Positions 1 through 64,000 of a DNA stretch of 64,000 bases are shown in pieces. The stretch's first letter is position 1. Every line of letters begins with the position of its first letter. The notes beneath the pieces were generated by a model, which saw nothing but the letters and a program-made list of their open reading frames with translations, did no database searches and was not told the DNA's origin. Origin of the DNA: Shewanella polaris (GTDB taxonomy: Bacteria; Pseudomonadota; Gammaproteobacteria; Enterobacterales; Shewanellaceae); contig NZ_CP041036.1 in the NCBI RefSeq assembly GCF_006385555.1, positions 4,154,001 through 4,218,000 of the forward strand, given 5' to 3'. The translations under genes were made by a program, and so were the position numbers.

Positions 1-701
1 GTGAGTACTTGGCTATTTTCATCTGACTTAAGCATATAATTAAGATTGAATTTTTGGCTTCGTGATGCCATTGATGCCATTGAATCTGCAAACATAATGT
101 CATTGACACCTTTTGCGCTGTGTACAAAGGCAATATCACTATCGGTAGTGGTATCGCAAAGCCAGCGCGACATCGAATGCATAGGCGTAACACCACAACC
201 TGCACTTAAAAACAAATATTTGTCGGCAACAATGTCGACTAAATTAAAGATACCATCGGGGCCTGTGACGGTAACGTCATCACCCACATTTAAGGTGTCG
301 GCCAAATAATTAGACACCAAACCATCTGCGATTCTTTTCACTGTGACAACCAGCGAAAAAGGCCGCGAAGGTGAAGATGAAATAGTGTAGCTTCGGTAAA
401 CCTTTTCACCATTGATATCTAGCTTAAAGGTAAGAAACTGTCCCGGTTTAAAATGAAACTTAACCGGTGTTAGTCCCTGAAATCGAAAACTAACCACATT
501 GTGGGTTTCATTCCATTTTTCAACACAGCGCAGTTGCACCTCTCCTCGTTGCCAGCTATCGGCAGCCAAAAGGGCTTCTGGGGTGGTAAGAGCAACGGGT
601 TCAACCTTTGGCGGTGCCTCACTAACAGGGGTAGGTGATTTAGCGGCTTGGGCAGAAAGTGCTTGAGAAAAAGAAAAACCAACAGAGGGAGAGCTACTCA
701 T
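1..701 (-). CDS. hcr: NADH oxidoreductase Hcr, electron donor to Hcp (C-terminal part outside the window)
   Basis: The gene runs off the left edge; about 233 N-terminal residues are visible. After a Pro/Ala-rich leader of about 45 residues comes a ferredoxin-NADP+ reductase-type FAD domain: the flavin-binding RSYTISS stretch, a VTVKRI strand, and then the pyridine-nucleotide domain start FLSAGCGVTPM. In the family Hcr passes electrons from NADH through FAD and a C-terminal 2Fe-2S ferredoxin domain to Hcp; that ferredoxin domain would lie outside the window. The start at 701 has an AAAGG Shine-Dalgarno nearby. It lies 114 bp downstream of hcp on the same strand, so the two probably form one operon. 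The identification rests on the domain order together with the hcp neighbour. Confidence 0.85.
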   Translation of the reverse strand, partial: MSSSPSVGFSFSQALSAQAAKSPTPVSEAPPKVEPVALTTPEALLAADSWQRGEVQLRCVEKWNETHNVVSFRFQGLTPVKFHFKPGQFLTFKLDINGEKVYRSYTISSSPSRPFSLVVTVKRIADGLVSNYLADTLNVGDDVTVTGPDGIFNLVDIVADKYLFLSAGCGVTPMHSMSRWLCDTTTDSDIAFVHSAKGVNDIMFADSMASMASRSQKFNLNYMLKSDENSQVL

Positions 702-733
702 TTTGATACCTTTAACACAGTAAAAAAGAGAGG

Positions 734-759
734 GACGGTATAGATAATGCTATACCGTC
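734..759. repeat. Perfect stem-loop between hcp and hcr
   Basis: A 10-bp perfect inverted repeat (GACGGTATAG / CTATACCGTC) with a 6-nt loop lies in the hcp-hcr gap. Read in the direction of the genes it is followed a few bases later by a CT-rich then T-rich stretch, so it may be a partial terminator or an mRNA-stabilising hairpin that sets the hcp:hcr ratio. The function is inferred. Confidence 0.6.
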
Positions 760-815
760 TTTAATCGTTATCGTGCAAATAAGCTTGACTTAGATACACG
801 ATTTTTTATGGCTAA

Positions 816-2474
816 CTACGCCACGTTCATCATAGCTTTTAGGTCTGTTTCAACATCTGTAGTGCTGCGTAAACCAAACTGTTGCTCTAAAATGTTCATT
901 AAGTTTTCAGACAAGAACCCTGGAGCTGTTGGCCCTGTACGAATGTTTTTAACCCCAAGAGATAACAAGGTTAACAATACTACAATCGCTTTTTGCTCAA
1001 ACCAAGACAACACTAAACTCAGTGGTAAATCGTTAAGATCACATTCGAAAATGTCTTTTAACGCTAACGCTAACTGAATGGCAGAGTAAGCATCATTACA
1101 TTGGCCTACATCAAGTAAGCGAGGCACACCATTAATGTCGCCAAAATCCAATTTATTGAATTTGTATTTACCACAACCTAAGGTCAAAATAATTGAATCA
1201 TCAGGAACTGATTTCGCTAAGTCAGTAAAGTAATTGCGCTCTAATTTGTCGCCATCACAACCACCAATTAAGAAGAAGTGCTTAATAGAACCATTTTTAA
1301 CATTTTCAACTACTGTTGGTGCTGCTGCCATTAATGCATTACGAGCAAAACCGATAGTGATCATGTGTGGGATTTCATCGTAAATAAAGCCTTCAAGCTC
1401 AAGTGCTTTGTTAATCACTTCGCTAAAGTCTTCACCTTCAACATGAGTCACACCAGGCCAACCCACAATGCTACGAGTATAAATACGGTCAGAGTATTCG
1501 CCTACCGTAGGGTCGATAATACAGTTTGATGTCATCACAACTGCACCAGGGAAAGTGGCAAATTCTTTTTGCTGATTTTGCCAAGCGCCACCGTAGTTAC
1601 CCACTAAATGTGGGTATTTTTTAAATGCTGGGTAAGCAAGTGCAGGTAACATTTCGCCATGAGTAAAGACGTTAATGCCCTTGCCTTCAGTTTGCTCAAG
1701 GATAAGTTCTAAGTCTTTCATGTCATGGCCAGACACTAAAATGGCCTTCCCTTTAACAGACTTGGTGTTCACTTGAGTGGGTTCTGGGTGACCGAATGAA
1801 GTTGTTTCACCTAAATCTAACATCGCCATAATGCGATAATTTAATTGGCCAATTTCCATTGCTGTCGCAAACAATTTGTCTGCATCAATAGAATCTTCAC
1901 CTAAAAACGCCATGATTTTATGGAACTCAGCCGCCACATCAACGTCAGTTTGATCTAATACGCGAGCATGCTCCATATAAGCTGCAGCACCTTTTAAACC
2001 GTATAAACATAATAAACGTAAGCCTAGAATGTCTTCATGTACCTCACCGCGATTAAGCAATGCAACTGGCGCTTGAGCTAAGATTTCAGGTTTTGAAGTA
2101 GCGAGTAATAGCTCACCTTGTGCGCTAACCATTTCAGGCTCTTCGCCTTTTTCTTTACACGCTGCGATATACGCCGCTTTTAATTGGTCACGATAGGTTT
2201 GTGCCTGATAGGCATAATCAATTAAGCGTTCATCATCAAAGTTTACGTTAGTCAGAGTGGCAAAAAAGGCCTTAGGGACAAATGCGTCGATATCGCTGTC
2301 TACAATGCCAAACTCACGGGCTTTAACTGCGTAAGCAGACACACCTTGCAGCATATAAATTAATAAGTCTTGAATATCAGACGTCGACGCTAACTTGCCA
2401 CACATACCTTGCGAGTAACTACAGCCGTTACCTGCTGGTGTTCTAATGGTTTGCTCACATTGCACACAAAACAT
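816..2474 (-). CDS. hcp: Hydroxylamine reductase / hybrid-cluster protein Hcp (class II)
   Basis: 552 residues, the usual length. The N-terminus MFCVQCEQT carries cysteines at 3, 6, 18 and 25 (C-x2-C-x11-C-x6-C), the spacing of the E. coli-type Hcp whose proximal cluster is 2Fe-2S. Conserved cluster regions such as [11 protein letters not shown] are present further on. The family reduces NO or hydroxylamine with the hybrid Fe-S-O cluster during nitrosative stress and takes electrons from Hcr, encoded just downstream. A TTG five codons upstream extends the ORF, but that stretch contains the GAGGAG Shine-Dalgarno, so the ATG at 2474 is the start. An NsrR-type operator lies 24 bp upstream of the start. 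Confidence 0.97.
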
Positions 2475-2497
2475 AACTCTACTCCTCAAATGCTATT

Positions 2498-2516
2498 CAT
2501 GTATAAAGTTTACATG
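2498..2516 (-). promoter_or_regulatory. NsrR-type operator upstream of hcp
   Basis: CATGTA-N7-TACATG, with the ATGTA and TACAT arms in a 17-bp frame. This is the spacing of the gammaproteobacterial NsrR box (ATGYA-TTT-N-AAA-TRCAT), and hcp is the classic NsrR target. The site lies in the presumed 5' untranslated region or promoter of hcp. The arms are perfect; the central bases only partly match the consensus. Confidence 0.7.
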
Positions 2517-2774
2517 TTATGGGTGAGTTTACTCTTTACTCTGTAAATCAAAACCCGTTTTTGCTGCCAATGTTGTATTTTATGAGCCATATCACTTTCA
2601 GCATTCACTAATATAAATGACCATTGGCGACATTAACGCTAAAACTGAATACGCCTAAAAGGCACTTCATAACGTCCAGCATGAGTCGATAGGCTTGCCA
2701 TCAAAATATTTTCCATTTAATTCATGAAAACACGTAGAATTAAGCGATTAAAGACTCTCAATCAGGATGAATAG

Positions 2775-3461
2775 ATGAAAACCAAATTTAATGCGATTGC
2801 ATCAGCCTTATTGTTATTATTTGCCCCTGCAGCAATGGCAGCTGATGTTGCAGTGATCACGTTGGAAAATGGCGCCAATGTTCGCTTAAAAGACGACTTC
2901 ACCTGGGAATACATCATCACCGAAACGGTTACGCAACCTGTTGTAGTGACTCAAGTAGCGGCCTCACCCGCTGTAATGGCAAAATCAGTATCATCTACGG
3001 CAACCGCTGTTGCACCTATTGCAGTAGCAAACACGCCAACAGTTAGCGCTAAAACACCAGTTGAACCTTCAATTGCCCCAGCTATCGCCACAACACGCTT
3101 AACCGCTGCAGCAATGGCACAACCCAGCTTACTTGGCAGCACAGCTAAAGACGGCATAAAAGTGACTCTAGCTAACACGCAATGGAAAGGCGACAAACTC
3201 GGACTTGTGTTTGATTTTGACAGCACGAATGACGATCACGTTACCGTCGTCAATGTTGAAGCCAGTTTTTTTGACGATCAAGGCGGTTTAATCAAAACCG
3301 AAACCATAGAAGCGTGGGAAGCTATTTTCCGTATGCCAGAAACCTATTTACGCAAAGGTCAGCACCGTCAAACAACACCATTTTGGGTAGAAGGTATTAA
3401 TAAGCAACAATGGCAAAAGCAGTTAATCAGCTTAAAAATTATTGAAATAGAGTCGCGCTAA
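2775..3461 (+). CDS. Exported protein, probably DUF3157 family
   Basis: 228 residues. A cleavable signal peptide (hydrophobic residues 8-20, ending AMA-A) is followed by a short conserved head (ENGANVRLKDDFTWEY) that I associate with DUF3157, an Ala/Thr/Val/Pro-rich low-complexity linker (about residues 55-110), and a C-terminal beta-rich domain with the patch FDFDS. The function is unknown; export to the periplasm is likely. It is a single gene between divergent hcp and a convergent small gene. The family name is from recall and has not been searched. Confidence 0.7.
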   Translation: MKTKFNAIASALLLLFAPAAMAADVAVITLENGANVRLKDDFTWEYIITETVTQPVVVTQVAASPAVMAKSVSSTATAVAPIAVANTPTVSAKTPVEPSIAPAIATTRLTAAAMAQPSLLGSTAKDGIKVTLANTQWKGDKLGLVFDFDSTNDDHVTVVNVEASFFDDQGGLIKTETIEAWEAIFRMPETYLRKGQHRQTTPFWVEGINKQQWQKQLISLKIIEIESR

Positions 3462-3506
3462 TAAAATCAATATTAGCGACTGTACAGACAGACGCTAAAG
3501 ACAAAA

Positions 3507-3539
3507 AAGCCCAAGTGAAATGCTATCTCATTTGGGCTT
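3507..3539 (-). terminator. Rho-independent terminator between convergent genes
   Basis: AAGCCCAA and TTGGGCTT arms around a 17-nt centre that pairs further (GTGA with TCAT-like). On the minus strand the stem is followed by TTTTTTG, so it terminates the small gene at 3564-3824. In the plus direction the tail (TTAATTC) is poorer but may still serve the 2775-3461 gene. Confidence 0.75.
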
Positions 3540-3563
3540 AATTCATTATTCACGTCAGTAACG

Positions 3564-3824
3564 TTAGTTCAGTAACTCATGCTCTTTAGGCAATTGTTTA
3601 CTGATCCATAAAATCAATTTATGTTTACGATTGGGACCATCATCTTTATCTTCGGCTAACGGTTGGATTAAATTGTCTTGCACTAATAACCGATAAATAC
3701 ATTCCACTTTATCTTTTGGCGAAATGCCTTTACCAAAATCATCAAAACCACGCTTTTGTGCATATCCCACACCAATCTCCATCGCGAGCTTGAGCAGTTT
3801 TGTATCGTGTTTACCCGCTTTCAT
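3564..3824 (-). CDS. Small cytoplasmic protein, probably DUF5062 family
   Basis: 86 residues, no signal peptide or membrane segment. Conserved-looking stretches include KDKVECIYRLLVQD and KHKLILWISKQLP. I match these from memory to the DUF5062 family of Shewanella and Vibrio, whose function is unknown. The helical, charged sequence would fit a small regulator or an RNA- or protein-binding helper, but nothing proves this. It stands alone with its own terminator. Confidence 0.65.
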   Translation of the reverse strand: MKAGKHDTKLLKLAMEIGVGYAQKRGFDDFGKGISPKDKVECIYRLLVQDNLIQPLAEDKDDGPNRKHKLILWISKQLPKEHELLN

Positions 3825-4117
3825 CTATCACCCTCATCGTACGTATCTATGGCTATTAAGCTACGCGAATATCCACAAATTGCCACTACAATTGCAGCCA
3901 AAAGGTTCTAAAATCTAACAAACATCACTATTGGCAATTTTAGTTACAATAATTAATCTAAGTTAATAGCATTAACCTATGCGATAAGCCATAGGCTTGG
4001 TATTGTATTAGCGTTATGACATTACATTTTTATTGTCACTATTCTACTTTACGTAACAACAACATTTTGAATAGGCATAAAAACACCCCAAAAGGGCCCA
4101 GACCCAAGGATATTTCA

Positions 4118-6274
4118 ATGCGCAAAACTCTTATTACCACTGCCGTCAGTGCGGCCTTGATGCTCAGTGCATGTTCAGAGCAATCAGCAGATACCGCAAT
4201 GACCAGTAAAACAACTGAAGATGCTTCAAAAACAATGACTAAAGCAGCTGACACTGTCGACAATGTATTATTAACTGCCAGTCCATTACCTTTTATGGCG
4301 CCACAGTTTGATAAGCTTAACACCAGCGATTATTTACCGGCCTTTGAACAAGGCATGCAAGAACAAAAAGCACAAATCGCTACGATTACCAACAACAGTG
4401 AACCCGCTACATTTGAAAATACCATTGTCGCGTTAGAAAAAACCGGTGCTATCTTAGACCGTACTCAACGTGCATTTTTCAATCTTTCAGGGCTTATTTC
4501 AGACGACAACTACACCAGTATTGAAGAACAAATCGTCCCAAAATTAACCGCACATCAAGACAATATCTACCTGAATCAGAAACTATTTTCCCGCATTCAA
4601 GCTATTTATAAAAATAAAGCCGCATTAACTGGCGAAGATTTACGTTTAGTTGAAGTGTATTACGACCGTTTCGTGCGCGCGGGTGCAGAGCTATCTGCTG
4701 CAGACAAAACAAAAATGCGTGAACTAAATGGTGAATTAGCCAAGCTGGAAACCAGTTTTTCACAGAACGTATTAAAATCATTTAAAGATGACGTGATTGT
4801 TATTGAAGATAAAGCCCTACTTGACGGCTTATCTGACAGCGACATCGCATCATTGGCAGCAGCGGCAAAAGATGCTGGTAAAACGGGTTACATGATCACA
4901 TTAGTGAACACCACCACCCAACCATTGCTGTCTAGCCTTAAAAATCGTGATGTTCGTAAGCAACTATGGGAAACCTCTGCTTATCGCGCCATGGACACTA
5001 ACGCGCCTTTAAACATCAAAATTGCCCAACTACGTGCAGCTAAAGCCAATCTATTAGGTTACCCAACATGGGCGGCTTATGGCCTAGGCGATCAAATGGC
5101 TAAAACCCCAGAAGCAGTTTACGGCATACTTGATGATCTAGCGCCAAAAGCCTTGGTTAAAGCCAGAATTGAAGCCGCTGACATTCAAGCTGAAATCGTT
5201 AAAGACGGTAAAGACTTCAAACTTGAACCATGGGACTGGGCTTACTACGCAGAGAAAGTACGTAAAGCCAAATATGACTTAGATGACAGCCAAGTTAAGC
5301 CATACTTCGAAATGAATACCGTACTTAACGACGGCTTATTCTTCGCCATGAACAAGCTTTACGGCATCACAATTAAACCTCGTAAAGACTTACCTGTATG
5401 GCACAAAGACGTATCGGCATATGAAGTCTTTAACAAAGATGGCAGTGCCATTGGTTTATTCTATCTAGACCCATATGCTCGCCAAGGTAAGCGTGGTGGT
5501 GCATGGATGGACGAACTGGTTACCCAGTCATTCTTGAAAAACACTAAGCCAGTAGTGTATAACGCGCTAAATATTCCTAAGCCAGCCGAAGGTCAACCAA
5601 CGTTAATGACATTCGACGAAGTGAGCACCATGTTCCATGAATTTGGCCATGCTATCCACGGACTATTTTCGCAAGTTAACTACCCTAGCCTAGCGGGCAC
5701 TGCTACCGCACGTGACTTTGTTGAGTTTCCATCACAAGCAAACGAAGACTGGAGCATCGACCCACAAGTGCTAGCTAACTACGCTAAACACTACAAAACA
5801 GGCGAACCTATTCCAGCCGAATTACTTGCAAAAGTATTAAAGTCGCACACCTTTAACCAAGGTTTCGGCACAGTTGAATACTTAGCGGCTGCATTACTGG
5901 ATATGGAATGGCACTCAATAGCTGCGGGTACTGAAATTACCGATGTTGCAGCCTTTGAAAAACAAGCCTTAGCAAAACACGGTTTAGATTACACTCCAGT
6001 ACCTCCTCGCTACAAAACCACTTACTTTAGCCATAGCTTTGGTGGCGGTTACTCAGCGGGTTACTACGCGTACTTATGGACTGAAGTGTTTGCTGCTGAC
6101 GCATTCTCTTTCATGATGTCACACGGTGGATTAACATTAGAGAATGGCCAAAAATACCGCGACACTATTTTGTCAAAAGGTAACAGCCAAGACCTAATGC
6201 AAGACTACATCGACTTTGCCGGTAAAAAACCATCGACTGATGCCTTATTAAAGCGTCGTGGTTTGGTTAACTAG
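4118..6274 (+). CDS. dcp: Peptidyl-dipeptidase Dcp, M3 zinc metallopeptidase, lipoprotein
   Basis: 718 residues. The catalytic zinc motif HEFGH lies at residues 507-511, followed by AIHGLFS and the downstream Glu region (FVEFPSQANEDW) typical of M3 peptidases. The family removes C-terminal dipeptides from peptides. The N-terminus is a lipoprotein signal (MRKTLITTAV..., lipobox LSAC), so the enzyme should be anchored to a membrane on the periplasmic side, unlike cytosolic E. coli Dcp. The ORF can be extended 34 codons upstream, but only the ATG at 4118 has a Shine-Dalgarno (AAGGA, 7 nt away) and a signal peptide directly after it. It is monocistronic. Confidence 0.93.
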   Translation: MRKTLITTAVSAALMLSACSEQSADTAMTSKTTEDASKTMTKAADTVDNVLLTASPLPFMAPQFDKLNTSDYLPAFEQGMQEQKAQIATITNNSEPATFENTIVALEKTGAILDRTQRAFFNLSGLISDDNYTSIEEQIVPKLTAHQDNIYLNQKLFSRIQAIYKNKAALTGEDLRLVEVYYDRFVRAGAELSAADKTKMRELNGELAKLETSFSQNVLKSFKDDVIVIEDKALLDGLSDSDIASLAAAAKDAGKTGYMITLVNTTTQPLLSSLKNRDVRKQLWETSAYRAMDTNAPLNIKIAQLRAAKANLLGYPTWAAYGLGDQMAKTPEAVYGILDDLAPKALVKARIEAADIQAEIVKDGKDFKLEPWDWAYYAEKVRKAKYDLDDSQVKPYFEMNTVLNDGLFFAMNKLYGITIKPRKDLPVWHKDVSAYEVFNKDGSAIGLFYLDPYARQGKRGGAWMDELVTQSFLKNTKPVVYNALNIPKPAEGQPTLMTFDEVSTMFHEFGHAIHGLFSQVNYPSLAGTATARDFVEFPSQANEDWSIDPQVLANYAKHYKTGEPIPAELLAKVLKSHTFNQGFGTVEYLAAALLDMEWHSIAAGTEITDVAAFEKQALAKHGLDYTPVPPRYKTTYFSHSFGGGYSAGYYAYLWTEVFAADAFSFMMSHGGLTLENGQKYRDTILSKGNSQDLMQDYIDFAGKKPSTDALLKRRGLVN

Positions 6275-6288
6275 TCGTTATTCTTGTC

Positions 6289-6330
6289 ATGGCCTCTCTC
6301 GTTAAACTGCTAGTCAATGAAAGAGGCCAT
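6289..6330 (+). terminator. Possible stem-loop after dcp
   Basis: ATGGCCTCT and AGAGGCCAT form a 9-bp stem with a 24-nt loop shortly after the dcp stop. There is no T-run, so it is either a weak terminator or only an RNA-stabilising hairpin. Confidence 0.35.
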
Positions 6331-6447
6331 TGGCAATCTAAAACGACATTCAAATAAATGAATAGTGTGATAAGTATAAATATTATGCGATCGTGAGCTG
6401 TTTTAGGTGATTTTGTGCATTTGTTGCGCCATTGAACACATCAAGGC

Positions 6448-6475
6448 TTTACATTTTCGTCAATACCCTTATTAT
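6448..6475 (+). promoter_or_regulatory. Sigma70-type promoter of tRNA-Ser
   Basis: TTTACA (-35) and TATTAT (-10) are separated by 16 bp, and a GC-rich discriminator (CACCCCG) sits just before the tRNA, as expected for stringently controlled stable-RNA promoters. This is a pattern match only. Confidence 0.55.
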
Positions 6476-6486
6476 TCACCCCGTTC

Positions 6487-6576
6487 GGAGGGATGGCAGA
6501 GTGGCCGAATGCACCGGTCTTGAAAACCGGCAACGGTTTATCCCGTTCTAGGGTTCAAATCCCTATCCCTCCGCCA
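6487..6576 (+). tRNA. tRNA-Ser (anticodon UGA)
   Basis: 90 nt including an encoded CCA. The acceptor stem GGAGGGA pairs with TCCCTCC. The anticodon stem-loop CCGGT-CTTGAAA-ACCGG shows anticodon TGA. A long variable arm typical of class II tRNAs follows, and the T-arm is TAGGG-TTCAAAT-CCCTA. It reads UCA and other UCN codons. A strong terminator follows 15 bp later. Confidence 0.97.
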
Positions 6577-6590
6577 CATTTAACGAGAAA

Positions 6591-6619
6591 GCCTCATCAG
6601 AAATGATGAGGCTTTTTTG
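6591..6619 (+). terminator. Rho-independent terminator of tRNA-Ser
   Basis: A perfect 9-bp stem (GCCTCATCA / TGATGAGGC) with a GAAA tetraloop, directly followed by TTTTTTG. Confidence 0.92.
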
Positions 6620-6664
6620 TATTGGTAACATTTTGAACATCAAGGGTTCCTATTTTTAAGATCT

Positions 6665-6794
6665 CTATCCCTACGCCACATTCAATAAAAAGGCCTTATC
6701 GAAAAATAAGGCCTTTTTATTTGAGCGAAAGATAGGACTTTGAACCCACGGGTTCCTCTTTGTTACAAGCAAGCTATCCCTTCTGCACATCAAA
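6665..6794 (+). repeat. Two decayed copies of the tRNA-Ser 3' end
   Basis: The 21 nt at 6563-6583 (the tRNA 3' end plus the bases after it) recur at 6665-6685 with 19 of 21 identities and at 6774-6794 with about 16 of 21. The three copies are spaced 102 and 109 bp apart. Copies of a tRNA 3' end downstream of the intact gene are typical scars of integrating elements (attR/attL remnants) or of local tandem duplication. No integrase gene is seen nearby. Confidence 0.6.
6687..6718. terminator. Second terminator hairpin downstream of tRNA-Ser
   Basis: AAAAAGGCCTTAT and ATAAGGCCTTTTT form a long stem with a small CGAAA-type loop and T-runs on both strands, so it can act in both directions. It follows the first decayed tRNA copy in the same order as the true terminator follows the real tRNA, so this unit looks like a diverged duplicate. 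Confidence 0.8.
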
Positions 6795-6875
6795 AGCAAA
6801 AGACTAAACATATAACGGATCGTCTTTGTTTCTGGCGTTCGGACATTGAGTTAAGACGCTCTCAGTGAATCAAGA

Positions 6876-8231
6876 TTATTGTTGTACTGGAACTAATGCC
6901 TCTAACAAATGTGGGCGCCATTGCTTAGCATTATTATCATATGCACCAAAGCTCGATGAGTATTCCCAATACGCCCAACTGATATTCCGTTTTTCTGCTT
7001 CACGCGCAATAAAAGCTGTCCATGCTTTTTGCTGCAGGGGATCTGCATAGCGCGAATAGACGCCAAATTCACCTAAATAGATTTCAAAATTACGATTAGC
7101 TTTTGAATTCCAACGAGTCATGTTATCGAATAAGGTGATTAAAGACGTAGTTTCGCTCTCAGTGCCTAGCCAGTTAGTCCCGATCCACTTGTTTGAACCA
7201 TTAACCCATTTAGCCCCTTGGTGAGTAAAATGAAAGGGTTTGTAATTGTGCACTGTAATAATTGTATTATATTTATTTGCATAGTGTGGCAATGACAGTT
7301 TAGGTAAGGTATCAGGTACATTCCAATTAGCAGTGCCTATCATGACAATCCGTTGTGTATTTTCATTTGCTTGCGGTGTGTCCATATTCCCCCAAATTAC
7401 AGCCAATAAACGTTCAATAATGCCATTCCAATCATTAACGTCAATGCTGCCATGCGGCTCGTTCAATAATTCAAAAATTAAATCAGCTTGGGAATATTCA
7501 GAAAGTGGGAATTGCACACTAATTTGTTTCCAGATCCCTTCTAAACGTAAAATGTGTGACAATTTTTGTTTTTTTGTAGCTCGCATCATCTCCGTGTAGT
7601 GATGCACATTGATAATGGCTTTAAGACCCGAGTTGTTGGCCCAACCTACAACCTCTTTAACACGATTCATAAATATAGGATTTATGGTGTAGGGAAAGGT
7701 TTGTTCTGTATGAGCAGTCCAGCGAATTGGAATTCTTACATTTTTAAAGCCTGCTTTGGCAATTATTTTAAAATCTTCCTCAACCAATACCTTACCACCA
7801 GTCCAATCACCTTCAAAAGGAGCATCTAAGTAATTACCAACGTTAATCCCTCTACCTAATTGTGTCTGTTTTAGGCCACCACTTATATTCCAAGAATATA
7901 AGTCGCTATAATAACTGTTTGGTAATACCACGGGATCTTGTGTTGAACTCGCATTAGAATTTCCACAAACTAGTAACATATAAGTCATAGTGACAAATAT
8001 GATTAGATGTAAATTTCTCCCTATAAACAAGCATGCTGAAATAGATTTTAGATAAGTGAAGTTAATAGCTAGCAGAAAATAGCTTAAAAACCACTTATGT
8101 CGATATAACAGGTTATCTCCCGTCATATCATCAACCTTGCATGATGAAGTTCTGTACATAAAAGATGAGATGTAATGGAAAATGACGGTATTGTCTAAAT
8201 TCTCGATAATTCGTCTTGGTTTAAACATCAT
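6876..8231 (-). CDS. Glycoside hydrolase family 5, secreted endoglucanase-like
   Basis: The catalytic domain covers about residues 120-445 of the longest reading. The GH5 signature is clear: NVRIPIRW, the acid/base region FELLNEPHG, the substrate-loop HNYKPFHFTHQG and the nucleophile region YLGEFGVYS. The family hydrolyses beta-1,4-linked glucans or mannans; the exact substrate cannot be read here. The N-terminus is odd: about 95 residues with two hydrophobic stretches (about 47-60 and 73-88) before NSNASS. Possible starts are the ATGs at 8231/8228, the ATG at 8126 (AAGG 8 nt upstream) and the ATG at 7988 (a neat signal peptide but no Shine-Dalgarno). The gene stands alone next to the tRNA scars, which suggests acquisition. 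Confidence 0.88.
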   Translation of the reverse strand: MMFKPRRIIENLDNTVIFHYISSFMYRTSSCKVDDMTGDNLLYRHKWFLSYFLLAINFTYLKSISACLFIGRNLHLIIFVTMTYMLLVCGNSNASSTQDPVVLPNSYYSDLYSWNISGGLKQTQLGRGINVGNYLDAPFEGDWTGGKVLVEEDFKIIAKAGFKNVRIPIRWTAHTEQTFPYTINPIFMNRVKEVVGWANNSGLKAIINVHHYTEMMRATKKQKLSHILRLEGIWKQISVQFPLSEYSQADLIFELLNEPHGSIDVNDWNGIIERLLAVIWGNMDTPQANENTQRIVMIGTANWNVPDTLPKLSLPHYANKYNTIITVHNYKPFHFTHQGAKWVNGSNKWIGTNWLGTESETTSLITLFDNMTRWNSKANRNFEIYLGEFGVYSRYADPLQQKAWTAFIAREAEKRNISWAYWEYSSSFGAYDNNAKQWRPHLLEALVPVQQ

Positions 8232-8379
8232 TTACCACCAAACCAATTAAAAGTTAATTAAAGACTAGAGCAGCAATTCAAAACCTGCCACAATCTTTAA
8301 AGATCTTCTCCTAATCCTGAAATGGTGCACTAATTTTGACCACCTAACACTGCCACTGACACATTAGGAATTGCACTTA

Positions 8380-8838
8380 ATGAAAAATTTTTACTTGGTT
8401 TTATTGGCCTTGATCTCAATGCCTTCATTGGCTGATGATATTGCTTTGGCAGACACAATGAAAGTTCTTGATACTGCAGTGTTTGACTCATTTAATCATT
8501 GTCAAAAACCTGAAGAACTTGATAAGCACGCGAGCTTTTTTGCGACTGACGTTGAGTTTTATCACGATAATGGTGGTGTAACGTGGGACCGTGACAGCAT
8601 GATTGCCAATACTAAAAACAATGCCTGTGGTCAGTACACTCGAAAATTGGTTGAAGGATCTTTTAACGTCCACTCGATTAAAGATTTTGGTGCTATTACC
8701 GAAGGGGTGCATATCTTTTGTCAAAATAAAACCAACCAATGCGAAGGTAAAGCTGACTTTGTCATGGTTTGGCGTAAAGTAGACGACAAATGGAAAATTA
8801 CTCGCGTATTAAGTTACGGTCACCGCGAAAATAAATAA
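8380..8838 (+). CDS. Periplasmic protein with NTF2/SnoaL-like (DUF4440-type) fold
   Basis: 152 residues. A short signal peptide (NFYLVLLALISMPSLA) is followed by an NTF2-like domain: the helix LDTAVFDSFNHC, the strand region FFATDVEFYHDNGG and the closing strands DFVMVWRKVDDKWKITRVLSYGH. This is the pattern of DUF4440/SnoaL-like proteins, many of which bind or convert small ligands. No activity can be assigned. A TTG three codons upstream extends the ORF; the ATG at 8380 has AGGAA nine bases before it. It probably shares a transcript with the DUF1499 lipoprotein 13 bp downstream. Confidence 0.75.
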   Translation: MKNFYLVLLALISMPSLADDIALADTMKVLDTAVFDSFNHCQKPEELDKHASFFATDVEFYHDNGGVTWDRDSMIANTKNNACGQYTRKLVEGSFNVHSIKDFGAITEGVHIFCQNKTNQCEGKADFVMVWRKVDDKWKITRVLSYGHRENK

Positions 8839-8851
8839 AAGGATATGAATA

Positions 8852-9310
8852 ATGTACAAACAAATTTCAATATTAACACTTAGCATGATGCTATTAATGG
8901 GTTGCTCTGGCACTGTGCCTACATTGGGCGTAAATAATGACAAGTTAACACCGTGTCCTGAATCGCCAAACTGTGTTAATAGTCAACAAGCTGCAGATGA
9001 AGAGCATTTTATCGCACCGATCGATTTCACCGGAACACAGCAACAAGCGCAAGTGCGCCTTTTACACATACTAAAAGCTGCAGAGCGAGCAAATATCGTT
9101 GTGGTCGAGGACAATTATATTCGCGTGGAGTTTACCTCTCAGATAATGCGCTTTGTTGATGATGTGGAGTTTTATTTTCCAGCAACTGCATCCGATAAAA
9201 TAACCATACATGTTAGATCGGCTTCACGTATTGGACGCTCAGATTTTGGGGTTAATCGTGAACGAATAGAAAAAATTAGACACGAATTTAACGCATTTAA
9301 ACCACTTTAA
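8852..9310 (+). CDS. DUF1499 family lipoprotein
   Basis: 152 residues. The lipoprotein signal ends in the lipobox LMGC. DUF1499 hallmarks are CPESPNCVNS near the N-terminus, IRVEFTSQIMRFVDDVEFYF in the middle and RSASRIGRSDFGVNRERI near the end. The family function is unknown. AAAGGA lies close before the ATG. It is 13 bp after the preceding exported protein, so the pair is probably co-transcribed. Confidence 0.85.
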   Translation: MYKQISILTLSMMLLMGCSGTVPTLGVNNDKLTPCPESPNCVNSQQAADEEHFIAPIDFTGTQQQAQVRLLHILKAAERANIVVVEDNYIRVEFTSQIMRFVDDVEFYFPATASDKITIHVRSASRIGRSDFGVNRERIEKIRHEFNAFKPL

Positions 9311-9332
9311 AGACTGATAATCACAATATTAC

Positions 9333-9384
9333 GATAGCTTTTTTTAATGCCATTTTAGCTAAAATGGACTCGATAAAAGCTATC
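9333..9384. repeat. Nested double inverted repeat
   Basis: The outer arms GATAGCTTTT and AAAAGCTATC (10 bp, perfect) enclose a perfect 18-bp palindrome, CCATTTTAG-CTAAAATGG (9350-9367). The whole could fold as a two-step hairpin or cruciform. It sits just after the DUF1499 gene and may act as its terminator, although no classical T-run follows. Confidence 0.6.
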
Positions 9385-9521
9385 AATAATTTGGCAGTTA
9401 ACAGTAATGCTAACGAGGCATTTCTTATCACGAGGTATTATTAATTTGATTAACCTCGTTAATTTTAGGTCCATCAATTATGGTCTTATCAACAGTTGTC
9501 TCACCAACGTTTGGAGTAAAA

Positions 9522-9713
9522 ATGAACAGTAAAATTATTGGGATTGTACTTGTTATTGCGGGTATTTTTTTAGCGTTGTGGGGCTACAATATTTATGATG
9601 CTGCCAGTTCTCAAGTAACCAGGGCATTAAATGGTGATACCCCTATCGAAGCGTGGGCTGGAATGGCCGGCGGTATTATTTGCGTGTTAATTGGTATTAC
9701 AAGGTTAAAGTAA
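9522..9713 (+). CDS. Small inner-membrane protein, DUF3185-like
   Basis: 63 residues with two membrane segments: IIGIVLVIAGIFLALWGY near the N-terminus and AGMAGGIICVLIGITRL at the C-terminus, joined by a short polar loop (DAASSQVTRALNGDTP). This arrangement matches DUF3185 proteins, whose function is unknown. The ORF could begin 14 codons earlier, but GGAG five bases before the ATG at 9522 and the immediate membrane segment favour this start. It is a single gene. Confidence 0.75.
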   Translation: MNSKIIGIVLVIAGIFLALWGYNIYDAASSQVTRALNGDTPIEAWAGMAGGIICVLIGITRLK

Positions 9714-9941
9714 ATGTGTTGTCATTAAATACTGAGCAAAGCATTCAAGGATAATCATTTCCCTTTATGCCAAAACTCAGTTTTATTGCAACATAACCTA
9801 CGTGTGCAGTCCGCTCATTAATAGTCGAATCCGACAAATTTAAACAACTGATCACGCTTATTATCACTATGATCTAAAGAACGCTGTAAAAATGCCATTA
9901 ATGGTCACTACTACTTTGCGTTAACTCATCACTTAATAACC

Positions 9942-10538
9942 TTACTCACTCAACTTATCATTGAGCAAGTCCAATCTATCTTGTCCCCAAAATGGTTCAT
10001 TTTGGTACACGTAAGTTGGGACGCCCAACAAGCCTTTTTCGATTGCTTCTATTGTATTTACTTCATATATTTCATCAATTTCGCTTGATAAAGCTTGCTG
10101 TACAATACTGTCGGTATTGAACTTAAGCGAGGTTAATATTTGTCGAATAACCGTTTCATCAGCAATGTTTTGATCTTGTGCCCAACATGCGGCCAGTACA
10201 TGCCCAACAAACTCACTGACATCTTGCCCTGCTTGCTGTAATGCAATAGCGCATCGGTCGGCCAAACTTGGATCTGCCGGGAAAAAAGCGGGCTGTAGAT
10301 TAAGGGGTAAATGACGTTTTTTAGACCAGCGAGAGAGTTCAATTAAACGATAGTCTTGTCGAGCTTGTAGGCGTTGCTTGACGGGTAACACCCCTAATTC
10401 GGCAAACAGTTTGGCTAATTTTATCGGCTTATAGTGGATGGTAGTATTGTGCTTGTTAGCCAACGAGGTAAAAGTGCTGTGGCCTAAATAGACATAAGGA
10501 GAAAGGCTGGTAAAATAATAATCTATTGCTGTAGTCAT
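9942..10538 (-). CDS. 2-hydroxychromene-2-carboxylate isomerase family (DsbA-like fold)
   Basis: 198 residues. The start IDYYFTSLSPYVYLGH is the thioredoxin/DsbA-fold opening of kappa-class GST-like isomerases, with Ser in place of the catalytic Cys, as in 2-hydroxychromene-2-carboxylate isomerase. The end GLLGVPTYVYQNEPFWGQDRLDLL has the cis-Pro GVPT motif and the WGQDR signature of the family. NahD uses glutathione to isomerise hydroxychromene carboxylate in naphthalene breakdown; no such pathway is seen here, so the true substrate is open. It stands alone. Confidence 0.88.
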   Translation of the reverse strand: MTTAIDYYFTSLSPYVYLGHSTFTSLANKHNTTIHYKPIKLAKLFAELGVLPVKQRLQARQDYRLIELSRWSKKRHLPLNLQPAFFPADPSLADRCAIALQQAGQDVSEFVGHVLAACWAQDQNIADETVIRQILTSLKFNTDSIVQQALSSEIDEIYEVNTIEAIEKGLLGVPTYVYQNEPFWGQDRLDLLNDKLSE

Positions 10539-10831
10539 GGTTCACATTACCTTTATATTAATAGGACTATTCAGTTAACCCTATCATTTCATTTAAATTT
10601 ATCGTTAAAACTGGACGTTGCATTGAGAGAAAAATAGTTCGTTATAACACCAGGTACTGGCGGTATTGAAGGTGTTAATCACCTCGAAAAAATCAAATTT
10701 ACAACCATAAATACATAGGCATACTGGCCAACAAAAAATGCCAATCCATTCACTTTATATTACACAACTTTTATAATCTATTGACCATTTGTGAGTAAAT
10801 ATTGCGATTAAACCACAATCATCATCTACCA

Positions 10832-12076
10832 TCATTGAGCTAATAAAGGCGCTAACACGGTTAACTGACCATCAATAGGTTCGGTTATCGTTAAACCTAA
10901 AATATGGGCAATAAAAGGGTACAAATGAATATTTTCAGCCTGCTCAATGCTGCCGTGATTAAACGCAGGCCCTTGAGCATATAATACTGTGTTCATGTCG
11001 GTTATTACACTGGCATCATAACCGTGTTTACCTGTCACTCCAGCACCTGCATCAGTGTTAGTAATATAATGTTGATTACTGATTAACACGGCATCCTCGA
11101 TCGATTGATTGTCACTAAAATGTAAGTAAGCAGGAATATCTTTCTGACGATAAAATTGCAAACCAGGGACTTTTTTAGTGAGCACTTCTAAGGCATCTAA
11201 ATCTTGTTGTTTATTATCACCAATGGCGGTGACTAACGAAAATGCTGCGTCATTATTAAAACTAAATTTGGCTTTTAAAGCTTCATTACCAGCAAATAGT
11301 TTATCGGTATATAAGCGTGGAAAACCCGAAACATTCGCCATGCCATGGTCGGAAGTAATAATCACATTGACCTCAAAAGGTAGCGCTTGTATTCCAGCCA
11401 ATAATTGTCCAATAGCTTTATCAATGTTTTGCACTGCTTGATAGGTATTGTTCGATGTTGGGCCAAAATGATGCCCTGCAGTATCCACATCGGAAAAATA
11501 CAAGGTCACAAACTGTGGGCGCTCAGCTTCGGGTAAATTAAACCATTGTAAAACCTGATCTACTCTTTCATTATTCGGTGCATCGTTATTATAAGCCAGC
11601 CAATAATCAGGTCGTTGGCCTGCAATTTTCGCTTCCGATCCAGGCCAAAAATAAGTCGCACTTTTTAATCCTTGCTGACCCGCTAATGACCACAATGGCA
11701 CCCCATTGTAAAAACGACCGTCGGTCACTGCTTGTTTAATCTTCATACTATAGGGCTGTTGTAGAGCATGGTTATAAAAATGGTTCGAAACTATGCCATG
11801 ATGAGCGGGATACAATCCAGTAACAAGCGTAATGTGGTTTGGAAAAGTTACGGTGGGAAACGACGGTATAAATTGACGAACCTGAGCAGCATGCTTAGCA
11901 AATTCCGTTAGATGCTTAGGATTATGTAGGCGGTTATAATCAAAACGGTAACCATCTATAGAAACCAATAATACATAAGGTTTTTCAGCTACTGTAGGGA
12001 TTGACCCCGCAGATAAACAACTAATGCTAGAAAATAATCCGCTGGCAAAAACACAGATGATGGCAAAGGCGCGCAT
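10832..12076 (-). CDS. Secreted nucleotide pyrophosphatase/phosphodiesterase (NPP, alkaline phosphatase superfamily)
   Basis: 414 residues with an N-terminal signal peptide (about residues 1-23). Metal and catalytic positions of the NPP family are all visible: D41 in VSIDGYR, the Thr nucleophile T77 in PTVTFPNH, the DVDTAGHHFGP metal loop, TSDHGMA and the late His in TGKHGYD. Such enzymes cleave phosphodiesters or pyrophosphates of nucleotides or lipids in the periplasm or at the surface. The gene lies 88 bp downstream of the broken hydrolase on the same strand. Confidence 0.9.
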   Translation of the reverse strand: MRAFAIICVFASGLFSSISCLSAGSIPTVAEKPYVLLVSIDGYRFDYNRLHNPKHLTEFAKHAAQVRQFIPSFPTVTFPNHITLVTGLYPAHHGIVSNHFYNHALQQPYSMKIKQAVTDGRFYNGVPLWSLAGQQGLKSATYFWPGSEAKIAGQRPDYWLAYNNDAPNNERVDQVLQWFNLPEAERPQFVTLYFSDVDTAGHHFGPTSNNTYQAVQNIDKAIGQLLAGIQALPFEVNVIITSDHGMANVSGFPRLYTDKLFAGNEALKAKFSFNNDAAFSLVTAIGDNKQQDLDALEVLTKKVPGLQFYRQKDIPAYLHFSDNQSIEDAVLISNQHYITNTDAGAGVTGKHGYDASVITDMNTVLYAQGPAFNHGSIEQAENIHLYPFIAHILGLTITEPIDGQLTVLAPLLAQ

Positions 12077-12164
12077 GATGTTTGTCTCAATAGTAAAAAT
12101 TAATTAGGAAATAATAATATCAATTAAGTATGACAACTTTATTGATCTCTACTGTCACGTTAGC

Positions 12165-13036
12165 TTACTCAATACTCTGTCTAAACTGCAAATAAGCCGT
12201 GCTAATGGCGTCTGCATCTTCAATTTGTGGATAGTGGCCCAACGTTTCCATTTCACAGATATTAGCATTAGGTATCAATTGACAATAACGGTTAATCATA
12301 TGCTGCCCTGAGATAGGATCCTGCACGCCTGCGATCAGCTTTATGGGGATAGAACTGTTAATCATTGCCCCCACCCAACGCTCACGATGTTGTTGTCGTT
12401 GAGTCATATAACTAATCAGTTTATGCATTATTGCCAATCCGTTATTGTAGTTTAGCAACTGCCACAACGTATCGATAACTTCAGGCTTTGGTGGTGTCGA
12501 CGGCCCAAATATTCGCTGTAAACTAATGGCAAACCTCTGTTTGTTAATCAATTTTTCCACCAAAGGCCCTAATGGTGACAGTAAAAGCTTTGTATTAATA
12601 GTGGTTTATGGGCTTCAGGAAATAAGCCTCCATTTAAAAAACACACGCTTGCTATGTGCGTATGACTATTGTCATCAACTTGTCTTGCTAGCAACTCTTG
12701 TGCGACTGTATCTCCGTAATCGTGGGCTAAAATATGATATTCACTGACACCTAGCTTGTGCAAAAATGCCTGACAAATATCGGCTTGCTGACTTATCAAG
12801 TAAAGCGCATCTTTAGGCTTATCTGATAAACCAAAGCCCAACATATCAAGGGTGATAACGTTATAGTGCTGAGTGAGCGTATGCCACATACCTTCCCAAT
12901 CCCAACTAGCACTAGGATAACCATGAATTAGCAATAACACTGGCGCTTGTTTACTTCCCGCCTGACGAGTAAATATTTGTTGACCGTTAATCTGCTCGAA
13001 TTGTCCCTGCTGCTGCCATTCACTCAATGTTATCAT
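12165..13036 (-). pseudogene. Alpha/beta hydrolase (MEST-like) split by a frameshift
   Basis: Two abutting ORFs (12569-13036 and 12165-12563) together give one alpha/beta hydrolase of about 289 residues. The first has the oxyanion HGYP, the Asp nucleophile elbow in LAHDYGDTVAQE and FLNGGLFPEAHKP. The second carries the cap and the late catalytic His in LGHYPQIEDA. Coding continuity breaks near 12575-12590, where reading CAAAG with one more A restores the frame through KLLLSPLGPLVEKL. The cause is either a one-base deletion in a short A-run or a sequence error. The nucleophile motif resembles MEST-type or epoxide-hydrolase-like enzymes. The substrate is unknown. Confidence 0.8.
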
Positions 13037-13068
13037 TGTGACGTTATTCCTTTAATCCGCTATCCTAA

Positions 13069-13371
13069 TCATGCTGTCGGGGTCTGCTCATCTGCACAAC
13101 ATTCATCTTGTAAAAAGCCAATCACGGTTTGCAAAGTATCATATTCGGCAATACAAAAAAGTGTTCTCCCTTCGCGGCGCTGAGAAATTAAACCCGCAGA
13201 CACTAAACTAGATATGTGATGAGATAATGTCGAACCGGGTATTGACAGCTTTTGCTGTAACCCACCCACAGCAATACCTTGATACCCTGCACGCACTACC
13301 GACTTATAAATCAACAAGCGAGTCGGATGCCCTAGTTCTTTCAATGCCTTAGCAATCGCTTCAATATCCAT
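13069..13371 (-). CDS. ArsR/SmtB family winged-helix repressor
   Basis: 100 residues. The fold is clear: KALKELGHPTRLLIYKSV, the recognition helix region IPGSTLSHHISSLVSAGLISQRREG and the wing TLFCIAEY. A C-terminal CC pair (DECCADE) may bind thiophilic metal or metalloid. The ORF can extend 22 codons upstream, but that region holds one of two operator repeats; the ATG at 13371, with GGGA upstream and the usual ArsR N-terminus, is preferred. The gene is divergent from an ArsP-type permease, so it probably represses both genes and releases on binding an arsenical, antimonial or thiol-reactive ligand. Confidence 0.88.
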   Translation of the reverse strand: MDIEAIAKALKELGHPTRLLIYKSVVRAGYQGIAVGGLQQKLSIPGSTLSHHISSLVSAGLISQRREGRTLFCIAEYDTLQTVIGFLQDECCADEQTPTA

Positions 13372-13394
13372 AAAAACATCCCAATTAACTCTAT

Positions 13395-13416
13395 ATTTCG
13401 ATATTACTAGAAATAT
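13395..13416. promoter_or_regulatory. Operator repeat 1 of the ArsR-like regulator
   Basis: A 22-bp element with arms ATTTC-N12-GAAATAT-type symmetry (extended arms ATATTTC / GAAATAT from 13393). It matches operator repeat 2 at 19 of 22 positions, with starts 49 bp apart. Its place in the divergent promoter makes it the likely ArsR binding site. Confidence 0.65.
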
Positions 13417-13443
13417 CTTGATTAAGCCATCAAACACATTTAC

Positions 13444-13465
13444 ATTTCGGTAATTCTAGAAATAT
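13444..13465. promoter_or_regulatory. Operator repeat 2 of the ArsR-like regulator
   Basis: The second copy of the 22-bp element (ATTTCG...CTAGAAATAT). It ends 11 bp before the permease start, so a bound repressor would block permease transcription or initiation directly. Confidence 0.65.
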
Positions 13466-13476
13466 AGGTTTATATA

Positions 13477-14388
13477 ATGATAACCAATAATATGCTACAA
13501 GAAACATTAAATATGTTTGTTTTTTTAACGTTAGAGTTAACTACGTTATTTCTGCTGATTAGTTATTTAGTCGGTGTTTTACAAATGTATATTCCGCCAG
13601 AGAGAATCCAATCAATACTCAGTGATAAACATGGAAAAGGCTATATTATCGCCGGATTTTTAGGCGCGATCACGCCTTTTTGTTCTTGTTCAACAATCCC
13701 GTTTTTAAAAGGCTTATTAAGAGCAAAAGCAGGCTTTGGCACCATGATGGTATTTTTATTTGCTAGCCCTTTACTCAACCCGATTATTATTGGCTTATTT
13801 GCGGTGACCTTTGGTATTAGTGTAACGGTATTTTATTTTGTCTTGGCAATGGGAGTATCTATTATTGCAGGCTACAGTTTAGAAAAACTCGGCTTTGAGA
13901 AATATATTAAACCCGAAGCTTTCATCGTTCCTGCAACAAAATATTGTAAAACATCATGTTGCAGTAAAGCAGAGCCTGTCAGTAAGTGGAAACAAATTTG
14001 GCAAACTACTTGGACAGACTTTAAAAAAGTGCTGCCTTATTTAATTGGCGGTATTGCTATTGGCTCGTTAATTTATGGTTTTATGCCCACTGAGTTAGTT
14101 ATTCAATATGCCAATAAAGATAATCCATTTGCTATCCCGGTTGCGGCTGTTATTGGTATTCCTCTATATATACGTGCAGAGGCGGTTATTCCATTAAGTG
14201 CAGCATTAGCGTCTAAAGGCATGGGGCTTGGCGCTGTGATGGCATTAATTATTGGCAGCGCGGGCGCCAGTTTAACCGAGATTATTTTACTTAAATCTAT
14301 TTTTAAAAATACTTTAGTCACAACATTTCTTATTGTAATTTTGTCCATGGCCATGTTGGCAGGCTACCTATATCAATTTTTATTTTAA
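13477..14388 (+). CDS. ArsP/YraQ-type permease (DUF318)
   Basis: 303 residues with about eight membrane segments in two halves. The family hallmark TPFCSCSTIP (about residues 66-75) holds the paired cysteines that bind trivalent arsenicals in ArsP, followed by FLFASPLLNPIIIG. A cytosolic Cys cluster (YCKTSCCSK, about 157-165) lies between the halves. The second half carries GIPLYIRAEAVIPLSAAL. ArsP proteins export methylated or aromatic As(III); other family members have been tied to metals. Together with the divergent ArsR gene this looks like a two-gene resistance unit. The exact substrate is not readable. Confidence 0.82.
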   Translation: MITNNMLQETLNMFVFLTLELTTLFLLISYLVGVLQMYIPPERIQSILSDKHGKGYIIAGFLGAITPFCSCSTIPFLKGLLRAKAGFGTMMVFLFASPLLNPIIIGLFAVTFGISVTVFYFVLAMGVSIIAGYSLEKLGFEKYIKPEAFIVPATKYCKTSCCSKAEPVSKWKQIWQTTWTDFKKVLPYLIGGIAIGSLIYGFMPTELVIQYANKDNPFAIPVAAVIGIPLYIRAEAVIPLSAALASKGMGLGAVMALIIGSAGASLTEIILLKSIFKNTLVTTFLIVILSMAMLAGYLYQFLF

Positions 14389-14428
14389 ATTATTGCGTAG
14401 TGTCTCAAAACAAAGTGACCACCACTTA

Positions 14429-14454
14429 AAAAATACTATAAACGTAGTATTTTT
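14429..14454 (+). terminator. AT-rich hairpin after the permease
   Basis: AAAAATACTA and TAGTATTTTT form a perfect 10-bp stem with a 6-nt loop, ending in a T-run. It is a weak but plausible terminator before the GGDEF-EAL gene. Confidence 0.55.
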
Positions 14455-14487
14455 GAGCATGGGAAGTATACTGATCATTATTCAATC

Positions 14488-16470
14488 ATGCTGACGGTAT
14501 ACATGTTAATGACTGCACAAGCAGATCCGCAAATACTGAATGACCATCTAAAGTTACTATACCGTAGCGCAATTCCTGGAATTGCCGTTACCATAGTCGC
14601 TTCTGCTGGTCTAGCATTTGGATTTGAAAATCATTCCGCAACTAATGATAAATTATTGTGGTGGTTGTGTTTATCTGGATTAATTTTATTACGTAGTTTT
14701 GATACTTTCTTTTGGCTGAAACGAGCGAATAAAGGCATATTAGGAAGTCAAAACGACCTATACCGTTATAGCGCAGGAGCAATACTCACTGCTTGTTTTT
14801 GGGCGTTCTTTTGCCTATTTTTTTACAATAAATTAAGTATCGAAGAATTATTTTCTACTTTGGTCATTGTGTCAGCCATGGCGGGCGGTGCAGCCACAAT
14901 ATTATCGGGTAACAAACTCGTATCACAAACATACACCTTATTGTTGCTGGCCCCCTTTTCAATTCAAATGATCGTTGGCGGCAATCCGGCCCATCAAATG
15001 TTAGGCTATTTAGGCCTCGCCTATGCCTTTGTTATGTTCTCAATAGCTAAAACTGCGGCTAACTTTACTGAACATTCTATTAAGCTGCGGAATGAACATA
15101 ATCAATTATTAAAAAGTATGGAGCAACAGGTCATACAAAGAACTCAAAAAATTATTGAGCTTAGCCAACATGATCCCCTGACCCATTTGTTAAATAGGCG
15201 CGCCTTTATTGAGAATGCTAATCATCAGTTTACACAAATAAAATACGATATTAACTATGCTATTTTCTTCCTCGACTTAGACGGTTTTAAACAGGCTAAT
15301 GATAACTTTGGCCATAATGTAGGTGATGAAGTACTTATTGAGGTCGCAAAGCGAATTAAACAAGCTTGTCAGCATGATGAAATTATCTGCCGTTGGGGGG
15401 GAGATGAATTTATTATCATGGCACATCAAACTTCACATTATCGCTTTGAAGAATTAGCCATCATTTTAAAAAAATGCATCAACATACCGATTTTAACCTC
15501 TCAACATGTCATTGATATGGACTGCTCTATTGGAATAGCCATGTACCCTGAACACGGTCAATCAATATCAGATTTAATCAGTTTGGCAGACCTGTCTATG
15601 TACAGTCGTAAAGAAGGTGGCTCCGGCGATTATGTGATGTTTAGTAGCCAATTAAAACAAAAAATAAAATATGAAATTCATTTAAGCAAAGGCATTGCCC
15701 AGGCAGTATCCGATAAGCTGTTACATCTTGTTTTTCAACCGATTATTGAATCTAGCACGGGTAACATAGCCTGTGTCGAAGCATTGCTAAGATGGGATTT
15801 TGAAGGCGCATTAATTTCACCAGAGGTGTTCATTCCGTTGGCAGAAAAAAACGGTGCTATTAAAGAAATTGGCTATTGGGTAATAGAAGAGTCAATGCGT
15901 AAATTATCTGCATTACATGAACTAAATCAAGGATTAAAAATATCCATTAATGTGTCGATAATTCAATTTGAAGACATCAATTTTGTTAATAAGGTACACA
16001 ATATTGTCAATCAACATAATATAAATCCAAGAGACGTTCATATTGAAATAACTGAATCACTCTTTTCAAAAGATAAGCTTAAATTAATTAACATGGTCAA
16101 AGGGCTACAAGCTTTAGGCTTTATGATTTCGATTGATGATTTTGGTACCGGTTATTCGTCATTATCGGTAATCCAAGATTTAGATATAAATTTCGTAAAA
16201 ATTGATCGCTCATTCATCACCAACCTGCAAATTAATGGCATTGATATCGTTAAAGCGGTTATGGTGATGTCTCATGGCCTTGGCTACCAAGTAATCGCTG
16301 AAGGTGTTGAAAATCAACAACAAGCTACAACCTTAACGACGTTAGGAATCCATTATTTACAAGGATATTTATTTGATAAACCACTTGAGTTTGAGGTGTT
16401 AAAACAAAGACTGTTGAGCCGCCCAGATGAACAAGACTCACCCGCGTTGCTATCTTCAGCTAATTCTTAA
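14488..16470 (+). CDS. Membrane GGDEF-EAL protein (c-di-GMP turnover)
   Basis: 660 residues. The N-terminal 200 residues contain about six membrane segments, then a short coiled coil (about 205-235). The GGDEF domain has an intact motif, RWGGDEF, at residues 304-308, and the EAL domain has EALLRW at 431 plus HIEITES, DDFGTGYSS and AEGVEN. Both catalytic sites are intact, so it could make and break c-di-GMP. The usual inhibitory RxxD site before GGDEF is absent (QHDE there). The ATG at 14488 lacks a clear Shine-Dalgarno; ATGs at 14503 or 14509 are alternatives. It is a single gene. Confidence 0.93.
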   Translation: MLTVYMLMTAQADPQILNDHLKLLYRSAIPGIAVTIVASAGLAFGFENHSATNDKLLWWLCLSGLILLRSFDTFFWLKRANKGILGSQNDLYRYSAGAILTACFWAFFCLFFYNKLSIEELFSTLVIVSAMAGGAATILSGNKLVSQTYTLLLLAPFSIQMIVGGNPAHQMLGYLGLAYAFVMFSIAKTAANFTEHSIKLRNEHNQLLKSMEQQVIQRTQKIIELSQHDPLTHLLNRRAFIENANHQFTQIKYDINYAIFFLDLDGFKQANDNFGHNVGDEVLIEVAKRIKQACQHDEIICRWGGDEFIIMAHQTSHYRFEELAIILKKCINIPILTSQHVIDMDCSIGIAMYPEHGQSISDLISLADLSMYSRKEGGSGDYVMFSSQLKQKIKYEIHLSKGIAQAVSDKLLHLVFQPIIESSTGNIACVEALLRWDFEGALISPEVFIPLAEKNGAIKEIGYWVIEESMRKLSALHELNQGLKISINVSIIQFEDINFVNKVHNIVNQHNINPRDVHIEITESLFSKDKLKLINMVKGLQALGFMISIDDFGTGYSSLSVIQDLDINFVKIDRSFITNLQINGIDIVKAVMVMSHGLGYQVIAEGVENQQQATTLTTLGIHYLQGYLFDKPLEFEVLKQRLLSRPDEQDSPALLSSANS

Positions 16471-16665
16471 TTTCATCCCGCCACCAGCACTTAGTTTTTC
16501 ACTAATATAGTGACTTAACTGTTCTGTTAATTTACAGTCTGATTAGTCTCGGCAGTGCTGTCATTACAGGCCCATTTACTTGTGATCAACCATCAATGCA
16601 CTATCTACTATAAATAATAAGCTATCAGCTAATCGTAAACTGAATAAGCATAATAGGGAGTCTCG

Positions 16666-17412
16666 GTGTTAACAGAACCGTTATTTTGGTTAGTGGCCAT
16701 TCCTGCTGTGCTAATTACTGGTATGTCTAAGTCGGGTTTTGCCGGTGGTGCTGGCGGATTAACAGTGCCGCTGTTGGCATTGGCGATTAGCCCTGCTGCA
16801 GCCGCGGCAGTTATGTTACCTTTGCTTGTTTACATGGACTTTTTAAGCGTAAAATCTTGGTGGAATAAACAAAGTAACAGCCAGTTATTGATTTTATTAC
16901 CCTCGGCCATTGTCGGTATCATAATAGCTTACCTGTTATTTGATCACCTTAATGAACAATATTTACGGGGTATTTTGGGGATAATATCATTTGGCTTTGG
17001 TTTATACGGGTTAACTTTAGGTGAATGGTCACAACGTAAACCGTCGCCTTTTATTGGCCGAATTTGTGGCACCATGGCTGGCTTTACCAGCTTCGTAGCA
17101 CATGCCGGCGGGCCACCATTAAATGCTTATTTAATTCCATTGCGTTTAGATAAAACAAAATATCTTGGTACTGCGGTGATGTTTTTTGCAGTTGTTAATG
17201 CCGTAAAACTGATCCCTTACGCTATGCTGGGGCAAATTAACCTCAGTAATTTAATCGTATCAGCCATGCTCGCCCCTATTGCTTGGTTAGGCGTTAGGTT
17301 AGGGTTACGGATCCAAGATAAAGTTAACGACAAACAATTTAAAAAGATCATCCTCAGTTTAATGATAGTGGTTGGCTTACGTTTATTGTGGACCGCTTTT
17401 ATATCTTCGTAA
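16666..17412 (+). CDS. TauE/SafE family (TSUP) membrane exporter
   Basis: 248 residues with about seven to eight membrane segments. The family start GMSKSGFAGGAGGLTVPLLAL and the second-half signature FTSFVAHAGGPPLNAYLIP are both present. TSUP proteins move sulfite, sulfoacetate or other organic anions across the inner membrane. Translation starts at GTG with AGGGAG seven bases upstream. The flavin reductase-like gene begins 26 bp downstream and is probably co-transcribed, which hints at a shared role in sulfur or organic-acid metabolism (inference). Confidence 0.9.
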   Translation: MLTEPLFWLVAIPAVLITGMSKSGFAGGAGGLTVPLLALAISPAAAAAVMLPLLVYMDFLSVKSWWNKQSNSQLLILLPSAIVGIIIAYLLFDHLNEQYLRGILGIISFGFGLYGLTLGEWSQRKPSPFIGRICGTMAGFTSFVAHAGGPPLNAYLIPLRLDKTKYLGTAVMFFAVVNAVKLIPYAMLGQINLSNLIVSAMLAPIAWLGVRLGLRIQDKVNDKQFKKIILSLMIVVGLRLLWTAFISS

Positions 17413-17438
17413 TACTTTAAGAAAGGGATCATCATCCA

Positions 17439-18068
17439 ATGAATACAGATAATCGCTATTTTTATGAACCAAACAAAGGCCACGGTCTGCCGCATAACCC
17501 GCTAAATGCTATTATTGGCCCGCGGCCTATCGGGTGGATTTCATCACGTAATGCCCAAGGTCAACGAAATCTTGCACCTTACAGCTTTTTTAATTGCTTT
17601 AATTATGACCCACCGATCATAGGGTTTGCCAGCACAGGATGGAAAGACAGTGTCGCCAATATTGTTGAAACTGGCGAGTTTGTGTGGAACCTAACCACCC
17701 GCAGTTTAGCCGCACAAATGAATCAAACCTCGGCAGCATTACCCCGAGGTGCAGATGAATTTGAATTTGCTGGCTTAACGCCAATAGCGGGTAATATTGT
17801 TAAAGCGGATCGAATTGCACAAAGCCCTGTCAACTTCGAGTGTAAGCTATCTCAATGTATTCAACTGACAACTGCTAATGGTGACAAAATAGATACTTGG
17901 TTAGTACTCGGCGAAGTTGTAGCTGTACACATTGAAAAGCATTTGTTAAGCAATGAAGGTATTTATCAAACGGCATTAGCCGAACCAGTATTACGAGCTG
18001 GCGGTCCATCTGCTTATTATGGTATTTCAGACGAGTTACGTTTTGACTTAAATCGTCCTACGGTGTAA
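17439..18068 (+). CDS. Flavin reductase-like domain protein (DIM6/NTAB family)
   Basis: 209 residues, cytosolic. The family pattern is visible: NAIIGPRPIGWISSRNAQG, NLAPYSFFNCFNYDPPIIGF, the segment DSVANIVETGEFVWNL, and GGPSAYYGIS near the end. These FMN-binding proteins reduce flavin or act on flavin-linked substrates; the substrate here is unknown. AAAGGG lies about 13 bases before the ATG. It follows the TSUP exporter closely and probably shares its transcript. Confidence 0.85.
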   Translation: MNTDNRYFYEPNKGHGLPHNPLNAIIGPRPIGWISSRNAQGQRNLAPYSFFNCFNYDPPIIGFASTGWKDSVANIVETGEFVWNLTTRSLAAQMNQTSAALPRGADEFEFAGLTPIAGNIVKADRIAQSPVNFECKLSQCIQLTTANGDKIDTWLVLGEVVAVHIEKHLLSNEGIYQTALAEPVLRAGGPSAYYGISDELRFDLNRPTV

Positions 18069-18248
18069 TCCAACCAATAATAGTACTCATTTTACAAGGT
18101 TGTCATTTTCAATCTTGTATATTTTACATTTCGTTTACACTTCAAAGAAACGTTTGTCATACATCATTTATTCAATAAGGCTTATTGGTACCATTACAAG
18201 CTTTCGATGACAAAATCATTATTATAAAATAATTATCATGAGAACATT

Positions 18249-19232
18249 TTGAGTATTCCAAGCAGTATTTTACAACGCGTAAAACAAGCTATTGGGGCGA
18301 CTACATTAACTCATATTGAGTTAATCCAACCGTTATGGGGTGGTTATGGACAATTGTTTCGAGCATATGTAACAGGTAAACCGTATTCATCTGTCATTGT
18401 AAAATACATCTGCCTACCTCAACCAGAATCACATCCTAAAGGTTGGAACACCCCACTGTCGCATCAACGTAAATTGCAGTCGTACCAAGTTGAAGTCAAT
18501 TGGTATCAACACTATGCTAACGATCATAGTAAACACTCAATGAGCCCATTACCGCGATGTTTGCATGTTGAGCAACAAGCCAATGAAATACTATTAGTGT
18601 TGCAAGACTTGCAGACCATAGGTTTTACCCAAGTCAGAAAAACCGCCACACCTGCCACGGTATACGCTTGTTTAACCTGGTTGGGGCATTTTCACGCTCA
18701 ATACATGCACACCACCCCAAAAGGGCTATGGCCAATTGGTACTTACTGGCACTTAGATACACGCCCAGACGAATTTGCGGCTCTACCCCACGGCCCACTC
18801 AAGTTGGCAGCCAGCCTAATAGACCAAACACTAAATCAATGCCACTACCAAACCTTGGTACATGGTGATGCAAAATTAGCTAACTTTTGTTTTAGCCCTA
18901 ACGATCACGCTGCCGCGGTTGATTTTCAATATATTGGCCGAGGCTGTGGCATGAAAGATGTCGTAATGCTATTAAGCAGTGTGCTGGAATATAACGAGCC
19001 AGAAACCTTAATTAATGATTATCTCAATCATTATTTTATCACTCTAACGCAAGGATTGACGGAGTATCATCCACAAATATCACCCCAAGATGTTGAACAG
19101 CAATGGCGTGCATTATATTGCGTAGCCTGGGCCGACTTTCAGCGTTTTATAAAAGGATGGAGTGCTGAACATTGGAAGATAAATCCTTACACCGAAAAAC
19201 TAACACAACAAGCCTTGGAACAACTTAGTTGA
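18249..19232 (+). CDS. Aminoglycoside/choline kinase-like phosphotransferase
   Basis: 327 residues, cytosolic. It carries the kinase-fold catalytic loop VHGDAKLANFCF (Brenner-type HGD-x-K-x-x-N) and the metal-binding DFQ in AAVDFQYIGRG, as in the APH and ecdysteroid-kinase-like families. The N-lobe includes WGGYGQLFRAYV and the Lys-bearing strand VIVKYICL. The substrate is unknown; a small alcohol or amino-alcohol is likely by family. The start is a TTG (a nearby ATG is out of frame and stops at once) with GAGAA about 7 bases upstream. It is a single gene. Confidence 0.82.
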   Translation: MSIPSSILQRVKQAIGATTLTHIELIQPLWGGYGQLFRAYVTGKPYSSVIVKYICLPQPESHPKGWNTPLSHQRKLQSYQVEVNWYQHYANDHSKHSMSPLPRCLHVEQQANEILLVLQDLQTIGFTQVRKTATPATVYACLTWLGHFHAQYMHTTPKGLWPIGTYWHLDTRPDEFAALPHGPLKLAASLIDQTLNQCHYQTLVHGDAKLANFCFSPNDHAAAVDFQYIGRGCGMKDVVMLLSSVLEYNEPETLINDYLNHYFITLTQGLTEYHPQISPQDVEQQWRALYCVAWADFQRFIKGWSAEHWKINPYTEKLTQQALEQLS

Positions 19233-19407
19233 GGATAAATAGTCGCGCTTTAATCTTGCATTAGAACCACACTAAGCCATATTCAACACAATATGAGAAG
19301 TCATACCTACCTAAGCAAATTTAGCTTAGTAAGTATCTAACATAAAAAGGTCGATGCCATTCATCAACCTTAGTAACGCAACAAAGACACTCATTTAACC
19401 CACCAAA

Positions 19408-19926
19408 TTAATGCACTAGACGACAACCACACACGGTATTGCTCGGTTGAAATAACACCACCGCATAATCTTTTGCTTCATCTCGCTTAAGCACTTGAAG
19501 TCTTAGTGAATGTAAGCCTTTTTCGTTCAGATTCAAGCTGCTTACATAAGACAAATAGGACAAATGTTCTGGTATATCTTGAGGATTACTCGATAGATAT
19601 TCTTCTTTAGTGGTCACCGATATATCGTATATTTGATTATCTGTATCAATATCATCCACTGTTCCAGTCATTGATAATGTGCCAGCTAAATTACCTTCAT
19701 AATCAAAATATCGATAGTTAATTTGCGCTTGTCCATCATTAGATACCAAATCAACTAATAAATAATGACGACGATCTTGCTCTGCCGTTTGGTGGTGAAA
19801 CAGCTCAGAACTGCAACTGAGCATAAAACTTGGTACACGTATAGTGAGTCTATAAATAATTGCCACACTACTGAGTAGTAAGACTAAAATAATGATATTG
19901 ACGACCCACAATCTGCTTCTAGACAT
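19408..19926 (-). CDS. Membrane-anchored periplasmic protein, ToxS-like partner
   Basis: 172 residues. One N-terminal membrane helix (about residues 7-25) is followed by a periplasmic domain of about 140 residues with cysteines at both ends (SCSSELF early, VCGCRL at the C-terminus). It starts 7 bp after the stop of the ToxR-like gene, with GGAG ten bases before the ATG. Size, topology and position match ToxS-type proteins that stabilise ToxR-type regulators, though I see no strong sequence signature. The longer ORF (start 19971) would overlap the regulator by 38 bp. Confidence 0.65.
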   Translation of the reverse strand: MSRSRLWVVNIIILVLLLSSVAIIYRLTIRVPSFMLSCSSELFHHQTAEQDRRHYLLVDLVSNDGQAQINYRYFDYEGNLAGTLSMTGTVDDIDTDNQIYDISVTTKEEYLSSNPQDIPEHLSYLSYVSSLNLNEKGLHSLRLQVLKRDEAKDYAVVLFQPSNTVCGCRLVH

Positions 19927-19933
19927 AAGATAA

Positions 19934-20749
19934 TTACTCCAACCGCTGATTTGTTTGGCCTGACTTTGCACTTATGGTGTCACAAATATTCACCTGTTTA
20001 AGCCAATCACGATTAACAAATTGTTTAGGTTGCCGTAAGTCACTGATTTTCAAATTACGGATAAGAGACTGACCTAAGAGTTCCCCTTGCATAGTAATAT
20101 TCAACACTTGCTTGTCGTGAGACAGTGATAAAAATACCGACTGCCAACTGCTCACATCACAATCGGCAAAACTTTGTTGTATTTGTAGCCCTTGTTCAAT
20201 AAGTAATTCATTGTTGGTTTTTGAGGGTGAAAATAGCAGTATCTCTACAGTCTTTCCCGATGACAATGTAACTGTGCTGGTACTCAACGGTTGAGTAGGC
20301 ACGACATTAGGTTGCATTGCTTTCACAGCGACTACACTTGCAATGATCAACACTATTATCGTTATGATGATCAAGCCAGCATACCGACGGTTAATTGATG
20401 GTAATATGGTCTCAGTGACTTTTCGAGTGCGGTGATGCCTTAATAAGTAGCCTTGGCCTTTTACCGTTTCAATAAGTGATTCGTGTTGTGGGCCCAAAAA
20501 AGACCGTAATGTAAACACTGCTCGCGCTACCGAAGCGCCACTTAAATGTGATTTATCACCATAGCCAGATTCTAATAAGGGTTTAGCAACAACTTTCCCC
20601 TGATACTCAACTAATAAGCTCAGTACATGCAGTTCAGCCTTAGGAAGGTGCCAAACTTCACCATTGTCGAGATTAATCAAATCCCCTTTCTCTATATCAA
20701 ACCTACAATGCCCCAATTGCATGTCAGCGGCCCCAATACTCATCATCAT
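19934..20749 (-). CDS. ToxR/CadC-like transmembrane transcriptional regulator
   Basis: 271 residues. Residues about 10-105 form an OmpR-type winged helix (LPKAELHVLSLLVEYQGKVV, then SGASVARAVFTLRSFLG and the C-terminal hairpin IETVKGQGYLL). A single membrane helix follows at about 124-143, and then a periplasmic domain with two cysteines (ADCDVSS, NICDTIS). Such proteins sense conditions across the inner membrane and bind DNA directly. It is divergent from the cytochrome operon at 21188, a likely target, and is coupled to the ToxS-like gene. No strong Shine-Dalgarno is seen before the triple ATG. Confidence 0.88.
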   Translation of the reverse strand: MMMSIGAADMQLGHCRFDIEKGDLINLDNGEVWHLPKAELHVLSLLVEYQGKVVAKPLLESGYGDKSHLSGASVARAVFTLRSFLGPQHESLIETVKGQGYLLRHHRTRKVTETILPSINRRYAGLIIITIIVLIIASVVAVKAMQPNVVPTQPLSTSTVTLSSGKTVEILLFSPSKTNNELLIEQGLQIQQSFADCDVSSWQSVFLSLSHDKQVLNITMQGELLGQSLIRNLKISDLRQPKQFVNRDWLKQVNICDTISAKSGQTNQRLE

Positions 20750-20852
20750 GTTTAAAGTGTATGCAGAAAATCTTATGAAATCTGTGATCCTGATATCTTC
20801 AGGCTTTTATTCCTTACATTTTGTAAGGCGTAATGACTAACAATAGTGCAGT

Positions 20853-20868
20853 TGTGACTTAAGTCACA
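20853..20868. promoter_or_regulatory. CRP binding site
   Basis: TGTGA-CTTAAG-TCACA is a perfect 16-bp palindrome matching the CRP consensus at both half-sites. It lies in the 438-bp gap between the ToxR-like gene and the cytochrome operon. In Shewanella CRP, rather than FNR, drives most anaerobic respiration genes, so control of the cytochrome operon is plausible. The rest of the gap is AT-rich, and I see no other clear element. Confidence 0.8.
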
Positions 20869-21187
20869 CTATTTCGTAATAATAATGTTAATAAATACAC
20901 TGATAAATACGTATAAATCTTATAAATCATAAGATCCACCTCACACAAAAACTGTTTTTAGTATTTATAGACTCTATTCCTATGCCGTATATACCCAGCC
21001 AATTTAGCTATTTTTAAAGAACAGTTTTATCTGTTGTAAATCACACTTTTAATCTCCTCATTTATTATCGTTAAGTCATCGAGTTGCTAGTGCTTTTATC
21101 TAGCAGCGAATACCAAAGCAAGCCTAGCCAACAAGAGCATGAGCGCTTGAATACTAAAATAATGATGACACAAAGAGGGTAATGACC

Positions 21188-22009
21188 ATGAGCATGAATA
21201 GACGTCAAGCATTGACACAAATTATTGGATTAAGCACCGCTGCGGCGGGGGCTACACTATTAGGTACATCAGCATTTGCTGCTACAGATGCAGATGGTAA
21301 CTATCGTTTAGAGTTAGGAGAAGCGCTCAAATATGTGCCATTAGATGCAATGGCAACCGCTAAGCTAGCTTATGAAACAGGCGGCGGATGTATGCACCAA
21401 GTGTTCCATGCAATTATTACAATGCTTGCAGCATCTAGCAGTGCTGATGCCAGCAAGTTTGCTAGTATTCCAACAGCATTAGCAGGTTATGGTTGGGCAG
21501 GTGTTGTTGGACAAGGGACTTTATGTGGCAACCTTAATGCCGCAGGTATGTTAATTAACATTCTTGATGATATTAATGGCCAAAACAGTGCCATTATTGG
21601 TGCCTCATTCCGCTACTATGAAAGCACAGATTTACCTTTGTCTTCAGCTGAATTTGTTGCAGGGATTGGTTCCACTGATGAGAAATCATTAGAAGTAGGC
21701 GCAACCTCAATTGCCAACAGCCCATTATGTCACTCTTCAATTAGTAATTGGTCTGCGGCATCAGGTAAAGTATTTGCACTTAAAGGTGAACGTTGTAAAC
21801 GCCTATCTGCCAGTATTACTCTTAAAATTGTTGAATTGTTAAACCGCGCGTATGCCGGTGAAGACATTTCTATATTACCTGAAGCTAAACCATCAGCTGA
21901 AGCACAAGCATGTCAATCATGTCATGGTGTAAGCTCAACTATGGGTTCTGCAGCCAGTGTTAAAAGCGATATGGAATGTACCACTTGCCATACTGGACAC
22001 TTCAATTAA
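21188..22009 (+). CDS. Tat-exported split-Soret-like dihaem cytochrome with C_GCAxxG_C_C domain
   Basis: 273 residues. The N-terminus has a Tat-type signal (NRRQALTQ, hydrophobic core, AFAA). Residues about 45-225 form a C_GCAxxG_C_C-type redox domain with cysteines at 68, 113 (TLCGNLNAAG), 181 (SPLCHSS) and 203. The C-terminus has two c-type haem motifs, CQSCH (242-246) and CTTCH (264-268). This order matches split-Soret cytochrome c of Desulfovibrio, which also holds an Fe-S centre. The role is probably periplasmic electron transfer. An ATG at 21182 is also in frame, but GAGGG is only 2 nt from it and 8 nt from 21188. The lipoprotein gene follows at 11 bp. Confidence 0.82.
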   Translation: MSMNRRQALTQIIGLSTAAAGATLLGTSAFAATDADGNYRLELGEALKYVPLDAMATAKLAYETGGGCMHQVFHAIITMLAASSSADASKFASIPTALAGYGWAGVVGQGTLCGNLNAAGMLINILDDINGQNSAIIGASFRYYESTDLPLSSAEFVAGIGSTDEKSLEVGATSIANSPLCHSSISNWSAASGKVFALKGERCKRLSASITLKIVELLNRAYAGEDISILPEAKPSAEAQACQSCHGVSSTMGSAASVKSDMECTTCHTGHFN

Positions 22010-22019
22010 GGAGCGCGTG

Positions 22020-22586
22020 ATGAAACTTAAATATCTTAGCGCCATATTAGCCAGCTCATTGCTAATGTTTGGCTGTAGTAGTGACGATGATGATGACGTT
22101 GTCACAGATCCAGTAGTTGTTACAGATCCTGTTGTTACTGATCCTGTTGTTACAGACCCTGTAGTGGTAACTGACACGGTTAAAATTGATGAAGCGAGCA
22201 GCGTGGTAGTGTCACTAGACTCATTTGATGCCGTAACAGGAGCGTTGTCATTCACCCTAGCTAATACTGAAGGTAAAGCGCTCACTGATGCTGCCAATTA
22301 CAGTATTGTCTATTTCGGCTTTCCCGACCCTGCCTCACCATCTGTAAAACCTAAGGCTTGGAAACGCTGGCATGTCACTCAAAGCTATGGATGCGATAGT
22401 GCAACTACTGATGAATGCACTGGGACATTAGCAGCCACTGATACTGAAGGTAAATATACTTTTAATGTGAGTGATCTCGACTTACAAAGTAAAGCGTCAG
22501 ATGATGCTGATATGATTTACAAAGTCGCGGTTCAAATTAATGGCACGCTTGCGAGTAATGAAATTGAGTTAGTTGACGCAAATTAA
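22020..22586 (+). CDS. Lipoprotein resembling the haem-free N-terminal domain of MtrC/OmcA
   Basis: 188 residues. The lipoprotein signal ends LMFGC-SS, followed by an Asp run and a VTDPVV-repeat linker (about residues 27-53), then a beta-rich domain of about 130 residues (ITYFGF-like YFGFPDPA, WKRWHVTQSYGC, EGKYTFNVSDLD). The order lipid anchor, acidic linker and NGSYTF-like strand resembles domain I of outer-membrane decahaem cytochromes, but there is no CxxCH. It may dock the adjacent dihaem cytochrome or sit at the outer membrane. AAGGAG overlaps the stop of the cytochrome gene, so the two are translationally linked. Resemblance is by eye only. Confidence 0.65.
   Translation: MKLKYLSAILASSLLMFGCSSDDDDDVVTDPVVVTDPVVTDPVVTDPVVVTDTVKIDEASSVVVSLDSFDAVTGALSFTLANTEGKALTDAANYSIVYFGFPDPASPSVKPKAWKRWHVTQSYGCDSATTDECTGTLAATDTEGKYTFNVSDLDLQSKASDDADMIYKVAVQINGTLASNEIELVDAN
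22098..22177 (+). repeat. Short tandem repeats coding for VTDPVV linker
   Basis: About five imperfect copies of a 15- to 18-bp unit (GTTGTTACAGATCCT-like), each coding for V-V-T-D-P with an extra Val in some. Copies differ at third codon positions, so slippage is slowed but length variation between strains is likely. Confidence 0.8.
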
Positions 22587-22655
22587 TTGTCATCCAGCCT
22601 CCCCCCGGCTAATGACGACAAGAGATACTTTGTGCTCATTAACTTAGTACGATTT

Positions 22656-22684
22656 GCCGCAGTTTCATACTGCGGCTCTTTTTT
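22656..22684 (+). terminator. Rho-independent terminator of the cytochrome-lipoprotein operon
   Basis: A perfect 8-bp stem (GCCGCAGT / ACTGCGGC) with a TTCAT loop and a TCTTTTTT tail. Confidence 0.92.
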
Positions 22685-22731
22685 AAGACTAAAAACACAA
22701 CGTATTTGTTAATGATTATGTGGAAATACAT

Positions 22732-22763
22732 AAAAGGGTTTCAGCACTGCTGAAACCCTTTTT
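22732..22763. terminator. Bidirectional terminator, mainly for the prolyl oligopeptidase gene
   Basis: AAAAGGGTTTCAG and CTGAAACCCTTTT pair around CACTG. Both strands end in T-runs. It lies 22 bp after the stop of the minus-strand peptidase. Confidence 0.88.
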
Positions 22764-22784
22764 ATTCATCACTCAAAACAATGT

Positions 22785-24878
22785 TTAACGAAGTTGCTGC
22801 ATTAAATATGCGTACGCCATCGAACTTAACTCGGCTGCTTGGGTATTATCTGCCGCACCCGCATGACCACCTTCAATGTTTTCGTAATACAACACATCAA
22901 TACCCATATCTTCCATTTTAGCGACCATTTTACGCGCGTGCCCTGGGTGAACTCGGTCATCACGCGTTGAGGTAGTAAAGAACACTCTAGGGTAGTTAAC
23001 CCCTGATTTTAAATTATGATACGGAGAGTAAGTTTTAATGTATGCCCATTCTTCTGCTATATCAGGATTACCGTATTCACCCATCCAACTGGCACCGGCT
23101 AATAACTTATTGTAGCGCTTCATGTCTAACAACGGCACTTGGCACACTACGGCGTTATATAACTCAGGCCGACGAGTAAATGCAGCGCCCATTAATAAAC
23201 CACCGTTACTACCACCTTGAATACCAAGATGCTTACTTGAAGTAATTTTACGGGCAATTAAGTCTTCTGCGATGGCTTCAAAGTCTTCATACGCTTTATG
23301 ACGATGTTGCTTTAACGCTGCTTGATGCCAAGCAGGGCCATATTCGCCACCACCACGAATGTTCGCAAGTACATAAACACCGCCCTGCTCTAACCAGTTT
23401 TTACCAATAGTGGCCGAATAGGCTGGCAAAAGAGAAATTTCAAAACCGCCATAACCGTAGAGTAATGTAGGGTTACTGCTATCAAGTTTGATATCTTTAG
23501 CCATTACCACAAAATAAGGCACTTTAGTGCCATCTTTGGATTTAACAAAATACTGTTGAGTAATAAATTTATCGGCTGAAAATTGCTGCGGCATCGCTTT
23601 AATTTTATCGGCTTTTAGACTTGCGCCATTTAAACGATATAAACTGGCTGGTTCTAAAAAACTGGTGTAATTAACAAAAAAATCATCACTATCACGCTCA
23701 ACATCAAACACACTTAAACTGCCATTGGCTTCAAATGGTACTGGTTTACTTTGCCACTCACCTTTGTCGTTTTGCATGTAACGTACAAGTTTACTTTTTA
23801 CATCATCAAGCCAGGTCACAAAAATAGCATTCTGGCTAAATGAAACTTGCGAAATAGAGGCATGCGTCGTTGGCGATACCAACTCACTAAACTCTGGCTT
23901 TTGCGCAATCAGTTTATCAACTGGGGTATAGACTATGGCACCTTGCTTAAAAGTACCTTTTGGGGTGACTAAATCGCTTTTTAGCTCAATATATAACTGA
24001 CCTTTAAAATAACCTTTTAACTCGGCATCTTTGGGAATAGGTAGCAACACTAACTTACTATCTTGATAAACATAATGTTTAGCCGTGTAAAAAGTTAAAC
24101 TTTCTGTAACGATATTCAACGGAGTTTTATCATCAAACATCACGTAGCCAGACACTGCAACAGACGCTTTATCGCCTCTAAACACTAATTTGGCTGCAGA
24201 CAAAGGTGTGCCACGTTTCCACAATTTAACCACACTCGGATAACCTGAATCTGTCATGCTTTGCGCATCACCAAAATCAGTGCCGACAAACACAGTATCT
24301 TTATCAATCCAGCTTAGCATTGACTTAGCCTCAGCCAACAGAAATGGTTGTTGAGTGTTGCCAACAAAAGTCTTAGTCGTTAAATCAAATTCGCGTACTT
24401 CAGCCGCATCAGCACCACCGCGAGACAGAGACACAAAGCAACGCTCATTTTGTGGATACTGGCAGTTCATGCCTTTATAAACCCAGTTAACGCCTTCGGC
24501 TTTGCCAAGGGCATCGATATCAAGCACTGTTTCCCATTCAGGTTCGGCCTTAGCGTATTCCGCTAACGTGGTACGACGATAAATGCCACGTTCGTGGGTC
24601 TCGTCCTTCCAGAAGTTATACAAAAAATCGCCAATACGGGAGGCGTACGGAATACGTGCTTTATCGTTTAGAATATCTAGACTATTTGACACCAGATGAT
24701 CAAACCCTGGATAAGCCTTAATGTGAGCCGCAGACAATGCATTTTGCTGCTTAACCCATTCCATAGGCTTGACGCCTTCGACATCTTCTAACCAAATAAA
24801 TTTATCTTCTTCTGCATGAACAGGTACTGCCATAGTCATCGCACTCGCTATACATAAAGGTATGATTCGCTTAAGCAT
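22785..24878 (-). CDS. Prolyl oligopeptidase, S9A family, periplasmic
   Basis: 697 residues. A signal peptide (about 1-22, ending VHA-E) precedes the N-terminal cap, a beta-propeller of about residues 80-420, and the C-terminal alpha/beta hydrolase domain. The catalytic Ser is S557 in QGGSNGGLLMG, the Asp is in STRDDRVHPGHA, and the His is in EGGHAGAA. The enzyme cleaves short peptides after proline and probably helps use peptides in the periplasm. Length and motifs are complete. It is monocistronic. Confidence 0.95.
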   Translation of the reverse strand: MLKRIIPLCIASAMTMAVPVHAEEDKFIWLEDVEGVKPMEWVKQQNALSAAHIKAYPGFDHLVSNSLDILNDKARIPYASRIGDFLYNFWKDETHERGIYRRTTLAEYAKAEPEWETVLDIDALGKAEGVNWVYKGMNCQYPQNERCFVSLSRGGADAAEVREFDLTTKTFVGNTQQPFLLAEAKSMLSWIDKDTVFVGTDFGDAQSMTDSGYPSVVKLWKRGTPLSAAKLVFRGDKASVAVSGYVMFDDKTPLNIVTESLTFYTAKHYVYQDSKLVLLPIPKDAELKGYFKGQLYIELKSDLVTPKGTFKQGAIVYTPVDKLIAQKPEFSELVSPTTHASISQVSFSQNAIFVTWLDDVKSKLVRYMQNDKGEWQSKPVPFEANGSLSVFDVERDSDDFFVNYTSFLEPASLYRLNGASLKADKIKAMPQQFSADKFITQQYFVKSKDGTKVPYFVVMAKDIKLDSSNPTLLYGYGGFEISLLPAYSATIGKNWLEQGGVYVLANIRGGGEYGPAWHQAALKQHRHKAYEDFEAIAEDLIARKITSSKHLGIQGGSNGGLLMGAAFTRRPELYNAVVCQVPLLDMKRYNKLLAGASWMGEYGNPDIAEEWAYIKTYSPYHNLKSGVNYPRVFFTTSTRDDRVHPGHARKMVAKMEDMGIDVLYYENIEGGHAGAADNTQAAELSSMAYAYLMQQLR

Positions 24879-25164
24879 TAAAATTTCCTTTTCGTTATTT
24901 GCTCGCGGTATTTTATAAACTTGCTAATACTGTAATCTATTTACTGCCCAATTGACTAATGATCGAGTTACTTAGTAACACTTCAGTTTTTTTAGGTGAG
25001 CAATACGATTGATAATCATACTATTTAACCAAATAATAGTCATTGCGACCCTAGCTTCTATGCATTTTTGCCTTCAAAAAACTGTCGAGACACAAATCTC
25101 AGTACTGTTATCTAACGCCAAAGTGCGGCATAGTAAACGCTTCTATTCAGTAGCCTAAATATCC

Positions 25165-26670
25165 ATGCTAAATACCCTGACTAATACTTTATCAATGCGT
25201 AAAACTAAGTTGCAGCGCTGGATTAAACCTCAATATGGTTTTTACTTTCCGGTGGTAATAATTGCGACGTTATTATTGATGTTTCCCTATAACACCTTAG
25301 CGATTTTCAGTACGTTTACTCAATTCTTTTTGCAACATTTTGGTTCGCAGTTTATTCAGTTTTCAAGTTTATTATTAGTGCTGGCAACCGTCATTAGTGT
25401 CAGCCCTCTTGGGCGAATTCGCCTAGGCGGTGAACAAGCAAAAACTGAGTTTAGCTTTATCAGTTGGATGGCAATGCTATTTACGGCAGGCATGGGATCT
25501 GGATTGATTTTTTGGGGCGTTGCTGAACCTGTTTATCATTTTGTTAATCCTCCTGAATTTCTAAAACAAGATTTTTCTTCAATATCGGGCTCGTTAGCCA
25601 TTACTTATTTTCATTGGGGACTAAATGCTTGGGTCATTTATGCTATGGCCGGATTAGTTATGGCATGGTTTGCCTATAACAAACAACGCAGTTTACGGGT
25701 CAGTGCCAGTTTTAGTGCAGATAAACCTAAATGGCTTAATATTCTTGATTTAATGGCGGTTATTGCAATTGTATTTGGTATTGCTGGCACTTTTGCCAAT
25801 ACAATCGCCTTAATCCAAACTGGTGTGGTGCAGTCACTTGGGTTCGACATTGGCTCGATTTATTTTCGCATAGGAATGATTTTAATTATCGCAGCCTTAT
25901 TTACACTTTCTTCCTTAGCGGGATTGAATCGTGGCATTAAACACTTAAGCCAATTTAATTCGTTATTTATGATCGCACTACTCATCGCGGTGATAGCACT
26001 GGTTGATCCTATTCAAACCTTAACGTTAATCTTTGACTCGACCGTGACTTACGTTGAACTATTACCGAAAATGTCATTTGGTATGGGAAAACCAGAACAA
26101 TGGAGCCAAGGTTGGACGGTAATCTACTTAGTATGGTGGATTGCTTGGGCGCCATTTGTAGGGCCTTTTATTGCTAGGATCAGCAAAGGTAGAACCATTA
26201 GACAATTTTTAAGTTGCACCATTTTGCTGCCAACGTTGACCTCAATTATCTGGTTTTCGGGTTTTGCTGGTAGCGTGCTAACTCAACCTTATGCACAACG
26301 AGTGATGGATGCGGTGAACCAGCAATATACTTTGGGATTATTTAGTTTCTTTGATCAATTACCCATGGGCAGTTGGCTATCTGGCGCAGCATTGTTGCTA
26401 TTAGTCACCTTTTTAATCACCAGCGCCGACTCTTCAATTTACATTGCTGGTTTACTCACGGGCAGCGAAAGTCGTAATTCAAAACTGCTATGGAGCATTA
26501 TTCTTATTGCCATCACCATCGCACTTGTGAGTATTAACGATGTAAATCTTAATAAACAAATTGCTATTGTTGGCGCAATCCCCTTTACCCTAGTGCTTTG
26601 TCTTCAATTAATTTTTTGGATCAAGGATTTATTGCAAAACCCAGCCCCTAAAAGAGTTAATAATAACTAA
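25165..26670 (+). CDS. BCCT family transporter (betaine/choline/carnitine type)
   Basis: 501 residues, about 12 membrane segments. The family signature AGMGSGLIFWGVAEP lies at about 106-120, and the conserved tryptophan-rich substrate segment WWIAWAPFVGPFIARISKGRT at about 325-345. BCCT carriers take up quaternary ammonium compounds with Na+ or H+, or by exchange. The glycine motif GMGSG (rather than GMGIG) is seen in Na+- or H+-coupled members. The exact substrate is not readable. No nearby osmoprotectant genes are present. Confidence 0.93.
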   Translation: MLNTLTNTLSMRKTKLQRWIKPQYGFYFPVVIIATLLLMFPYNTLAIFSTFTQFFLQHFGSQFIQFSSLLLVLATVISVSPLGRIRLGGEQAKTEFSFISWMAMLFTAGMGSGLIFWGVAEPVYHFVNPPEFLKQDFSSISGSLAITYFHWGLNAWVIYAMAGLVMAWFAYNKQRSLRVSASFSADKPKWLNILDLMAVIAIVFGIAGTFANTIALIQTGVVQSLGFDIGSIYFRIGMILIIAALFTLSSLAGLNRGIKHLSQFNSLFMIALLIAVIALVDPIQTLTLIFDSTVTYVELLPKMSFGMGKPEQWSQGWTVIYLVWWIAWAPFVGPFIARISKGRTIRQFLSCTILLPTLTSIIWFSGFAGSVLTQPYAQRVMDAVNQQYTLGLFSFFDQLPMGSWLSGAALLLLVTFLITSADSSIYIAGLLTGSESRNSKLLWSIILIAITIALVSINDVNLNKQIAIVGAIPFTLVLCLQLIFWIKDLLQNPAPKRVNNN

Positions 26671-26746
26671 ATAGCAACTATTACCAATTTTGTTGGCGAA
26701 GCAGGTATAATAATTGGCTAATCACAGTGAGACAAAGACTTACATC

Positions 26747-27025
26747 ATGCCCAAAACCGCAGCAGCATTACACATATTAGTGAAACACCAGACTCAAGCT
26801 GAAGACATCATCAAGCAGCTTAATAACGGCGCAAAATTTGATGTGTTAGCTAAAAAGCACTCTAGTTGCCCGTCTGCCAAAAGTGGTGGTAATTTAGGTG
26901 AATTCAAAAAAGGCCAAATGGTGCCACCATTCGACAAAGTCTGTTTCAATGGCGAGTTAATTACCCCGCATTTAGTCAAAACCAAATTTGGCTGGCATGT
27001 GGTAAAAGTGCTCTACCGCACTTAA
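26747..27025 (+). CDS. ppiC: Peptidyl-prolyl cis-trans isomerase C (parvulin)
   Basis: 92 residues, the standard single-domain parvulin size. The family pattern is complete: [51 protein letters not shown] and the C-terminal [11 protein letters not shown]. It speeds proline isomerisation during folding in the cytosol. The longest ORF adds 11 residues upstream with no family match; the ATG at 26747 gives the canonical N-terminus. It is a single gene. Confidence 0.95.
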
Positions 27026-27174
27026 CATCAATCGAACGTAGAAGACGTTTTGCTTGAATACGTATTGTTTGAATTAAGTGTTGCTCGGAGTAAGTTGAAC
27101 CTAAACCAGTTGTCGTTACGATGAGCCAAACTTAGACGTAATAGCACAAGAATAGCCCTGTGGTGAGTTGAAGA

Positions 27175-27194
27175 TGGGCTTAATATCAAGCCCA
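27175..27194 (-). terminator. Weak hairpin after the 27207-27938 gene
   Basis: TGGGCTT and AAGCCCA pair around AATATC just past the stop of the minus-strand gene. There is no T-run, so termination would be weak. The rest of the gap back to ppiC (27026-27174) shows nothing else. Confidence 0.35.
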
Positions 27195-27206
27195 CTGTTT
27201 AAAGAT

Positions 27207-27938
27207 TTATTCTCGTAATTTAATAGACAGCTCGCCATCACGAATTTGAATATCATCCACACCGTCAGCAAACGCATTCCAAAAGCCTCGATCGCCAAAC
27301 TCACCGACCAAATTGACATTTTTCATGTTTCCTAGCCATGCATTTGGGATCGGCACGCCCATTAAACTCACCCCCACTAGCGCGACAACGGGGCGACGAT
27401 TAGCGTCTAAATGAATATCAAGCCCGGTATTAACTCGTAAAATCTCCCCAGCCATGAAGGGGAAATCCTCTGGTATAGGGATCAACATTTTAGCGCTGGC
27501 TAAATTATTAGAAAAATCAATTGCGACACGTTGAGCAAAATCAGGGTTGCGACCTATCATCGAATTCACTTCTTTCTCACTAAAGGTCACTTGCCGATCA
27601 GCATCAAATTCACGATACGCTTCTGGGGTTAAATCATCACCGGCGACATTAGCATGATCAGCATTGCCAGAACCATCACGACCACTTGATGCTGCTATCC
27701 TAGAGCGTGGTTCAACTTGCCAGCCCAACTGAGACAGTTTTTGATCCAATTTTTGCTCTTCTTTAGCATTTAAGCTGACCGGAGTAAGCGGTGACGGGAA
27801 GATATAAGTGCGGATAATAAAAAAAGTTAATCCCACAGTTACCAGCATGGTTGCTAAAATAATCAACAACAGTTTGACCCCAGATGCACCACCCTGCAGA
27901 CGATGCGGCGTGGAGAGATTATTTAATGAAGCTAGCAT
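27207..27938 (-). CDS. Uncharacterised membrane-anchored protein
   Basis: 243 residues. I do not recognise the family. One membrane helix near the N-terminus (about residues 21-45, VKLLLIILATMLVTVGLTFFI) puts the remaining 195 residues in the periplasm. Patches are QVTFSEKEVNSMIGRNPDFAQ, an amphipathic strand series (RVAIDFSNNLASAKMLIPIP) and LVGVSLMGVPIPNAWLG. Alternating polar/apolar strands suggest a lipid-binding beta-fold, but this is only an impression. It is a single gene with no informative neighbours. Confidence 0.7.
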   Translation of the reverse strand: MLASLNNLSTPHRLQGGASGVKLLLIILATMLVTVGLTFFIIRTYIFPSPLTPVSLNAKEEQKLDQKLSQLGWQVEPRSRIAASSGRDGSGNADHANVAGDDLTPEAYREFDADRQVTFSEKEVNSMIGRNPDFAQRVAIDFSNNLASAKMLIPIPEDFPFMAGEILRVNTGLDIHLDANRRPVVALVGVSLMGVPIPNAWLGNMKNVNLVGEFGDRGFWNAFADGVDDIQIRDGELSIKLRE

Positions 27939-28184
27939 TGGCTGCCCTTTTTATTTTATGTTTATTCATCATGGTAATGTCCTCATGGGTAAAACAGCAA
28001 ATATAAACGTAAAGACATAACCGATGATGTTCTATTTCATGGCAATGAAGTTCTAAATATTAACATGAGAAAATATTCACATTTGGTTAAAAATTGAGTT
28101 ACAAATTGAGTCAATTGTAATAAAGTTGTCAATCAAAAGTACATAAACCAACCCGTTTATTTAGAGTAAAATAAAGGATTATTA

Positions 28185-29762
28185 ATGCAGTTACTCTCAA
28201 GCAGTATCTTAACTCCATTCATTATCGGCGCTAGCCTATTGTTAACGGCCTGCAGTGGCGGTGGTTCATCGGATAGCACCAGTTCATCAGATCCAGATGA
28301 TAGCTCTAGCTCACCTCAATGGGTTGCCGGCCAATTTGCTAGCTACTCGACCTTAGCCGAACAATGCAGTGTGCCATTAACCCAACAGCTATGGTTACGA
28401 TCATGGAGCAATGATACTTACCTTTGGTACGACGAAATTATTGATCGCGATCCTGCACCATATAGTGTGGCAGAATATTTTGAATTACTTAAAACGGATG
28501 AGCTATCTGACACTGGTAACCTCAAAGACAACTTCCATTTCTCAATGTCGACAGAAGAATGGGAATCACTTAATGGCTCAGGCGCCTCAGTTGGCTATGG
28601 CATGAGTTTAAGTTTACGAAATGCTTCTAGCGGTGTAACAAGACTAGTGACTGTGGCATATAACGAACCAAATACGCCAGCCAGTGATGCTAATGTTAGT
28701 CGTGGAGCCATTATTATTGCTGTTGATGGTGTTAGCGTAGAAGATGCCAATGACACTGACAGTATTGCAATCTTAAATGCGGGGTTATTCCCAAGTATCA
28801 GTGGCAAGCAAACCGAGTTTATTGTCCGTGATTTGGATAGCCAAACTGACCGTACCGTAACGCTAACAGCAGACACTGTCGTGTCAACGCCAGTACAAAA
28901 TACCAGAACTATTGACACAGCTAACGGTAAAGTAGGTTATTTGCAATTTAACTCACACATAGCTACCGCGGAAAAAGGGTTATACGATGCCATCACGACA
29001 CTCAGCAACGCACAAGTTGACGATTTAGTATTAGATATTCGTTATAACGGCGGTGGTTTATTAGCCCTTGCCAGTCAATTGGGTTACATGATTGCTGGTG
29101 ACGAAGCCACAAATAACCACATATTTGAACGTACCAGCTTTAACGACAAATACTCGACAATTAATCCGGTTACGGGTGAGGCATTAACGCCGATGCCGTT
29201 TTACCCTGAATCAATCGGATTTAATACTTCATTACTGCGCAGCGGGTTATCACTGCCTACATTAAATCTTAAACGCGTATTTGTGCTAACCACTCCAGGT
29301 ACTTGTTCTGCCAGTGAAGCCTTAATGAATGCCCTTCGCGGTATTGATATTGAGGTCATTCAACTTGGCGATACGACTTGCGGTAAACCTTACGGTTTTT
29401 ATCCTACAGATAACTGCGACACTACGTACTTTACCATTCAGTTTAAAGGCGTAAACGACAAAGGCTTTGGTGAATATTCTGACGGATTTGTGCCTTCGAC
29501 TAATCCAACAGTCGACAGCGAGGTTCCAGGTTGTGTGCTAGCAGACGACTTTGAACACGCATTAGGCGATACCAACGAAAGATTATTAAGTGCAGCATTA
29601 TTTTATCGCGACAATAACAGCTGCCCGGCGACGGCAACCGCCGTAGCGCGCGCACCAGCACGCAACACCTTTGTTGACCCAGGCTTTATGTTACAAGATA
29701 TACGTAATCAAAATGTGTTAAAAAACAACCGTATTCTAACGCCATCGGCTTTGGAGCAATAA
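28185..29762 (+). CDS. S41 family C-terminal-processing-like protease, lipoprotein
   Basis: 525 residues. A lipoprotein signal (lipobox LTAC) leads into a Ser/Asp-rich linker, an N-terminal helical domain, a PDZ-like region (about 140-235, RGAIIIAVDGVSVED) and the S41 core. The core shows VGYLQFNSH, LDIRYNGGG, the catalytic Ser in GTCSASEALMNAL and the Lys in TTCGKPYGFY. S41 proteases use a Ser-Lys dyad to cut exposed C-termini. It acts in the periplasm, probably bound to the outer membrane. The stop codon overlaps the ATG of the next lipoprotein by 1 nt, so the two form an operon. Confidence 0.9.
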   Translation: MQLLSSSILTPFIIGASLLLTACSGGGSSDSTSSSDPDDSSSSPQWVAGQFASYSTLAEQCSVPLTQQLWLRSWSNDTYLWYDEIIDRDPAPYSVAEYFELLKTDELSDTGNLKDNFHFSMSTEEWESLNGSGASVGYGMSLSLRNASSGVTRLVTVAYNEPNTPASDANVSRGAIIIAVDGVSVEDANDTDSIAILNAGLFPSISGKQTEFIVRDLDSQTDRTVTLTADTVVSTPVQNTRTIDTANGKVGYLQFNSHIATAEKGLYDAITTLSNAQVDDLVLDIRYNGGGLLALASQLGYMIAGDEATNNHIFERTSFNDKYSTINPVTGEALTPMPFYPESIGFNTSLLRSGLSLPTLNLKRVFVLTTPGTCSASEALMNALRGIDIEVIQLGDTTCGKPYGFYPTDNCDTTYFTIQFKGVNDKGFGEYSDGFVPSTNPTVDSEVPGCVLADDFEHALGDTNERLLSAALFYRDNNSCPATATAVARAPARNTFVDPGFMLQDIRNQNVLKNNRILTPSALEQ

Positions 29763-30148
29763 TGCTTAAACGGTTAATGGGAGTCATAAGCATATTGACT
29801 ATAGCGGGCTGTGTTGCCACCGAAAGTGAGGCACAAGCTCCATTGCAAGCTGCAACGCTAACAAACCCGAATAGTCAAACCCATGCTGAATTACAACAAG
29901 CAATAGCCAGCTTGCTCAGTGCCAGCGGTGTCATCATTGCCGACAACGCTTTTACTCAATACAGCCAAGAGGTCATTGAACGTGCACCGCACAAAGATGC
30001 TAATGGCTTATTGATCATGGGGCGCAGTACCGAGATGCCTGATGCAATACAGATGTTAAAACAAGGCGACAACTGCCTGTTGCGCCATGTACAAAGCGGC
30101 AACACCACAACCTTATTGCAAACACGCTGTAAGGTTGAAAAACCATAG
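29762..30148 (+). CDS. Small lipoprotein coupled to the S41 protease
   Basis: 128 residues with a lipoprotein signal (lipobox TIAGC). The mature part has a helical segment (TQTHAELQQAIASLLSAS-like), one loop ending in MGRSTEMPDAIQML and a Cys pair (DNCLLRH and QTRCKVE) that could form a disulfide. I do not recognise a family. Because its ATG overlaps the stop of the S41 protease, it may be a cofactor, inhibitor or substrate of that enzyme (inference). Confidence 0.7.
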   Translation: MLKRLMGVISILTIAGCVATESEAQAPLQAATLTNPNSQTHAELQQAIASLLSASGVIIADNAFTQYSQEVIERAPHKDANGLLIMGRSTEMPDAIQMLKQGDNCLLRHVQSGNTTTLLQTRCKVEKP

Positions 30149-30170
30149 TTAACAGCGAATAAACACAATT

Positions 30171-30212
30171 AAAAAGGCCAGAACACATCACAATATGTGC
30201 TCTGGCCTTTTT
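30171..30212 (+). terminator. Strong terminator of the S41 operon
   Basis: AAAAAGGCCAGA and TCTGGCCTTTTT, with an inner ACACAT/ATGTG extension, form a stem of about 17 bp with one mismatch. T-runs lie on both strands, so it also serves the convergent membrane-protein gene. Confidence 0.9.
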
Positions 30213-30240
30213 CGTTAACATGATGGTTTACAACGCACCT

Positions 30241-30969
30241 TTAGCCCACAACACGATAAAGCCACATGCCACCTTGATACAACAAACAAACCCCTACACC
30301 CATAGTAAATAAATAGGCATACATAAAACCAATTGCACCAGCAGAACTATCATCATCAGAACGAATTATCACACCACTACTGAGATATAAAATAAACACA
30401 TTGAGAAAAGTACTTAACACAAAATAATCCGCCATGGCGGGAAGTGCGCCACCAATAAAGCTTAATATAAGTAGCAACACCCCACTAAGCTCTTCCTTTG
30501 GCGTAAATTTTTTCTCTAATACGCGGATGAATATCAACACTAACATCGCGGCTAAATAATAAAATGACATTAACAACGCAGAATAAATCCCTTTTGGCGA
30601 TGTGATTATGTCAAAGATTGATACAACCAATGTAGAACTTGAAAAAGCGTCAGCCACAAGGTGACCAAAACCAACCAATATGAACCATGATATCGTTAAT
30701 GAAGTTAAAGCACCAAGAGCAATGGGAGGATTAGCCTTATGGTTAATCATTTTGGCCAACACAATACCAACGACAGTCACCCCAATTAACAAGCCTAACG
30801 CAGACCAATATTGGTCTGTGTAAAATAAAGACAAGCTAGGAGGAAGTACAAGAAACGATTGATAAAATTCGTTATATTTAGTGGTAGCAGCAATATTTTT
30901 GAAAAAAGCGAAATACACAATTATCGGCTGCAAAATAATAAGAACAATGCAAAGGGTGACAATATCCAT
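30241..30969 (-). CDS. Uncharacterised multi-pass membrane protein
   Basis: 242 residues from the ATG at 30969, with about seven membrane segments. I do not recognise the family. Features are YFAFFKNIAATTKYNEFYQSF after the first segment, SSAGAIGFMYAYLFTMG near the end and few charged residues in the segments. The TTG at 31029 would extend it by 20 residues, but the ATG directly before the first hydrophobic segment is more natural. It is a single gene divergent from the small DUF2999-type gene. Confidence 0.7.
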   Translation of the reverse strand: MDIVTLCIVLIILQPIIVYFAFFKNIAATTKYNEFYQSFLVLPPSLSLFYTDQYWSALGLLIGVTVVGIVLAKMINHKANPPIALGALTSLTISWFILVGFGHLVADAFSSSTLVVSIFDIITSPKGIYSALLMSFYYLAAMLVLIFIRVLEKKFTPKEELSGVLLLILSFIGGALPAMADYFVLSTFLNVFILYLSSGVIIRSDDDSSAGAIGFMYAYLFTMGVGVCLLYQGGMWLYRVVG

Positions 30970-31138
30970 ATAAAAATCCGTGTGAATTAACCAAACATAC
31001 AGCAATGCACTATATCGAGATGCGTACAAACATCAATGGCTTAAATTCAGAGAATAACTACGACAGCCATCTTGCACCATAGAGTGCAAAACGTGATAAA
31101 ATATTGCGTTTCTCACTTCAACCATACAAGGTAACGTA

Positions 31139-31390
31139 ATGAATCCTATTCTTGCCATCTTCAAAGAACACAATATCAGTGACGTACAAATTAATGAGCT
31201 GTTCCAGACGTTAACTGAAAACCCATTTGCAGCAATGGCGACGATTGGTCAATTAGGCATTCCTGCGGATAAATTACAAGAGTTGATGGGCATGGCGATG
31301 CAAAACCCAGCCTTAATCAAAGAAGCTGTTGTAGAACTTGGCTTAGATTTTTCAAAAGTTGAAGCAGCAAAAGCCCAGTTACAACCATAG
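31139..31390 (+). CDS. DUF2999 family protein
   Basis: 83 residues, helical and cytosolic. The sequence (NPILAIFKEHNISDVQ, NPFAAMATIGQLGIP, KLQELMGMAMQNPALIKEAVVELGLD) matches what I recall of DUF2999, a small conserved family of Shewanella and Vibrio with no known function. Two or three copies of a TTACAACCAT-like decamer lie around the stop codon. AAGG lies shortly before the ATG. Confidence 0.85.
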   Translation: MNPILAIFKEHNISDVQINELFQTLTENPFAAMATIGQLGIPADKLQELMGMAMQNPALIKEAVVELGLDFSKVEAAKAQLQP

Positions 31391-31465
31391 TTACAACCAT
31401 AATTACAATTATGATAAAAAGTGTTACTACGAAAATAAGACGACATTATTGAATAATACACGCAC

Positions 31466-31504
31466 AAAAACGGCCAGCGTCTTAAAAGACACTGGCCGTT
31501 TTAA
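31466..31504 (+). terminator. Rho-independent terminator after the DUF2999 gene
   Basis: AAAACGGCCAG-CGTCTT and AAGAC-ACTGGCCGTTTT form a stem of about 16 bp with one mismatch, then TTTTAAT. Confidence 0.9.
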
Positions 31505-31599
31505 TCTATCTACCAACTATCGTTATTGATTATTTTCAAAAATTGCATTTATCTTTAAATGAAGACAATAAATGTAATAGGTAGAACGCTAAGGTTTTT

Positions 31600-32499
31600 A
31601 TGAATATTTTACTTGCCATGATCCCTGCATTTTTTTGGGGTACCACTTATGCGATGACTCAGCTAACCTTGCCTGACTGGCCAGCATTGTTACTCGGTGC
31701 CATTCGTGCACTGCCTGCAGGGCTAATTTTACTGGCAATTAAACCTAGCCTACCGAATAAAGCAGACTGGTCTATTTTGATTAAGCTCGGCACCATTAAC
31801 ATTGCCATATTTTTCAGTTTAATTTTTATCATGGCACTAACGCTACCGTCTGCTATTTCTGGAATAGGGATGATTTCAGTGCCAGTTTTCGCGATGTTAT
31901 TTCATTGGATAGTCAGTAAAAAACGCCCCAACCTGCTACAAGCACTTTCTGGAGTGATATTAATTGGTTTAGCTTGGATGCTGTTTGACCCAAGATCCAT
32001 CAGCTTAAATCCCATTGGATTAGTCGCAATGCTTGCTGCAATCAGTTGCATTATTATCGGTAGCACAATGACTAAAGCGTTAGGTTCACGCATTCATTGG
32101 TGGACGATACTCACTTGGCAATTGATTATCGGCGGCATATTACTATTCGTTTTTTCTGGAGTTCAGGCACTATTTTCACCGGAACAATATATCAATGTTG
32201 TCAGCCAATTTAGTCTGACTAATGGTTTCGGCATTAGCTGGATAATCTTGCTCAACACTGTACTGGGTTACAGTATGTATGTGTGGTTACTGCAACGTAT
32301 GTCAGTAGTCGACTTCACTTTTGGCGGCATTGCCAACCCGATAGCGGGCATAGTCTGCGGCCTAGTATTAATGGGGGAATCATATACTCCAAATCAATAT
32401 TTATTGATGAGCGGAATGATTTTAGCCTCTATCGCGCCAACATTAATTCAGTTGTTACGCCAAAGAATTATCACATCGAATGCCGTTAAGATTAAATAA
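31600..32499 (+). CDS. EamA/DMT family transporter
   Basis: 299 residues with ten membrane segments arranged as two EamA repeats (about 1-135 and 145-285). Typical patches are MIPAFFWGTTYAMTQ at the start, ISGIGMISVPVFAMLFHWI in repeat 1 and FTFGGIANPIAGIVCGLVLMGE in repeat 2. Such carriers export amino acids or other small metabolites; the substrate is unknown. It is a single gene with no regulator beside it. Confidence 0.9.
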   Translation: MNILLAMIPAFFWGTTYAMTQLTLPDWPALLLGAIRALPAGLILLAIKPSLPNKADWSILIKLGTINIAIFFSLIFIMALTLPSAISGIGMISVPVFAMLFHWIVSKKRPNLLQALSGVILIGLAWMLFDPRSISLNPIGLVAMLAAISCIIIGSTMTKALGSRIHWWTILTWQLIIGGILLFVFSGVQALFSPEQYINVVSQFSLTNGFGISWIILLNTVLGYSMYVWLLQRMSVVDFTFGGIANPIAGIVCGLVLMGESYTPNQYLLMSGMILASIAPTLIQLLRQRIITSNAVKIK

Positions 32500-32674
32500 A
32501 AAAGTGGTTATTCAGCAGAATCATAGACAATGAAATAAAACAACAATGCCCAAAAACTAACGTAAAAAGCAGGTCAATATATTGCTTAAACGGTGGCTTC
32601 TGGGCACAGATATAAAAGGATAAAAACGCTATATAAGCTTATTTATCCTCAATAGCCGCCAATGGGTATCTTTG

Positions 32675-33196
32675 TTAAATCACCGGGACTTTATAAGGCA
32701 TCGCGCCTAAGTAGTCTTTTTTGCCCACTTCAACACCGTTGTGGCGTAATATCGCGTAGGCCGTAGTGATATGAAAATAGAGATTAGGAATGGCATGCTC
32801 AATAGCAAATTCATAACCTGTTAAGTATTTACCTGCCCAACGAGGTTGTGACACATGGATAGTGGCAGCATGAGCGAAGTCGGCCTCGCTAAAACCATTA
32901 AGATACTCAATGACTGAAGCAATGCGTTGGCGCAACTCTTCAAGCGTCATTTCAGTGTCATCATGCTTAGGCATAGTGTCTAGCTGACCTGTTAATCTGG
33001 CAACACCGACTTTAGCCGTGTCACAGGCGATCTGGATCTGACGAATAAGATTAAATTGATCTGCCGCTAAGCGAGAGTTCAGCAATACAGCCATGTCGAC
33101 CTTTTTAAAAGCGGCAAATGCCTCGGCCTTATCAAGAATATTATTTAAATTATTCAGCATTTTGCTGAATTGCACTACAGTTAAATCGTACAGCAT
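32675..33196 (-). CDS. DUF1993 family protein
   Basis: 173 residues, cytosolic, mainly helical. The family pattern VVQFSKMLNNLNNILDKAEAF near the start, RLAADQFNLIRQIQIACDTAK, and HAIPNLYFHITTAYAILRHNGVEVGKKDYLG at the end match DUF1993, a DinB-like four-helix fold without a proven activity. The length is normal for the family. It is a single gene. Confidence 0.85.
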   Translation of the reverse strand: MLYDLTVVQFSKMLNNLNNILDKAEAFAAFKKVDMAVLLNSRLAADQFNLIRQIQIACDTAKVGVARLTGQLDTMPKHDDTEMTLEELRQRIASVIEYLNGFSEADFAHAATIHVSQPRWAGKYLTGYEFAIEHAIPNLYFHITTAYAILRHNGVEVGKKDYLGAMPYKVPVI

Positions 33197-33242
33197 GGCA
33201 AAGTCCTCAATGAGAGCTGCAAATTAGCAGCGCTTAGATAGT

Positions 33243-33509
33243 TAGGGCCTGTTGACCTTTCAAGGTTGTTTTTGCAGCGAATTGCTGGCCATTTGTACAA
33301 GGCAGAGACTTTGAGGTGTAGTTATTCTACATAAAAAGTCGATAACGCCGTAAAAATGGCCAACAAACGCTGCCCGAAGGGTTCGGCTAAAAACGTTTTA
33401 CTCTTTGTTGAATGGATTTTGCTTAGATGACTAGGCATCAATCCATTCGCCTCGATTAAAACGTTTTTAACTCGAACAAAATTTAACCAGCAAAGATCAA
33501 CAGGCCCTA
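33243..33509. mobile_element. MITE-like non-autonomous element
   Basis: 267 bp bounded by terminal inverted repeats of 18 bp that differ at one position (TAGGGCCTGTTGACCTTT left; the right end reads AAAGATCAACAGGCCCTA). Inside are more inverted pairs (GGCCATTT / AAAATGGCC, GAATGGATT / AATCCATTC, and AAAACGTTTT repeats), giving a highly folded RNA or DNA. No ORF with coding character is present. Target-site duplication is unclear beyond a possible 2-bp one. It fills half of an intergenic stretch of about 570 bp; the remainder (33510-33768) shows nothing I can name. Confidence 0.75.
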
Positions 33510-33768
33510 GTGATAACGCACAAAATGACAACTTAATTGGCAGTATTTAAGCCTCGTTAGACCATTAAACCCTGCCCAGAGACTTTTGCCAACAAAACTC
33601 CAACGGGGCAAACTCAACAACACACTTAGCAAATAATTACAGGCCATCATATTGTTGATATTTATCAGGTCATATTTTTTCAAGATGTAACTTACTGGCC
33701 TCAAATATGACAGTAAAGAGGCTGTCATAATTCATATCTCGACCGATTTATACTCAACATTTTCGCGA

Positions 33769-34284
33769 TTAAAGCAAGGCTCTTAACTTATTTAATGCAT
33801 CAACAGAGAAGCCTTGGTCATAAAAGTAAATTACTTTACCTTGGGTATTTATGAGCACAACTCGAGAATTATTGGGATTTTGATTGCCGGTAAAAGCTTG
33901 TACTTGTTCGCCATCTTGGTAGACAGTAACAACGCCTTTCCAAAGTGATTTAGGTATGCCTGCACGCATGCCATTATTAATCAAGGTACTAAACATTCTA
34001 GGAAACAATCCCTGTATTGTCGGCACCTCATAAACCGCTACTTGAGTTTGGGTCATATCTAAACCAATCAACCAGCGATCAATATCAAACTGTGAATCTT
34101 GTTTGTAACCAATCAATAATAGCGCCATTTCCCCTTTTAAGTCATCAGGCAAGGTCATAGACTCTTTTTCAAGAGTTTGGCCAGACACAGACGGAAAAAC
34201 TTGTCCCGTAATAGCCTGATTAGGATAACTGGTACTGCAAGCACTCAGCAGCAATAAGCTGGTAATCATTATTAAAAAACGCAT
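33769..34284 (-). CDS. Lipoprotein with thioredoxin-like fold lacking the CxxC
   Basis: 171 residues. A lipoprotein signal (lipobox LSAC) precedes a domain with a redoxin-like layout: GEMALLLIGYKQDSQFDIDRW, VAVYEVPTIQG and a closing NNSRVVLINTQGKVIYFYDQG. There is no CxxC, so it is not a disulfide enzyme. I see some likeness to ATP10-type or peroxiredoxin-like scaffolds but cannot assign a role. It is a single gene. Confidence 0.65.
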   Translation of the reverse strand: MRFLIMITSLLLLSACSTSYPNQAITGQVFPSVSGQTLEKESMTLPDDLKGEMALLLIGYKQDSQFDIDRWLIGLDMTQTQVAVYEVPTIQGLFPRMFSTLINNGMRAGIPKSLWKGVVTVYQDGEQVQAFTGNQNPNNSRVVLINTQGKVIYFYDQGFSVDALNKLRALL

Positions 34285-34406
34285 GGTTAAGTCCTTTTGA
34301 TAAATAGTCGATCTCTTTATACGTAGCCAAGTTGCTAAAGGATTTTTTATAGCGATAACTTATCGCTTTATTTTCAGGTTCAAATAAACAGCTGACATAA
34401 TGGCCT

Positions 34407-34481
34407 AATTAAGTACGCCTATATCACCCTAAAAACTGGCTTTGAGTTTGGCCGATATAGACTCGCTAGGCTTACTTAATT
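34407..34481. repeat. Large imperfect inverted repeat upstream of the cold-shock-domain gene
   Basis: The outer arms AATTAAGTA / TACTTAATT (9 bp, perfect) and inner arms CTATATC / GATATAG (7 bp) are nested around a TGGC...GCC centre. It lies in a 347-bp gap between two divergent genes and could be a small palindromic element or a regulatory hairpin. The rest of that gap is AT-rich, without other clear signals. Confidence 0.55.
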
Positions 34482-34631
34482 GAGTTAATCGTTAGCCAAT
34501 TTTTATCATCCTACTTATGGTTAACTTAATCAAATAACTAGCTTAAATACTGCAAAAATAGTTATTATAGAGCCGATTTATGAAGCATGATTTTTATTCA
34601 CCATAATTACCATCAAGGAAAAAATATCGCC

Positions 34632-35219
34632 ATGGAAAGAGGCACCTTAGTTCGCTGGAACAATGAAAAAGGTTTTGGTTTTATCAAACCAGAAACCGGC
34701 AATAATCAAGATGTGTTTATTCATATTTCAACCCTAAAACACATGGCAAGAAAGCCCATTGTTGGTGATGAGATACTATTTCATCGCGAGAACCAGCCCG
34801 ATGGCAAAGTCAAAGCCGTAAAAGCCAGCATTGAAGGTGTGGCGGTAGTGTCCAATACAACTCGTTCTGCTTCTCACACAGATCAACGTCATAGAAATAG
34901 CCAACCTCATCGGTACGACAACCACCGTTCAAGCTCATTAATTAGCCGCTTAATTCTACTAGTTAGCATAATTGGTATTGGTATTTTTGGTTATAAACAA
35001 TATCAAAAAATGACCGCAACGCCAGTGCTGACCAATGAAGATGTTGAGCAGATGCAGTGGATTGAACCGACTCCTAGCTTTAGTTGTGAAGCAGGTAAAA
35101 CACACTGCAGCCAGATGACGTCATGTGCTGAAGCGACTTTTTATATAAACAATTGTCCTGGTACAAAAATGGACGGAAATAACGATGGAGTTCCATGTGA
35201 AAGGCAGTTCTGTAATTAA
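34632..35219 (+). CDS. Cold-shock domain - membrane helix - Excalibur domain protein
   Basis: 195 residues. Residues 1-68 form a cold-shock (OB-fold) domain with the RNA-binding motifs GFGFIKP and DVFIHIS. A polar His/Arg/Ser-rich linker (75-100) leads to one membrane helix (about 103-121). The C-terminus (about 150-195) is an Excalibur calcium-binding domain with MDGNNDGVPCE and four further cysteines. The nucleic-acid-binding part should lie in the cytosol and the Excalibur part outside. The start at 34632 is chosen because the cold-shock domain begins at once; AAGGA is a rather distant 12 nt upstream. Confidence 0.88.
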   Translation: MERGTLVRWNNEKGFGFIKPETGNNQDVFIHISTLKHMARKPIVGDEILFHRENQPDGKVKAVKASIEGVAVVSNTTRSASHTDQRHRNSQPHRYDNHRSSSLISRLILLVSIIGIGIFGYKQYQKMTATPVLTNEDVEQMQWIEPTPSFSCEAGKTHCSQMTSCAEATFYINNCPGTKMDGNNDGVPCERQFCN

Positions 35220-35352
35220 ACATTAGACAATGGAATCATTATAAGCAGTTTTGGCTAACAGCCGCTTGCTTTGGGCTCTAAGATTATGAAGCATTGGTTT
35301 TCGGTCTAGGCCTTGAAGATCTCGCTAGCCTTTACCTATATTACATCGGTGG

Positions 35353-36360
35353 CTATCGCTGTTTTTTTGCTTGTTTACGATACTGGCTTGGGGTTATATT
35401 TTTGCAGCGCTTAAAGCTATGGCTAAAATTAGCCCCATCACTAAAACCTAGGCGCTGCGCAATTTCATCAAGTTGCATCGGCGTTAATAATAGCGCTTCT
35501 GCAATACCAAAACGTACATCGTCACGCACTTGGCGCCAACTGGTTTGTTCTAGTTTTAGCTGGCGATGCAAGGTGCGAGTCGTGCGTGCTAAATGGTGGG
35601 CAATATCTTCCATTGATGCTGTTAAACCTAAATGAACTAAGGTGTCTTTTACTAACTTGGCGATAGGTTTCCAATTTTGCTTTTGTTGCAGTAGCTGGTT
35701 GCATTGCGCTTCACACAGTCTGGCGGTGGCTTCATTGGCTTTTAATAATGGCAAATCTAATAGCGGGGTTAATCCAGAAAAGCCGTTATAGCTGGCATTA
35801 AATTGGATCTCAGCACCAAGCCTTTGCTTTATATCCTCGAGTGACAAACCTGCTGGCTGAGACGACGTAAACTGCAATTTTATCGGCAAGTTGTTACTGT
35901 CAAAAACTTCTCGTTGGATCATTGCGGCGCCCAACATGTCTCTGACTAATACCAGTTCGCCTAACTCTCCGGGAATGTCGCATGCAAACCTTAAGGATAA
36001 ATCATCTTTACGCTCAGTGAGTGTTATTTGCGAAAAAATATAGGTTAAATCTAAATAACGAAGTCCTAGCTCAAGCGCCTTTCTCACTGTGCTACTCGCC
36101 AGTAGGGCATAACCCATTATGCCATAACTGGTCAGGTGATAACGGCAACCTAATTCCATACCGACCTTGAATGGGCATGCAGTATTCAGCATTAGGTTAT
36201 TTAATATCTGTAATTCTTGTTTCTCTTCAACCTGTTGCTCGTGATCGGCTAATTGGCTACTCGCCAATCCTGACCCTTGCAGCAAAACATCTTCGGCAAT
36301 ACCTTGCTCAATGCCATAGGAAACAATAATTTGCACACTGGTAATACTGCGAAATGTCAT
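35353..36360 (-). CDS. AraC family regulator (VirS/arabinose-binding-type N-domain)
   Basis: 335 residues. Residues about 15-190 match the N-terminal domain of VirS/OruR-like AraC proteins (SYGIMGYALLASSTVRKALELGLRYLDLTY). The C-terminal double helix-turn-helix reads MEDIAHHLARTTRTLHRQLKLEQTSWRQ and LDEIAQRLGFSDGANFSHSFKRC, ending ITPSQYR. It is divergent from the monooxygenase-SDR-esterase genes and probably activates them. The ATG at 36360 has GGAAG eight bases upstream; the ORF can extend 5 codons to 36375. Confidence 0.92.
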   Translation of the reverse strand: MTFRSITSVQIIVSYGIEQGIAEDVLLQGSGLASSQLADHEQQVEEKQELQILNNLMLNTACPFKVGMELGCRYHLTSYGIMGYALLASSTVRKALELGLRYLDLTYIFSQITLTERKDDLSLRFACDIPGELGELVLVRDMLGAAMIQREVFDSNNLPIKLQFTSSQPAGLSLEDIKQRLGAEIQFNASYNGFSGLTPLLDLPLLKANEATARLCEAQCNQLLQQKQNWKPIAKLVKDTLVHLGLTASMEDIAHHLARTTRTLHRQLKLEQTSWRQVRDDVRFGIAEALLLTPMQLDEIAQRLGFSDGANFSHSFKRCKNITPSQYRKQAKKQR

Positions 36361-36478
36361 TATTACGGCTTCCATGTCTTAAAATCACAAATATACGTCT
36401 ATTTAGCGCGTAGATCAATCAAGCCTTATTTCCTATGCTGGATAGGTAAACAATTTGTTAACAATACTTGAGGGCCTT

Positions 36479-37945
36479 ATGACCCAAATAAAAAGAAACC
36501 CTTCAGTTGTCATCATTGGTGCAGGTATGACGGGTATCTTAATGACCATCAAACTGCGTCAAGCCGGTATTACTGACATTGTCGTGCTGGAGAAAAAAGA
36601 CTGCGTGGGCGGCACATGGCGCGAAAATACCTATCCAGGGGCGGCCTGCGATGTACCTGCTCACATGTATACCTATTCATTTGAACCCAACCCAAATTGG
36701 AGCCGCTTTTTTGCCCATGGACCCGAGATTAAACAATACTTCGAGCACGTAGCAGATAAATATGATGTAAAACGAGACATTCGTTTTAACGAAGCCGTTA
36801 CCGATGCACACTATGCCAATGGCAAATGGACGGTAAAAACCAGCCAACAGCAAACTTACATCGCCGATTTTATTGTGTGCGCTACCGGCATTTTGCATCA
36901 TCCGCAATTTCCAGACATTCCCGGATTAACCGATTTTAAAGGCGCTACATTTCATACTGCCCAATGGAACCATAACGTCGACATATCGGCCTCAACTCGG
37001 GTTGGGGTAATCGGTACTGGGTCAACGGCCGCACAAGCTATACCCGAATTGATTAAGACTGGTGCTAAGGTCTCGGTTTTTCAGCGCACACCACAATGGT
37101 TAATGCACCTCCCCGATTTTACCTTTTCAAAAACCAGCCGAAAACTGATGACTCGCTTTCCTATCATTACCAAAATTCATCGTAATACGGGCAAATTTTT
37201 TCTAGAACACTTTTTTACCAAAGCCGTCACTGGACACTTTATCCAAAAGCATGTGTTAAATTTTTTATGTAAAGCCAACTTACGATTAAGTATTAAAGAC
37301 AAAACCTTACGAGAAAAACTGCGACCTCATTATCAAGTGGGCTGCAAACGAGTGATTATCAACACCACCTTTTATAAAGGTATTCAAAAACCCAATGCAG
37401 AGTTAATAACAGAAGGTATAGAGCGCATTACTGAAACGGGCATTATCACTAAAGACGGTAAACACCATGACCTCGATGTGTTGGTGTTATCGACAGGTTT
37501 TAATGCATTTAATTTTATGCGCCCCATGAATCTCATTGGCCGCAACAATCTGCATATTGATAAAGCTTGGGCCCATAAAATCAAAGCCTATCGGTCTATG
37601 TTACTTAGCGATTACCCCAATTTCTTTTTAATGCTCGGCCCCAACACACCTATTGGTAACTTCTCCGTTATCGCCATGAGCGAGGTTCAAACTGACTACG
37701 TGATCAAATTGATTGATAAATGGCGAGACCATGAATTTGATGAGTTTGAAGCCAAGCAACAAGCCATTGACGAGTTTAATGCCTACGTAAAGGAAGGGTT
37801 AAAAGGCACCAGTTGGGTTGGTGGATGCCAAAGTTGGTATTTAGATGCCGATGGCGACCCAATTTTATGGCCCTATACCTGGCAGCAATGGGTTGATGAA
37901 ATGAAACAACCGCAAATGGAACACTTTACTACCCGTTCATTTTAG
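36479..37945 (+). CDS. Flavin monooxygenase of Baeyer-Villiger type
   Basis: 488 residues. Two Rossmann motifs (VIIGAGMTG near the N-terminus, VGVIGTGSTA at about 180) flank the Baeyer-Villiger fingerprint FKGATFHTAQW. The cofactor loop GGTWRENTYPGAACDVP is also typical. By family it inserts oxygen next to a ketone using FAD and NADPH. GAGGG precedes the ATG at 36479; an upstream TTG (36455) is rejected. It heads a three-gene set with an SDR (58 bp later) and an esterase, which together could turn an alcohol to a ketone, then to an ester, then hydrolyse it. Confidence 0.93.
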   Translation: MTQIKRNPSVVIIGAGMTGILMTIKLRQAGITDIVVLEKKDCVGGTWRENTYPGAACDVPAHMYTYSFEPNPNWSRFFAHGPEIKQYFEHVADKYDVKRDIRFNEAVTDAHYANGKWTVKTSQQQTYIADFIVCATGILHHPQFPDIPGLTDFKGATFHTAQWNHNVDISASTRVGVIGTGSTAAQAIPELIKTGAKVSVFQRTPQWLMHLPDFTFSKTSRKLMTRFPIITKIHRNTGKFFLEHFFTKAVTGHFIQKHVLNFLCKANLRLSIKDKTLREKLRPHYQVGCKRVIINTTFYKGIQKPNAELITEGIERITETGIITKDGKHHDLDVLVLSTGFNAFNFMRPMNLIGRNNLHIDKAWAHKIKAYRSMLLSDYPNFFLMLGPNTPIGNFSVIAMSEVQTDYVIKLIDKWRDHEFDEFEAKQQAIDEFNAYVKEGLKGTSWVGGCQSWYLDADGDPILWPYTWQQWVDEMKQPQMEHFTTRSF

Positions 37946-38003
37946 TTGGCTTATCCACCTTTTCACCCGTACTGATTAACTCATACTAGAAATAACCAGG
38001 TTT

Positions 38004-38777
38004 ATGATGAATAAAAACACTATATTTATTACCGGCGCAGCTTCCGGCATTGGCTTAGCGACTGCAAAACACTTTCATAAAAAGGGTTACTGGGTCGGCA
38101 TGGCCGACATCAATTTGGTGCAATTAAAACAAGCCACCGAAATATGGGATAGAACGCGAGTACGGTTGTTTCAGCTAGATGTCAGTGATTTTTCACAAGT
38201 ACAACACGCTATGGCTAAATTTTGTGCTGAACATAATGGTTGCTTGGCAGTATTAGTTAATAATGCCGGCATATTGAAAATAGGTCCCTTTGAAGAAATT
38301 TCTATCGAACATCATCAGCGCACGTTAAGTGTCAATGTCATCGGTGTGATGAATCTATGTCATGCTGCATGGCCATATTTAAAAAATAATGACACCAGTA
38401 CTATTATCAACATGTCATCAGCCAGTAGCGATTACGGTGTACCAGAATTGGCCAGCTATTCCGCCAGTAAATTTGCTGTAAAAGCACTAACCGAAGCATT
38501 GGAACTAGAGTGGAAAAAGTATGGCATAAGCGTATGTGATGTTATGCCACCCTTTGTGGCAACCAATATGCTTAAGTCACAAAAAAACACCTCCAACGTC
38601 ATGCAACGACTCGGCGTTAATATCACCGCAGAACATGTGGTGACAGTGATTGATAAGCAAGTAAAACGCCCTAAAACCCATAGAACGGTCAGTATGGTCT
38701 ATGGGTTATTGCATCGCCTAAGCAATGTGTCACCGGCTTATGTTAATCGCCTAGCGATGAAATTATTAAGTCGATAA
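38004..38777 (+). CDS. Short-chain dehydrogenase/reductase (classical SDR)
   Basis: 257 residues. The NAD(P)-binding TGAASGIG, the structural NNAG and the catalytic Ser plus YSASK (Tyr/Lys) are all present. Asp after the second strand (ADIN) suggests NAD(H) preference. In the mymA-like arrangement the SDR would interconvert the alcohol and ketone or aldehyde forms of the substrate used by the monooxygenase. The start at 38004 or 38007 is not resolved (CAGG 3 or 6 nt upstream). Confidence 0.92.
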   Translation: MMNKNTIFITGAASGIGLATAKHFHKKGYWVGMADINLVQLKQATEIWDRTRVRLFQLDVSDFSQVQHAMAKFCAEHNGCLAVLVNNAGILKIGPFEEISIEHHQRTLSVNVIGVMNLCHAAWPYLKNNDTSTIINMSSASSDYGVPELASYSASKFAVKALTEALELEWKKYGISVCDVMPPFVATNMLKSQKNTSNVMQRLGVNITAEHVVTVIDKQVKRPKTHRTVSMVYGLLHRLSNVSPAYVNRLAMKLLSR

Positions 38778-38817
38778 AGCATATTGTTCTAATCAGATAC
38801 TAAAAAGGCCATAGATA

Positions 38818-39888
38818 ATGGACAACACCAACAAGCCAGTAGCACAAGATGAACAACTACAAGGCGAACAGCTACAAGCGCCTAAGCTAGAAGCTAAACA
38901 ATTACTGGCCGCCAAGTTGTTGTCATTAGCGCCGTTATACCAGTTGCCAGTCACATTATTCAGATATGTATTTCTAACGATGGACCGAGCACTTGGGCTG
39001 ACTAAAATTGAAATGGATAAGGTGATTAATTTAACGGTTCCAGTGAGCGCCGCCACTCCTCTTTTGGGCACTATTCCTTTGAACGAACATAGCGCCAGCG
39101 ATAGCAGCCATACCATCGCTAACAGAATAAAGCTTCGCATCTACCACCCAAGCGCCAACAAACCGCAAAAAACCTTAGTATACTTTCATGGTGGCGGCGG
39201 TGTGATTGGCAGCATTAACACTCATGACCACTTTTGCCGCTATCTGGCTAAACATGGCAACATGAACATTATCTCCGTAGATTACCGACTGGCCCCCGAA
39301 CATAAATTCCCAATCCCGATTTGTGATGCCATCGAAGCGTGGAACTATATCAATACCAATCATCAACAACTTGATATTAATCCACAACACATAGGCGTAG
39401 GAGGTGACAGCGCAGGTGGATATCTGGCGTGTATTCTCGGTTTACATTCACTGCAAACATCACTGCCAGTACAGGTAAAAGTAAAACCTGCATTTCAGTT
39501 TTTAATCTACCCAATGGTAGATTTACAAGGCTTAACCGAGTCTTATCGCCGTTTCAATAAGCAGTTAATACTCACCCGCGATTTAATGGATTATTTCAGG
39601 CTGCATTATTTACATTCTCTCGACCAAGTCACTCTGCCATTAGTGAGTCCACTGCAAGCAAAAGACATTAGCGAATCGCCAAAAAGCTACATACTAACCC
39701 TAGGTTACGATCCATTAAGGGATGATGGCATTGCATATGCGCAGCGCCTAAAAGCGGCAGGCATCAACACACAACACCAGCATTTTAATGATTGCATGCA
39801 TGGCTTTATTTCAATCACAAAACTCAGCGCTCGCGCCAAACAAGCCAGTCATAACATAGCTATGGCATTAAACAGCTTTAATGATTAA
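38818..39888 (+). CDS. Alpha/beta hydrolase of the HSL (family IV) esterase group
   Basis: 356 residues. The oxyanion motif HGGGG (about 122-126), the nucleophile elbow GDSAGGYLA, Asp in GYDPLRDDG and His in CMHGF complete the hormone-sensitive-lipase-type triad. The N-terminal 30 residues are a Gln/Leu-rich repeat (EQLQGEQLQAPKLEAKQL), unusual for the family and possibly a membrane-associating helix. It lies 40 bp after the SDR on the same strand and is the likely last gene of the operon, hydrolysing the ester made by the monooxygenase (inference). Confidence 0.9.
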   Translation: MDNTNKPVAQDEQLQGEQLQAPKLEAKQLLAAKLLSLAPLYQLPVTLFRYVFLTMDRALGLTKIEMDKVINLTVPVSAATPLLGTIPLNEHSASDSSHTIANRIKLRIYHPSANKPQKTLVYFHGGGGVIGSINTHDHFCRYLAKHGNMNIISVDYRLAPEHKFPIPICDAIEAWNYINTNHQQLDINPQHIGVGGDSAGGYLACILGLHSLQTSLPVQVKVKPAFQFLIYPMVDLQGLTESYRRFNKQLILTRDLMDYFRLHYLHSLDQVTLPLVSPLQAKDISESPKSYILTLGYDPLRDDGIAYAQRLKAAGINTQHQHFNDCMHGFISITKLSARAKQASHNIAMALNSFND

Positions 39889-40087
39889 TCGTAACAAGTA
39901 GCGTGAAGCACAACCGGCTCTATAAATTGCCAACAGAAGATAAAGTTTACTCCGACGCCATGTATTACAGGCTAACAAGCCAACTTATGCTAAAATGCGC
40001 CGATCAGCTTTATAAATGTGCATTAACACTCATTTGTTTGACTGAGCGTAGTGAACCCTACCGTGATTAACTAATGAGGATACAACA

Positions 40088-40366
40088 ATGAGTAAGTTAA
40101 ATGCCGAAGAGCGTAAGGCTCGAGATAACGAACGTTTTTCACAACGTGTTGATGAGCGTAGAGTAAAAGGCGAAGATGTGGTTGCCTATGCACTTGCCAA
40201 TGATAAAGCGTTTAAGTTTCTGACCAAGACAGAAAAACACAGCTTTAAAGAAAGAAAAGCAGAGCTTGAAGAACAAGCAAAACTGAAAAAACAGCAACAA
40301 TTTGATCTTAAAGCCCAGCAAGAATTAGAAAAGGTTGAAGCAGAGTTTACTGCTACTGAAGAGTAA
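40088..40366 (+). CDS. Small charged helical protein of unknown function
   Basis: 92 residues, with no signal or membrane segment. It is very rich in Lys, Glu and Gln and the C-terminal half (KTEKHSFKERKAELEEQ to the end) should form a long coiled coil. I do not recognise the family. A good Shine-Dalgarno (GAGGA) lies 8 nt before the ATG, and codon use is like the neighbours, so it is a real gene. It is a single gene. Confidence 0.75.
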   Translation: MSKLNAEERKARDNERFSQRVDERRVKGEDVVAYALANDKAFKFLTKTEKHSFKERKAELEEQAKLKKQQQFDLKAQQELEKVEAEFTATEE

Positions 40367-40460
40367 AACTCATCAACAGCCATTGTTAATAATGATGGCT
40401 ATTCAAATGAGTTTACACTGTACTCTGCCCCTATATATGCGGCTAATCGCAAAAACCTAA

Positions 40461-41213
40461 TCACTCAATCTCGCGTTTCACACACACAAACAAAGCATTG
40501 CCAGAATCAAGATCCCACGGGATGATTTTGTCGTAATCGTGTTCAAATATATGGATATCGAAATACGGACTTAACAATGCGTTAAGTTCAGTAAAGCTAG
40601 TGGCAACCATCGCATGAGAATCTTGCCATAACTCCGTTGCATCAAACTGGGTTTTACCAATACTTAAATTGAGCGATTGCATGTCACCTTCACCGCTGTA
40701 ATGCCAACCCGATTCAAACACAAACTGACTACCATCAAATTCGGCACTATGTTTCACCAACGCCTTATTATTGATTTTATGTTTATCAACAGAGTTAAAA
40801 CAAAACAGTCCGCCTGAATTTAAGGCTTTATGCACACTAGCAATACAAGCTTTAAGTGCCTCGGTTCCCGCAGAGTAGTGAATTGAGTACAAAAAGCAGG
40901 TAATCAAATCGAGTTTTTCTTCAACATAAAACTCAGTCATATTTTGTAAAATAAACTGCGCTTCCGGACAACGACGCATAGCAATATCGAGCATAGGCTG
41001 ATTAATATCGAGCCCACTGCTTTGAAAACCTAAATCGATAAAATGCCTAACATGCGGCCCGGTTCCACAAGCTAAATCTAAATGCTGTTTACCATTGTTT
41101 CCCAAAAACTGGTGTAAGCGCGCTACGCTATTGCTTTGTTGTTGGTAGTTAATATCGCGACACATTAAATCGTAATAACCGGACAAGTCGGTATAAAGGG
41201 CATTAGTAGACAT
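40461..41213 (-). CDS. Class I SAM-dependent methyltransferase
   Basis: 250 residues, cytosolic. Motif I is DLACGTGPHVRHF (about 46-58), motif II is GLDINQPML, and the motif IV region is LDLITCFLYSIHYS. The C-terminal half holds a small beta-domain insert (ESGWHYSGEGDMQSLNLS). Substrates of such methyltransferases range from small molecules to proteins; none is indicated here. It is a single gene with no clear terminator directly after it. Confidence 0.88.
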   Translation of the reverse strand: MSTNALYTDLSGYYDLMCRDINYQQQSNSVARLHQFLGNNGKQHLDLACGTGPHVRHFIDLGFQSSGLDINQPMLDIAMRRCPEAQFILQNMTEFYVEEKLDLITCFLYSIHYSAGTEALKACIASVHKALNSGGLFCFNSVDKHKINNKALVKHSAEFDGSQFVFESGWHYSGEGDMQSLNLSIGKTQFDATELWQDSHAMVATSFTELNALLSPYFDIHIFEHDYDKIIPWDLDSGNALFVCVKREIE

Positions 41214-41413
41214 AAAAATTGATCGAAGGCTTAGGCAAATTTAGGGTGGCGCATCATATATCAAAATGCACGATTGCGGAATGAGAAATCGCTAGCAACT
41301 AATAAGGACTTAAACAAATTAGAAAATAATTTATTCTGCCTCCGCACGTTCTGTCGTATAAATCACTATGTAGAAGTGTAACTTCATACACTATTTTCTG
41401 CTGCAGGTATTAA

Positions 41414-41445
41414 AAAGCCCCGATACTTTTAAGTATCGGGGCTTT
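41414..41445 (-). terminator. Terminator of the 41545-41949 gene
   Basis: A perfect 15-bp stem (AAAGCCCCGATACTT / AAGTATCGGGGCTTT) with a 2-nt spacer and a T-run (TTTTTA) on the minus strand. A very similar hairpin lies downstream of groEL. Confidence 0.9.
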
Positions 41446-41463
41446 CTTAAATGAGGGGCAAAA

Positions 41464-41488
41464 CAACGCAATTATCACCGATTTCGAC
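41464..41488. repeat. Dispersed 25-bp repeat, copy 1
   Basis: CAACGCAATTATCACCG followed by ATTTCGAC. It matches copy 2 at 45804-45828 at 23 of 25 positions. In both places it follows an AAAAGCCCCGATAC-type terminator, so a longer module may have been copied. The rest of the 331-bp gap holds only the terminator above. Confidence 0.6.
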
Positions 41489-41544
41489 CCAATAAAAGTG
41501 GGTTCTCACTTACTTAATCACTGATAGCAATCACGCTAAAATGA

Positions 41545-41949
41545 CTAACGTACCCATCGCATAAGCTCATTCGCATCTATCACCGCAGGCTGTCTTTTAA
41601 TTAAGATTCCCGCTGAGTCAAACAATAATAGCTCTGCAGCACCAGCACGATGTTTAGCAATGAACGCATCTCCCTCAGGAGTCGCTACACGTGCAAGCAG
41701 AAAGAACACATTATCGCCAAGATGATCACGAGCTTCATTCATCTGCTCAGTCTGACTGATACTCGAAACAAAGTTAGGATCATAAACAAATACCACCGCA
41801 GGTTTACCTGTACCGATTTGTTCGTGGGTCGCCTGAAACCCCTTGGGCATCATCGTTAGCAGCAGTCCAAACAACAACACTATGGCTGCAATGACACCTA
41901 TCGTAATCCAAGGCATTTTACGAGGCGCGTTTGATTTATGTTTATCCAT
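41545..41949 (-). CDS. Membrane-anchored protein with thioredoxin-like domain
   Basis: 134 residues. One membrane helix (about residues 14-33) is followed by a domain beginning GKPAVVFVYDPNFVSSISQTEQM, with FFLLARVATPEGDAFIAKH and AELLLFDSAGILIKRQPAVID, an order like a thioredoxin fold without cysteines. I cannot assign a role. The ATG at 41949 is preferred over the ORF start at 42012, since the upstream stretch has no family-like sequence; AAGGAAG lies about 12 nt upstream. Confidence 0.65.
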   Translation of the reverse strand: MDKHKSNAPRKMPWITIGVIAAIVLLFGLLLTMMPKGFQATHEQIGTGKPAVVFVYDPNFVSSISQTEQMNEARDHLGDNVFFLLARVATPEGDAFIAKHRAGAAELLLFDSAGILIKRQPAVIDANELMRWVR

Positions 41950-42232
41950 GATGATAGGTCTTCCTTTTAAATGTTTAATTACATAACCAAGCAACACAGT
42001 GTAGTCAACCAACCTGAGGCCTAGATTAAAAATTGCCGAGACAAATAGACAACATATTATTTTGATAGCAATTTAGTTATTCTGACCACTATACATCATA
42101 CAAAGTATACAGATGGCACATCATCAAGCTTGCCACAGTATCTCAGTGCAGTTAAAGTTCATTTTGTTATTATGTTAAAATAAGCAGATCAATTGATTTA
42201 TAACGTATTTTATCTGAAGGGTTAAATTTTTT

Positions 42233-42721
42233 ATGGAAAAAGTGTTTGAACGATTGATGTATGCATCGCGCTGGATCATGGCGCCTATTTATTTAGGATT
42301 AAGCCTAATCTTATTCGCCTTAGCCGTGAAGTTCTTCCAAGAGATTTTTCATGTGCTACCGAATATCTTCACGATAGGTGAAGTAGATTTAGTGCTGATC
42401 ACACTATCACTCATCGACATTACTTTAGTCGGTGGTCTGCTTATTATGGTGATGTTTTCAGGTTATGAAAACTTTGTATCACAGCTTGATGTGGGTGAAA
42501 ATAGTGAAAAACTCAACTGGCTGGGCAAGATGGATTCAGGCTCCCTTAAAAACAAGGTAGCAGCGTCAATTGTCGCGATTTCATCCATTCACCTACTTAA
42601 GATATTTATGAATGCCGAAAATGTCTCAAATGACAAAATCATGTGGTATCTACTCATCCACATCACCTTCGTGTTATCGGCCTTCGCCATGGGATATCTG
42701 GATAAAATTACCCGCAAGTAA
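42233..42721 (+). CDS. yqhA: YqhA/UPF0114 family membrane protein
   Basis: 162 residues with about four membrane segments. The start [24 protein letters not shown] and the loop [45 protein letters not shown] are typical of the UPF0114 family (E. coli YqhA). The function is not established. The length is normal. It is a single gene with a strong terminator, bordering the accessory segment that follows. Confidence 0.93.
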
Positions 42722-42737
42722 CCATCCATATCCAAAT

Positions 42738-42775
42738 AAAAGCCCTGATACATCACTGCATCAGGGCTTTTCTTT
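42738..42775. terminator. Terminator between yqhA and the XRE regulator
   Basis: AAAAGCCCTGAT and ATCAGGGCTTTT pair perfectly over 12 bp around a 10-nt loop. It is followed by TTCTTTTG on the plus strand and has a T-run on the minus strand too, so it serves both convergent genes. Confidence 0.92.
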
Positions 42776-42784
42776 TGCTATCGA

Positions 42785-43021
42785 TTAGTACCACACATTA
42801 GGATCAGCGTTATGATTCTGCGCTGTATCAATACTAATTCCCAGACCATTAAGAATTTTGAACACTGTCGAGATATAAACATCATTACCTTTCTCAACAC
42901 GGATTAACGTCTTTTTGGTCACGCCACACAACATCGCCGCCACATCTTGAGTCAATGCCGCGTTGTTTCTGGTTTCTTTAATGAGTAAACCCAAGGATTG
43001 TTGATTGAGTGGAGATGTCAT
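42785..43021 (-). CDS. XRE-family helix-turn-helix repressor (HipB-like)
   Basis: 78 residues with a single Cro/C1-type helix-turn-helix: [36 protein letters not shown], then [17 protein letters not shown]. This is the layout of HipB-type antitoxins, but no hipA follows. Two perfect operators lie directly upstream of its start, so it should repress itself and perhaps the divergent NERD-nuclease gene 220 bp away. A possible antitoxin-like or immunity-control role is inference. Confidence 0.88.
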
Positions 43022-43032
43022 AACGTCAGTCC

Positions 43033-43054
43033 AAAGTGTACTTTGCTACACTTT
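43033..43054. promoter_or_regulatory. XRE operator 1
   Basis: AAAGTGTA-CTTTGC-TACACTTT: perfect 8-bp arms with a 6-bp spacer, 12 bp upstream of the XRE start. It is identical in arms to operator 2, centre-to-centre distance exactly 50 bp. Confidence 0.85.
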
Positions 43055-43082
43055 AGCTATGAATGCTTGATATCTCAACAGA

Positions 43083-43104
43083 AAAGTGTAACAACCTACA
43101 CTTT
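43083..43104. promoter_or_regulatory. XRE operator 2
   Basis: AAAGTGTA-ACAACC-TACACTTT: the same arms as operator 1, with only the spacer differing. A further half-site (AAAGGTGTA at 43132-43140) lies closer to the NERD gene. The rest of the gap shows no other signal. Confidence 0.85.
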
Positions 43105-43240
43105 ATTGTGATTTACCATATTGTCACAAGTAAAGGTGTAAAATTGCACCCTGCTTTTAAAATAACACTGGCTTTTTTATCAGCATCATAGATATTATGA
43201 GATTGATTATTATCAAGTTATGAATGGATGCTGTTGGTAA

Positions 43241-44266
43241 ATGATTCTTAAAACTAAAACACTGCAAATGACCAAAACACCGCAAACTATTGCCGGTCAA
43301 AAACAAGAACAGGATGTGGCCTTCTTCTTACGTCGCGCATTTAAAGATCATCCCGAAGTGTTGGTTATCAACGACTTCAAATTCAGCTTTAATGATGAAA
43401 CCGCACAAATTGATCACTTGATCGTATACACCTATGGCTTTGTGTTAATTGAATCAAAAAGCATAAAAGGTCACGTTAAAGTAAACAACCAAGGCGAATG
43501 GACACGCAGCTATAACAGCCAATGGTCAGGTATGTCTTCGCCCATTAAACAAGTTGAGCTGCAACAAGCCTTGTTGAAAGAAATGCTCATGCATCATAAG
43601 AGTGAAATATTAAGCAAGTTACTGGGTATAAAACAACAAGGCTTCGGTGGACGTTGCTGGCATTATTTATGTGCGGTATCCAGTAATGCTGTAATCGACC
43701 GCAAAACCATGCCCAAAGACGTTTCGGACAAGCTTTTCAAAACCGAATTTTTGGTCGATGAACTAAAAAGCATCATGAACCTTAAACACAAAATAATCCG
43801 CTTGGTGAACGTCGCCGACACCCGTCCTGATTTTAACCAACAAGAACTCGATTCAATCGGCCAATTTCTTATTAGCCAACATATCGATTCAAATATTCAG
43901 CAAGTTGACGGTGCACCGGCACAACTAAAACAAATCCAGCCGATACCAAAAAGACCAGAGCTTAAATCAGCGTTAGCGCCGACTAATCATCTAGCTCAAT
44001 CTAATGCCACAATACTTGCACCGGTAGCCGCATTAGCACCAGACCAACACCCCATACTAAGCTGTAAATATTGCGGTGAATCAACACTATATACACCGAT
44101 GCATGGCAAATTCGGTTACTACATCAACTGTAACCAATGCAGCAAAAATACATCGATGAAACAACCATGCCCACAATGCCAGAGTAAAAATACCAAAGTC
44201 ACTAAGCGCAAAGAAACCTACACATTGAATTGTGTGGATTGTGGGTTTGAAAAGCAGATTATTTAA
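43241..44266 (+). CDS. NERD-domain nuclease-related protein with C-terminal zinc ribbons
   Basis: 341 residues. The NERD domain (about 18-135) has PD-(D/E)xK-type residues D58 in AQIDHLIV and E71/K73 in LIESKSIKG. A spacer of about 130 residues ends in a Pro/Ala/Gln-rich stretch. The C-terminus (about 285-341) holds four CxxC pairs (CKYC, CNQC, CPQC, CVDC), i.e. two zinc ribbons like those of topoisomerase I tails, which could bind DNA. It is divergent from the XRE repressor and convergent with the AbiEii-like gene. The start at 43241 or 43268 is not settled. Confidence 0.85.
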   Translation: MILKTKTLQMTKTPQTIAGQKQEQDVAFFLRRAFKDHPEVLVINDFKFSFNDETAQIDHLIVYTYGFVLIESKSIKGHVKVNNQGEWTRSYNSQWSGMSSPIKQVELQQALLKEMLMHHKSEILSKLLGIKQQGFGGRCWHYLCAVSSNAVIDRKTMPKDVSDKLFKTEFLVDELKSIMNLKHKIIRLVNVADTRPDFNQQELDSIGQFLISQHIDSNIQQVDGAPAQLKQIQPIPKRPELKSALAPTNHLAQSNATILAPVAALAPDQHPILSCKYCGESTLYTPMHGKFGYYINCNQCSKNTSMKQPCPQCQSKNTKVTKRKETYTLNCVDCGFEKQII

Positions 44267-44314
44267 AGGATAAAAAGTTAATTCTTACCTAACTAAATCT
44301 TAGAAATGATTAAC

Positions 44315-45226
44315 CTAACGATTCCTATTCAAGAAAGCTTTCTTCACTTTTTTCCTTTGCTCATACTTCTTATTTAATGAACGAATAAGATTGGGACCAT
44401 CAAATTCATAATACTTTTCACTGCCGCCTGGCGTCTTCAGAACAATATTAGCAAAAACAGATCTATAATCAACATCGTATTCTGTGAACAATCGTATTGA
44501 ATCTTCTGTTAGTAATAACTTGTGTAAAACGGTGATATGTTTTCTTACTTTTCGAAATGGTTCCTCTGCTGCTAAGTCTTGAAAAAAGTAAACTAGAGGA
44601 TATTTAAGACTTTCGATTCGTATTAATTCTATACCCTGTTGCTTAGGGCTATGAAACAAATTACCTACTCTGCTTTTAAAACAACCTATCGGATTTAAAA
44701 TTAATATTTTTTCGTTTGGTTGAATATCGAAAGCTGTTGAAAATTGAAAGAGAGATGTGAGAAATTTTCGTTTTTGAACATCTTTCACGTCTTGAATATT
44801 AAAACCAGCAGGGGCATCTATAAAATCAACTAAATTTGGCTCATCAAAACCAAGCTCCATTTCATCTACATCAATAAAATTACATCCCTCAATCGATTTG
44901 ATCTGTTGGGTATCTTTATCTTTAAGATATGCAATAGCGATAGAGGGTGGACCAACATCTATGCCGGCCATTTGCACATCGACATTCCATGCTTTTACAA
45001 TCTTACTTATATCGTCTTTTTGTGCGATATAATCAATATCCACGCTTGCAAGCGGGATCATGTCAAAATGCGGAATACTTTCTTGGTAATATGAATACCA
45101 GTACGATACGCTCTGCCCACCCACAATAATAACCGGATTAGCGAGTGAATCTGCAATACTTAGCAACTCGGCGTTGAGAGCTTCTAATTGCTCTAAAGGT
45201 AGTAAATATTTTTTCATAAGACACAA
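44315..45226 (-). CDS. Nucleotidyltransferase-like protein (AbiEii-like)
   Basis: 303 residues. The layout VIIVGGQSVSYWYSYY (residues about 32-47) followed by ASVDIDYIAQ (D63-x-D65) is the Gly-Gly then Asp-x-Asp order of the nucleotidyltransferase fold, as in AbiEii-type toxins and minimal NTases. A later patch, LILNPIGCFKSRVGNLF, may be the conserved Lys/Arg region. A basic tail (KKYEQRKKVKKAFLNRNR) ends it. The family is not certain. The TTG at 45226 has AGAGG five bases upstream; the ATG at 45217 is 14 bases away. A 51-residue ORF precedes it on the same strand, 58 bp upstream. Confidence 0.7.
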   Translation of the reverse strand: MCLMKKYLLPLEQLEALNAELLSIADSLANPVIIVGGQSVSYWYSYYQESIPHFDMIPLASVDIDYIAQKDDISKIVKAWNVDVQMAGIDVGPPSIAIAYLKDKDTQQIKSIEGCNFIDVDEMELGFDEPNLVDFIDAPAGFNIQDVKDVQKRKFLTSLFQFSTAFDIQPNEKILILNPIGCFKSRVGNLFHSPKQQGIELIRIESLKYPLVYFFQDLAAEEPFRKVRKHITVLHKLLLTEDSIRLFTEYDVDYRSVFANIVLKTPGGSEKYYEFDGPNLIRSLNKKYEQRKKVKKAFLNRNR

Positions 45227-45231
45227 AAAAA

Positions 45232-45246
45232 CCTCTATAAAAGAGG
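45232..45246 (-). promoter_or_regulatory. Hairpin containing the Shine-Dalgarno of the AbiEii-like gene
   Basis: On the minus strand CCTCT-TTTAT-AGAGG is followed by TTTTTTT. The 3' arm is the Shine-Dalgarno itself, so folding would hide it, and the T-run makes the hairpin look like an attenuator or terminator placed right at the start codon. Confidence 0.6.
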
Positions 45247-45284
45247 CTTATTATATCGAAAAAAACATTTAAATCTGTGTTTAC

Positions 45285-45440
45285 TTAGAAAATAGGTACA
45301 ACTAACTTAACTTTGGCTTTTCGCGACCCAACCAAAGAAATACGACTAGAAAGCGAATATGATCCAGAATTCACCTTACTCGCATAACGAGCTTGGCGTT
45401 GGCTTTTAACAGCTTTAATATCTTTGAAGTTACTTTCCAT
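45285..45440 (-). CDS. 51-residue basic protein upstream of the AbiEii-like gene
   Basis: A short ORF, MESNFKDIKAVKSQRQARYA, then a Ser-rich part and a basic end KAKVKLVVPIF, net positive. I know no family. Evidence for reality: it lies 31-36 bp behind a near-consensus promoter, has an AGG about 10 nt before the ATG, the same strand as the following gene and no competing ORF. It could be a small antitoxin, an adaptor or a leader peptide that works with the hairpin before the next gene; none of these is proven. Confidence 0.55.
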   Translation of the reverse strand: MESNFKDIKAVKSQRQARYASKVNSGSYSLSSRISLVGSRKAKVKLVVPIF

Positions 45441-45470
45441 ATCTAACTGCCTATTTTCTTTTGTGCTTAA

Positions 45471-45498
45471 ATTATACGCTTCAACTTAAGGATTGCAA
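45471..45498 (-). promoter_or_regulatory. Sigma70-type promoter of the 51-residue ORF and AbiEii-like gene
   Basis: On the minus strand TTGCAA (-35), 16 bp, TATAAT (-10). The -10 is a perfect consensus, 31 bp upstream of the small ORF start. The stretch from here to groEL (45499-45836) holds two hairpins and a dispersed repeat but no gene. Confidence 0.7.
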
Positions 45499-45601
45499 GT
45501 ACGTTAGGTATATTGTGGTTTTGCTGACGGTATCGCCATCAGCTTGATAGAGTGATTATTACTGTAAGTGAGGTTCTTTGGTAAGCGTCGATTAATTAAT
45601 G

Positions 45602-45627
45602 GCTTCAGAGTAAACTAATTCTGAAGC
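45602..45627. repeat. Inverted repeat downstream of groEL
   Basis: GCTTCAGA and TCTGAAGC (8 bp, perfect) around a 10-nt loop, 10 bp from the groEL-side terminator. It may be an accessory hairpin; there is no T-run. Confidence 0.5.
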
Positions 45628-45636
45628 TCTACAACT

Positions 45637-45670
45637 AAAAAGCCCCGATACCGTTAGGTATCGAGGCTTT
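45637..45670 (-). terminator. Terminator of groESL
   Basis: On the minus strand GCCTCGATACC-TAAC-GGTATCGGGGC is followed by TTTTTAG. It lies about 170 bp past the groEL stop and closely resembles the hairpin at 41414-41445. Confidence 0.85.
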
Positions 45671-45803
45671 CTCTTTTCTTTTACAAGAAATTCAACTCTA
45701 AGCTTCTAGGCTTTAAAACGACAAGCAATATAGCGCAGGATAAATCGGGTTAGAACAAGGCGCTTTACCACGACGTTTAGTTTTTCATAAACGAGTGGTG
45801 AAG

Positions 45804-45828
45804 CAACGCAGTTATCACCGATTTAGAC
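45804..45828. repeat. Dispersed 25-bp repeat, copy 2
   Basis: CAACGCAGTTATCACCG followed by ATTTAGAC, 23 of 25 identical to copy 1 at 41464-41488. It ends 8 bp from the groEL stop codon. Confidence 0.6.
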
Positions 45829-45836
45829 TAGCTAGA

Positions 45837-47534
<1,698 letters not shown>

Positions 47535-47825
47535 TTAGCCTACTACTGCCATCAGGTCAGCTTCTGACAGGATTAAGACTTCTTCACCGTCAATTTTTTC
47601 TTTCTTCACGCCGTAACCTTCGTTGAAGATCACCACGTCGCCCACTTTAACGTCAAGTGGTGTAACTGTGCCATTTTCTGAAATACGACCGTTGCCTACA
47701 GCAAGGATCTCACCGCGAGTTGATTTTTCAGCTGCGCTGCCTGTAAGCACGATACCGCCTGCTGATTTAGATTCAACTTCTAAACGTTTAACGATAACGC
47801 GGTCATGTAATGGACGAATATTCAT
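47535..47825 (-). CDS. groS: Co-chaperonin GroES
   Basis: 96 residues. [15 protein letters not shown] at the start, the mobile loop [15 protein letters not shown] and [26 protein letters not shown] are the family pattern. It caps GroEL rings. It is the first gene of the heat-shock operon, preceded by AGGAG and a sigma32-type promoter. Confidence 0.99.
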
Positions 47826-47905
47826 CTATGAACTCTCCTAATGATTTGATGCCCAAAAAACGAGGCTATTAACTAACATAAAAGGGCTTTTCCCTTGTGC
47901 ATGAG

Positions 47906-47936
47906 ATATGGGGGTGATTGATCACAGATCCAAGGG
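47906..47936 (-). promoter_or_regulatory. Heat-shock (sigma32) promoter of groESL
   Basis: On the minus strand CTTGGAT (-35), 14 bp, CCCCATAT (-10). This fits the sigma32 consensus CTTGAAA-N13-17-CCCCATNT well. It lies about 80 bp upstream of groES. Confidence 0.85.
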
Positions 47937-48036
47937 GAATTTTAAAAAAAACTCCACTTTTTTTAAGTCTGATTTATTAATGGCGCACTAATCCTGATAG
48001 AATTCTATTCCTTTGAAATACTTAAACCGAGAATAG

Positions 48037-49473
48037 ATGAAAGACAGACATGGGTTGCTCACCGCCCCTATTGGTCGTGTGCTGCTAAACATGACATTGC
48101 CTAACTTGATTGGCATTATGACCATTCTTGGTGGCAGTCTGGTAGACATCTTTTTTATCAGTAAGTTAGGCACTGAAGCTCTGGCTGCGGTGAGCTTTAC
48201 TTTCCCTGTCACCTTAGTGATTACCAGTATAGGTATTGGTATTGGTGCAGGCGTGTCGACCAATCTTGGTCGCTTAATTGGTTCTGGGCATGCGCCGGAA
48301 TCAAGAGTGTTTTTATATGACACCTTATGGATAACCTTGGTGATTATTTGGGGCTTATCCATACTCGGTTGTGTCTTCATTGAACCTACTTTTAGTTTAC
48401 TGGGCGCTAACAGTGCCAGTTTGCCATTAATTAATGATTACATGTGGTACTGGTATTTAGGTGCCCCTGCATTGGTATTATTAATGGTGGGTAATCAGGC
48501 ATTACGTGCCACGGGAGACACTCATTCCCCGGCTAAAATTATGATGCTAGCCGCCATTGTAAACTTGATCCTCGACCCATTACTTATCTTCGGCATTGGC
48601 CCTTTTCCACGTTTAGAAATCCAAGGCGCTGCCATTGCAACAACACTCTCTTGGGTGGTGGCAATGTCATTAGCGGGTCACTTGATTGTAGTTAAACGTA
48701 AATTGGTGAAGTTTGCTGAGTTTGATTTTGGTCGATTGATTTTGCATTTTAAAGTGTTATCTCATATCGCCCGCCCAGCAGCATTAATGAATGTGATTAA
48801 CCCTATTGCTAACGGCATTATTATGGCGATGTTAGCCCGTATTGATAATAGCGGTGTGGCCGCCTTTGGTGCGGGTATTCGCCTTGAGTCAGTGTTACTG
48901 ATTGTGGTGATGGCCTTGTCGTCGAGTTTAATGCCGTTTATTGCGCAAAACTTAGGTGCTGGCCAACATGACCGAGCGAAAAAAGCCTTATTAATGTCGT
49001 TGCGATTTGCGTTTGTATTTCAAACATTATTGTTTATTCCACTGTATTTTTCCGCTGATATAATTGCCGGATGGTTTACTCACGATCCGCTGGTTATTGA
49101 GTGGCTGAGTTTTTATATTATGGTGTTGCCTGCCGCATATGGGCCGCTGGGTATTTTAATTATTTTTGCGACGAGCTTAAATGCTTACCACAGACCGCTG
49201 AGTTCTCTGGTGATTAACTTGTGTCGCTTACTATTATTAATGTTACCGCTGGCGCTGCTGGGTTCTTATGTGGGCGGTGTAAAAGGTATTTTACTTGCAT
49301 TGCCTATCACCAATACCTTAATGGGAATTGCTTGTTACTATTTAGCGACCAAGATTAGCGAACCACAAAACATGAATCATGCCGTGCCTTACCCCAAAGC
49401 GACTGATACTGATGAACCTAACCAACAAGCCGATGAAAAAGACTCCATGACTCATCATCTCCGCGAATATTAA
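48037..49473 (+). CDS. MATE family efflux transporter
   Basis: 478 residues with 12 membrane segments in two repeats. Typical patches: PIGRVLLNMTLPNLIGIMTILGG, SKLGTEALAAVSFTFP, and GNQALRATGDTHSPAKIMMLAAIVNLILDPLLIFG. MATE pumps use Na+ or H+ gradients to expel cationic drugs and dyes. The C-terminus is a polar tail of about 25 residues. It is a single gene divergent from groESL. Confidence 0.93.
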   Translation: MKDRHGLLTAPIGRVLLNMTLPNLIGIMTILGGSLVDIFFISKLGTEALAAVSFTFPVTLVITSIGIGIGAGVSTNLGRLIGSGHAPESRVFLYDTLWITLVIIWGLSILGCVFIEPTFSLLGANSASLPLINDYMWYWYLGAPALVLLMVGNQALRATGDTHSPAKIMMLAAIVNLILDPLLIFGIGPFPRLEIQGAAIATTLSWVVAMSLAGHLIVVKRKLVKFAEFDFGRLILHFKVLSHIARPAALMNVINPIANGIIMAMLARIDNSGVAAFGAGIRLESVLLIVVMALSSSLMPFIAQNLGAGQHDRAKKALLMSLRFAFVFQTLLFIPLYFSADIIAGWFTHDPLVIEWLSFYIMVLPAAYGPLGILIIFATSLNAYHRPLSSLVINLCRLLLLMLPLALLGSYVGGVKGILLALPITNTLMGIACYYLATKISEPQNMNHAVPYPKATDTDEPNQQADEKDSMTHHLREY

Positions 49474-49563
49474 ACTGTGTTAATAATGCCCGTCACACTT
49501 GCTTTTTAAGCAGTGTCGGGGGATTAATAGCAGCACCTTAATGGCAAGTACAGTGACTTTACG

Positions 49564-49944
49564 ATGAAAAAATCCATTTATGCCGCCATGCTTTCTGGCA
49601 TTATTTGCCCTGGCAGTGGTCAACTCTGGTTAGGTAAAAAATTACTCGGCTGGGGATTTATCAGTGTCAGTGTGGTGTGTATTTTAGTATTAATGAATCA
49701 AATTATTAGCCGCGCCCAAGTGATTGCAGAGCAAATTTTGGCAGGTAATATTGGCAATGATTTAGGCTCTATTTATGCGGCAGTCTCTAATGTCGCACTC
49801 GACACTGGCAGCTCAAGCATGGCAACACTCACTTGGATATTTTTAGCCAATTGGGGACTCAGCATTATTAGTGCAGTTTGGCTCGGAGCTCAACAAGACA
49901 AGCAGCTTCAACTCCAATCAGAATCAAAAACAGCCGAATTGTAA
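49564..49944 (+). CDS. Small membrane protein with a TM2-like motif
   Basis: 126 residues. The N-terminus SGIICPGSGQLWLGKKLLGWGFISVSVV resembles the G-x-GQ-x-x-LG motif of TM2-type proteins; a second membrane pair (LTWIFLANWGLSIISAVWLG) lies near the end, with a polar loop of about 50 residues between. The function is unknown. It is a single gene after the MATE pump; an in-operon link (90 bp gap) is possible. Confidence 0.7.
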   Translation: MKKSIYAAMLSGIICPGSGQLWLGKKLLGWGFISVSVVCILVLMNQIISRAQVIAEQILAGNIGNDLGSIYAAVSNVALDTGSSSMATLTWIFLANWGLSIISAVWLGAQQDKQLQLQSESKTAEL

Positions 49945-50045
49945 TGATCAAGTAGTGCATCAGCATCAGTCGGCTGTTTTGTGTTCTCTATAGACTAATA
50001 GCCTAATAGCGGCATTAGCTCGGAAATCGAATTACCTTCAGATTA

Positions 50046-50666
50046 CTACGATGGTTTGTTGTCATCTTTAGACTGGGTCGGTTCAACATCAATAATGTCG
50101 TCATCCTTGTCAATATCGCGATCGGCATCGGCATTGTCATACTCGATTTGATGGCTGCGCGGTTGTTCATCTTTACTCTCAAAATCACCGTCGAACGTAT
50201 TTCCCTGTTGATCAAATGGGCCTTTACCTGCAAATGGGCCTGATTGTCCGAATGGACTCTGCCCACCGCCAGCGCCAAATCCTGGAGGAAAACCACCATT
50301 AGCGATAACGCGAAGTTGCATACGTTTATATAAAAATGCAGCAATGGGCGCTCGGGTAAACGGCGTTAATAACACTAAACCGATAAAGTCAGTAACAAAA
50401 CCTGGAATAAGTAATAATACTCCTGCGGCTGCTAACATCATGCCTTCAACAATTTCTTGTCCAGGTGCTTCACCACGGGCTAACTTCTCTTGCACCGACA
50501 TTAAGGTACTTAATCCTTGGCTGCGCACCAGTGACACACCAACAACGGCTGTAAAAAGTACCAAGCCCACAGTTGCCCATGAGCCAATTGAACCCGCAAC
50601 TTCTATCAGTACATTGAGCTCAATGACGGGAACTAAAACAAATATTAACAATAAAATAAAAAACAT
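50046..50666 (-). CDS. fxsA: FxsA family membrane protein
   Basis: 206 residues. The FxsA core (about 1-130) is clear: FVLVPVIELNVLIEVAGSIG, GVSLVRSQGLSTLMSVQEKLARGEAP and AGVLLLIPGFVTDFIGLVLL, with three to four membrane segments. The C-terminal 75 residues are a Gly/Phe/Asp-rich disordered tail, longer than in E. coli FxsA (known for relieving phage T7 exclusion by the F plasmid). It is divergent from cutA. Confidence 0.93.
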   Translation of the reverse strand: MFFILLLIFVLVPVIELNVLIEVAGSIGSWATVGLVLFTAVVGVSLVRSQGLSTLMSVQEKLARGEAPGQEIVEGMMLAAAGVLLLIPGFVTDFIGLVLLTPFTRAPIAAFLYKRMQLRVIANGGFPPGFGAGGGQSPFGQSGPFAGKGPFDQQGNTFDGDFESKDEQPRSHQIEYDNADADRDIDKDDDIIDVEPTQSKDDNKPS

Positions 50667-50886
50667 ATTGGCCTCTAAGGATCGCTTTTTGATAGAGTGA
50701 CGACTTACTAAGATAACAGAGTGGCGACCGATAAAATAACTGTTGCCGATGAAACTTTAATGGGGGTTAACGGGTCTCTTTTCAAGACGCGTCACGAATA
50801 TCGCCCCTGTTTAATGAAAATGTTCGTAAAACATCGTACTGTGCTCACTCTAACACCGTTAACTTAAGTAAACTTTAAGACAACTT

Positions 50887-51213
50887 ATGTATAAACCTGA
50901 ACAGCTGCTCATTTTAACCACCTGCCCAGATGCAGAAACAGCGTCACGCATTGCAGCTGCATTGGTTGAGGCGAAATTAGCGGCTTGTGTGCAAATTGGC
51001 CAAGTCGTTGAATCAGTTTATCGATGGGACAATAACATCTGTCAGTCGTATGAAGTACCAATGCAAATAAAATGTATGACGAGTGATTATCATGCCATTG
51101 AACAACTCGTGATCCAAATGCATCCTTATGAAGTACCAGAATTCATTGCCACTCCGATTATCGGTGGTTTTGGCCCTTATTTACAATGGATAAAAGACAA
51201 CTCACCATCATGA
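50887..51213 (+). CDS. cutA: Divalent-cation tolerance protein CutA
   Basis: 108 residues. The family signature is present: TTCPDAETASRIAAALVEAKLAACVQI, VESVYRWDNNI, and HPYEVPEFIATPI near the end. CutA forms compact trimers; the link to copper tolerance is genetic and may come from polar effects on dsbD. Its stop overlaps the dsbD ATG (ATGA), so the two are translated together. Confidence 0.96.
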   Translation: MYKPEQLLILTTCPDAETASRIAAALVEAKLAACVQIGQVVESVYRWDNNICQSYEVPMQIKCMTSDYHAIEQLVIQMHPYEVPEFIATPIIGGFGPYLQWIKDNSPS

Positions 51214-53060
51214 AAAAAATCGTCGCACTTTGCCTGACATCATTTTTACTGATGTCATCAATCATACTCTCACCAGTGGCACACAGTGCTAATTCGTCGA
51301 GCAGTAAATTCAGCTTTTTAAGCAGCGAACCTGAGTTAATGAAGGTTAACGATGCTTTTGTGTTTGATTATCAACAACAAGGTAATCAGCTCAAAATCAA
51401 TTTTGTCATCGCCGAAGGTTATTATCTATATCGCGACAAATTGCAGTTTTCTGTTGATGGTGCGGTAATAGGTGATATTGAATTACCTCATGGTAAAAAC
51501 CATCATGATGAGTATTTTGGCGACCAAGAGGTATTTTACTCGTTTGTAGAAATCCCGATTGCTTTTAAAGAAGCGCAAGCCGATGCCGTGTTTCACGTTA
51601 CCTTTATGGGTTGTGCGGAAGGTACCTTGTGTTATCCGCCCACCAAACACGATGTCACTTTAACCGCCATTGCAGCAAATGATGGCACGTTAACCAATAA
51701 AGAAGTGATTGGCGCTGCGGATCAAGCTGAAGCAACAGATACCGCAACCGCTCCAATTACTCAACAAGACACCTTAAACCAAATGCTACAAAACGATAGC
51801 CTATTATGGACCTTAGTGATTTTCTTTGGTTTAGGTATTGGCTTAGCATTAACGCCTTGTGTGTTTCCGATGTACCCTATTTTGTCGGGTATTATTGTTG
51901 GCCAAGGCAAAAAGCTGTCTACTGCTAAAGCTTTCACGCTATCAATGGCTTATGTACAAGGAATGGCAATTACTTATTCCTTATTAGGATTAGTAGTTGC
52001 CTCTGCCGGACTTAAGTTTCAAGCGGCCTTACAACACCCAGCCATTTTAATATTTTTGGCCGTTATGTTTGTACTGCTGAGTTTGTCGATGTTCGGCATG
52101 TATGACTTGAAATTGCCATCAAAATGGCAAGAAAAAATGAACTCGATGTCGAACAACCAAAAAGGTGGCAACCTTATTGGCGTGTTTATGATGGGAGTGA
52201 TTTCTGGCTTAGTGGCCTCACCTTGTACCACGGCACCGTTATCTGGCGTGCTTATTTACGTGGCGCAGTCTGGTGACTTACTGCAAGGCTTTTTAGCCCT
52301 GTATGTATTAAGCATGGGCATGGGCTTACCGTTATTAATTATTGGTACTTCGGGTGGTAAAATATTACCGCGCGCAGGGGCTTGGATGGATATTATTAAA
52401 ACCATCTTCGGCTTCTTGTTGATTTCTGTATCGATTGTGATGATTGGTCGTATTTGGCCAGGTTTAGTGTCCGATTTACTTTGGTCTGTATGGGCAATAA
52501 GCTTAATCGCTTACTTAATGCATCAAAACCGGTTGTCAGAATTTAACTGGAAACAAAGTACTCGTGGGGTATTGTTATTACTGGCGTTGATGGCAAGTTT
52601 CTCATATGGCTTCCAAGCATTAATGACAAGTTTTGGTCACCAAAACCCAAACATGACTCAAACGAGTATAGATGGCAAAGCCAATACCGAAGCCAATCAC
52701 TTTATCCGCATTAAGTCGCTACAAGACTTAGATCTTGAATTGGATAAAGCCAGTGTTAGCGGTAAAACCGTGATGCTAGATTTATACGCCGACTGGTGTG
52801 TGGCCTGTAAAGAGTTTGAAGCCATTACTTTTAAAAATGATGAAGTCGCCAAGCGTATGAACAAAATGGTGTTATTGCAAGCCGATGTCACCGCCAGTGA
52901 CGACATTGATATTGCCTTACTTGAACACTATGGCGTACTGGGTTTACCGACGTTATTGATGTTTGATCAAAACGGTAAACAACGTGAAGACCTACGAGTA
53001 ACCGGTTTTATGGGGCCAAAAGACTTTGCAGCTCATTTAGATTTGCTATTAGCAAAGTAA
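51210..53060 (+). CDS. dsbD: Thiol:disulfide interchange protein DsbD
   Basis: 616 residues. A signal peptide (about 1-27) precedes the periplasmic n-domain with GCAEGTLCYPP (its Cys pair), the eight-helix core with LTPCVFPMYPIL and ASPCTTAPLSG (one reactive Cys each), and the thioredoxin-like c-domain with DWCVACKEF (C530/C533). It moves electrons from cytosolic thioredoxin to periplasmic DsbC/DsbG and cytochrome c maturation, fitting a cytochrome-rich cell. The ATG at 51210 overlaps the cutA stop; the longer ORF from 51186 lacks a natural signal-peptide start. Confidence 0.97.
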   Translation: MKKIVALCLTSFLLMSSIILSPVAHSANSSSSKFSFLSSEPELMKVNDAFVFDYQQQGNQLKINFVIAEGYYLYRDKLQFSVDGAVIGDIELPHGKNHHDEYFGDQEVFYSFVEIPIAFKEAQADAVFHVTFMGCAEGTLCYPPTKHDVTLTAIAANDGTLTNKEVIGAADQAEATDTATAPITQQDTLNQMLQNDSLLWTLVIFFGLGIGLALTPCVFPMYPILSGIIVGQGKKLSTAKAFTLSMAYVQGMAITYSLLGLVVASAGLKFQAALQHPAILIFLAVMFVLLSLSMFGMYDLKLPSKWQEKMNSMSNNQKGGNLIGVFMMGVISGLVASPCTTAPLSGVLIYVAQSGDLLQGFLALYVLSMGMGLPLLIIGTSGGKILPRAGAWMDIIKTIFGFLLISVSIVMIGRIWPGLVSDLLWSVWAISLIAYLMHQNRLSEFNWKQSTRGVLLLLALMASFSYGFQALMTSFGHQNPNMTQTSIDGKANTEANHFIRIKSLQDLDLELDKASVSGKTVMLDLYADWCVACKEFEAITFKNDEVAKRMNKMVLLQADVTASDDIDIALLEHYGVLGLPTLLMFDQNGKQREDLRVTGFMGPKDFAAHLDLLLAK

Positions 53061-53131
53061 GTTAGCGAGCGATATTTAGCGGGTTCATTGGCTAAAACGC
53101 TATGTAAACAACACTAAATAAACATTATGTA

Positions 53132-53166
53132 AAACAGCATCTTTAGCGACTAAAGATGCTGTTTTT
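53132..53166 (+). terminator. Terminator of cutA-dsbD
   Basis: AACAGCATCTTTAG and CTAAAGATGCTGTT form a 14-bp perfect stem with a 3-nt loop, then TTTTTG. Confidence 0.92.
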
Positions 53167-53246
53167 GCATTTAACGCATTAAAGTCATCGAAAGTTAACT
53201 TTTTTCTTATACAATATGATTTTATATCCCTCATTCAAGGCGCTTT

Positions 53247-54911
53247 ATGGAACCCGCTATCCTGATTATCACCCTACTTTGCGGAATGCTTGTCAGCCGA
53301 GTAGGTTTACCGCCACTCATTGGTTATCTTGCAGCTGGTTTTGTATTATTCACCTTAGGCATTGAAGACACTAGCTTACCTATTTTGCAGCAACTTGCTG
53401 ACTTAGGTGTCACCTTACTGTTGTTTTCTATTGGCCTGAAACTTGACCTTAGAAGTCTGTTTAAAGCCGAAGTATGGGCCGGTTCAAGTTTACACTTAAT
53501 CGGTTCGATTCTATTTTTTGTTCCAATCCTTAAGCTTTTGGGCTTTTTAGGTATCGAACAGCTAGACGGATTTAGCTTTAACCAGCTGATGTTAATTTCG
53601 TTTGCACTCAGTTTTTCCAGTACCGTATTTGCTGTAAAAGTCCTCGAAGACAGTGGTGATATGCAGTCACTTTATGGCCGAGTGGCGATTGGTATCTTGA
53701 TTATGCAAGATATCTTTGCGGTGGTGTTCCTGACTATTTCAAAAGGTAATATTCCTTCCGTTTGGGCCTTTGGCTTATTATTACTACCATTAGCCCGACC
53801 ACTTATTTATAAGATATTCGACCGCGTTGGTCACGGTGAAATGCTGGTATTATTTGGTTTAGTCATGGCATTGGTGGTGGGGGCATGGTTATTTGAAGCT
53901 GTGGGGCTAAAACCCGATTTAGGTGCATTGATTATCGGTATTTTATTGGCTGGGCATGCAAAATCGTCTGAGCTGGCCAAGTCAATTTATTACTTTAAAG
54001 AGCTATTCTTAGTCGCCTTTTTCTTAACTATTGGCTTAAACGGACTGCCCACTTTAGCTGACATTGGTTTAGCCGCTATTTTAGTGGTGCTAATACCCGC
54101 TAAGATTTTGATGTTTGTTTACCTATTGACTCGTTTTAAACTTCGTTCGCGTACTTCATTACTCGCCTCATTTAACTTAGGAAGCTACAGTGAGTTTGGT
54201 TTGATTGTTGCGGCGGTTGCTGCACATAAAGGCTGGTTACCACCAGAATGGCTAATCATTATCGCGGTCGCCTTAAGCATTAGTTTCTTATTTGCGGCAC
54301 CATTCAATAAAAGCGCCTCAAAGATTTATTTGCGTTACCAAGCCAAACTAAAAAAGCTAGAGCGCCATCCTTTACACCCTGAAGACAGGCAAATTCCTAT
54401 TGGTAATCCGCGCTTTTTAATTTTAGGTATGGGGCGAATTGGCTCCGGTGCCTATGATGAGTTACGTTCAAAATACACTGGCGAAATTTTAGGAATTGAG
54501 CATAAACAAGAGTTAGTTGATTTCCACCGCAGCCAAGACCGTCATGTCGTACAAGGTGACGCTGGCGATACTGACTTTTGGTTAAAGCTTGAACGAGCAC
54601 CACATTTAGAATTAGTGTTGCTGGCGATGCCAAATCACGTCGGTAATTTATTTGCGGTGCAACAACTGAAAAAGCTTAATTACGAAGGAAAAATCAGTGC
54701 GATAGTGCAATATTCAGAAGATGCCGAGTCATTAAAAGATTCTGGCGTGAACACTGTATACAACCTATATGAAGCCGCAGGCGCTGGTTTTGCTGATCAT
54801 GTCATTAAAGAGTTACTTGATTCGCCACCAGAATTGAACCCCGAACTCGTCTCTGCCAATACGGCAGAATCTGATGTATCAGATATTGAGCAACCTCAAA
54901 CACCATTATAA
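53247..54911 (+). CDS. KefB/YbaL-type K+(cation)/proton antiporter
   Basis: 554 residues. About 11 to 12 membrane segments of the CPA2 family (GLPPLIGYLAAGFVLF, GVTLLLFSIGLKLDLRSLF, DIFAVVFLTISKG) cover residues 1-360. A TrkA-N (RCK) domain follows, with the nucleotide-binding LILGMGRIGSGAYDEL and VQGDAGD. The family exchanges K+ for H+ and is gated through the RCK domain. The length is slightly shorter than KefB/KefC, and no KefF/KefG partner is near. It is a single gene with its own terminator. Confidence 0.9.
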   Translation: MEPAILIITLLCGMLVSRVGLPPLIGYLAAGFVLFTLGIEDTSLPILQQLADLGVTLLLFSIGLKLDLRSLFKAEVWAGSSLHLIGSILFFVPILKLLGFLGIEQLDGFSFNQLMLISFALSFSSTVFAVKVLEDSGDMQSLYGRVAIGILIMQDIFAVVFLTISKGNIPSVWAFGLLLLPLARPLIYKIFDRVGHGEMLVLFGLVMALVVGAWLFEAVGLKPDLGALIIGILLAGHAKSSELAKSIYYFKELFLVAFFLTIGLNGLPTLADIGLAAILVVLIPAKILMFVYLLTRFKLRSRTSLLASFNLGSYSEFGLIVAAVAAHKGWLPPEWLIIIAVALSISFLFAAPFNKSASKIYLRYQAKLKKLERHPLHPEDRQIPIGNPRFLILGMGRIGSGAYDELRSKYTGEILGIEHKQELVDFHRSQDRHVVQGDAGDTDFWLKLERAPHLELVLLAMPNHVGNLFAVQQLKKLNYEGKISAIVQYSEDAESLKDSGVNTVYNLYEAAGAGFADHVIKELLDSPPELNPELVSANTAESDVSDIEQPQTPL

Positions 54912-54930
54912 AACTAATGGTTATATACAG

Positions 54931-54959
54931 ACGCCTAGATAACACTCTAGGCGTTTTTG
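54931..54959 (+). terminator. Terminator of the antiporter gene
   Basis: ACGCCTAGA and TCTAGGCGT (9 bp, perfect) around a 6-nt loop, then TTTTG. Confidence 0.92.
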
Positions 54960-55082
54960 TTTACTACAAAGTATTTTCAATTTTACTTCGGATAAACAAA
55001 TCTCAGTTACAGACACAGTTAAGTCATGCTATAACTCATTAATAAGACTTTTCTTGTCACCCTTTTTTGGATTTTTTGAAGT

Positions 55083-56225
55083 ATGTCAAACCCTGCTCAA
55101 CGCGCGACTAAATTATTTGTTCAAACATTTGGTACTAAAGCTGACGACTTATACCAAGCACCCGGACGAGTAAACATTATGGGTGAACATACTGACTATA
55201 ACGAAGGTCTCGCACTGCCCGCAGCAATTAACTTTCATACTGTTATTGCCGTTAAACATCGCGATGACCATTTATTTCGTGCCGTCACCACTGCTTTTCC
55301 TGGCCAAATCAAACAATGGCAATTTGGTGAAGAAGGTGCAGTCGCTGCAGATGATGATTGGGTTAATTACCTAAAAGGTGTGACAGCGGCTATGAACCAA
55401 TCAGGTTTACGCGCAAAAGGCTTAGACTTGGCTATTGTTGGCGACGTGCCACTCGGCGCAGGATTATCTTCATCAGCAGCGCTTGAAATCGCTTTTGGGA
55501 CAGCAATCAGTTATGCCAGTCAATTAAACTTATCACCTATGGCCATCGCCCAATTAGCTCAACGTGGCGAAAGCCAATTTATGCAATTAGATTGCGGTAT
55601 GATGGACCAAATGATCAGTGCTATGGCCGTACCTGATCATGCTTTACTGATTGATTTTTTAGAGTTAGAAAGTGAACCGGTGTTATTGCCAGAAGAACTA
55701 AGCTTAATCGTAATTGATTTGAAACAAGACCGTCACGGATTTATGCAACAATTTGAACAGCGTAAACAAGAATGCAGGCAAATCACTAAGTTGCTTGGAC
55801 TCGATTCGTTACGTGACTTGTCATTAAGCTTATTAACTCAACATAAAGAACTACTCAGCGATGAACAATTCCGCCGTGCTCGTCATATCATCAGTGAAAA
55901 TCAGCGCACCAGTAATACAGCTCGAGCGTTACAACAAAATAATATCCCTCGATTTAGCCAGTTAATGGCGCAATCTCAAATATCTATGCGCGATGACTTT
56001 GATATTATCACGCCTGAAATAGACATCTTAGTCACCATGATTTCGACACTTATCGGTGAGCAAGGCGGTGTACGCATGAGTGATGGTTGTGTGTTGGCGT
56101 TGGTTAACCATGACCTCACAGATAAAGTGATCAATTTAGTCGAAAATCAATTTTTTAAACAAACGGGTATCGAAGCAGCTATTCACTTGTGTGCAGCCAG
56201 TGGCGGTGCCGGCCGCATTGGTTAA
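55083..56225 (+). CDS. galK: Galactokinase
   Basis: 380 residues. GHMP-kinase motifs are complete: GRVNIMGEHTDYNEGLALP (galactokinase signature), PLGAGLSSSAALE (ATP loop) and the C-terminal SGGAGRIG. It phosphorylates galactose at C1 with ATP. A short gap (25 bp) to galM on the same strand indicates an operon; galT and galE are not in this window. The TTTTTTGAAG before the ATG is a weak Shine-Dalgarno. Confidence 0.96.
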   Translation: MSNPAQRATKLFVQTFGTKADDLYQAPGRVNIMGEHTDYNEGLALPAAINFHTVIAVKHRDDHLFRAVTTAFPGQIKQWQFGEEGAVAADDDWVNYLKGVTAAMNQSGLRAKGLDLAIVGDVPLGAGLSSSAALEIAFGTAISYASQLNLSPMAIAQLAQRGESQFMQLDCGMMDQMISAMAVPDHALLIDFLELESEPVLLPEELSLIVIDLKQDRHGFMQQFEQRKQECRQITKLLGLDSLRDLSLSLLTQHKELLSDEQFRRARHIISENQRTSNTARALQQNNIPRFSQLMAQSQISMRDDFDIITPEIDILVTMISTLIGEQGGVRMSDGCVLALVNHDLTDKVINLVENQFFKQTGIEAAIHLCAASGGAGRIG

Positions 56226-56250
56226 TACGTTACAGATTAGAGAGGCATAA

Positions 56251-57285
56251 ATGGTACGTTTTAGTGTGTTGGAACCTTGGCAAGATCCCCGTGGTGGTGA
56301 GATTGAACGGGTTAGAATTGATAATGGCATCATCGCACTTGAAGTATTAAGTTTAGGCGGAATTATTCGCTCGTTATGGACTCCAGATCGTAATGGTGAA
56401 CGCAAAAACATTGTCTTAGGTTGCGACAGCGCCGAAGATTATTTAGCCCAAAAAGCCCATTTAGGTGCCATTGCCGGACGTTATAGTAATCGAATTGCTA
56501 ATGGTAAAATGCAATATAATGGCGAGCAATACCAACTTAGTGTTAACCAAGCGACCAATTGTTTACATGGTGGCACAGAAGGTTTTAATCGAAAATTATG
56601 GCAGCTAGGGACCTTAAGTGACGGCGTACGCTTAACCTTAAAAAGTCCAGATGGTGACATGGGATTCCCAGGTAATTGCACCGTGCAATTAGACTACCGT
56701 TTAGTGGGCAACAATTTGTATATTGAAATGCTCGCCAGTACAGACAAAGCTTGCCCAATTAGTTTAACCCAACACAGCTACTTTAATTTAGACGGTAATC
56801 GCAGTGACACCAATGCTAAACATACCTTACAAGTCGATGCAAAAACCTACCTCTGCATGAATGATGTTGGCATACCAACCGCAATGCAACCCACTGCTGG
56901 CAGTGATTTAGACATGAAAGTGCCCACACCTATGTCGGTGCAAACTTCACGCGCGGCATTAGCTGCCACCAAAGGTTTTGACCATTGCTATGTGCTCGAT
57001 AATCCGGGGGCTGATTTACAGAGGTTTGGTTGTTTAGCCAGTGAACAAAGTGGTCGCAGTATGACGCTTTACACCAATCAACCTGGGGTTCAAGTTTACG
57101 GCGCTAACTTTTTACAAGGCACTATAGGCAAAAAGCAACGAGTATTAAACGACCATCAAGCTGTATGTATAGAACCTCAAATGTTACCAGACTCGCCTAA
57201 TCAGCCGGATTTACCCGGCGATGTATGGCTAACACCTGGTAAGTTGTATCACCACATAACTCGATACCATTTTGATGCTAAATAA
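56251..57285 (+). CDS. galM: Galactose mutarotase (aldose 1-epimerase)
   Basis: 344 residues. The family motifs are seen: GAIAGRYSNRIANGKMQ, NCLHGGTEGFNRKLW, LTQHSYFNLDG (catalytic His) and CIEPQMLPDSPNQPD (catalytic Glu region). It interconverts alpha- and beta-galactose before GalK. AGAGAGG lies just before the ATG. The next membrane-protein gene starts inside its last codons. Confidence 0.96.
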   Translation: MVRFSVLEPWQDPRGGEIERVRIDNGIIALEVLSLGGIIRSLWTPDRNGERKNIVLGCDSAEDYLAQKAHLGAIAGRYSNRIANGKMQYNGEQYQLSVNQATNCLHGGTEGFNRKLWQLGTLSDGVRLTLKSPDGDMGFPGNCTVQLDYRLVGNNLYIEMLASTDKACPISLTQHSYFNLDGNRSDTNAKHTLQVDAKTYLCMNDVGIPTAMQPTAGSDLDMKVPTPMSVQTSRAALAATKGFDHCYVLDNPGADLQRFGCLASEQSGRSMTLYTNQPGVQVYGANFLQGTIGKKQRVLNDHQAVCIEPQMLPDSPNQPDLPGDVWLTPGKLYHHITRYHFDAK

Positions 57286-57688
57286 TAAGCCAGAACAAAC
57301 CACTTTTAATGCTGAAGATATTGGTCAAATTGCCGTCGGGGCTTTTGCCATGTCGGTGCCGATTGCGTTTTCTGAAGAAGCATGGCGTTTATCTGCCAGT
57401 TTGCCGACATTAAACTTAGTACTTGTAGTGTTATTGTCGTTGGCGTTTATTACCTTATTTGCTTACCAAAGTGTATTTCAGGCAAATATCATTAAGCGTA
57501 AACAAGCGTTTTTGTTACGGGTAATTGCGGCATACATATTGACATTATTAGTGGTGGGAGTTGTGCTGTTGGCGTTAAATAAATTACCGTTATGGGACGA
57601 TCCCATTTTAGCATTAAAGCGGATTATTTTAATCGCGATGCCCGCGTCTATGGGTGCGATTATCGTCGACAGTTTCGATAAAGAATAA
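57275..57688 (+). CDS. Membrane protein coupled to galM, DUF2391-like
   Basis: 137 residues with four membrane segments (about 22-37, 45-62, 77-98 and 112-128). The start EDIGQIAVGAFAMSVPIAFSEEAW, with VLLSLAFITLFAYQSVF, resembles DUF2391/TIGR02587-type membrane proteins by recall. The ATG at 57275 overlaps the galM end by 11 bp, so it is translationally coupled. Whether it takes part in galactose use is unknown; the pairing may be incidental. Confidence 0.7.
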   Translation: MLNNKPEQTTFNAEDIGQIAVGAFAMSVPIAFSEEAWRLSASLPTLNLVLVVLLSLAFITLFAYQSVFQANIIKRKQAFLLRVIAAYILTLLVVGVVLLALNKLPLWDDPILALKRIILIAMPASMGAIIVDSFDKE

Positions 57689-57827
57689 ACGACATAAAGA
57701 ATTCCGAATGATTCTTTATGTCATTAACATCAATACTGATAGACGATTAATTAAGCTCGACAAACTAGGTTAATAGATAAGTGTGTACAGTGAATATTAA
57801 GTTGGTGAGTTCATATTATTAACACCA

Positions 57828-58265
57828 TTAATCATCTTCATTCTCACCCATATCATCAAAGCTTTCATCATCATCTGAATCATCTAATTCTGGAATGTCA
57901 TCATCATCTGTGTCAACTATGTCATCTGGTTCTGGCACGGGTTTCGCCTTACGTGGTGGCGCTGTGTCAGGTACTTTTGACAAATCGATACGTGATTGGT
58001 GCTTTAACATAAACTCAGCACGTGCAGCCTCCCAAGCACCGCTATACTCAGCTTTTGCTGCTTTTGTTTGCTCATCATCCAAGTCGTGTAAGTTAACTTT
58101 AACGATGTCTTCTACATACTCCACTATCGTATTACGGATGGTGTTATACAAGAAGATGCGTCCTGGTGACGCATCTGGTAGCTGGTTATCATGAACAACA
58201 ATAGTGTTGCCTTTCGATGTTCTTAATTCACCAAACCAAAGTTGTTTTTTTGCAGTGTTATACAT
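57828..58265 (-). CDS. Uncharacterised protein with a strongly acidic tail
   Basis: 145 residues, cytosolic. The N-terminal 95 residues look folded (KKQLWFGELRTSKGNTIVVHDN, SPGRIFLYNTIRNTIVEYVEDIVKV, EYSGAWEAARAEFMLKH). The last 40 residues are almost all Asp/Glu (for example DTDDDDIPELDD). Acidic tails of this sort occur in DNA-mimic or nucleic-acid-competing proteins, but I do not know the family. It is a single gene. Confidence 0.7.
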   Translation of the reverse strand: MYNTAKKQLWFGELRTSKGNTIVVHDNQLPDASPGRIFLYNTIRNTIVEYVEDIVKVNLHDLDDEQTKAAKAEYSGAWEAARAEFMLKHQSRIDLSKVPDTAPPRKAKPVPEPDDIVDTDDDDIPELDDSDDDESFDDMGENEDD

Positions 58266-58500
58266 ATATGCTAACGCCCTTAAATCAACACATATTCTAA
58301 AAATAATGCAGGATTATTGAAGATAATAGCTTCATACCGCACCACGATATCTGTTCTGTATTTCTGTGAGTATTTAAACAGAATATTTCTGAGAATCAAT
58401 GCCTAAAATGATGAAATTTTGCGAAAATGCATAAAAATGTCTGTTGTGAGCACTTTTTAACGATTCCGTGTCATTTGTTTTACAAAATAATGTCCTAACA

Positions 58501-58532
58501 ACAGTCATTGACCATCTTTAACCAATGACTGT
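58501..58532. repeat. Inverted repeat in the 414-bp gap before the quinone reductase gene
   Basis: ACAGTCATTG and CAATGACTGT (10 bp, perfect) around a 12-nt loop. Neither flank has a T-run. The rest of the 58266-58679 gap is AT-rich, with no coding signal. Confidence 0.6.
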
Positions 58533-58679
58533 GTGATAACGACTATCTCATCAAGACGTTATCTTCAAGACTCTGTCATCAAGACTCTAGCTTAAAAAAA
58601 ACAAGCTTCAAGTTTTTTATCAAAATATATCGCGATTAGCATCTGGGTGTTAACCAAGATAGAAACAACCATCCATCAT

Positions 58680-59684
58680 TTAGGCTTGCAGATCCAATAC
58701 AATCTTGCCTTTATGTTGTCCCGACTCCATTCGCTTATGTGCTTCAACCACCTGCGAAAAAGCAAATACGCTATCAACAGGGATACTCATTTCACCACTA
58801 TTGAGTAATGGCCAAACATACTCCGCTAAGCCATAAGCAATTTGGGCTTTACTGTCCACACTTTGTGGTCGTAGGGTTGAACCAGTCCAAATAACCCGTT
58901 TGGCCATAATTCGGAAAATATCCACAGTGGCTTGGGGACCTCGAGCCGTAGAAACCGACACCATGCGTCCATCTGTGGCAATGGCTTTGAGGTTTTCATT
59001 AATAAAGTCGCCACCTGCGATATCCATAATGACGTTAACACCTAAGCCATTTGTCGCGGCTAAGATTGGTTCAACAAAGTGCTGCTCATTATAGTTAATC
59101 GCTACGATAGCACCTTGGTCAAGACAGTATTGGCATTTCTCTGCAGTGCCAGAGGTTGCTAATACCGTTGCACCTAAACGACTCGCCATTTGAATAGCGG
59201 TAGTGCCAATGCCACCAGACCCCCCATGAATAAGGACAGTCTCACCTTCTTTAAGTCCGCCACGAATAAATAAGTTACCCCAGACAGTAAAAAAGGTTTC
59301 AGGAAGAGCGGCAGCTTGAACATAACTGTAGCCAGAAGGGATAGGTAAGCAATGAGCTGCGTAAGTGTTTACTAACTCGCCATAGCCGCCACCTGGCACT
59401 AAAGCGCAGACTTTGTCGCCAACTTGCCATTGAGTAACATCATCTGCCACATCAACAATCTCACCCGCTACTTCTAAACCAAGGATCGGACTGGCGTCTG
59501 CCGGCGGTGGATAAGCCCCTGCACGCTGTTTAATATCTGGACCATTAACGCCTGCGGCATAGACCTTAATCGTCACTTGACCCGCGGTTGGTGTCGCAAG
59601 GGTTGATTGTGTCATGGTCATAGCATTCGGTTCACCGGGTTGCTCAACAACCACATGGGTAAATTGTCTATTTAATGTTGCCAT
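58680..59684 (-). CDS. NAD(P)H:quinone oxidoreductase, PIG3-like, MDR family
   Basis: 334 residues, cytosolic. The GroES-like N-domain with AAGVNGPDIKQRAGAYPPP and GLEVAGEIVDV, the catalytic-loop QAAALPETFFTVWGNLF, and the NADPH-binding LIHGGSGGIGTTAIQMA are those of the PIG3/quinone reductase branch of zinc-free MDR enzymes. It would reduce quinones or enones. It is a single gene, divergent from the periplasmic binding-protein gene. Confidence 0.93.
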   Translation of the reverse strand: MATLNRQFTHVVVEQPGEPNAMTMTQSTLATPTAGQVTIKVYAAGVNGPDIKQRAGAYPPPADASPILGLEVAGEIVDVADDVTQWQVGDKVCALVPGGGYGELVNTYAAHCLPIPSGYSYVQAAALPETFFTVWGNLFIRGGLKEGETVLIHGGSGGIGTTAIQMASRLGATVLATSGTAEKCQYCLDQGAIVAINYNEQHFVEPILAATNGLGVNVIMDIAGGDFINENLKAIATDGRMVSVSTARGPQATVDIFRIMAKRVIWTGSTLRPQSVDSKAQIAYGLAEYVWPLLNSGEMSIPVDSVFAFSQVVEAHKRMESGQHKGKIVLDLQA

Positions 59685-59878
59685 AAAATATTATCTCGGT
59701 TAATTGTTAAAGGTAAGATCCTAGCGTTAACGTTCTGTTGGTTTTTCGCAATATTCATTCACAATATTGACCAGTTTGTTAGCAAAGCCTAAAGTAGAGC
59801 ATTTTTTAACCTAAAAAGGTTGCCTATACATTTTAAACAATTACTATACCCGCCCGTTCAAAACATGGAGCAAAATAC

Positions 59879-60670
59879 TTGCTAAAGTACCTGTTGGTTT
59901 TACTGTCTATTTTCAGTATTCAAGCCCATGCTACGCCTATCCGTATCGCCTCAGATATTTGGTGTCCATACATCTGCGAAAATCAAACTGGCTACGTTGT
60001 AGAGCTCACTCGTCGAGCCTTTGAAATTCAAGGTCAATCAGTTGAATTCCAAACAATTCCTTATAAACGCGCCCTAGTTGAACTACAAAAAAACAACATT
60101 GATGCTGTATTAGCATTGACGCCCCACACCATTACCGAAAATCAGTTGATAAATGCTGATGTGATTGTGGGCTATAAAAGCACCGACTTTTATACCCTTG
60201 TTGGTAGTAATGAAACATTCGGGAAAATTACCGACCTCAATCAATCTCAACAAATTGCAGTCGTAAGCGGTTATAGTTATGGCGTAGAACTAGATGCTTG
60301 GTTTAATGCTCATACTAATACTTATTTTGCTACAGGTCGCGATCCATTAGCAATGAACATTATACGTCTAGTAAAAGGTCGCCATTCGGTAATTGTCGGC
60401 AACAAAAATGTCATTGAGTACACCACAAGTCAATTAAACTTAAGTCAGCAACTTCGCTATGCGGGCACCATGGGTAAACAGGTCCCCTTATATGTTGGTT
60501 TTAATCAGCAAAATAAGGCCGGTTCAATCACCTTTACTAATGGCATCAACATGCTAAAAGCCAATGGTGAATATCAAAAAATAATCTCGAAATACAAAGT
60601 ATTACCCGATGCAACCTCTGACAAAGCTAGCCACAGTAATCTGCAAAAATTTCTGCCCATCTTTAATTAA
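59879..60670 (+). CDS. Periplasmic amino-acid-type solute-binding protein
   Basis: 263 residues. A signal peptide (about 1-18, ending HA-TP) precedes a family-3 solute-binding domain: TPIRIASDIWCPYICENQTGYVVELTRRAFEIQ at the start, and the two-lobe pattern ending GSITFTNGINMLKANGEYQKIISKY. The start is a TTG with GGAG eight bases upstream; no ATG is in frame nearby. No ABC permease or ATPase neighbours exist, so it may be an orphan sensor-type binding protein. Cys 29 and 33 (WCPYIC) could form a disulfide. Confidence 0.88.
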   Translation: MLKYLLVLLSIFSIQAHATPIRIASDIWCPYICENQTGYVVELTRRAFEIQGQSVEFQTIPYKRALVELQKNNIDAVLALTPHTITENQLINADVIVGYKSTDFYTLVGSNETFGKITDLNQSQQIAVVSGYSYGVELDAWFNAHTNTYFATGRDPLAMNIIRLVKGRHSVIVGNKNVIEYTTSQLNLSQQLRYAGTMGKQVPLYVGFNQQNKAGSITFTNGINMLKANGEYQKIISKYKVLPDATSDKASHSNLQKFLPIFN

Positions 60671-60837
60671 TCTTGCTTGCTGTTGTTATGCCATACGGAA
60701 TTGACAGCAAGGTGTAAAACTTCGTAACACTCTTCTCACTGCATAACCTTAGCAAGTTAGTTACACTGCTCTAAAAAAGATAACAATCATCATTTTGGGT
60801 TTATTGGCATCGGTTTTCTGCTGTCAAAGGAGTGTTT

Positions 60838-63291
60838 ATGCGCGCGTATCGTCAACTGCTGTTATTGGTATTAACCAGTTCAGTTATCTTTTCAAGTTTG
60901 GCTTCAGAAATAGTGCAAAGTAAAGGCCATTTCGACGACAAGTTTCGTCAACTTGAAGAAAGTCTGCCCACCCCAAATGATTACCGTAATGCCGCTGGCG
61001 AGCCGGGTAAAGATTATTGGCAACAACAAGTGGATTATCAAATCAAGGTCACTCTTGATGAACAACAACGCAGTATAAGTGGCGAACAAGTGATTACTTA
61101 TCACAATAACTCACCTTACACGCTTAAATATTTGTGGTTGCAACTAGAACAAAATCGCTTTAAGTCAGACTCAATAGCTGAACGAAGCGCTACCTTTACA
61201 GGTGTAGATGATAGTGTTAATGCCAGTAATACATATGGTGATAACGCCTTTGCTAAAATAGATTTACACACCCTACGTCGTCAACAATTTTTAGCCGATA
61301 ATGAAATGGGCTATCGCATCAATGGCGTGACAGACACAAGTAACAAGCCATTAAAATACACCATAGTGGGTGCGCAAATGCGGGTTGATTTACCGCAACC
61401 ACTAAAAGCCAAAAACACCACTAAATTAAAAATTAGCTACGCGTACAATATTTTAGAAGAAGATGCTGTAGGCGCGCGTTCAGGTTATGAGCATTTCCCT
61501 GATGACGAACGTGAAGACGGCAATGACATATTCTTATTGGCGCAGTGGTTTCCTCGTGTTGCTAGTTATTCCGACTACGAAGCTTGGCACAACAAAGAGT
61601 TTTTAGGCAGTGGTGAGTTTACCTTAGAGTTTGGTAATTACGATGTCAGCATGACAGTACCCAGTGACCATATCGTCACCGCCACTGGCGTTTTGCAAAA
61701 CAGCAAAAAAGTGCTTTCATCTCAACAACTACAGCGTTTAGATAAGGCTAAAACAGCCGACAAACCAGTATTTATTGTCTCGGCAGACGAAGCGCTAGCC
61801 AATGAATCCAGTACCGAAAAAGGTACTAAAACGTGGCATTTTAAAGCCGAAAATGTGCGCGACTTTGCTTGGGCATCATCACGAAAATTTATTTGGGACG
61901 CGCAAGGCTATCAGCAAGGTGGTAGTAATCCGCAAGTAATGGCGATGTCCTTCTACCCTAAAGAAGGCGGCGAACTGTGGCAACGTTATTCAACCGCATC
62001 CATAATCCACACGTTAAAGGTCTATTCACGCTTTACCTTTGACTATCCTTACCCTACGGCCAATAGCGTCAATGGCCCAGTAGGCGGCATGGAATACCCA
62101 ATGATTAGCTTTAATGGTCCGCGCACTATTTGGCATGACGATGAAAGCCGCACGTATACCTTGTCTGAAAAACAATTCTTAATCGGCGTGGTGATCCATG
62201 AAGTGGGCCATAATTATTTCCCGATGATTGTAAACTCAGACGAGCGCCAATGGACCTGGATGGACGAAGGCTTAAACAGCTTTTTAGACGGCATAGCAAC
62301 CCGCGAATGGGACCCTAACCTATCGTGGGGACGTGAGCCTAGTGACGTACTTGAGTACATGAAGTCTAACGTACAAGTGCCTGTGATGACCCAGTCAGAC
62401 AGTGTATTACAGCTTGGGCCAAATGCTTATATTAAGCCTGCGGTGGCATTAAACATTTTACGCGAAGTGGTTTTAGGCCGTGAGCTATTTGATTTTGCCT
62501 TTCAAGAATACAGCCGCCGCTGGATGAATAAGCGTCCAACACCAAGCGACTTTTTCCGCACCATGGAAGAAGCCTCAGGAGTCGACTTAGATTGGTTTTT
62601 CCGTGGCTGGTTTTACACCACAGATCATGTGGATATTTCACTCGACCGTATATACAAATTACGTTTAGACACGAATAATCCTGATATTGATTTTGAACGC
62701 CGTCGTCAGGCATACCAAGAAAAACCGATGCCATTGTCTGTTAAGCATAATCAGCAAAGTGGTCAAAAAACTTGGGTTGAATTAAATGCTGACAATACCG
62801 ATTATCATGATCAGCATGATCAATTTAGTGTCACCAATAAACAACGTAATAAGTACAACAAGAAGCACGCGGAACTCGATCCATGGGAGCAACAAGCCCT
62901 GGCACGAGCATTAAAAGAAGATAAAAATTATTACGTGTTCAACTTTAGTAATCTTGGCGGTTTGGTGATGCCAATATTACTCGATCTCACTTTTGAAAAT
63001 GGTGATACTGAGTCAATGATGATTCCGGCTGAAATTTGGCGTCGTTCACCGTTTGAAGTCAACAAACTGATTGTGACTGACAAAGATAAGATATTGGTGT
63101 CTGCGGTAGTCGATCGTCGTGGTGAAACCGCCGATGTAGACATTGAAAACAACTATTATCCTAGACAAATTATTCCATCGCGCATTGAAGCCTTTAAAGA
63201 AGAGGAGCGTAAAGGGAATAAGTATCGCGATATCATGCACGATAACAAAGAAGCGTTAAAAGACCCTGACATTAAAGTGAAGAAAAAATAA
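60838..63291 (+). CDS. M1 family zinc metallopeptidase, exported
   Basis: 817 residues. A signal peptide (about 1-23) precedes the beta-saddle N-domain. The gluzincin zinc motif HEVGH is at 454-458 with the third ligand E477 (HExxH-x18-E), and the aminopeptidase-like GGMEYP (a GxMEN-type variant) lies before it. A C-terminal domain of about 200 residues with a charged tail follows. It probably trims peptides in the periplasm. The ATG at 60838 has AAGGAG directly upstream; the GTG at 60832 overlaps that site and is rejected. The stop overlaps the next ATG. Confidence 0.93.
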   Translation: MRAYRQLLLLVLTSSVIFSSLASEIVQSKGHFDDKFRQLEESLPTPNDYRNAAGEPGKDYWQQQVDYQIKVTLDEQQRSISGEQVITYHNNSPYTLKYLWLQLEQNRFKSDSIAERSATFTGVDDSVNASNTYGDNAFAKIDLHTLRRQQFLADNEMGYRINGVTDTSNKPLKYTIVGAQMRVDLPQPLKAKNTTKLKISYAYNILEEDAVGARSGYEHFPDDEREDGNDIFLLAQWFPRVASYSDYEAWHNKEFLGSGEFTLEFGNYDVSMTVPSDHIVTATGVLQNSKKVLSSQQLQRLDKAKTADKPVFIVSADEALANESSTEKGTKTWHFKAENVRDFAWASSRKFIWDAQGYQQGGSNPQVMAMSFYPKEGGELWQRYSTASIIHTLKVYSRFTFDYPYPTANSVNGPVGGMEYPMISFNGPRTIWHDDESRTYTLSEKQFLIGVVIHEVGHNYFPMIVNSDERQWTWMDEGLNSFLDGIATREWDPNLSWGREPSDVLEYMKSNVQVPVMTQSDSVLQLGPNAYIKPAVALNILREVVLGRELFDFAFQEYSRRWMNKRPTPSDFFRTMEEASGVDLDWFFRGWFYTTDHVDISLDRIYKLRLDTNNPDIDFERRRQAYQEKPMPLSVKHNQQSGQKTWVELNADNTDYHDQHDQFSVTNKQRNKYNKKHAELDPWEQQALARALKEDKNYYVFNFSNLGGLVMPILLDLTFENGDTESMMIPAEIWRRSPFEVNKLIVTDKDKILVSAVVDRRGETADVDIENNYYPRQIIPSRIEAFKEEERKGNKYRDIMHDNKEALKDPDIKVKKK

Positions 63292-63797
63292 TGCGTATTT
63301 CAATATTATTTTGGCTCAGTCTGGTGGGTTTATTATGTTTCGCTGGTGCGGCTAATGCCCACCAGCAAAAAGAAGCTTATACCAGTATCGTGTTTAATCA
63401 GCACAGTGGAATGCTTGAAATTCAGCATCGATTTTATCTGCATGATGCTGAACATGCGGCGCAACAGGTGATTGATAAAAATACCGATATTATTAGCGAT
63501 CCCGTTAGCCGCGAAGCTTTTGCTTACTATGCTATTTCAACGTTTTCGATGCAGGATCAACAGCTACACCCATTAACCTTGACCTATGTAGGTACGGAAT
63601 TACAAGGTAAGTATTTATGGGTTTATCAAGAAACACCGATAACGGCTGACATGGAAGGGTTTTATTTAAAAATGACCACCTTGCAAGAATTGTGGTCAAA
63701 GCAGGTTAATCATATAAATGTTGAGCGCGACAAAAAAGTGAATTCTGTCAGGTTACATGTTGGCGAAAGTTGGCATTACGTTGAAGTGGCAAAGTAA
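63291..63797 (+). CDS. Exported DUF6702-type protein, coupled to the M1 peptidase
   Basis: 168 residues. A signal peptide (about 1-23, ending NAH) precedes a beta-rich domain: YTSIVFNQHSGMLEIQHRFYLHDAEHA and the C-terminal QVNHINVERDKKVNSVRLHVGESW. The pattern matches DUF6702, which often sits next to M1-type peptidases. The ATG overlaps the peptidase stop by 1 nt (TAATG). The function is unknown; joint action with the peptidase is inferred. Confidence 0.8.
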   Translation: MRISILFWLSLVGLLCFAGAANAHQQKEAYTSIVFNQHSGMLEIQHRFYLHDAEHAAQQVIDKNTDIISDPVSREAFAYYAISTFSMQDQQLHPLTLTYVGTELQGKYLWVYQETPITADMEGFYLKMTTLQELWSKQVNHINVERDKKVNSVRLHVGESWHYVEVAK

Positions 63798-63834
63798 CTC
63801 TTAACGTTGCATGGCTGAAAGACTCTATCCATTT

Positions 63835-63864
63835 AAACTCACACGCATGGCTGCGTGTGAGTTT
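63835..63864 (+). terminator. Perfect hairpin after the DUF6702 gene
   Basis: AAACTCACACGCA and TGCGTGTGAGTTT form a 13-bp perfect stem with a TGGC loop. Only a short T-run (TTT) follows, yet the position 37 bp after the stop suits a terminator. Confidence 0.75.
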
Positions 63865-63967
63865 GTAAGTTAGTCATTCATACCAATTCCACTAGTGATA
63901 ATAAACGGCTATCAAACAGACTTATGTCCTGCTGTTATCCACCGATTATCTAACCTTATGGGGTAAA

Positions 63968-64000
63968 CTATTTGGGCTCAGGTACCGCCACAGCATCGAG
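63968..64000 (-). CDS. Possible C-terminal end of a gene running off the right edge
   Basis: On the minus strand the last bases read in one frame as LDAVAVPEPK-stop (10 codons visible). This could be the tail of a gene that begins beyond the window. The evidence is only an open frame of ten codons ending in TAG, so it is tentative. The gap 63865-63967 shows nothing else. Confidence 0.3.
   Translation of the reverse strand, partial: LDAVAVPEPK

Follow-up and report, generated by a model that had tools for sequence, protein, structure and literature searches.

A divergent cassette conserved in Shewanella links a split-Soret-type cytochrome and a domain I-like lipoprotein to a ToxR/ToxS-like regulator pair

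Gene content and conservation of the cassette

The window, a 64-kb stretch of DNA analyzed as a whole, contains a divergent cassette in which a toxR-like gene followed by a toxS-like gene is read in one direction, and a gene for a split-Soret-type cytochrome c (ssc) followed by a lipoprotein gene is read in the other. All four open reading frames (ORFs) were recovered, confirming that the cassette described in the first-pass annotation is real, and the ORF strands (minus versus plus) bear out its statement that the regulator pair reads away from the cytochrome and lipoprotein. The features are:

19408–19926, minus strand: ToxS/VtrC-like periplasmic co-component (172 aa, ATG start)
19934–20749, minus strand: ToxR/VtrA-like membrane transcription regulator (271 aa)
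20777–20790, no strand: conserved intergenic element GAAATCTGTGATCC, a short way from where toxR starts
20853–20868, no strand: perfect CRP-type palindrome TGTGACTTAAGTCACA (TGTGA-N6-TCACA)
21038–21045, no strand: conserved ssc-proximal half-site AAATCACA, with exact copies in relatives
21188–22009, plus strand: split-Soret-type dihaem cytochrome c, ssc (273 aa; NF047622 and 1h21 matches)
22020–22586, plus strand: lipoprotein (188 aa), by profile and predicted fold a homologue of domain I of MtrC/OmcA/UndA that stands alone

The ToxS-like gene itself stands as annotated, although its start had been placed at 19971, which corresponds to an upstream GTG; the ATG start gives 19408–19926. The nearest starts of regulator and partner overlap or touch in 44 of 70 relatives, and in the window the ATG leaves a 7-nt gap while the upstream GTG overlaps. 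The ssc gene starts at the ATG at 21188 (alternative, 21182) and its stop codon ends at 22009. The gap from there to the lipoprotein gene is 10 nt, and the two genes are probably co-transcribed.

The four-gene unit occurs in most Shewanella. A locus scan retained 80 of 98 relatives (L109 being a contig edge), and the lipoprotein gene follows ssc in all 80 loci. The loss of the regulator pair from beside the cytochrome had been named in advance as an outcome that would count against the annotation; the pair lies divergently upstream of ssc in 70 of the 80. The surroundings vary, with 29 different outer-neighbor pairs among 69 loci, a figure that spurious ORFs may inflate, and in four of the 80 loci (L075, L080, L137, L139) the flanks retrieved include other multihaem genes. 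At one locus (L063), the ssc-facing toxR matches in two frames.

The two halves of the cassette also occur apart. Eight loci with a second ssc paralogue encode the cytochrome and lipoprotein without an adjoining toxRS, indicating that these two proteins have a use apart from the sensor. Among the second-paralogue copies, L137 lies near NrfD/4Fe-4S/NrfB-like genes (Pfam), with the same order in L139, and the Paraferrimonas copy (L138), in which the regulator pair is directly downstream instead of divergent, lies near genes for an NrfD-type subunit, an ArsR-type regulator, and a rhodanese-fused disulfide reductase. Conversely, two genomes (G069 and G029) have kept toxRS, including the CxC motif described below, although ssc and the lipoprotein gene are gone; the pair may thus have other targets, or the loss may be recent.

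Matches to ssc are present in 106 of 129 Shewanella genomes, two of them fragmentary, and TIGR03507 (OmcA/MtrC-family) cytochromes in 120 of the 129; G018, G146, and G149 were counted as lacking ssc by elimination from the match list. All 106 ssc genomes carry OmcA/MtrC-family cytochromes, 14 of the 120 TIGR03507 genomes are without ssc, and none of the nine TIGR03507-free genomes has it (Fisher p 4e-8, uncorrected for shared ancestry and reflecting few events). A class-wide search returned the window's own genome and, from the other 273 genomes, a single weak match in the CxxCH region. A search with NF047622 over 299 genomes of the phylum gave four matches: the window's own genome, a congener, another genome from the family, and a weak hit.

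Properties of the encoded proteins

The N-terminus of the split-Soret-type cytochrome (SSC), MSMNRRQALTQI, holds a twin arginine in what was judged by eye to be a Tat-like signal. Its cysteines occur at residues 68, 113, 181, and 203 and its CxxCH motifs at 242 and 264 near the C-terminus, exactly as first annotated. SSC matches PDB entry 1h21 with E-values of 3.3e-16 (single sequence) and 1.8e-29 (profile), in an alignment of about 220 residues in which the four cysteines and both CxxCH motifs line up. The four cysteines are invariant in 13 aligned rows, and we take them to be the ligands of the non-haem iron centre of split-Soret cytochrome c. With the relation to 1h21, the two C-terminal CxxCH motifs, and the four cysteines, the protein belongs to the split-Soret family in the wide sense. 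Membership in the Desulfovibrio equivalog NF047622 was ruled out by score (E 2.8e-28, 99.1 bits, against a cut-off of 400 bits). Pfam matches at E up to 1 did not include the C_GCAxxG_C_C family.

Published accounts already annotate SO0939 of Shewanella oneidensis as a split-Soret cytochrome with a predicted Tat-like signal, and report no growth defect for its deletion among the Tat-substrate mutants tested (PMC3623810). That strain lies outside the named loci, and SO0939 is the presumed counterpart of the window's ssc, matched by annotation. Split-Soret mutants of Desulfovibrio alaskensis are reported to be without a fitness phenotype (PMC4215793), nitric oxide changes ssc of D. desulfuricans (PMC5701242), and a Tat-like signal is predicted for archaeal split-Soret proteins (PMC4429474). 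SO4047, another candidate split-Soret cytochrome, was set aside because PMC5826389 describes it as SoxA-like.

The lipoprotein has a lipobox cysteine (Cys19), a cysteine pair (Cys125 and Cys133), no CxxCH motif, and a sole histidine, His118, which is kept in 80 of 81 relatives. A PDB search with the single sequence gave no matches, while the lipoprotein profile matches MtrF (3pmq, E 0.0035) and also the N-termini of 10–11-haem cytochromes; of the long-frame matches listed, seven were fetched, and all seven have 10–11 CxxCH motifs. Comparison of the predicted structure with domain I of MtrC/OmcA had been set beforehand as a refuting test, and the folds agree: behind the lipobox, the model has the domain I fold of MtrC/OmcA/UndA, surface cytochromes known for metal reduction in which this domain forms the front part. 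The earlier description of a haem-free relative of this domain is therefore upheld by profile, predicted fold, and the lack of a haem motif. The lipoprotein was rejected as a member of the OmcA/MtrC decahaem family, having no CxxCH and a TIGR03507 score of 14.3 bits against a cut-off of 209, and is a homologue of domain I only.

The ToxR-like protein carries an OmpR/ToxR-type DNA-binding domain (PF00486, E 2.9e-9) with a winged helix, a hydrophobic, putatively transmembrane segment near residues 124–142, and a periplasmic domain in which Cys197 and Cys256 are invariant in 27 aligned rows. Among PDB entries its profile best matches 7nmb (3.6e-11), which is titled "Cholera toxin transcriptional activator". 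Its partner has one transmembrane helix and an eight-strand barrel, with Cys38 modeled in the first barrel strand and a C-terminal CxC (Cys166 and Cys168) in the last. The ToxS-like profile matched no PDB sequence, so its relation to known co-components is by fold only. With a ToxR/OmpR-type DNA-binding domain, one transmembrane segment, a periplasmic domain, and an adjoining lipocalin-like barrel partner, the regulators are, by predicted fold, a co-component pair of the ToxR/ToxS and VtrA/VtrC kind.

The CxC motif follows the position of the ToxS-like gene. Copies were classed as facing ssc, sole downstream, second, detached, or ssc-lost, the second pairs lying near the cassette. The motif occurs in 70 of 71 ssc-facing copies and in the sole downstream pair (1/1; L138, set apart from the second pairs only after its CxC was known), against 0/19 second pairs and 0/3 detached copies (0/22 together). 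Aberrant second-pair tails in L098, L100, and L102, without CxC in a first tally, were left out of the final counts and the tree, and the long-branched L105_S2 was also left out of the tree. The facing copy in L126 lacks the first cysteine. This cysteine is likewise absent from the detached copies and from a single second copy, which group together as a clade within the facing ones (supports 100/100, 96/85, and 99/92, in a tree built without the CxC tail). The pattern is uncorrected for shared ancestry and reflects few events, as five changes on this tree are enough to account for the facing-with-CxC label.

The shared intergenic region

As first annotated, a perfect CRP site lies between the regulator pair and the cytochrome, at 20853–20868, and it is the sole perfect TGTGA-N6-TCACA in the window. 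Among 70 homologous intergenic regions (window included, L081 left out), 40 contain such a site with at most one mismatch, compared with a mean of 1.09 and a maximum of 5 in 100 shuffled sets, and three contain a perfect one; CRP-type sites upstream of the cassette thus exceed chance. Its distance to the toxR start is about 100 bp and to the ssc start 320–335 bp, so that toxRS, ssc, or both may be its target.

After dereplication, 59 intergenic regions remained, and 39 of them contain a dyad of the GAAATCTGTGATCC type, CTGT-GATC, against a mean of 4.0 in five rough shuffles. Among the regions listed, 12 of 30 have the GAAATCTGTGATCC element within 65 bp of the toxR side, and nine of 30 have an exact copy of AAATCACA within 160 bp of ssc. 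A promoter scan of 20600–22790 gave hits at chance level (seven found, 6.9 expected), and six terminator-like sites were found there against 1.9 expected. One of these is the CRP palindrome, and another follows the lipoprotein gene (22656–22676).

Proposed function and comparison with known systems

The original reading of the locus as a periplasmic electron-transfer or redox-sensing unit agrees with the gene linkage, families, and folds, from which we infer function, including substrate and electron partners. We propose, at about even confidence, that CRP and a periplasmic redox- or ligand-sensing co-component control a split-Soret electron-transfer module docked at the outer membrane, the cassette being a self-contained unit that includes the membrane sensor. 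In the inner membrane, the two regulators would form a receptor for a periplasmic signal, which could be the redox state of thiols, a small hydrophobic ligand bound by the ToxS-like barrel, or both. This signal would alter how ToxR binds between the two divergent gene pairs and thereby set expression of ssc and the lipoprotein gene, with CRP as a global control of anaerobic respiration. SSC would fold in the cytoplasm, with the four cysteines binding an iron centre, be exported by Tat, and receive its two haems in the periplasm, where the lipoprotein may hold or dock it at the outer membrane of cells that also carry decahaem cytochromes. Against this model stand the two genomes that keep toxRS without ssc, the eight second-paralogue loci with no toxRS alongside, and the absence of a reported growth defect for the SO0939 deletion (PMC3623810) and of a fitness phenotype in D. 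alaskensis split-Soret mutants (PMC4215793).

In a more specific and distinctly tentative version, the pair would be dedicated to respiration. Cys256 of the ToxR-like protein lies near the C-terminus, so the five periplasmic cysteines of the regulators might act as a thiol switch located at the seam of the sensor. This switch would read the redox state that is set or passed on by SSC and the lipoprotein, whose histidine might contact a haem or the iron centre, closing a redox feedback loop. A little less probable is that the cytochrome and lipoprotein carry little electron flux of their own and instead act as a periplasmic redox or NO/sulfur sensor read by the CxC. The association of the CxC with a facing ssc, the conserved periplasmic cysteines of both regulators, and the lack of a reported growth defect on SO0939 deletion (PMC3623810) are in keeping with this, whereas the second-paralogue pairs without toxRS and the survival of toxRS without ssc in two genomes argue against it. 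Equally unlikely, in our estimate, is that the electrons serve not metals but the reducing or detoxifying of polysulfide, sulfite, nitrite, or NO; the NrfD-type and related neighbors of the second-paralogue copies (L137, L138, L139) and the NO response of D. desulfuricans ssc (PMC5701242) point this way, but no such neighbors were recognized in the window's main group, where neighbors were clustered and partly annotated.

We doubt still more that the lipoprotein substitutes for domain I within complexes of decahaem cytochromes, or acts as a chaperone in the export of these cytochromes, with SSC as a side partner. Its homology to domain I, with a common lipobox, W, Cys pair, and G-x-Y, and the restriction of ssc within the genus to TIGR03507 genomes would fit, yet the lipoprotein adjoins ssc at every locus, few flanks hold other multihaem genes, and the 14 TIGR03507 genomes without ssc must be set against it. 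That toxRS is an unrelated regulator merely situated beside ssc is very improbable: each half occurs without the other (two genomes and eight loci, respectively), but the divergent order is constant in 70 of 80 loci despite the 29 outer contexts, and Paraferrimonas keeps the pair in a different position.

We know of no agreed function for split-Soret cytochromes, nor for domain I of MtrC/OmcA, which carries no haem. The cassette joins them as a minimal pair, in a genus amenable to genetics, and sets beside them a sensor pair and a promoter region that is conserved; simple deletions can therefore address both questions. If the proposed control is correct, co-component sensing, described for bile and virulence, would extend to the control of electron transport, and the locus suggests that a sensor type known from Vibrio bile sensing also serves respiration. 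A split-Soret cytochrome joined with a domain I lipoprotein or with ToxRS in Shewanella was not found in the literature covered (titles, abstracts, and passages, in part, with few subscription papers); "domain I" and "lipoprotein" are absent as whole words from PMC11421213, and the main text of PMC9214523 has no occurrence of "Shewanella" or "cytochrome".

SSC resembles the D. desulfuricans split-Soret cytochrome c (1h21) in its four cysteines, two C-terminal CxxCH motifs, and overall alignment; unlike in Desulfovibrio, the Shewanella and Ferrimonas proteins have a domain I lipoprotein and a sensor pair as partners. The lipoprotein shares with domain I of MtrC, MtrF, OmcA, and UndA the lipobox, an acidic stretch after the lipid cysteine, the W, the G-x-Y, and the predicted fold, and both cysteines of its pair are present in six of seven compared cytochromes; unlike these proteins it is without any haem domain, and its conserved histidine is absent from all seven. 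As in the Shewanella CRP regulon, the consensus palindrome is conserved upstream of the cassette, where CRP control is predicted. The regulators resemble ToxR/ToxS and VtrA/VtrC, as described by Kinch et al. (2022; PMC9214523), in the winged helix, transmembrane segment, periplasmic domain, cysteine near the C-terminus, and lipocalin-like barrel partner encoded downstream. In V. cholerae the first and last barrel strands form an incompletely closed seam that is filled by a ToxR strand; the ssc-facing ToxS-like protein differs from these systems in having a CxC and a first-strand cysteine, and the window's pair faces a cytochrome gene instead of virulence genes.

Cassette layout and cytochrome identity

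The cassette belongs to a single-contig genome of 4.65 Mb, and its two gene pairs diverge from a common intergenic region of 438 bp, with a toxS-like and a toxR-like gene (toxRS) on the minus strand and ssc, encoding a split-Soret-type dihaem cytochrome c, on the plus strand with a lipoprotein gene, a stand-alone homologue of MtrC/OmcA domain I:

19408-19926, minus strand: toxS-like gene
19934-20749, minus strand: toxR-like gene
20777-20790, toxR side: CTGTGATCC-like conserved element with TGTGA-like halves, in part of the compared intergenic regions only
20853-20868: perfect CRP-type palindrome, the sole perfect one within the window
21038-21045, nearer ssc: AAATCACA half-site (TGTGA-like half), in part of the regions only
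21188-22009, plus strand: ssc
22020-22586, plus strand: lipoprotein gene

The positions of the four open reading frames agree with the first-pass annotation except for the toxS-like start, which we moved to the ATG at 19926, most likely the true start because relatives begin there. The other features it had described, namely the CRP palindrome and, in the ssc product, cysteines 68, 113, 181, and 203, CxxCH motifs at 242 and 264, and a twin-arginine start, are all present. CRP-like sites recur across the homologous regions, window counted, in 40 of 70 intergenic regions at one mismatch or fewer (shuffled mean 1.09) and in 68 of 70 at two or fewer (shuffled mean 15.2).

The NCBIfam split-Soret model matches the ssc product over nearly its full length (E 2.8e-28), at 99 bits and thus below the equivalog cut-off of 400 bits. 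The split-Soret cytochrome of Desulfovibrio desulfuricans (PDB 1h21) is matched at 3.3e-16 by the single sequence and at 1.8e-29 with a profile. Because the four cysteines and both CxxCH motifs align with those of 1h21, the C_GCAxxG_C_C-like pattern corresponds to the one in split-Soret cytochromes; a Pfam search gave no match of the ssc product to the family of that name. In the D. desulfuricans protein, the four corresponding cysteines are ligands of a non-haem iron centre.

The entry for the Shewanella oneidensis protein SO0939 reads “split-soret diheme cytochrome c,” and the protein is a predicted Tat substrate with a predicted extracellular location; a deletion strain was made that is absent from the mutants named there for a growth defect (PMC3623810). 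Elsewhere, its location is given as OM/extracellular (PMC4837345). For Desulfovibrio, lower levels of the D. desulfuricans split-Soret gene are reported under NO exposure (PMC5701242), and no fitness phenotype for D. alaskensis split-Soret mutants (PMC4215793).

Linkage and distribution

A genome scan, in which the closest relatives by ssc are Shewanella, returned 98 loci, of which 80 were kept (Shewanella, Ferrimonas, Paraferrimonas, and one record labelled Marinobacter). The lipoprotein gene follows ssc in all 80, and toxRS lies divergently upstream in 70, including L063; a regulator pair not conserved beside the cytochrome, which the first-pass annotation named as refuting, is not what is seen. 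The flanks vary (29 left/right outer-neighbour pairs across 69 loci). The other ten loci comprise L109, at a contig edge, L138, with toxRS directly downstream, and eight lacking toxRS (L129, L130, L131, L132, L134, L135, L137, and L139), every one in a second ssc paralogue group. At L063 (4740-5523), the toxR-like match is split over two overlapping frames, reflecting a frameshift or assembly error. The cassette of L123, labelled Marinobacter nauticus DP3N21-5, encodes a ToxS-like protein that groups with Ferrimonas balearica, and represents either a mislabelled genome or a transfer.

In L129, L130, L137, and L139, the second-paralogue ssc-lipoprotein pair is adjoined by a recurring kind of LysR-like gene (Pfam check covering L137), which perhaps stands in for toxRS as regulator. 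The L137 copy lies near an NrfD-type membrane subunit, a 4Fe-4S protein, and an NrfB-like cytochrome, an order shared by L139. In L138 (Paraferrimonas; 1-8836), toxRS shares one stretch with a second-paralogue ssc, polysulfide-reductase-like genes (NrfD-type subunit by Pfam), and genes for an ArsR-type regulator and a rhodanese-fused reductase.

Across 129 genus genomes, whole-genome searches found ssc matches in 106, those of G026 and G136 being only broken or partial copies; OmcA/MtrC-family cytochromes occur in 120 and ToxS-like proteins in 110, second pairs included. All nine genomes without OmcA/MtrC-family genes also lack ssc (Fisher p 4e-8, shared ancestry ignored), one of these being only 52% complete and ssc absence in three being deduced by elimination. 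In-frame stops are reported for the ssc remnants of G026 (C60/C137) and G136 (C163), and the G136 lipoprotein is truncated. In G069 and G029 (loci L178 and L179), toxRS is kept while ssc and the lipoprotein gene are missing between neighbours that flank the cassette elsewhere, which speaks against a tight coupling of toxRS to ssc.

The component families are already known singly. The first-pass annotation called the unit undescribed, and among the papers listed by our literature searches none was found to describe the sensor-linked cassette, the free-standing domain I, or a co-component placed beside a cytochrome.

The CxC motif and a possible thiol switch

The ToxS-like protein has CxC among its last residues in 70 of 71 copies facing ssc, window counted, L126 being the one without it. 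The only toxRS pair of L138 has it too, as do both copies from the ssc-lost loci. None of the 19 second-pair copies carries the motif (three further copies with odd ends were left out), nor do the three copies detached from the cassette (L180-L182). In a tree whose program flags long branches, the detached copies are nested in the facing clade together with the L107 second copy, also when the CxC tail is removed (support then 100/100, 96/85, 99/92). These nested copies have Tyr where the first cysteine stood, which implies at least one loss of that cysteine among copies no longer facing ssc. Independent events are few, since five changes on the tree suffice for the facing-with-CxC label.

Second ToxR/ToxS-like pairs lie past the lipoprotein gene in many of the loci, L076, L078, L083, L084, L087, L088, L092, and L094 among them, and their ToxS-like proteins mostly have W-x-C at the C-x-C position of facing copies. 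In L180, L181, and L182 (G005, G081, and G085), ToxR-like sequence occupies two ORFs ahead of the ToxS-like gene, one with the DNA-binding part and the other with only the TM and periplasmic part; the latter kind alone occurs downstream of the cassette in L184 (7138-8122).

A predicted model of the ToxS-like protein places Cys38 in the first strand (34-42) and CxC in the last (164-170). Given this placement, we propose by analogy that a thiol switch may operate at the seam of these strands: in Vibrio cholerae, the first and last ToxS strands meet only partly, leaving a gap that is occupied by a strand of ToxR (PMC10624426).
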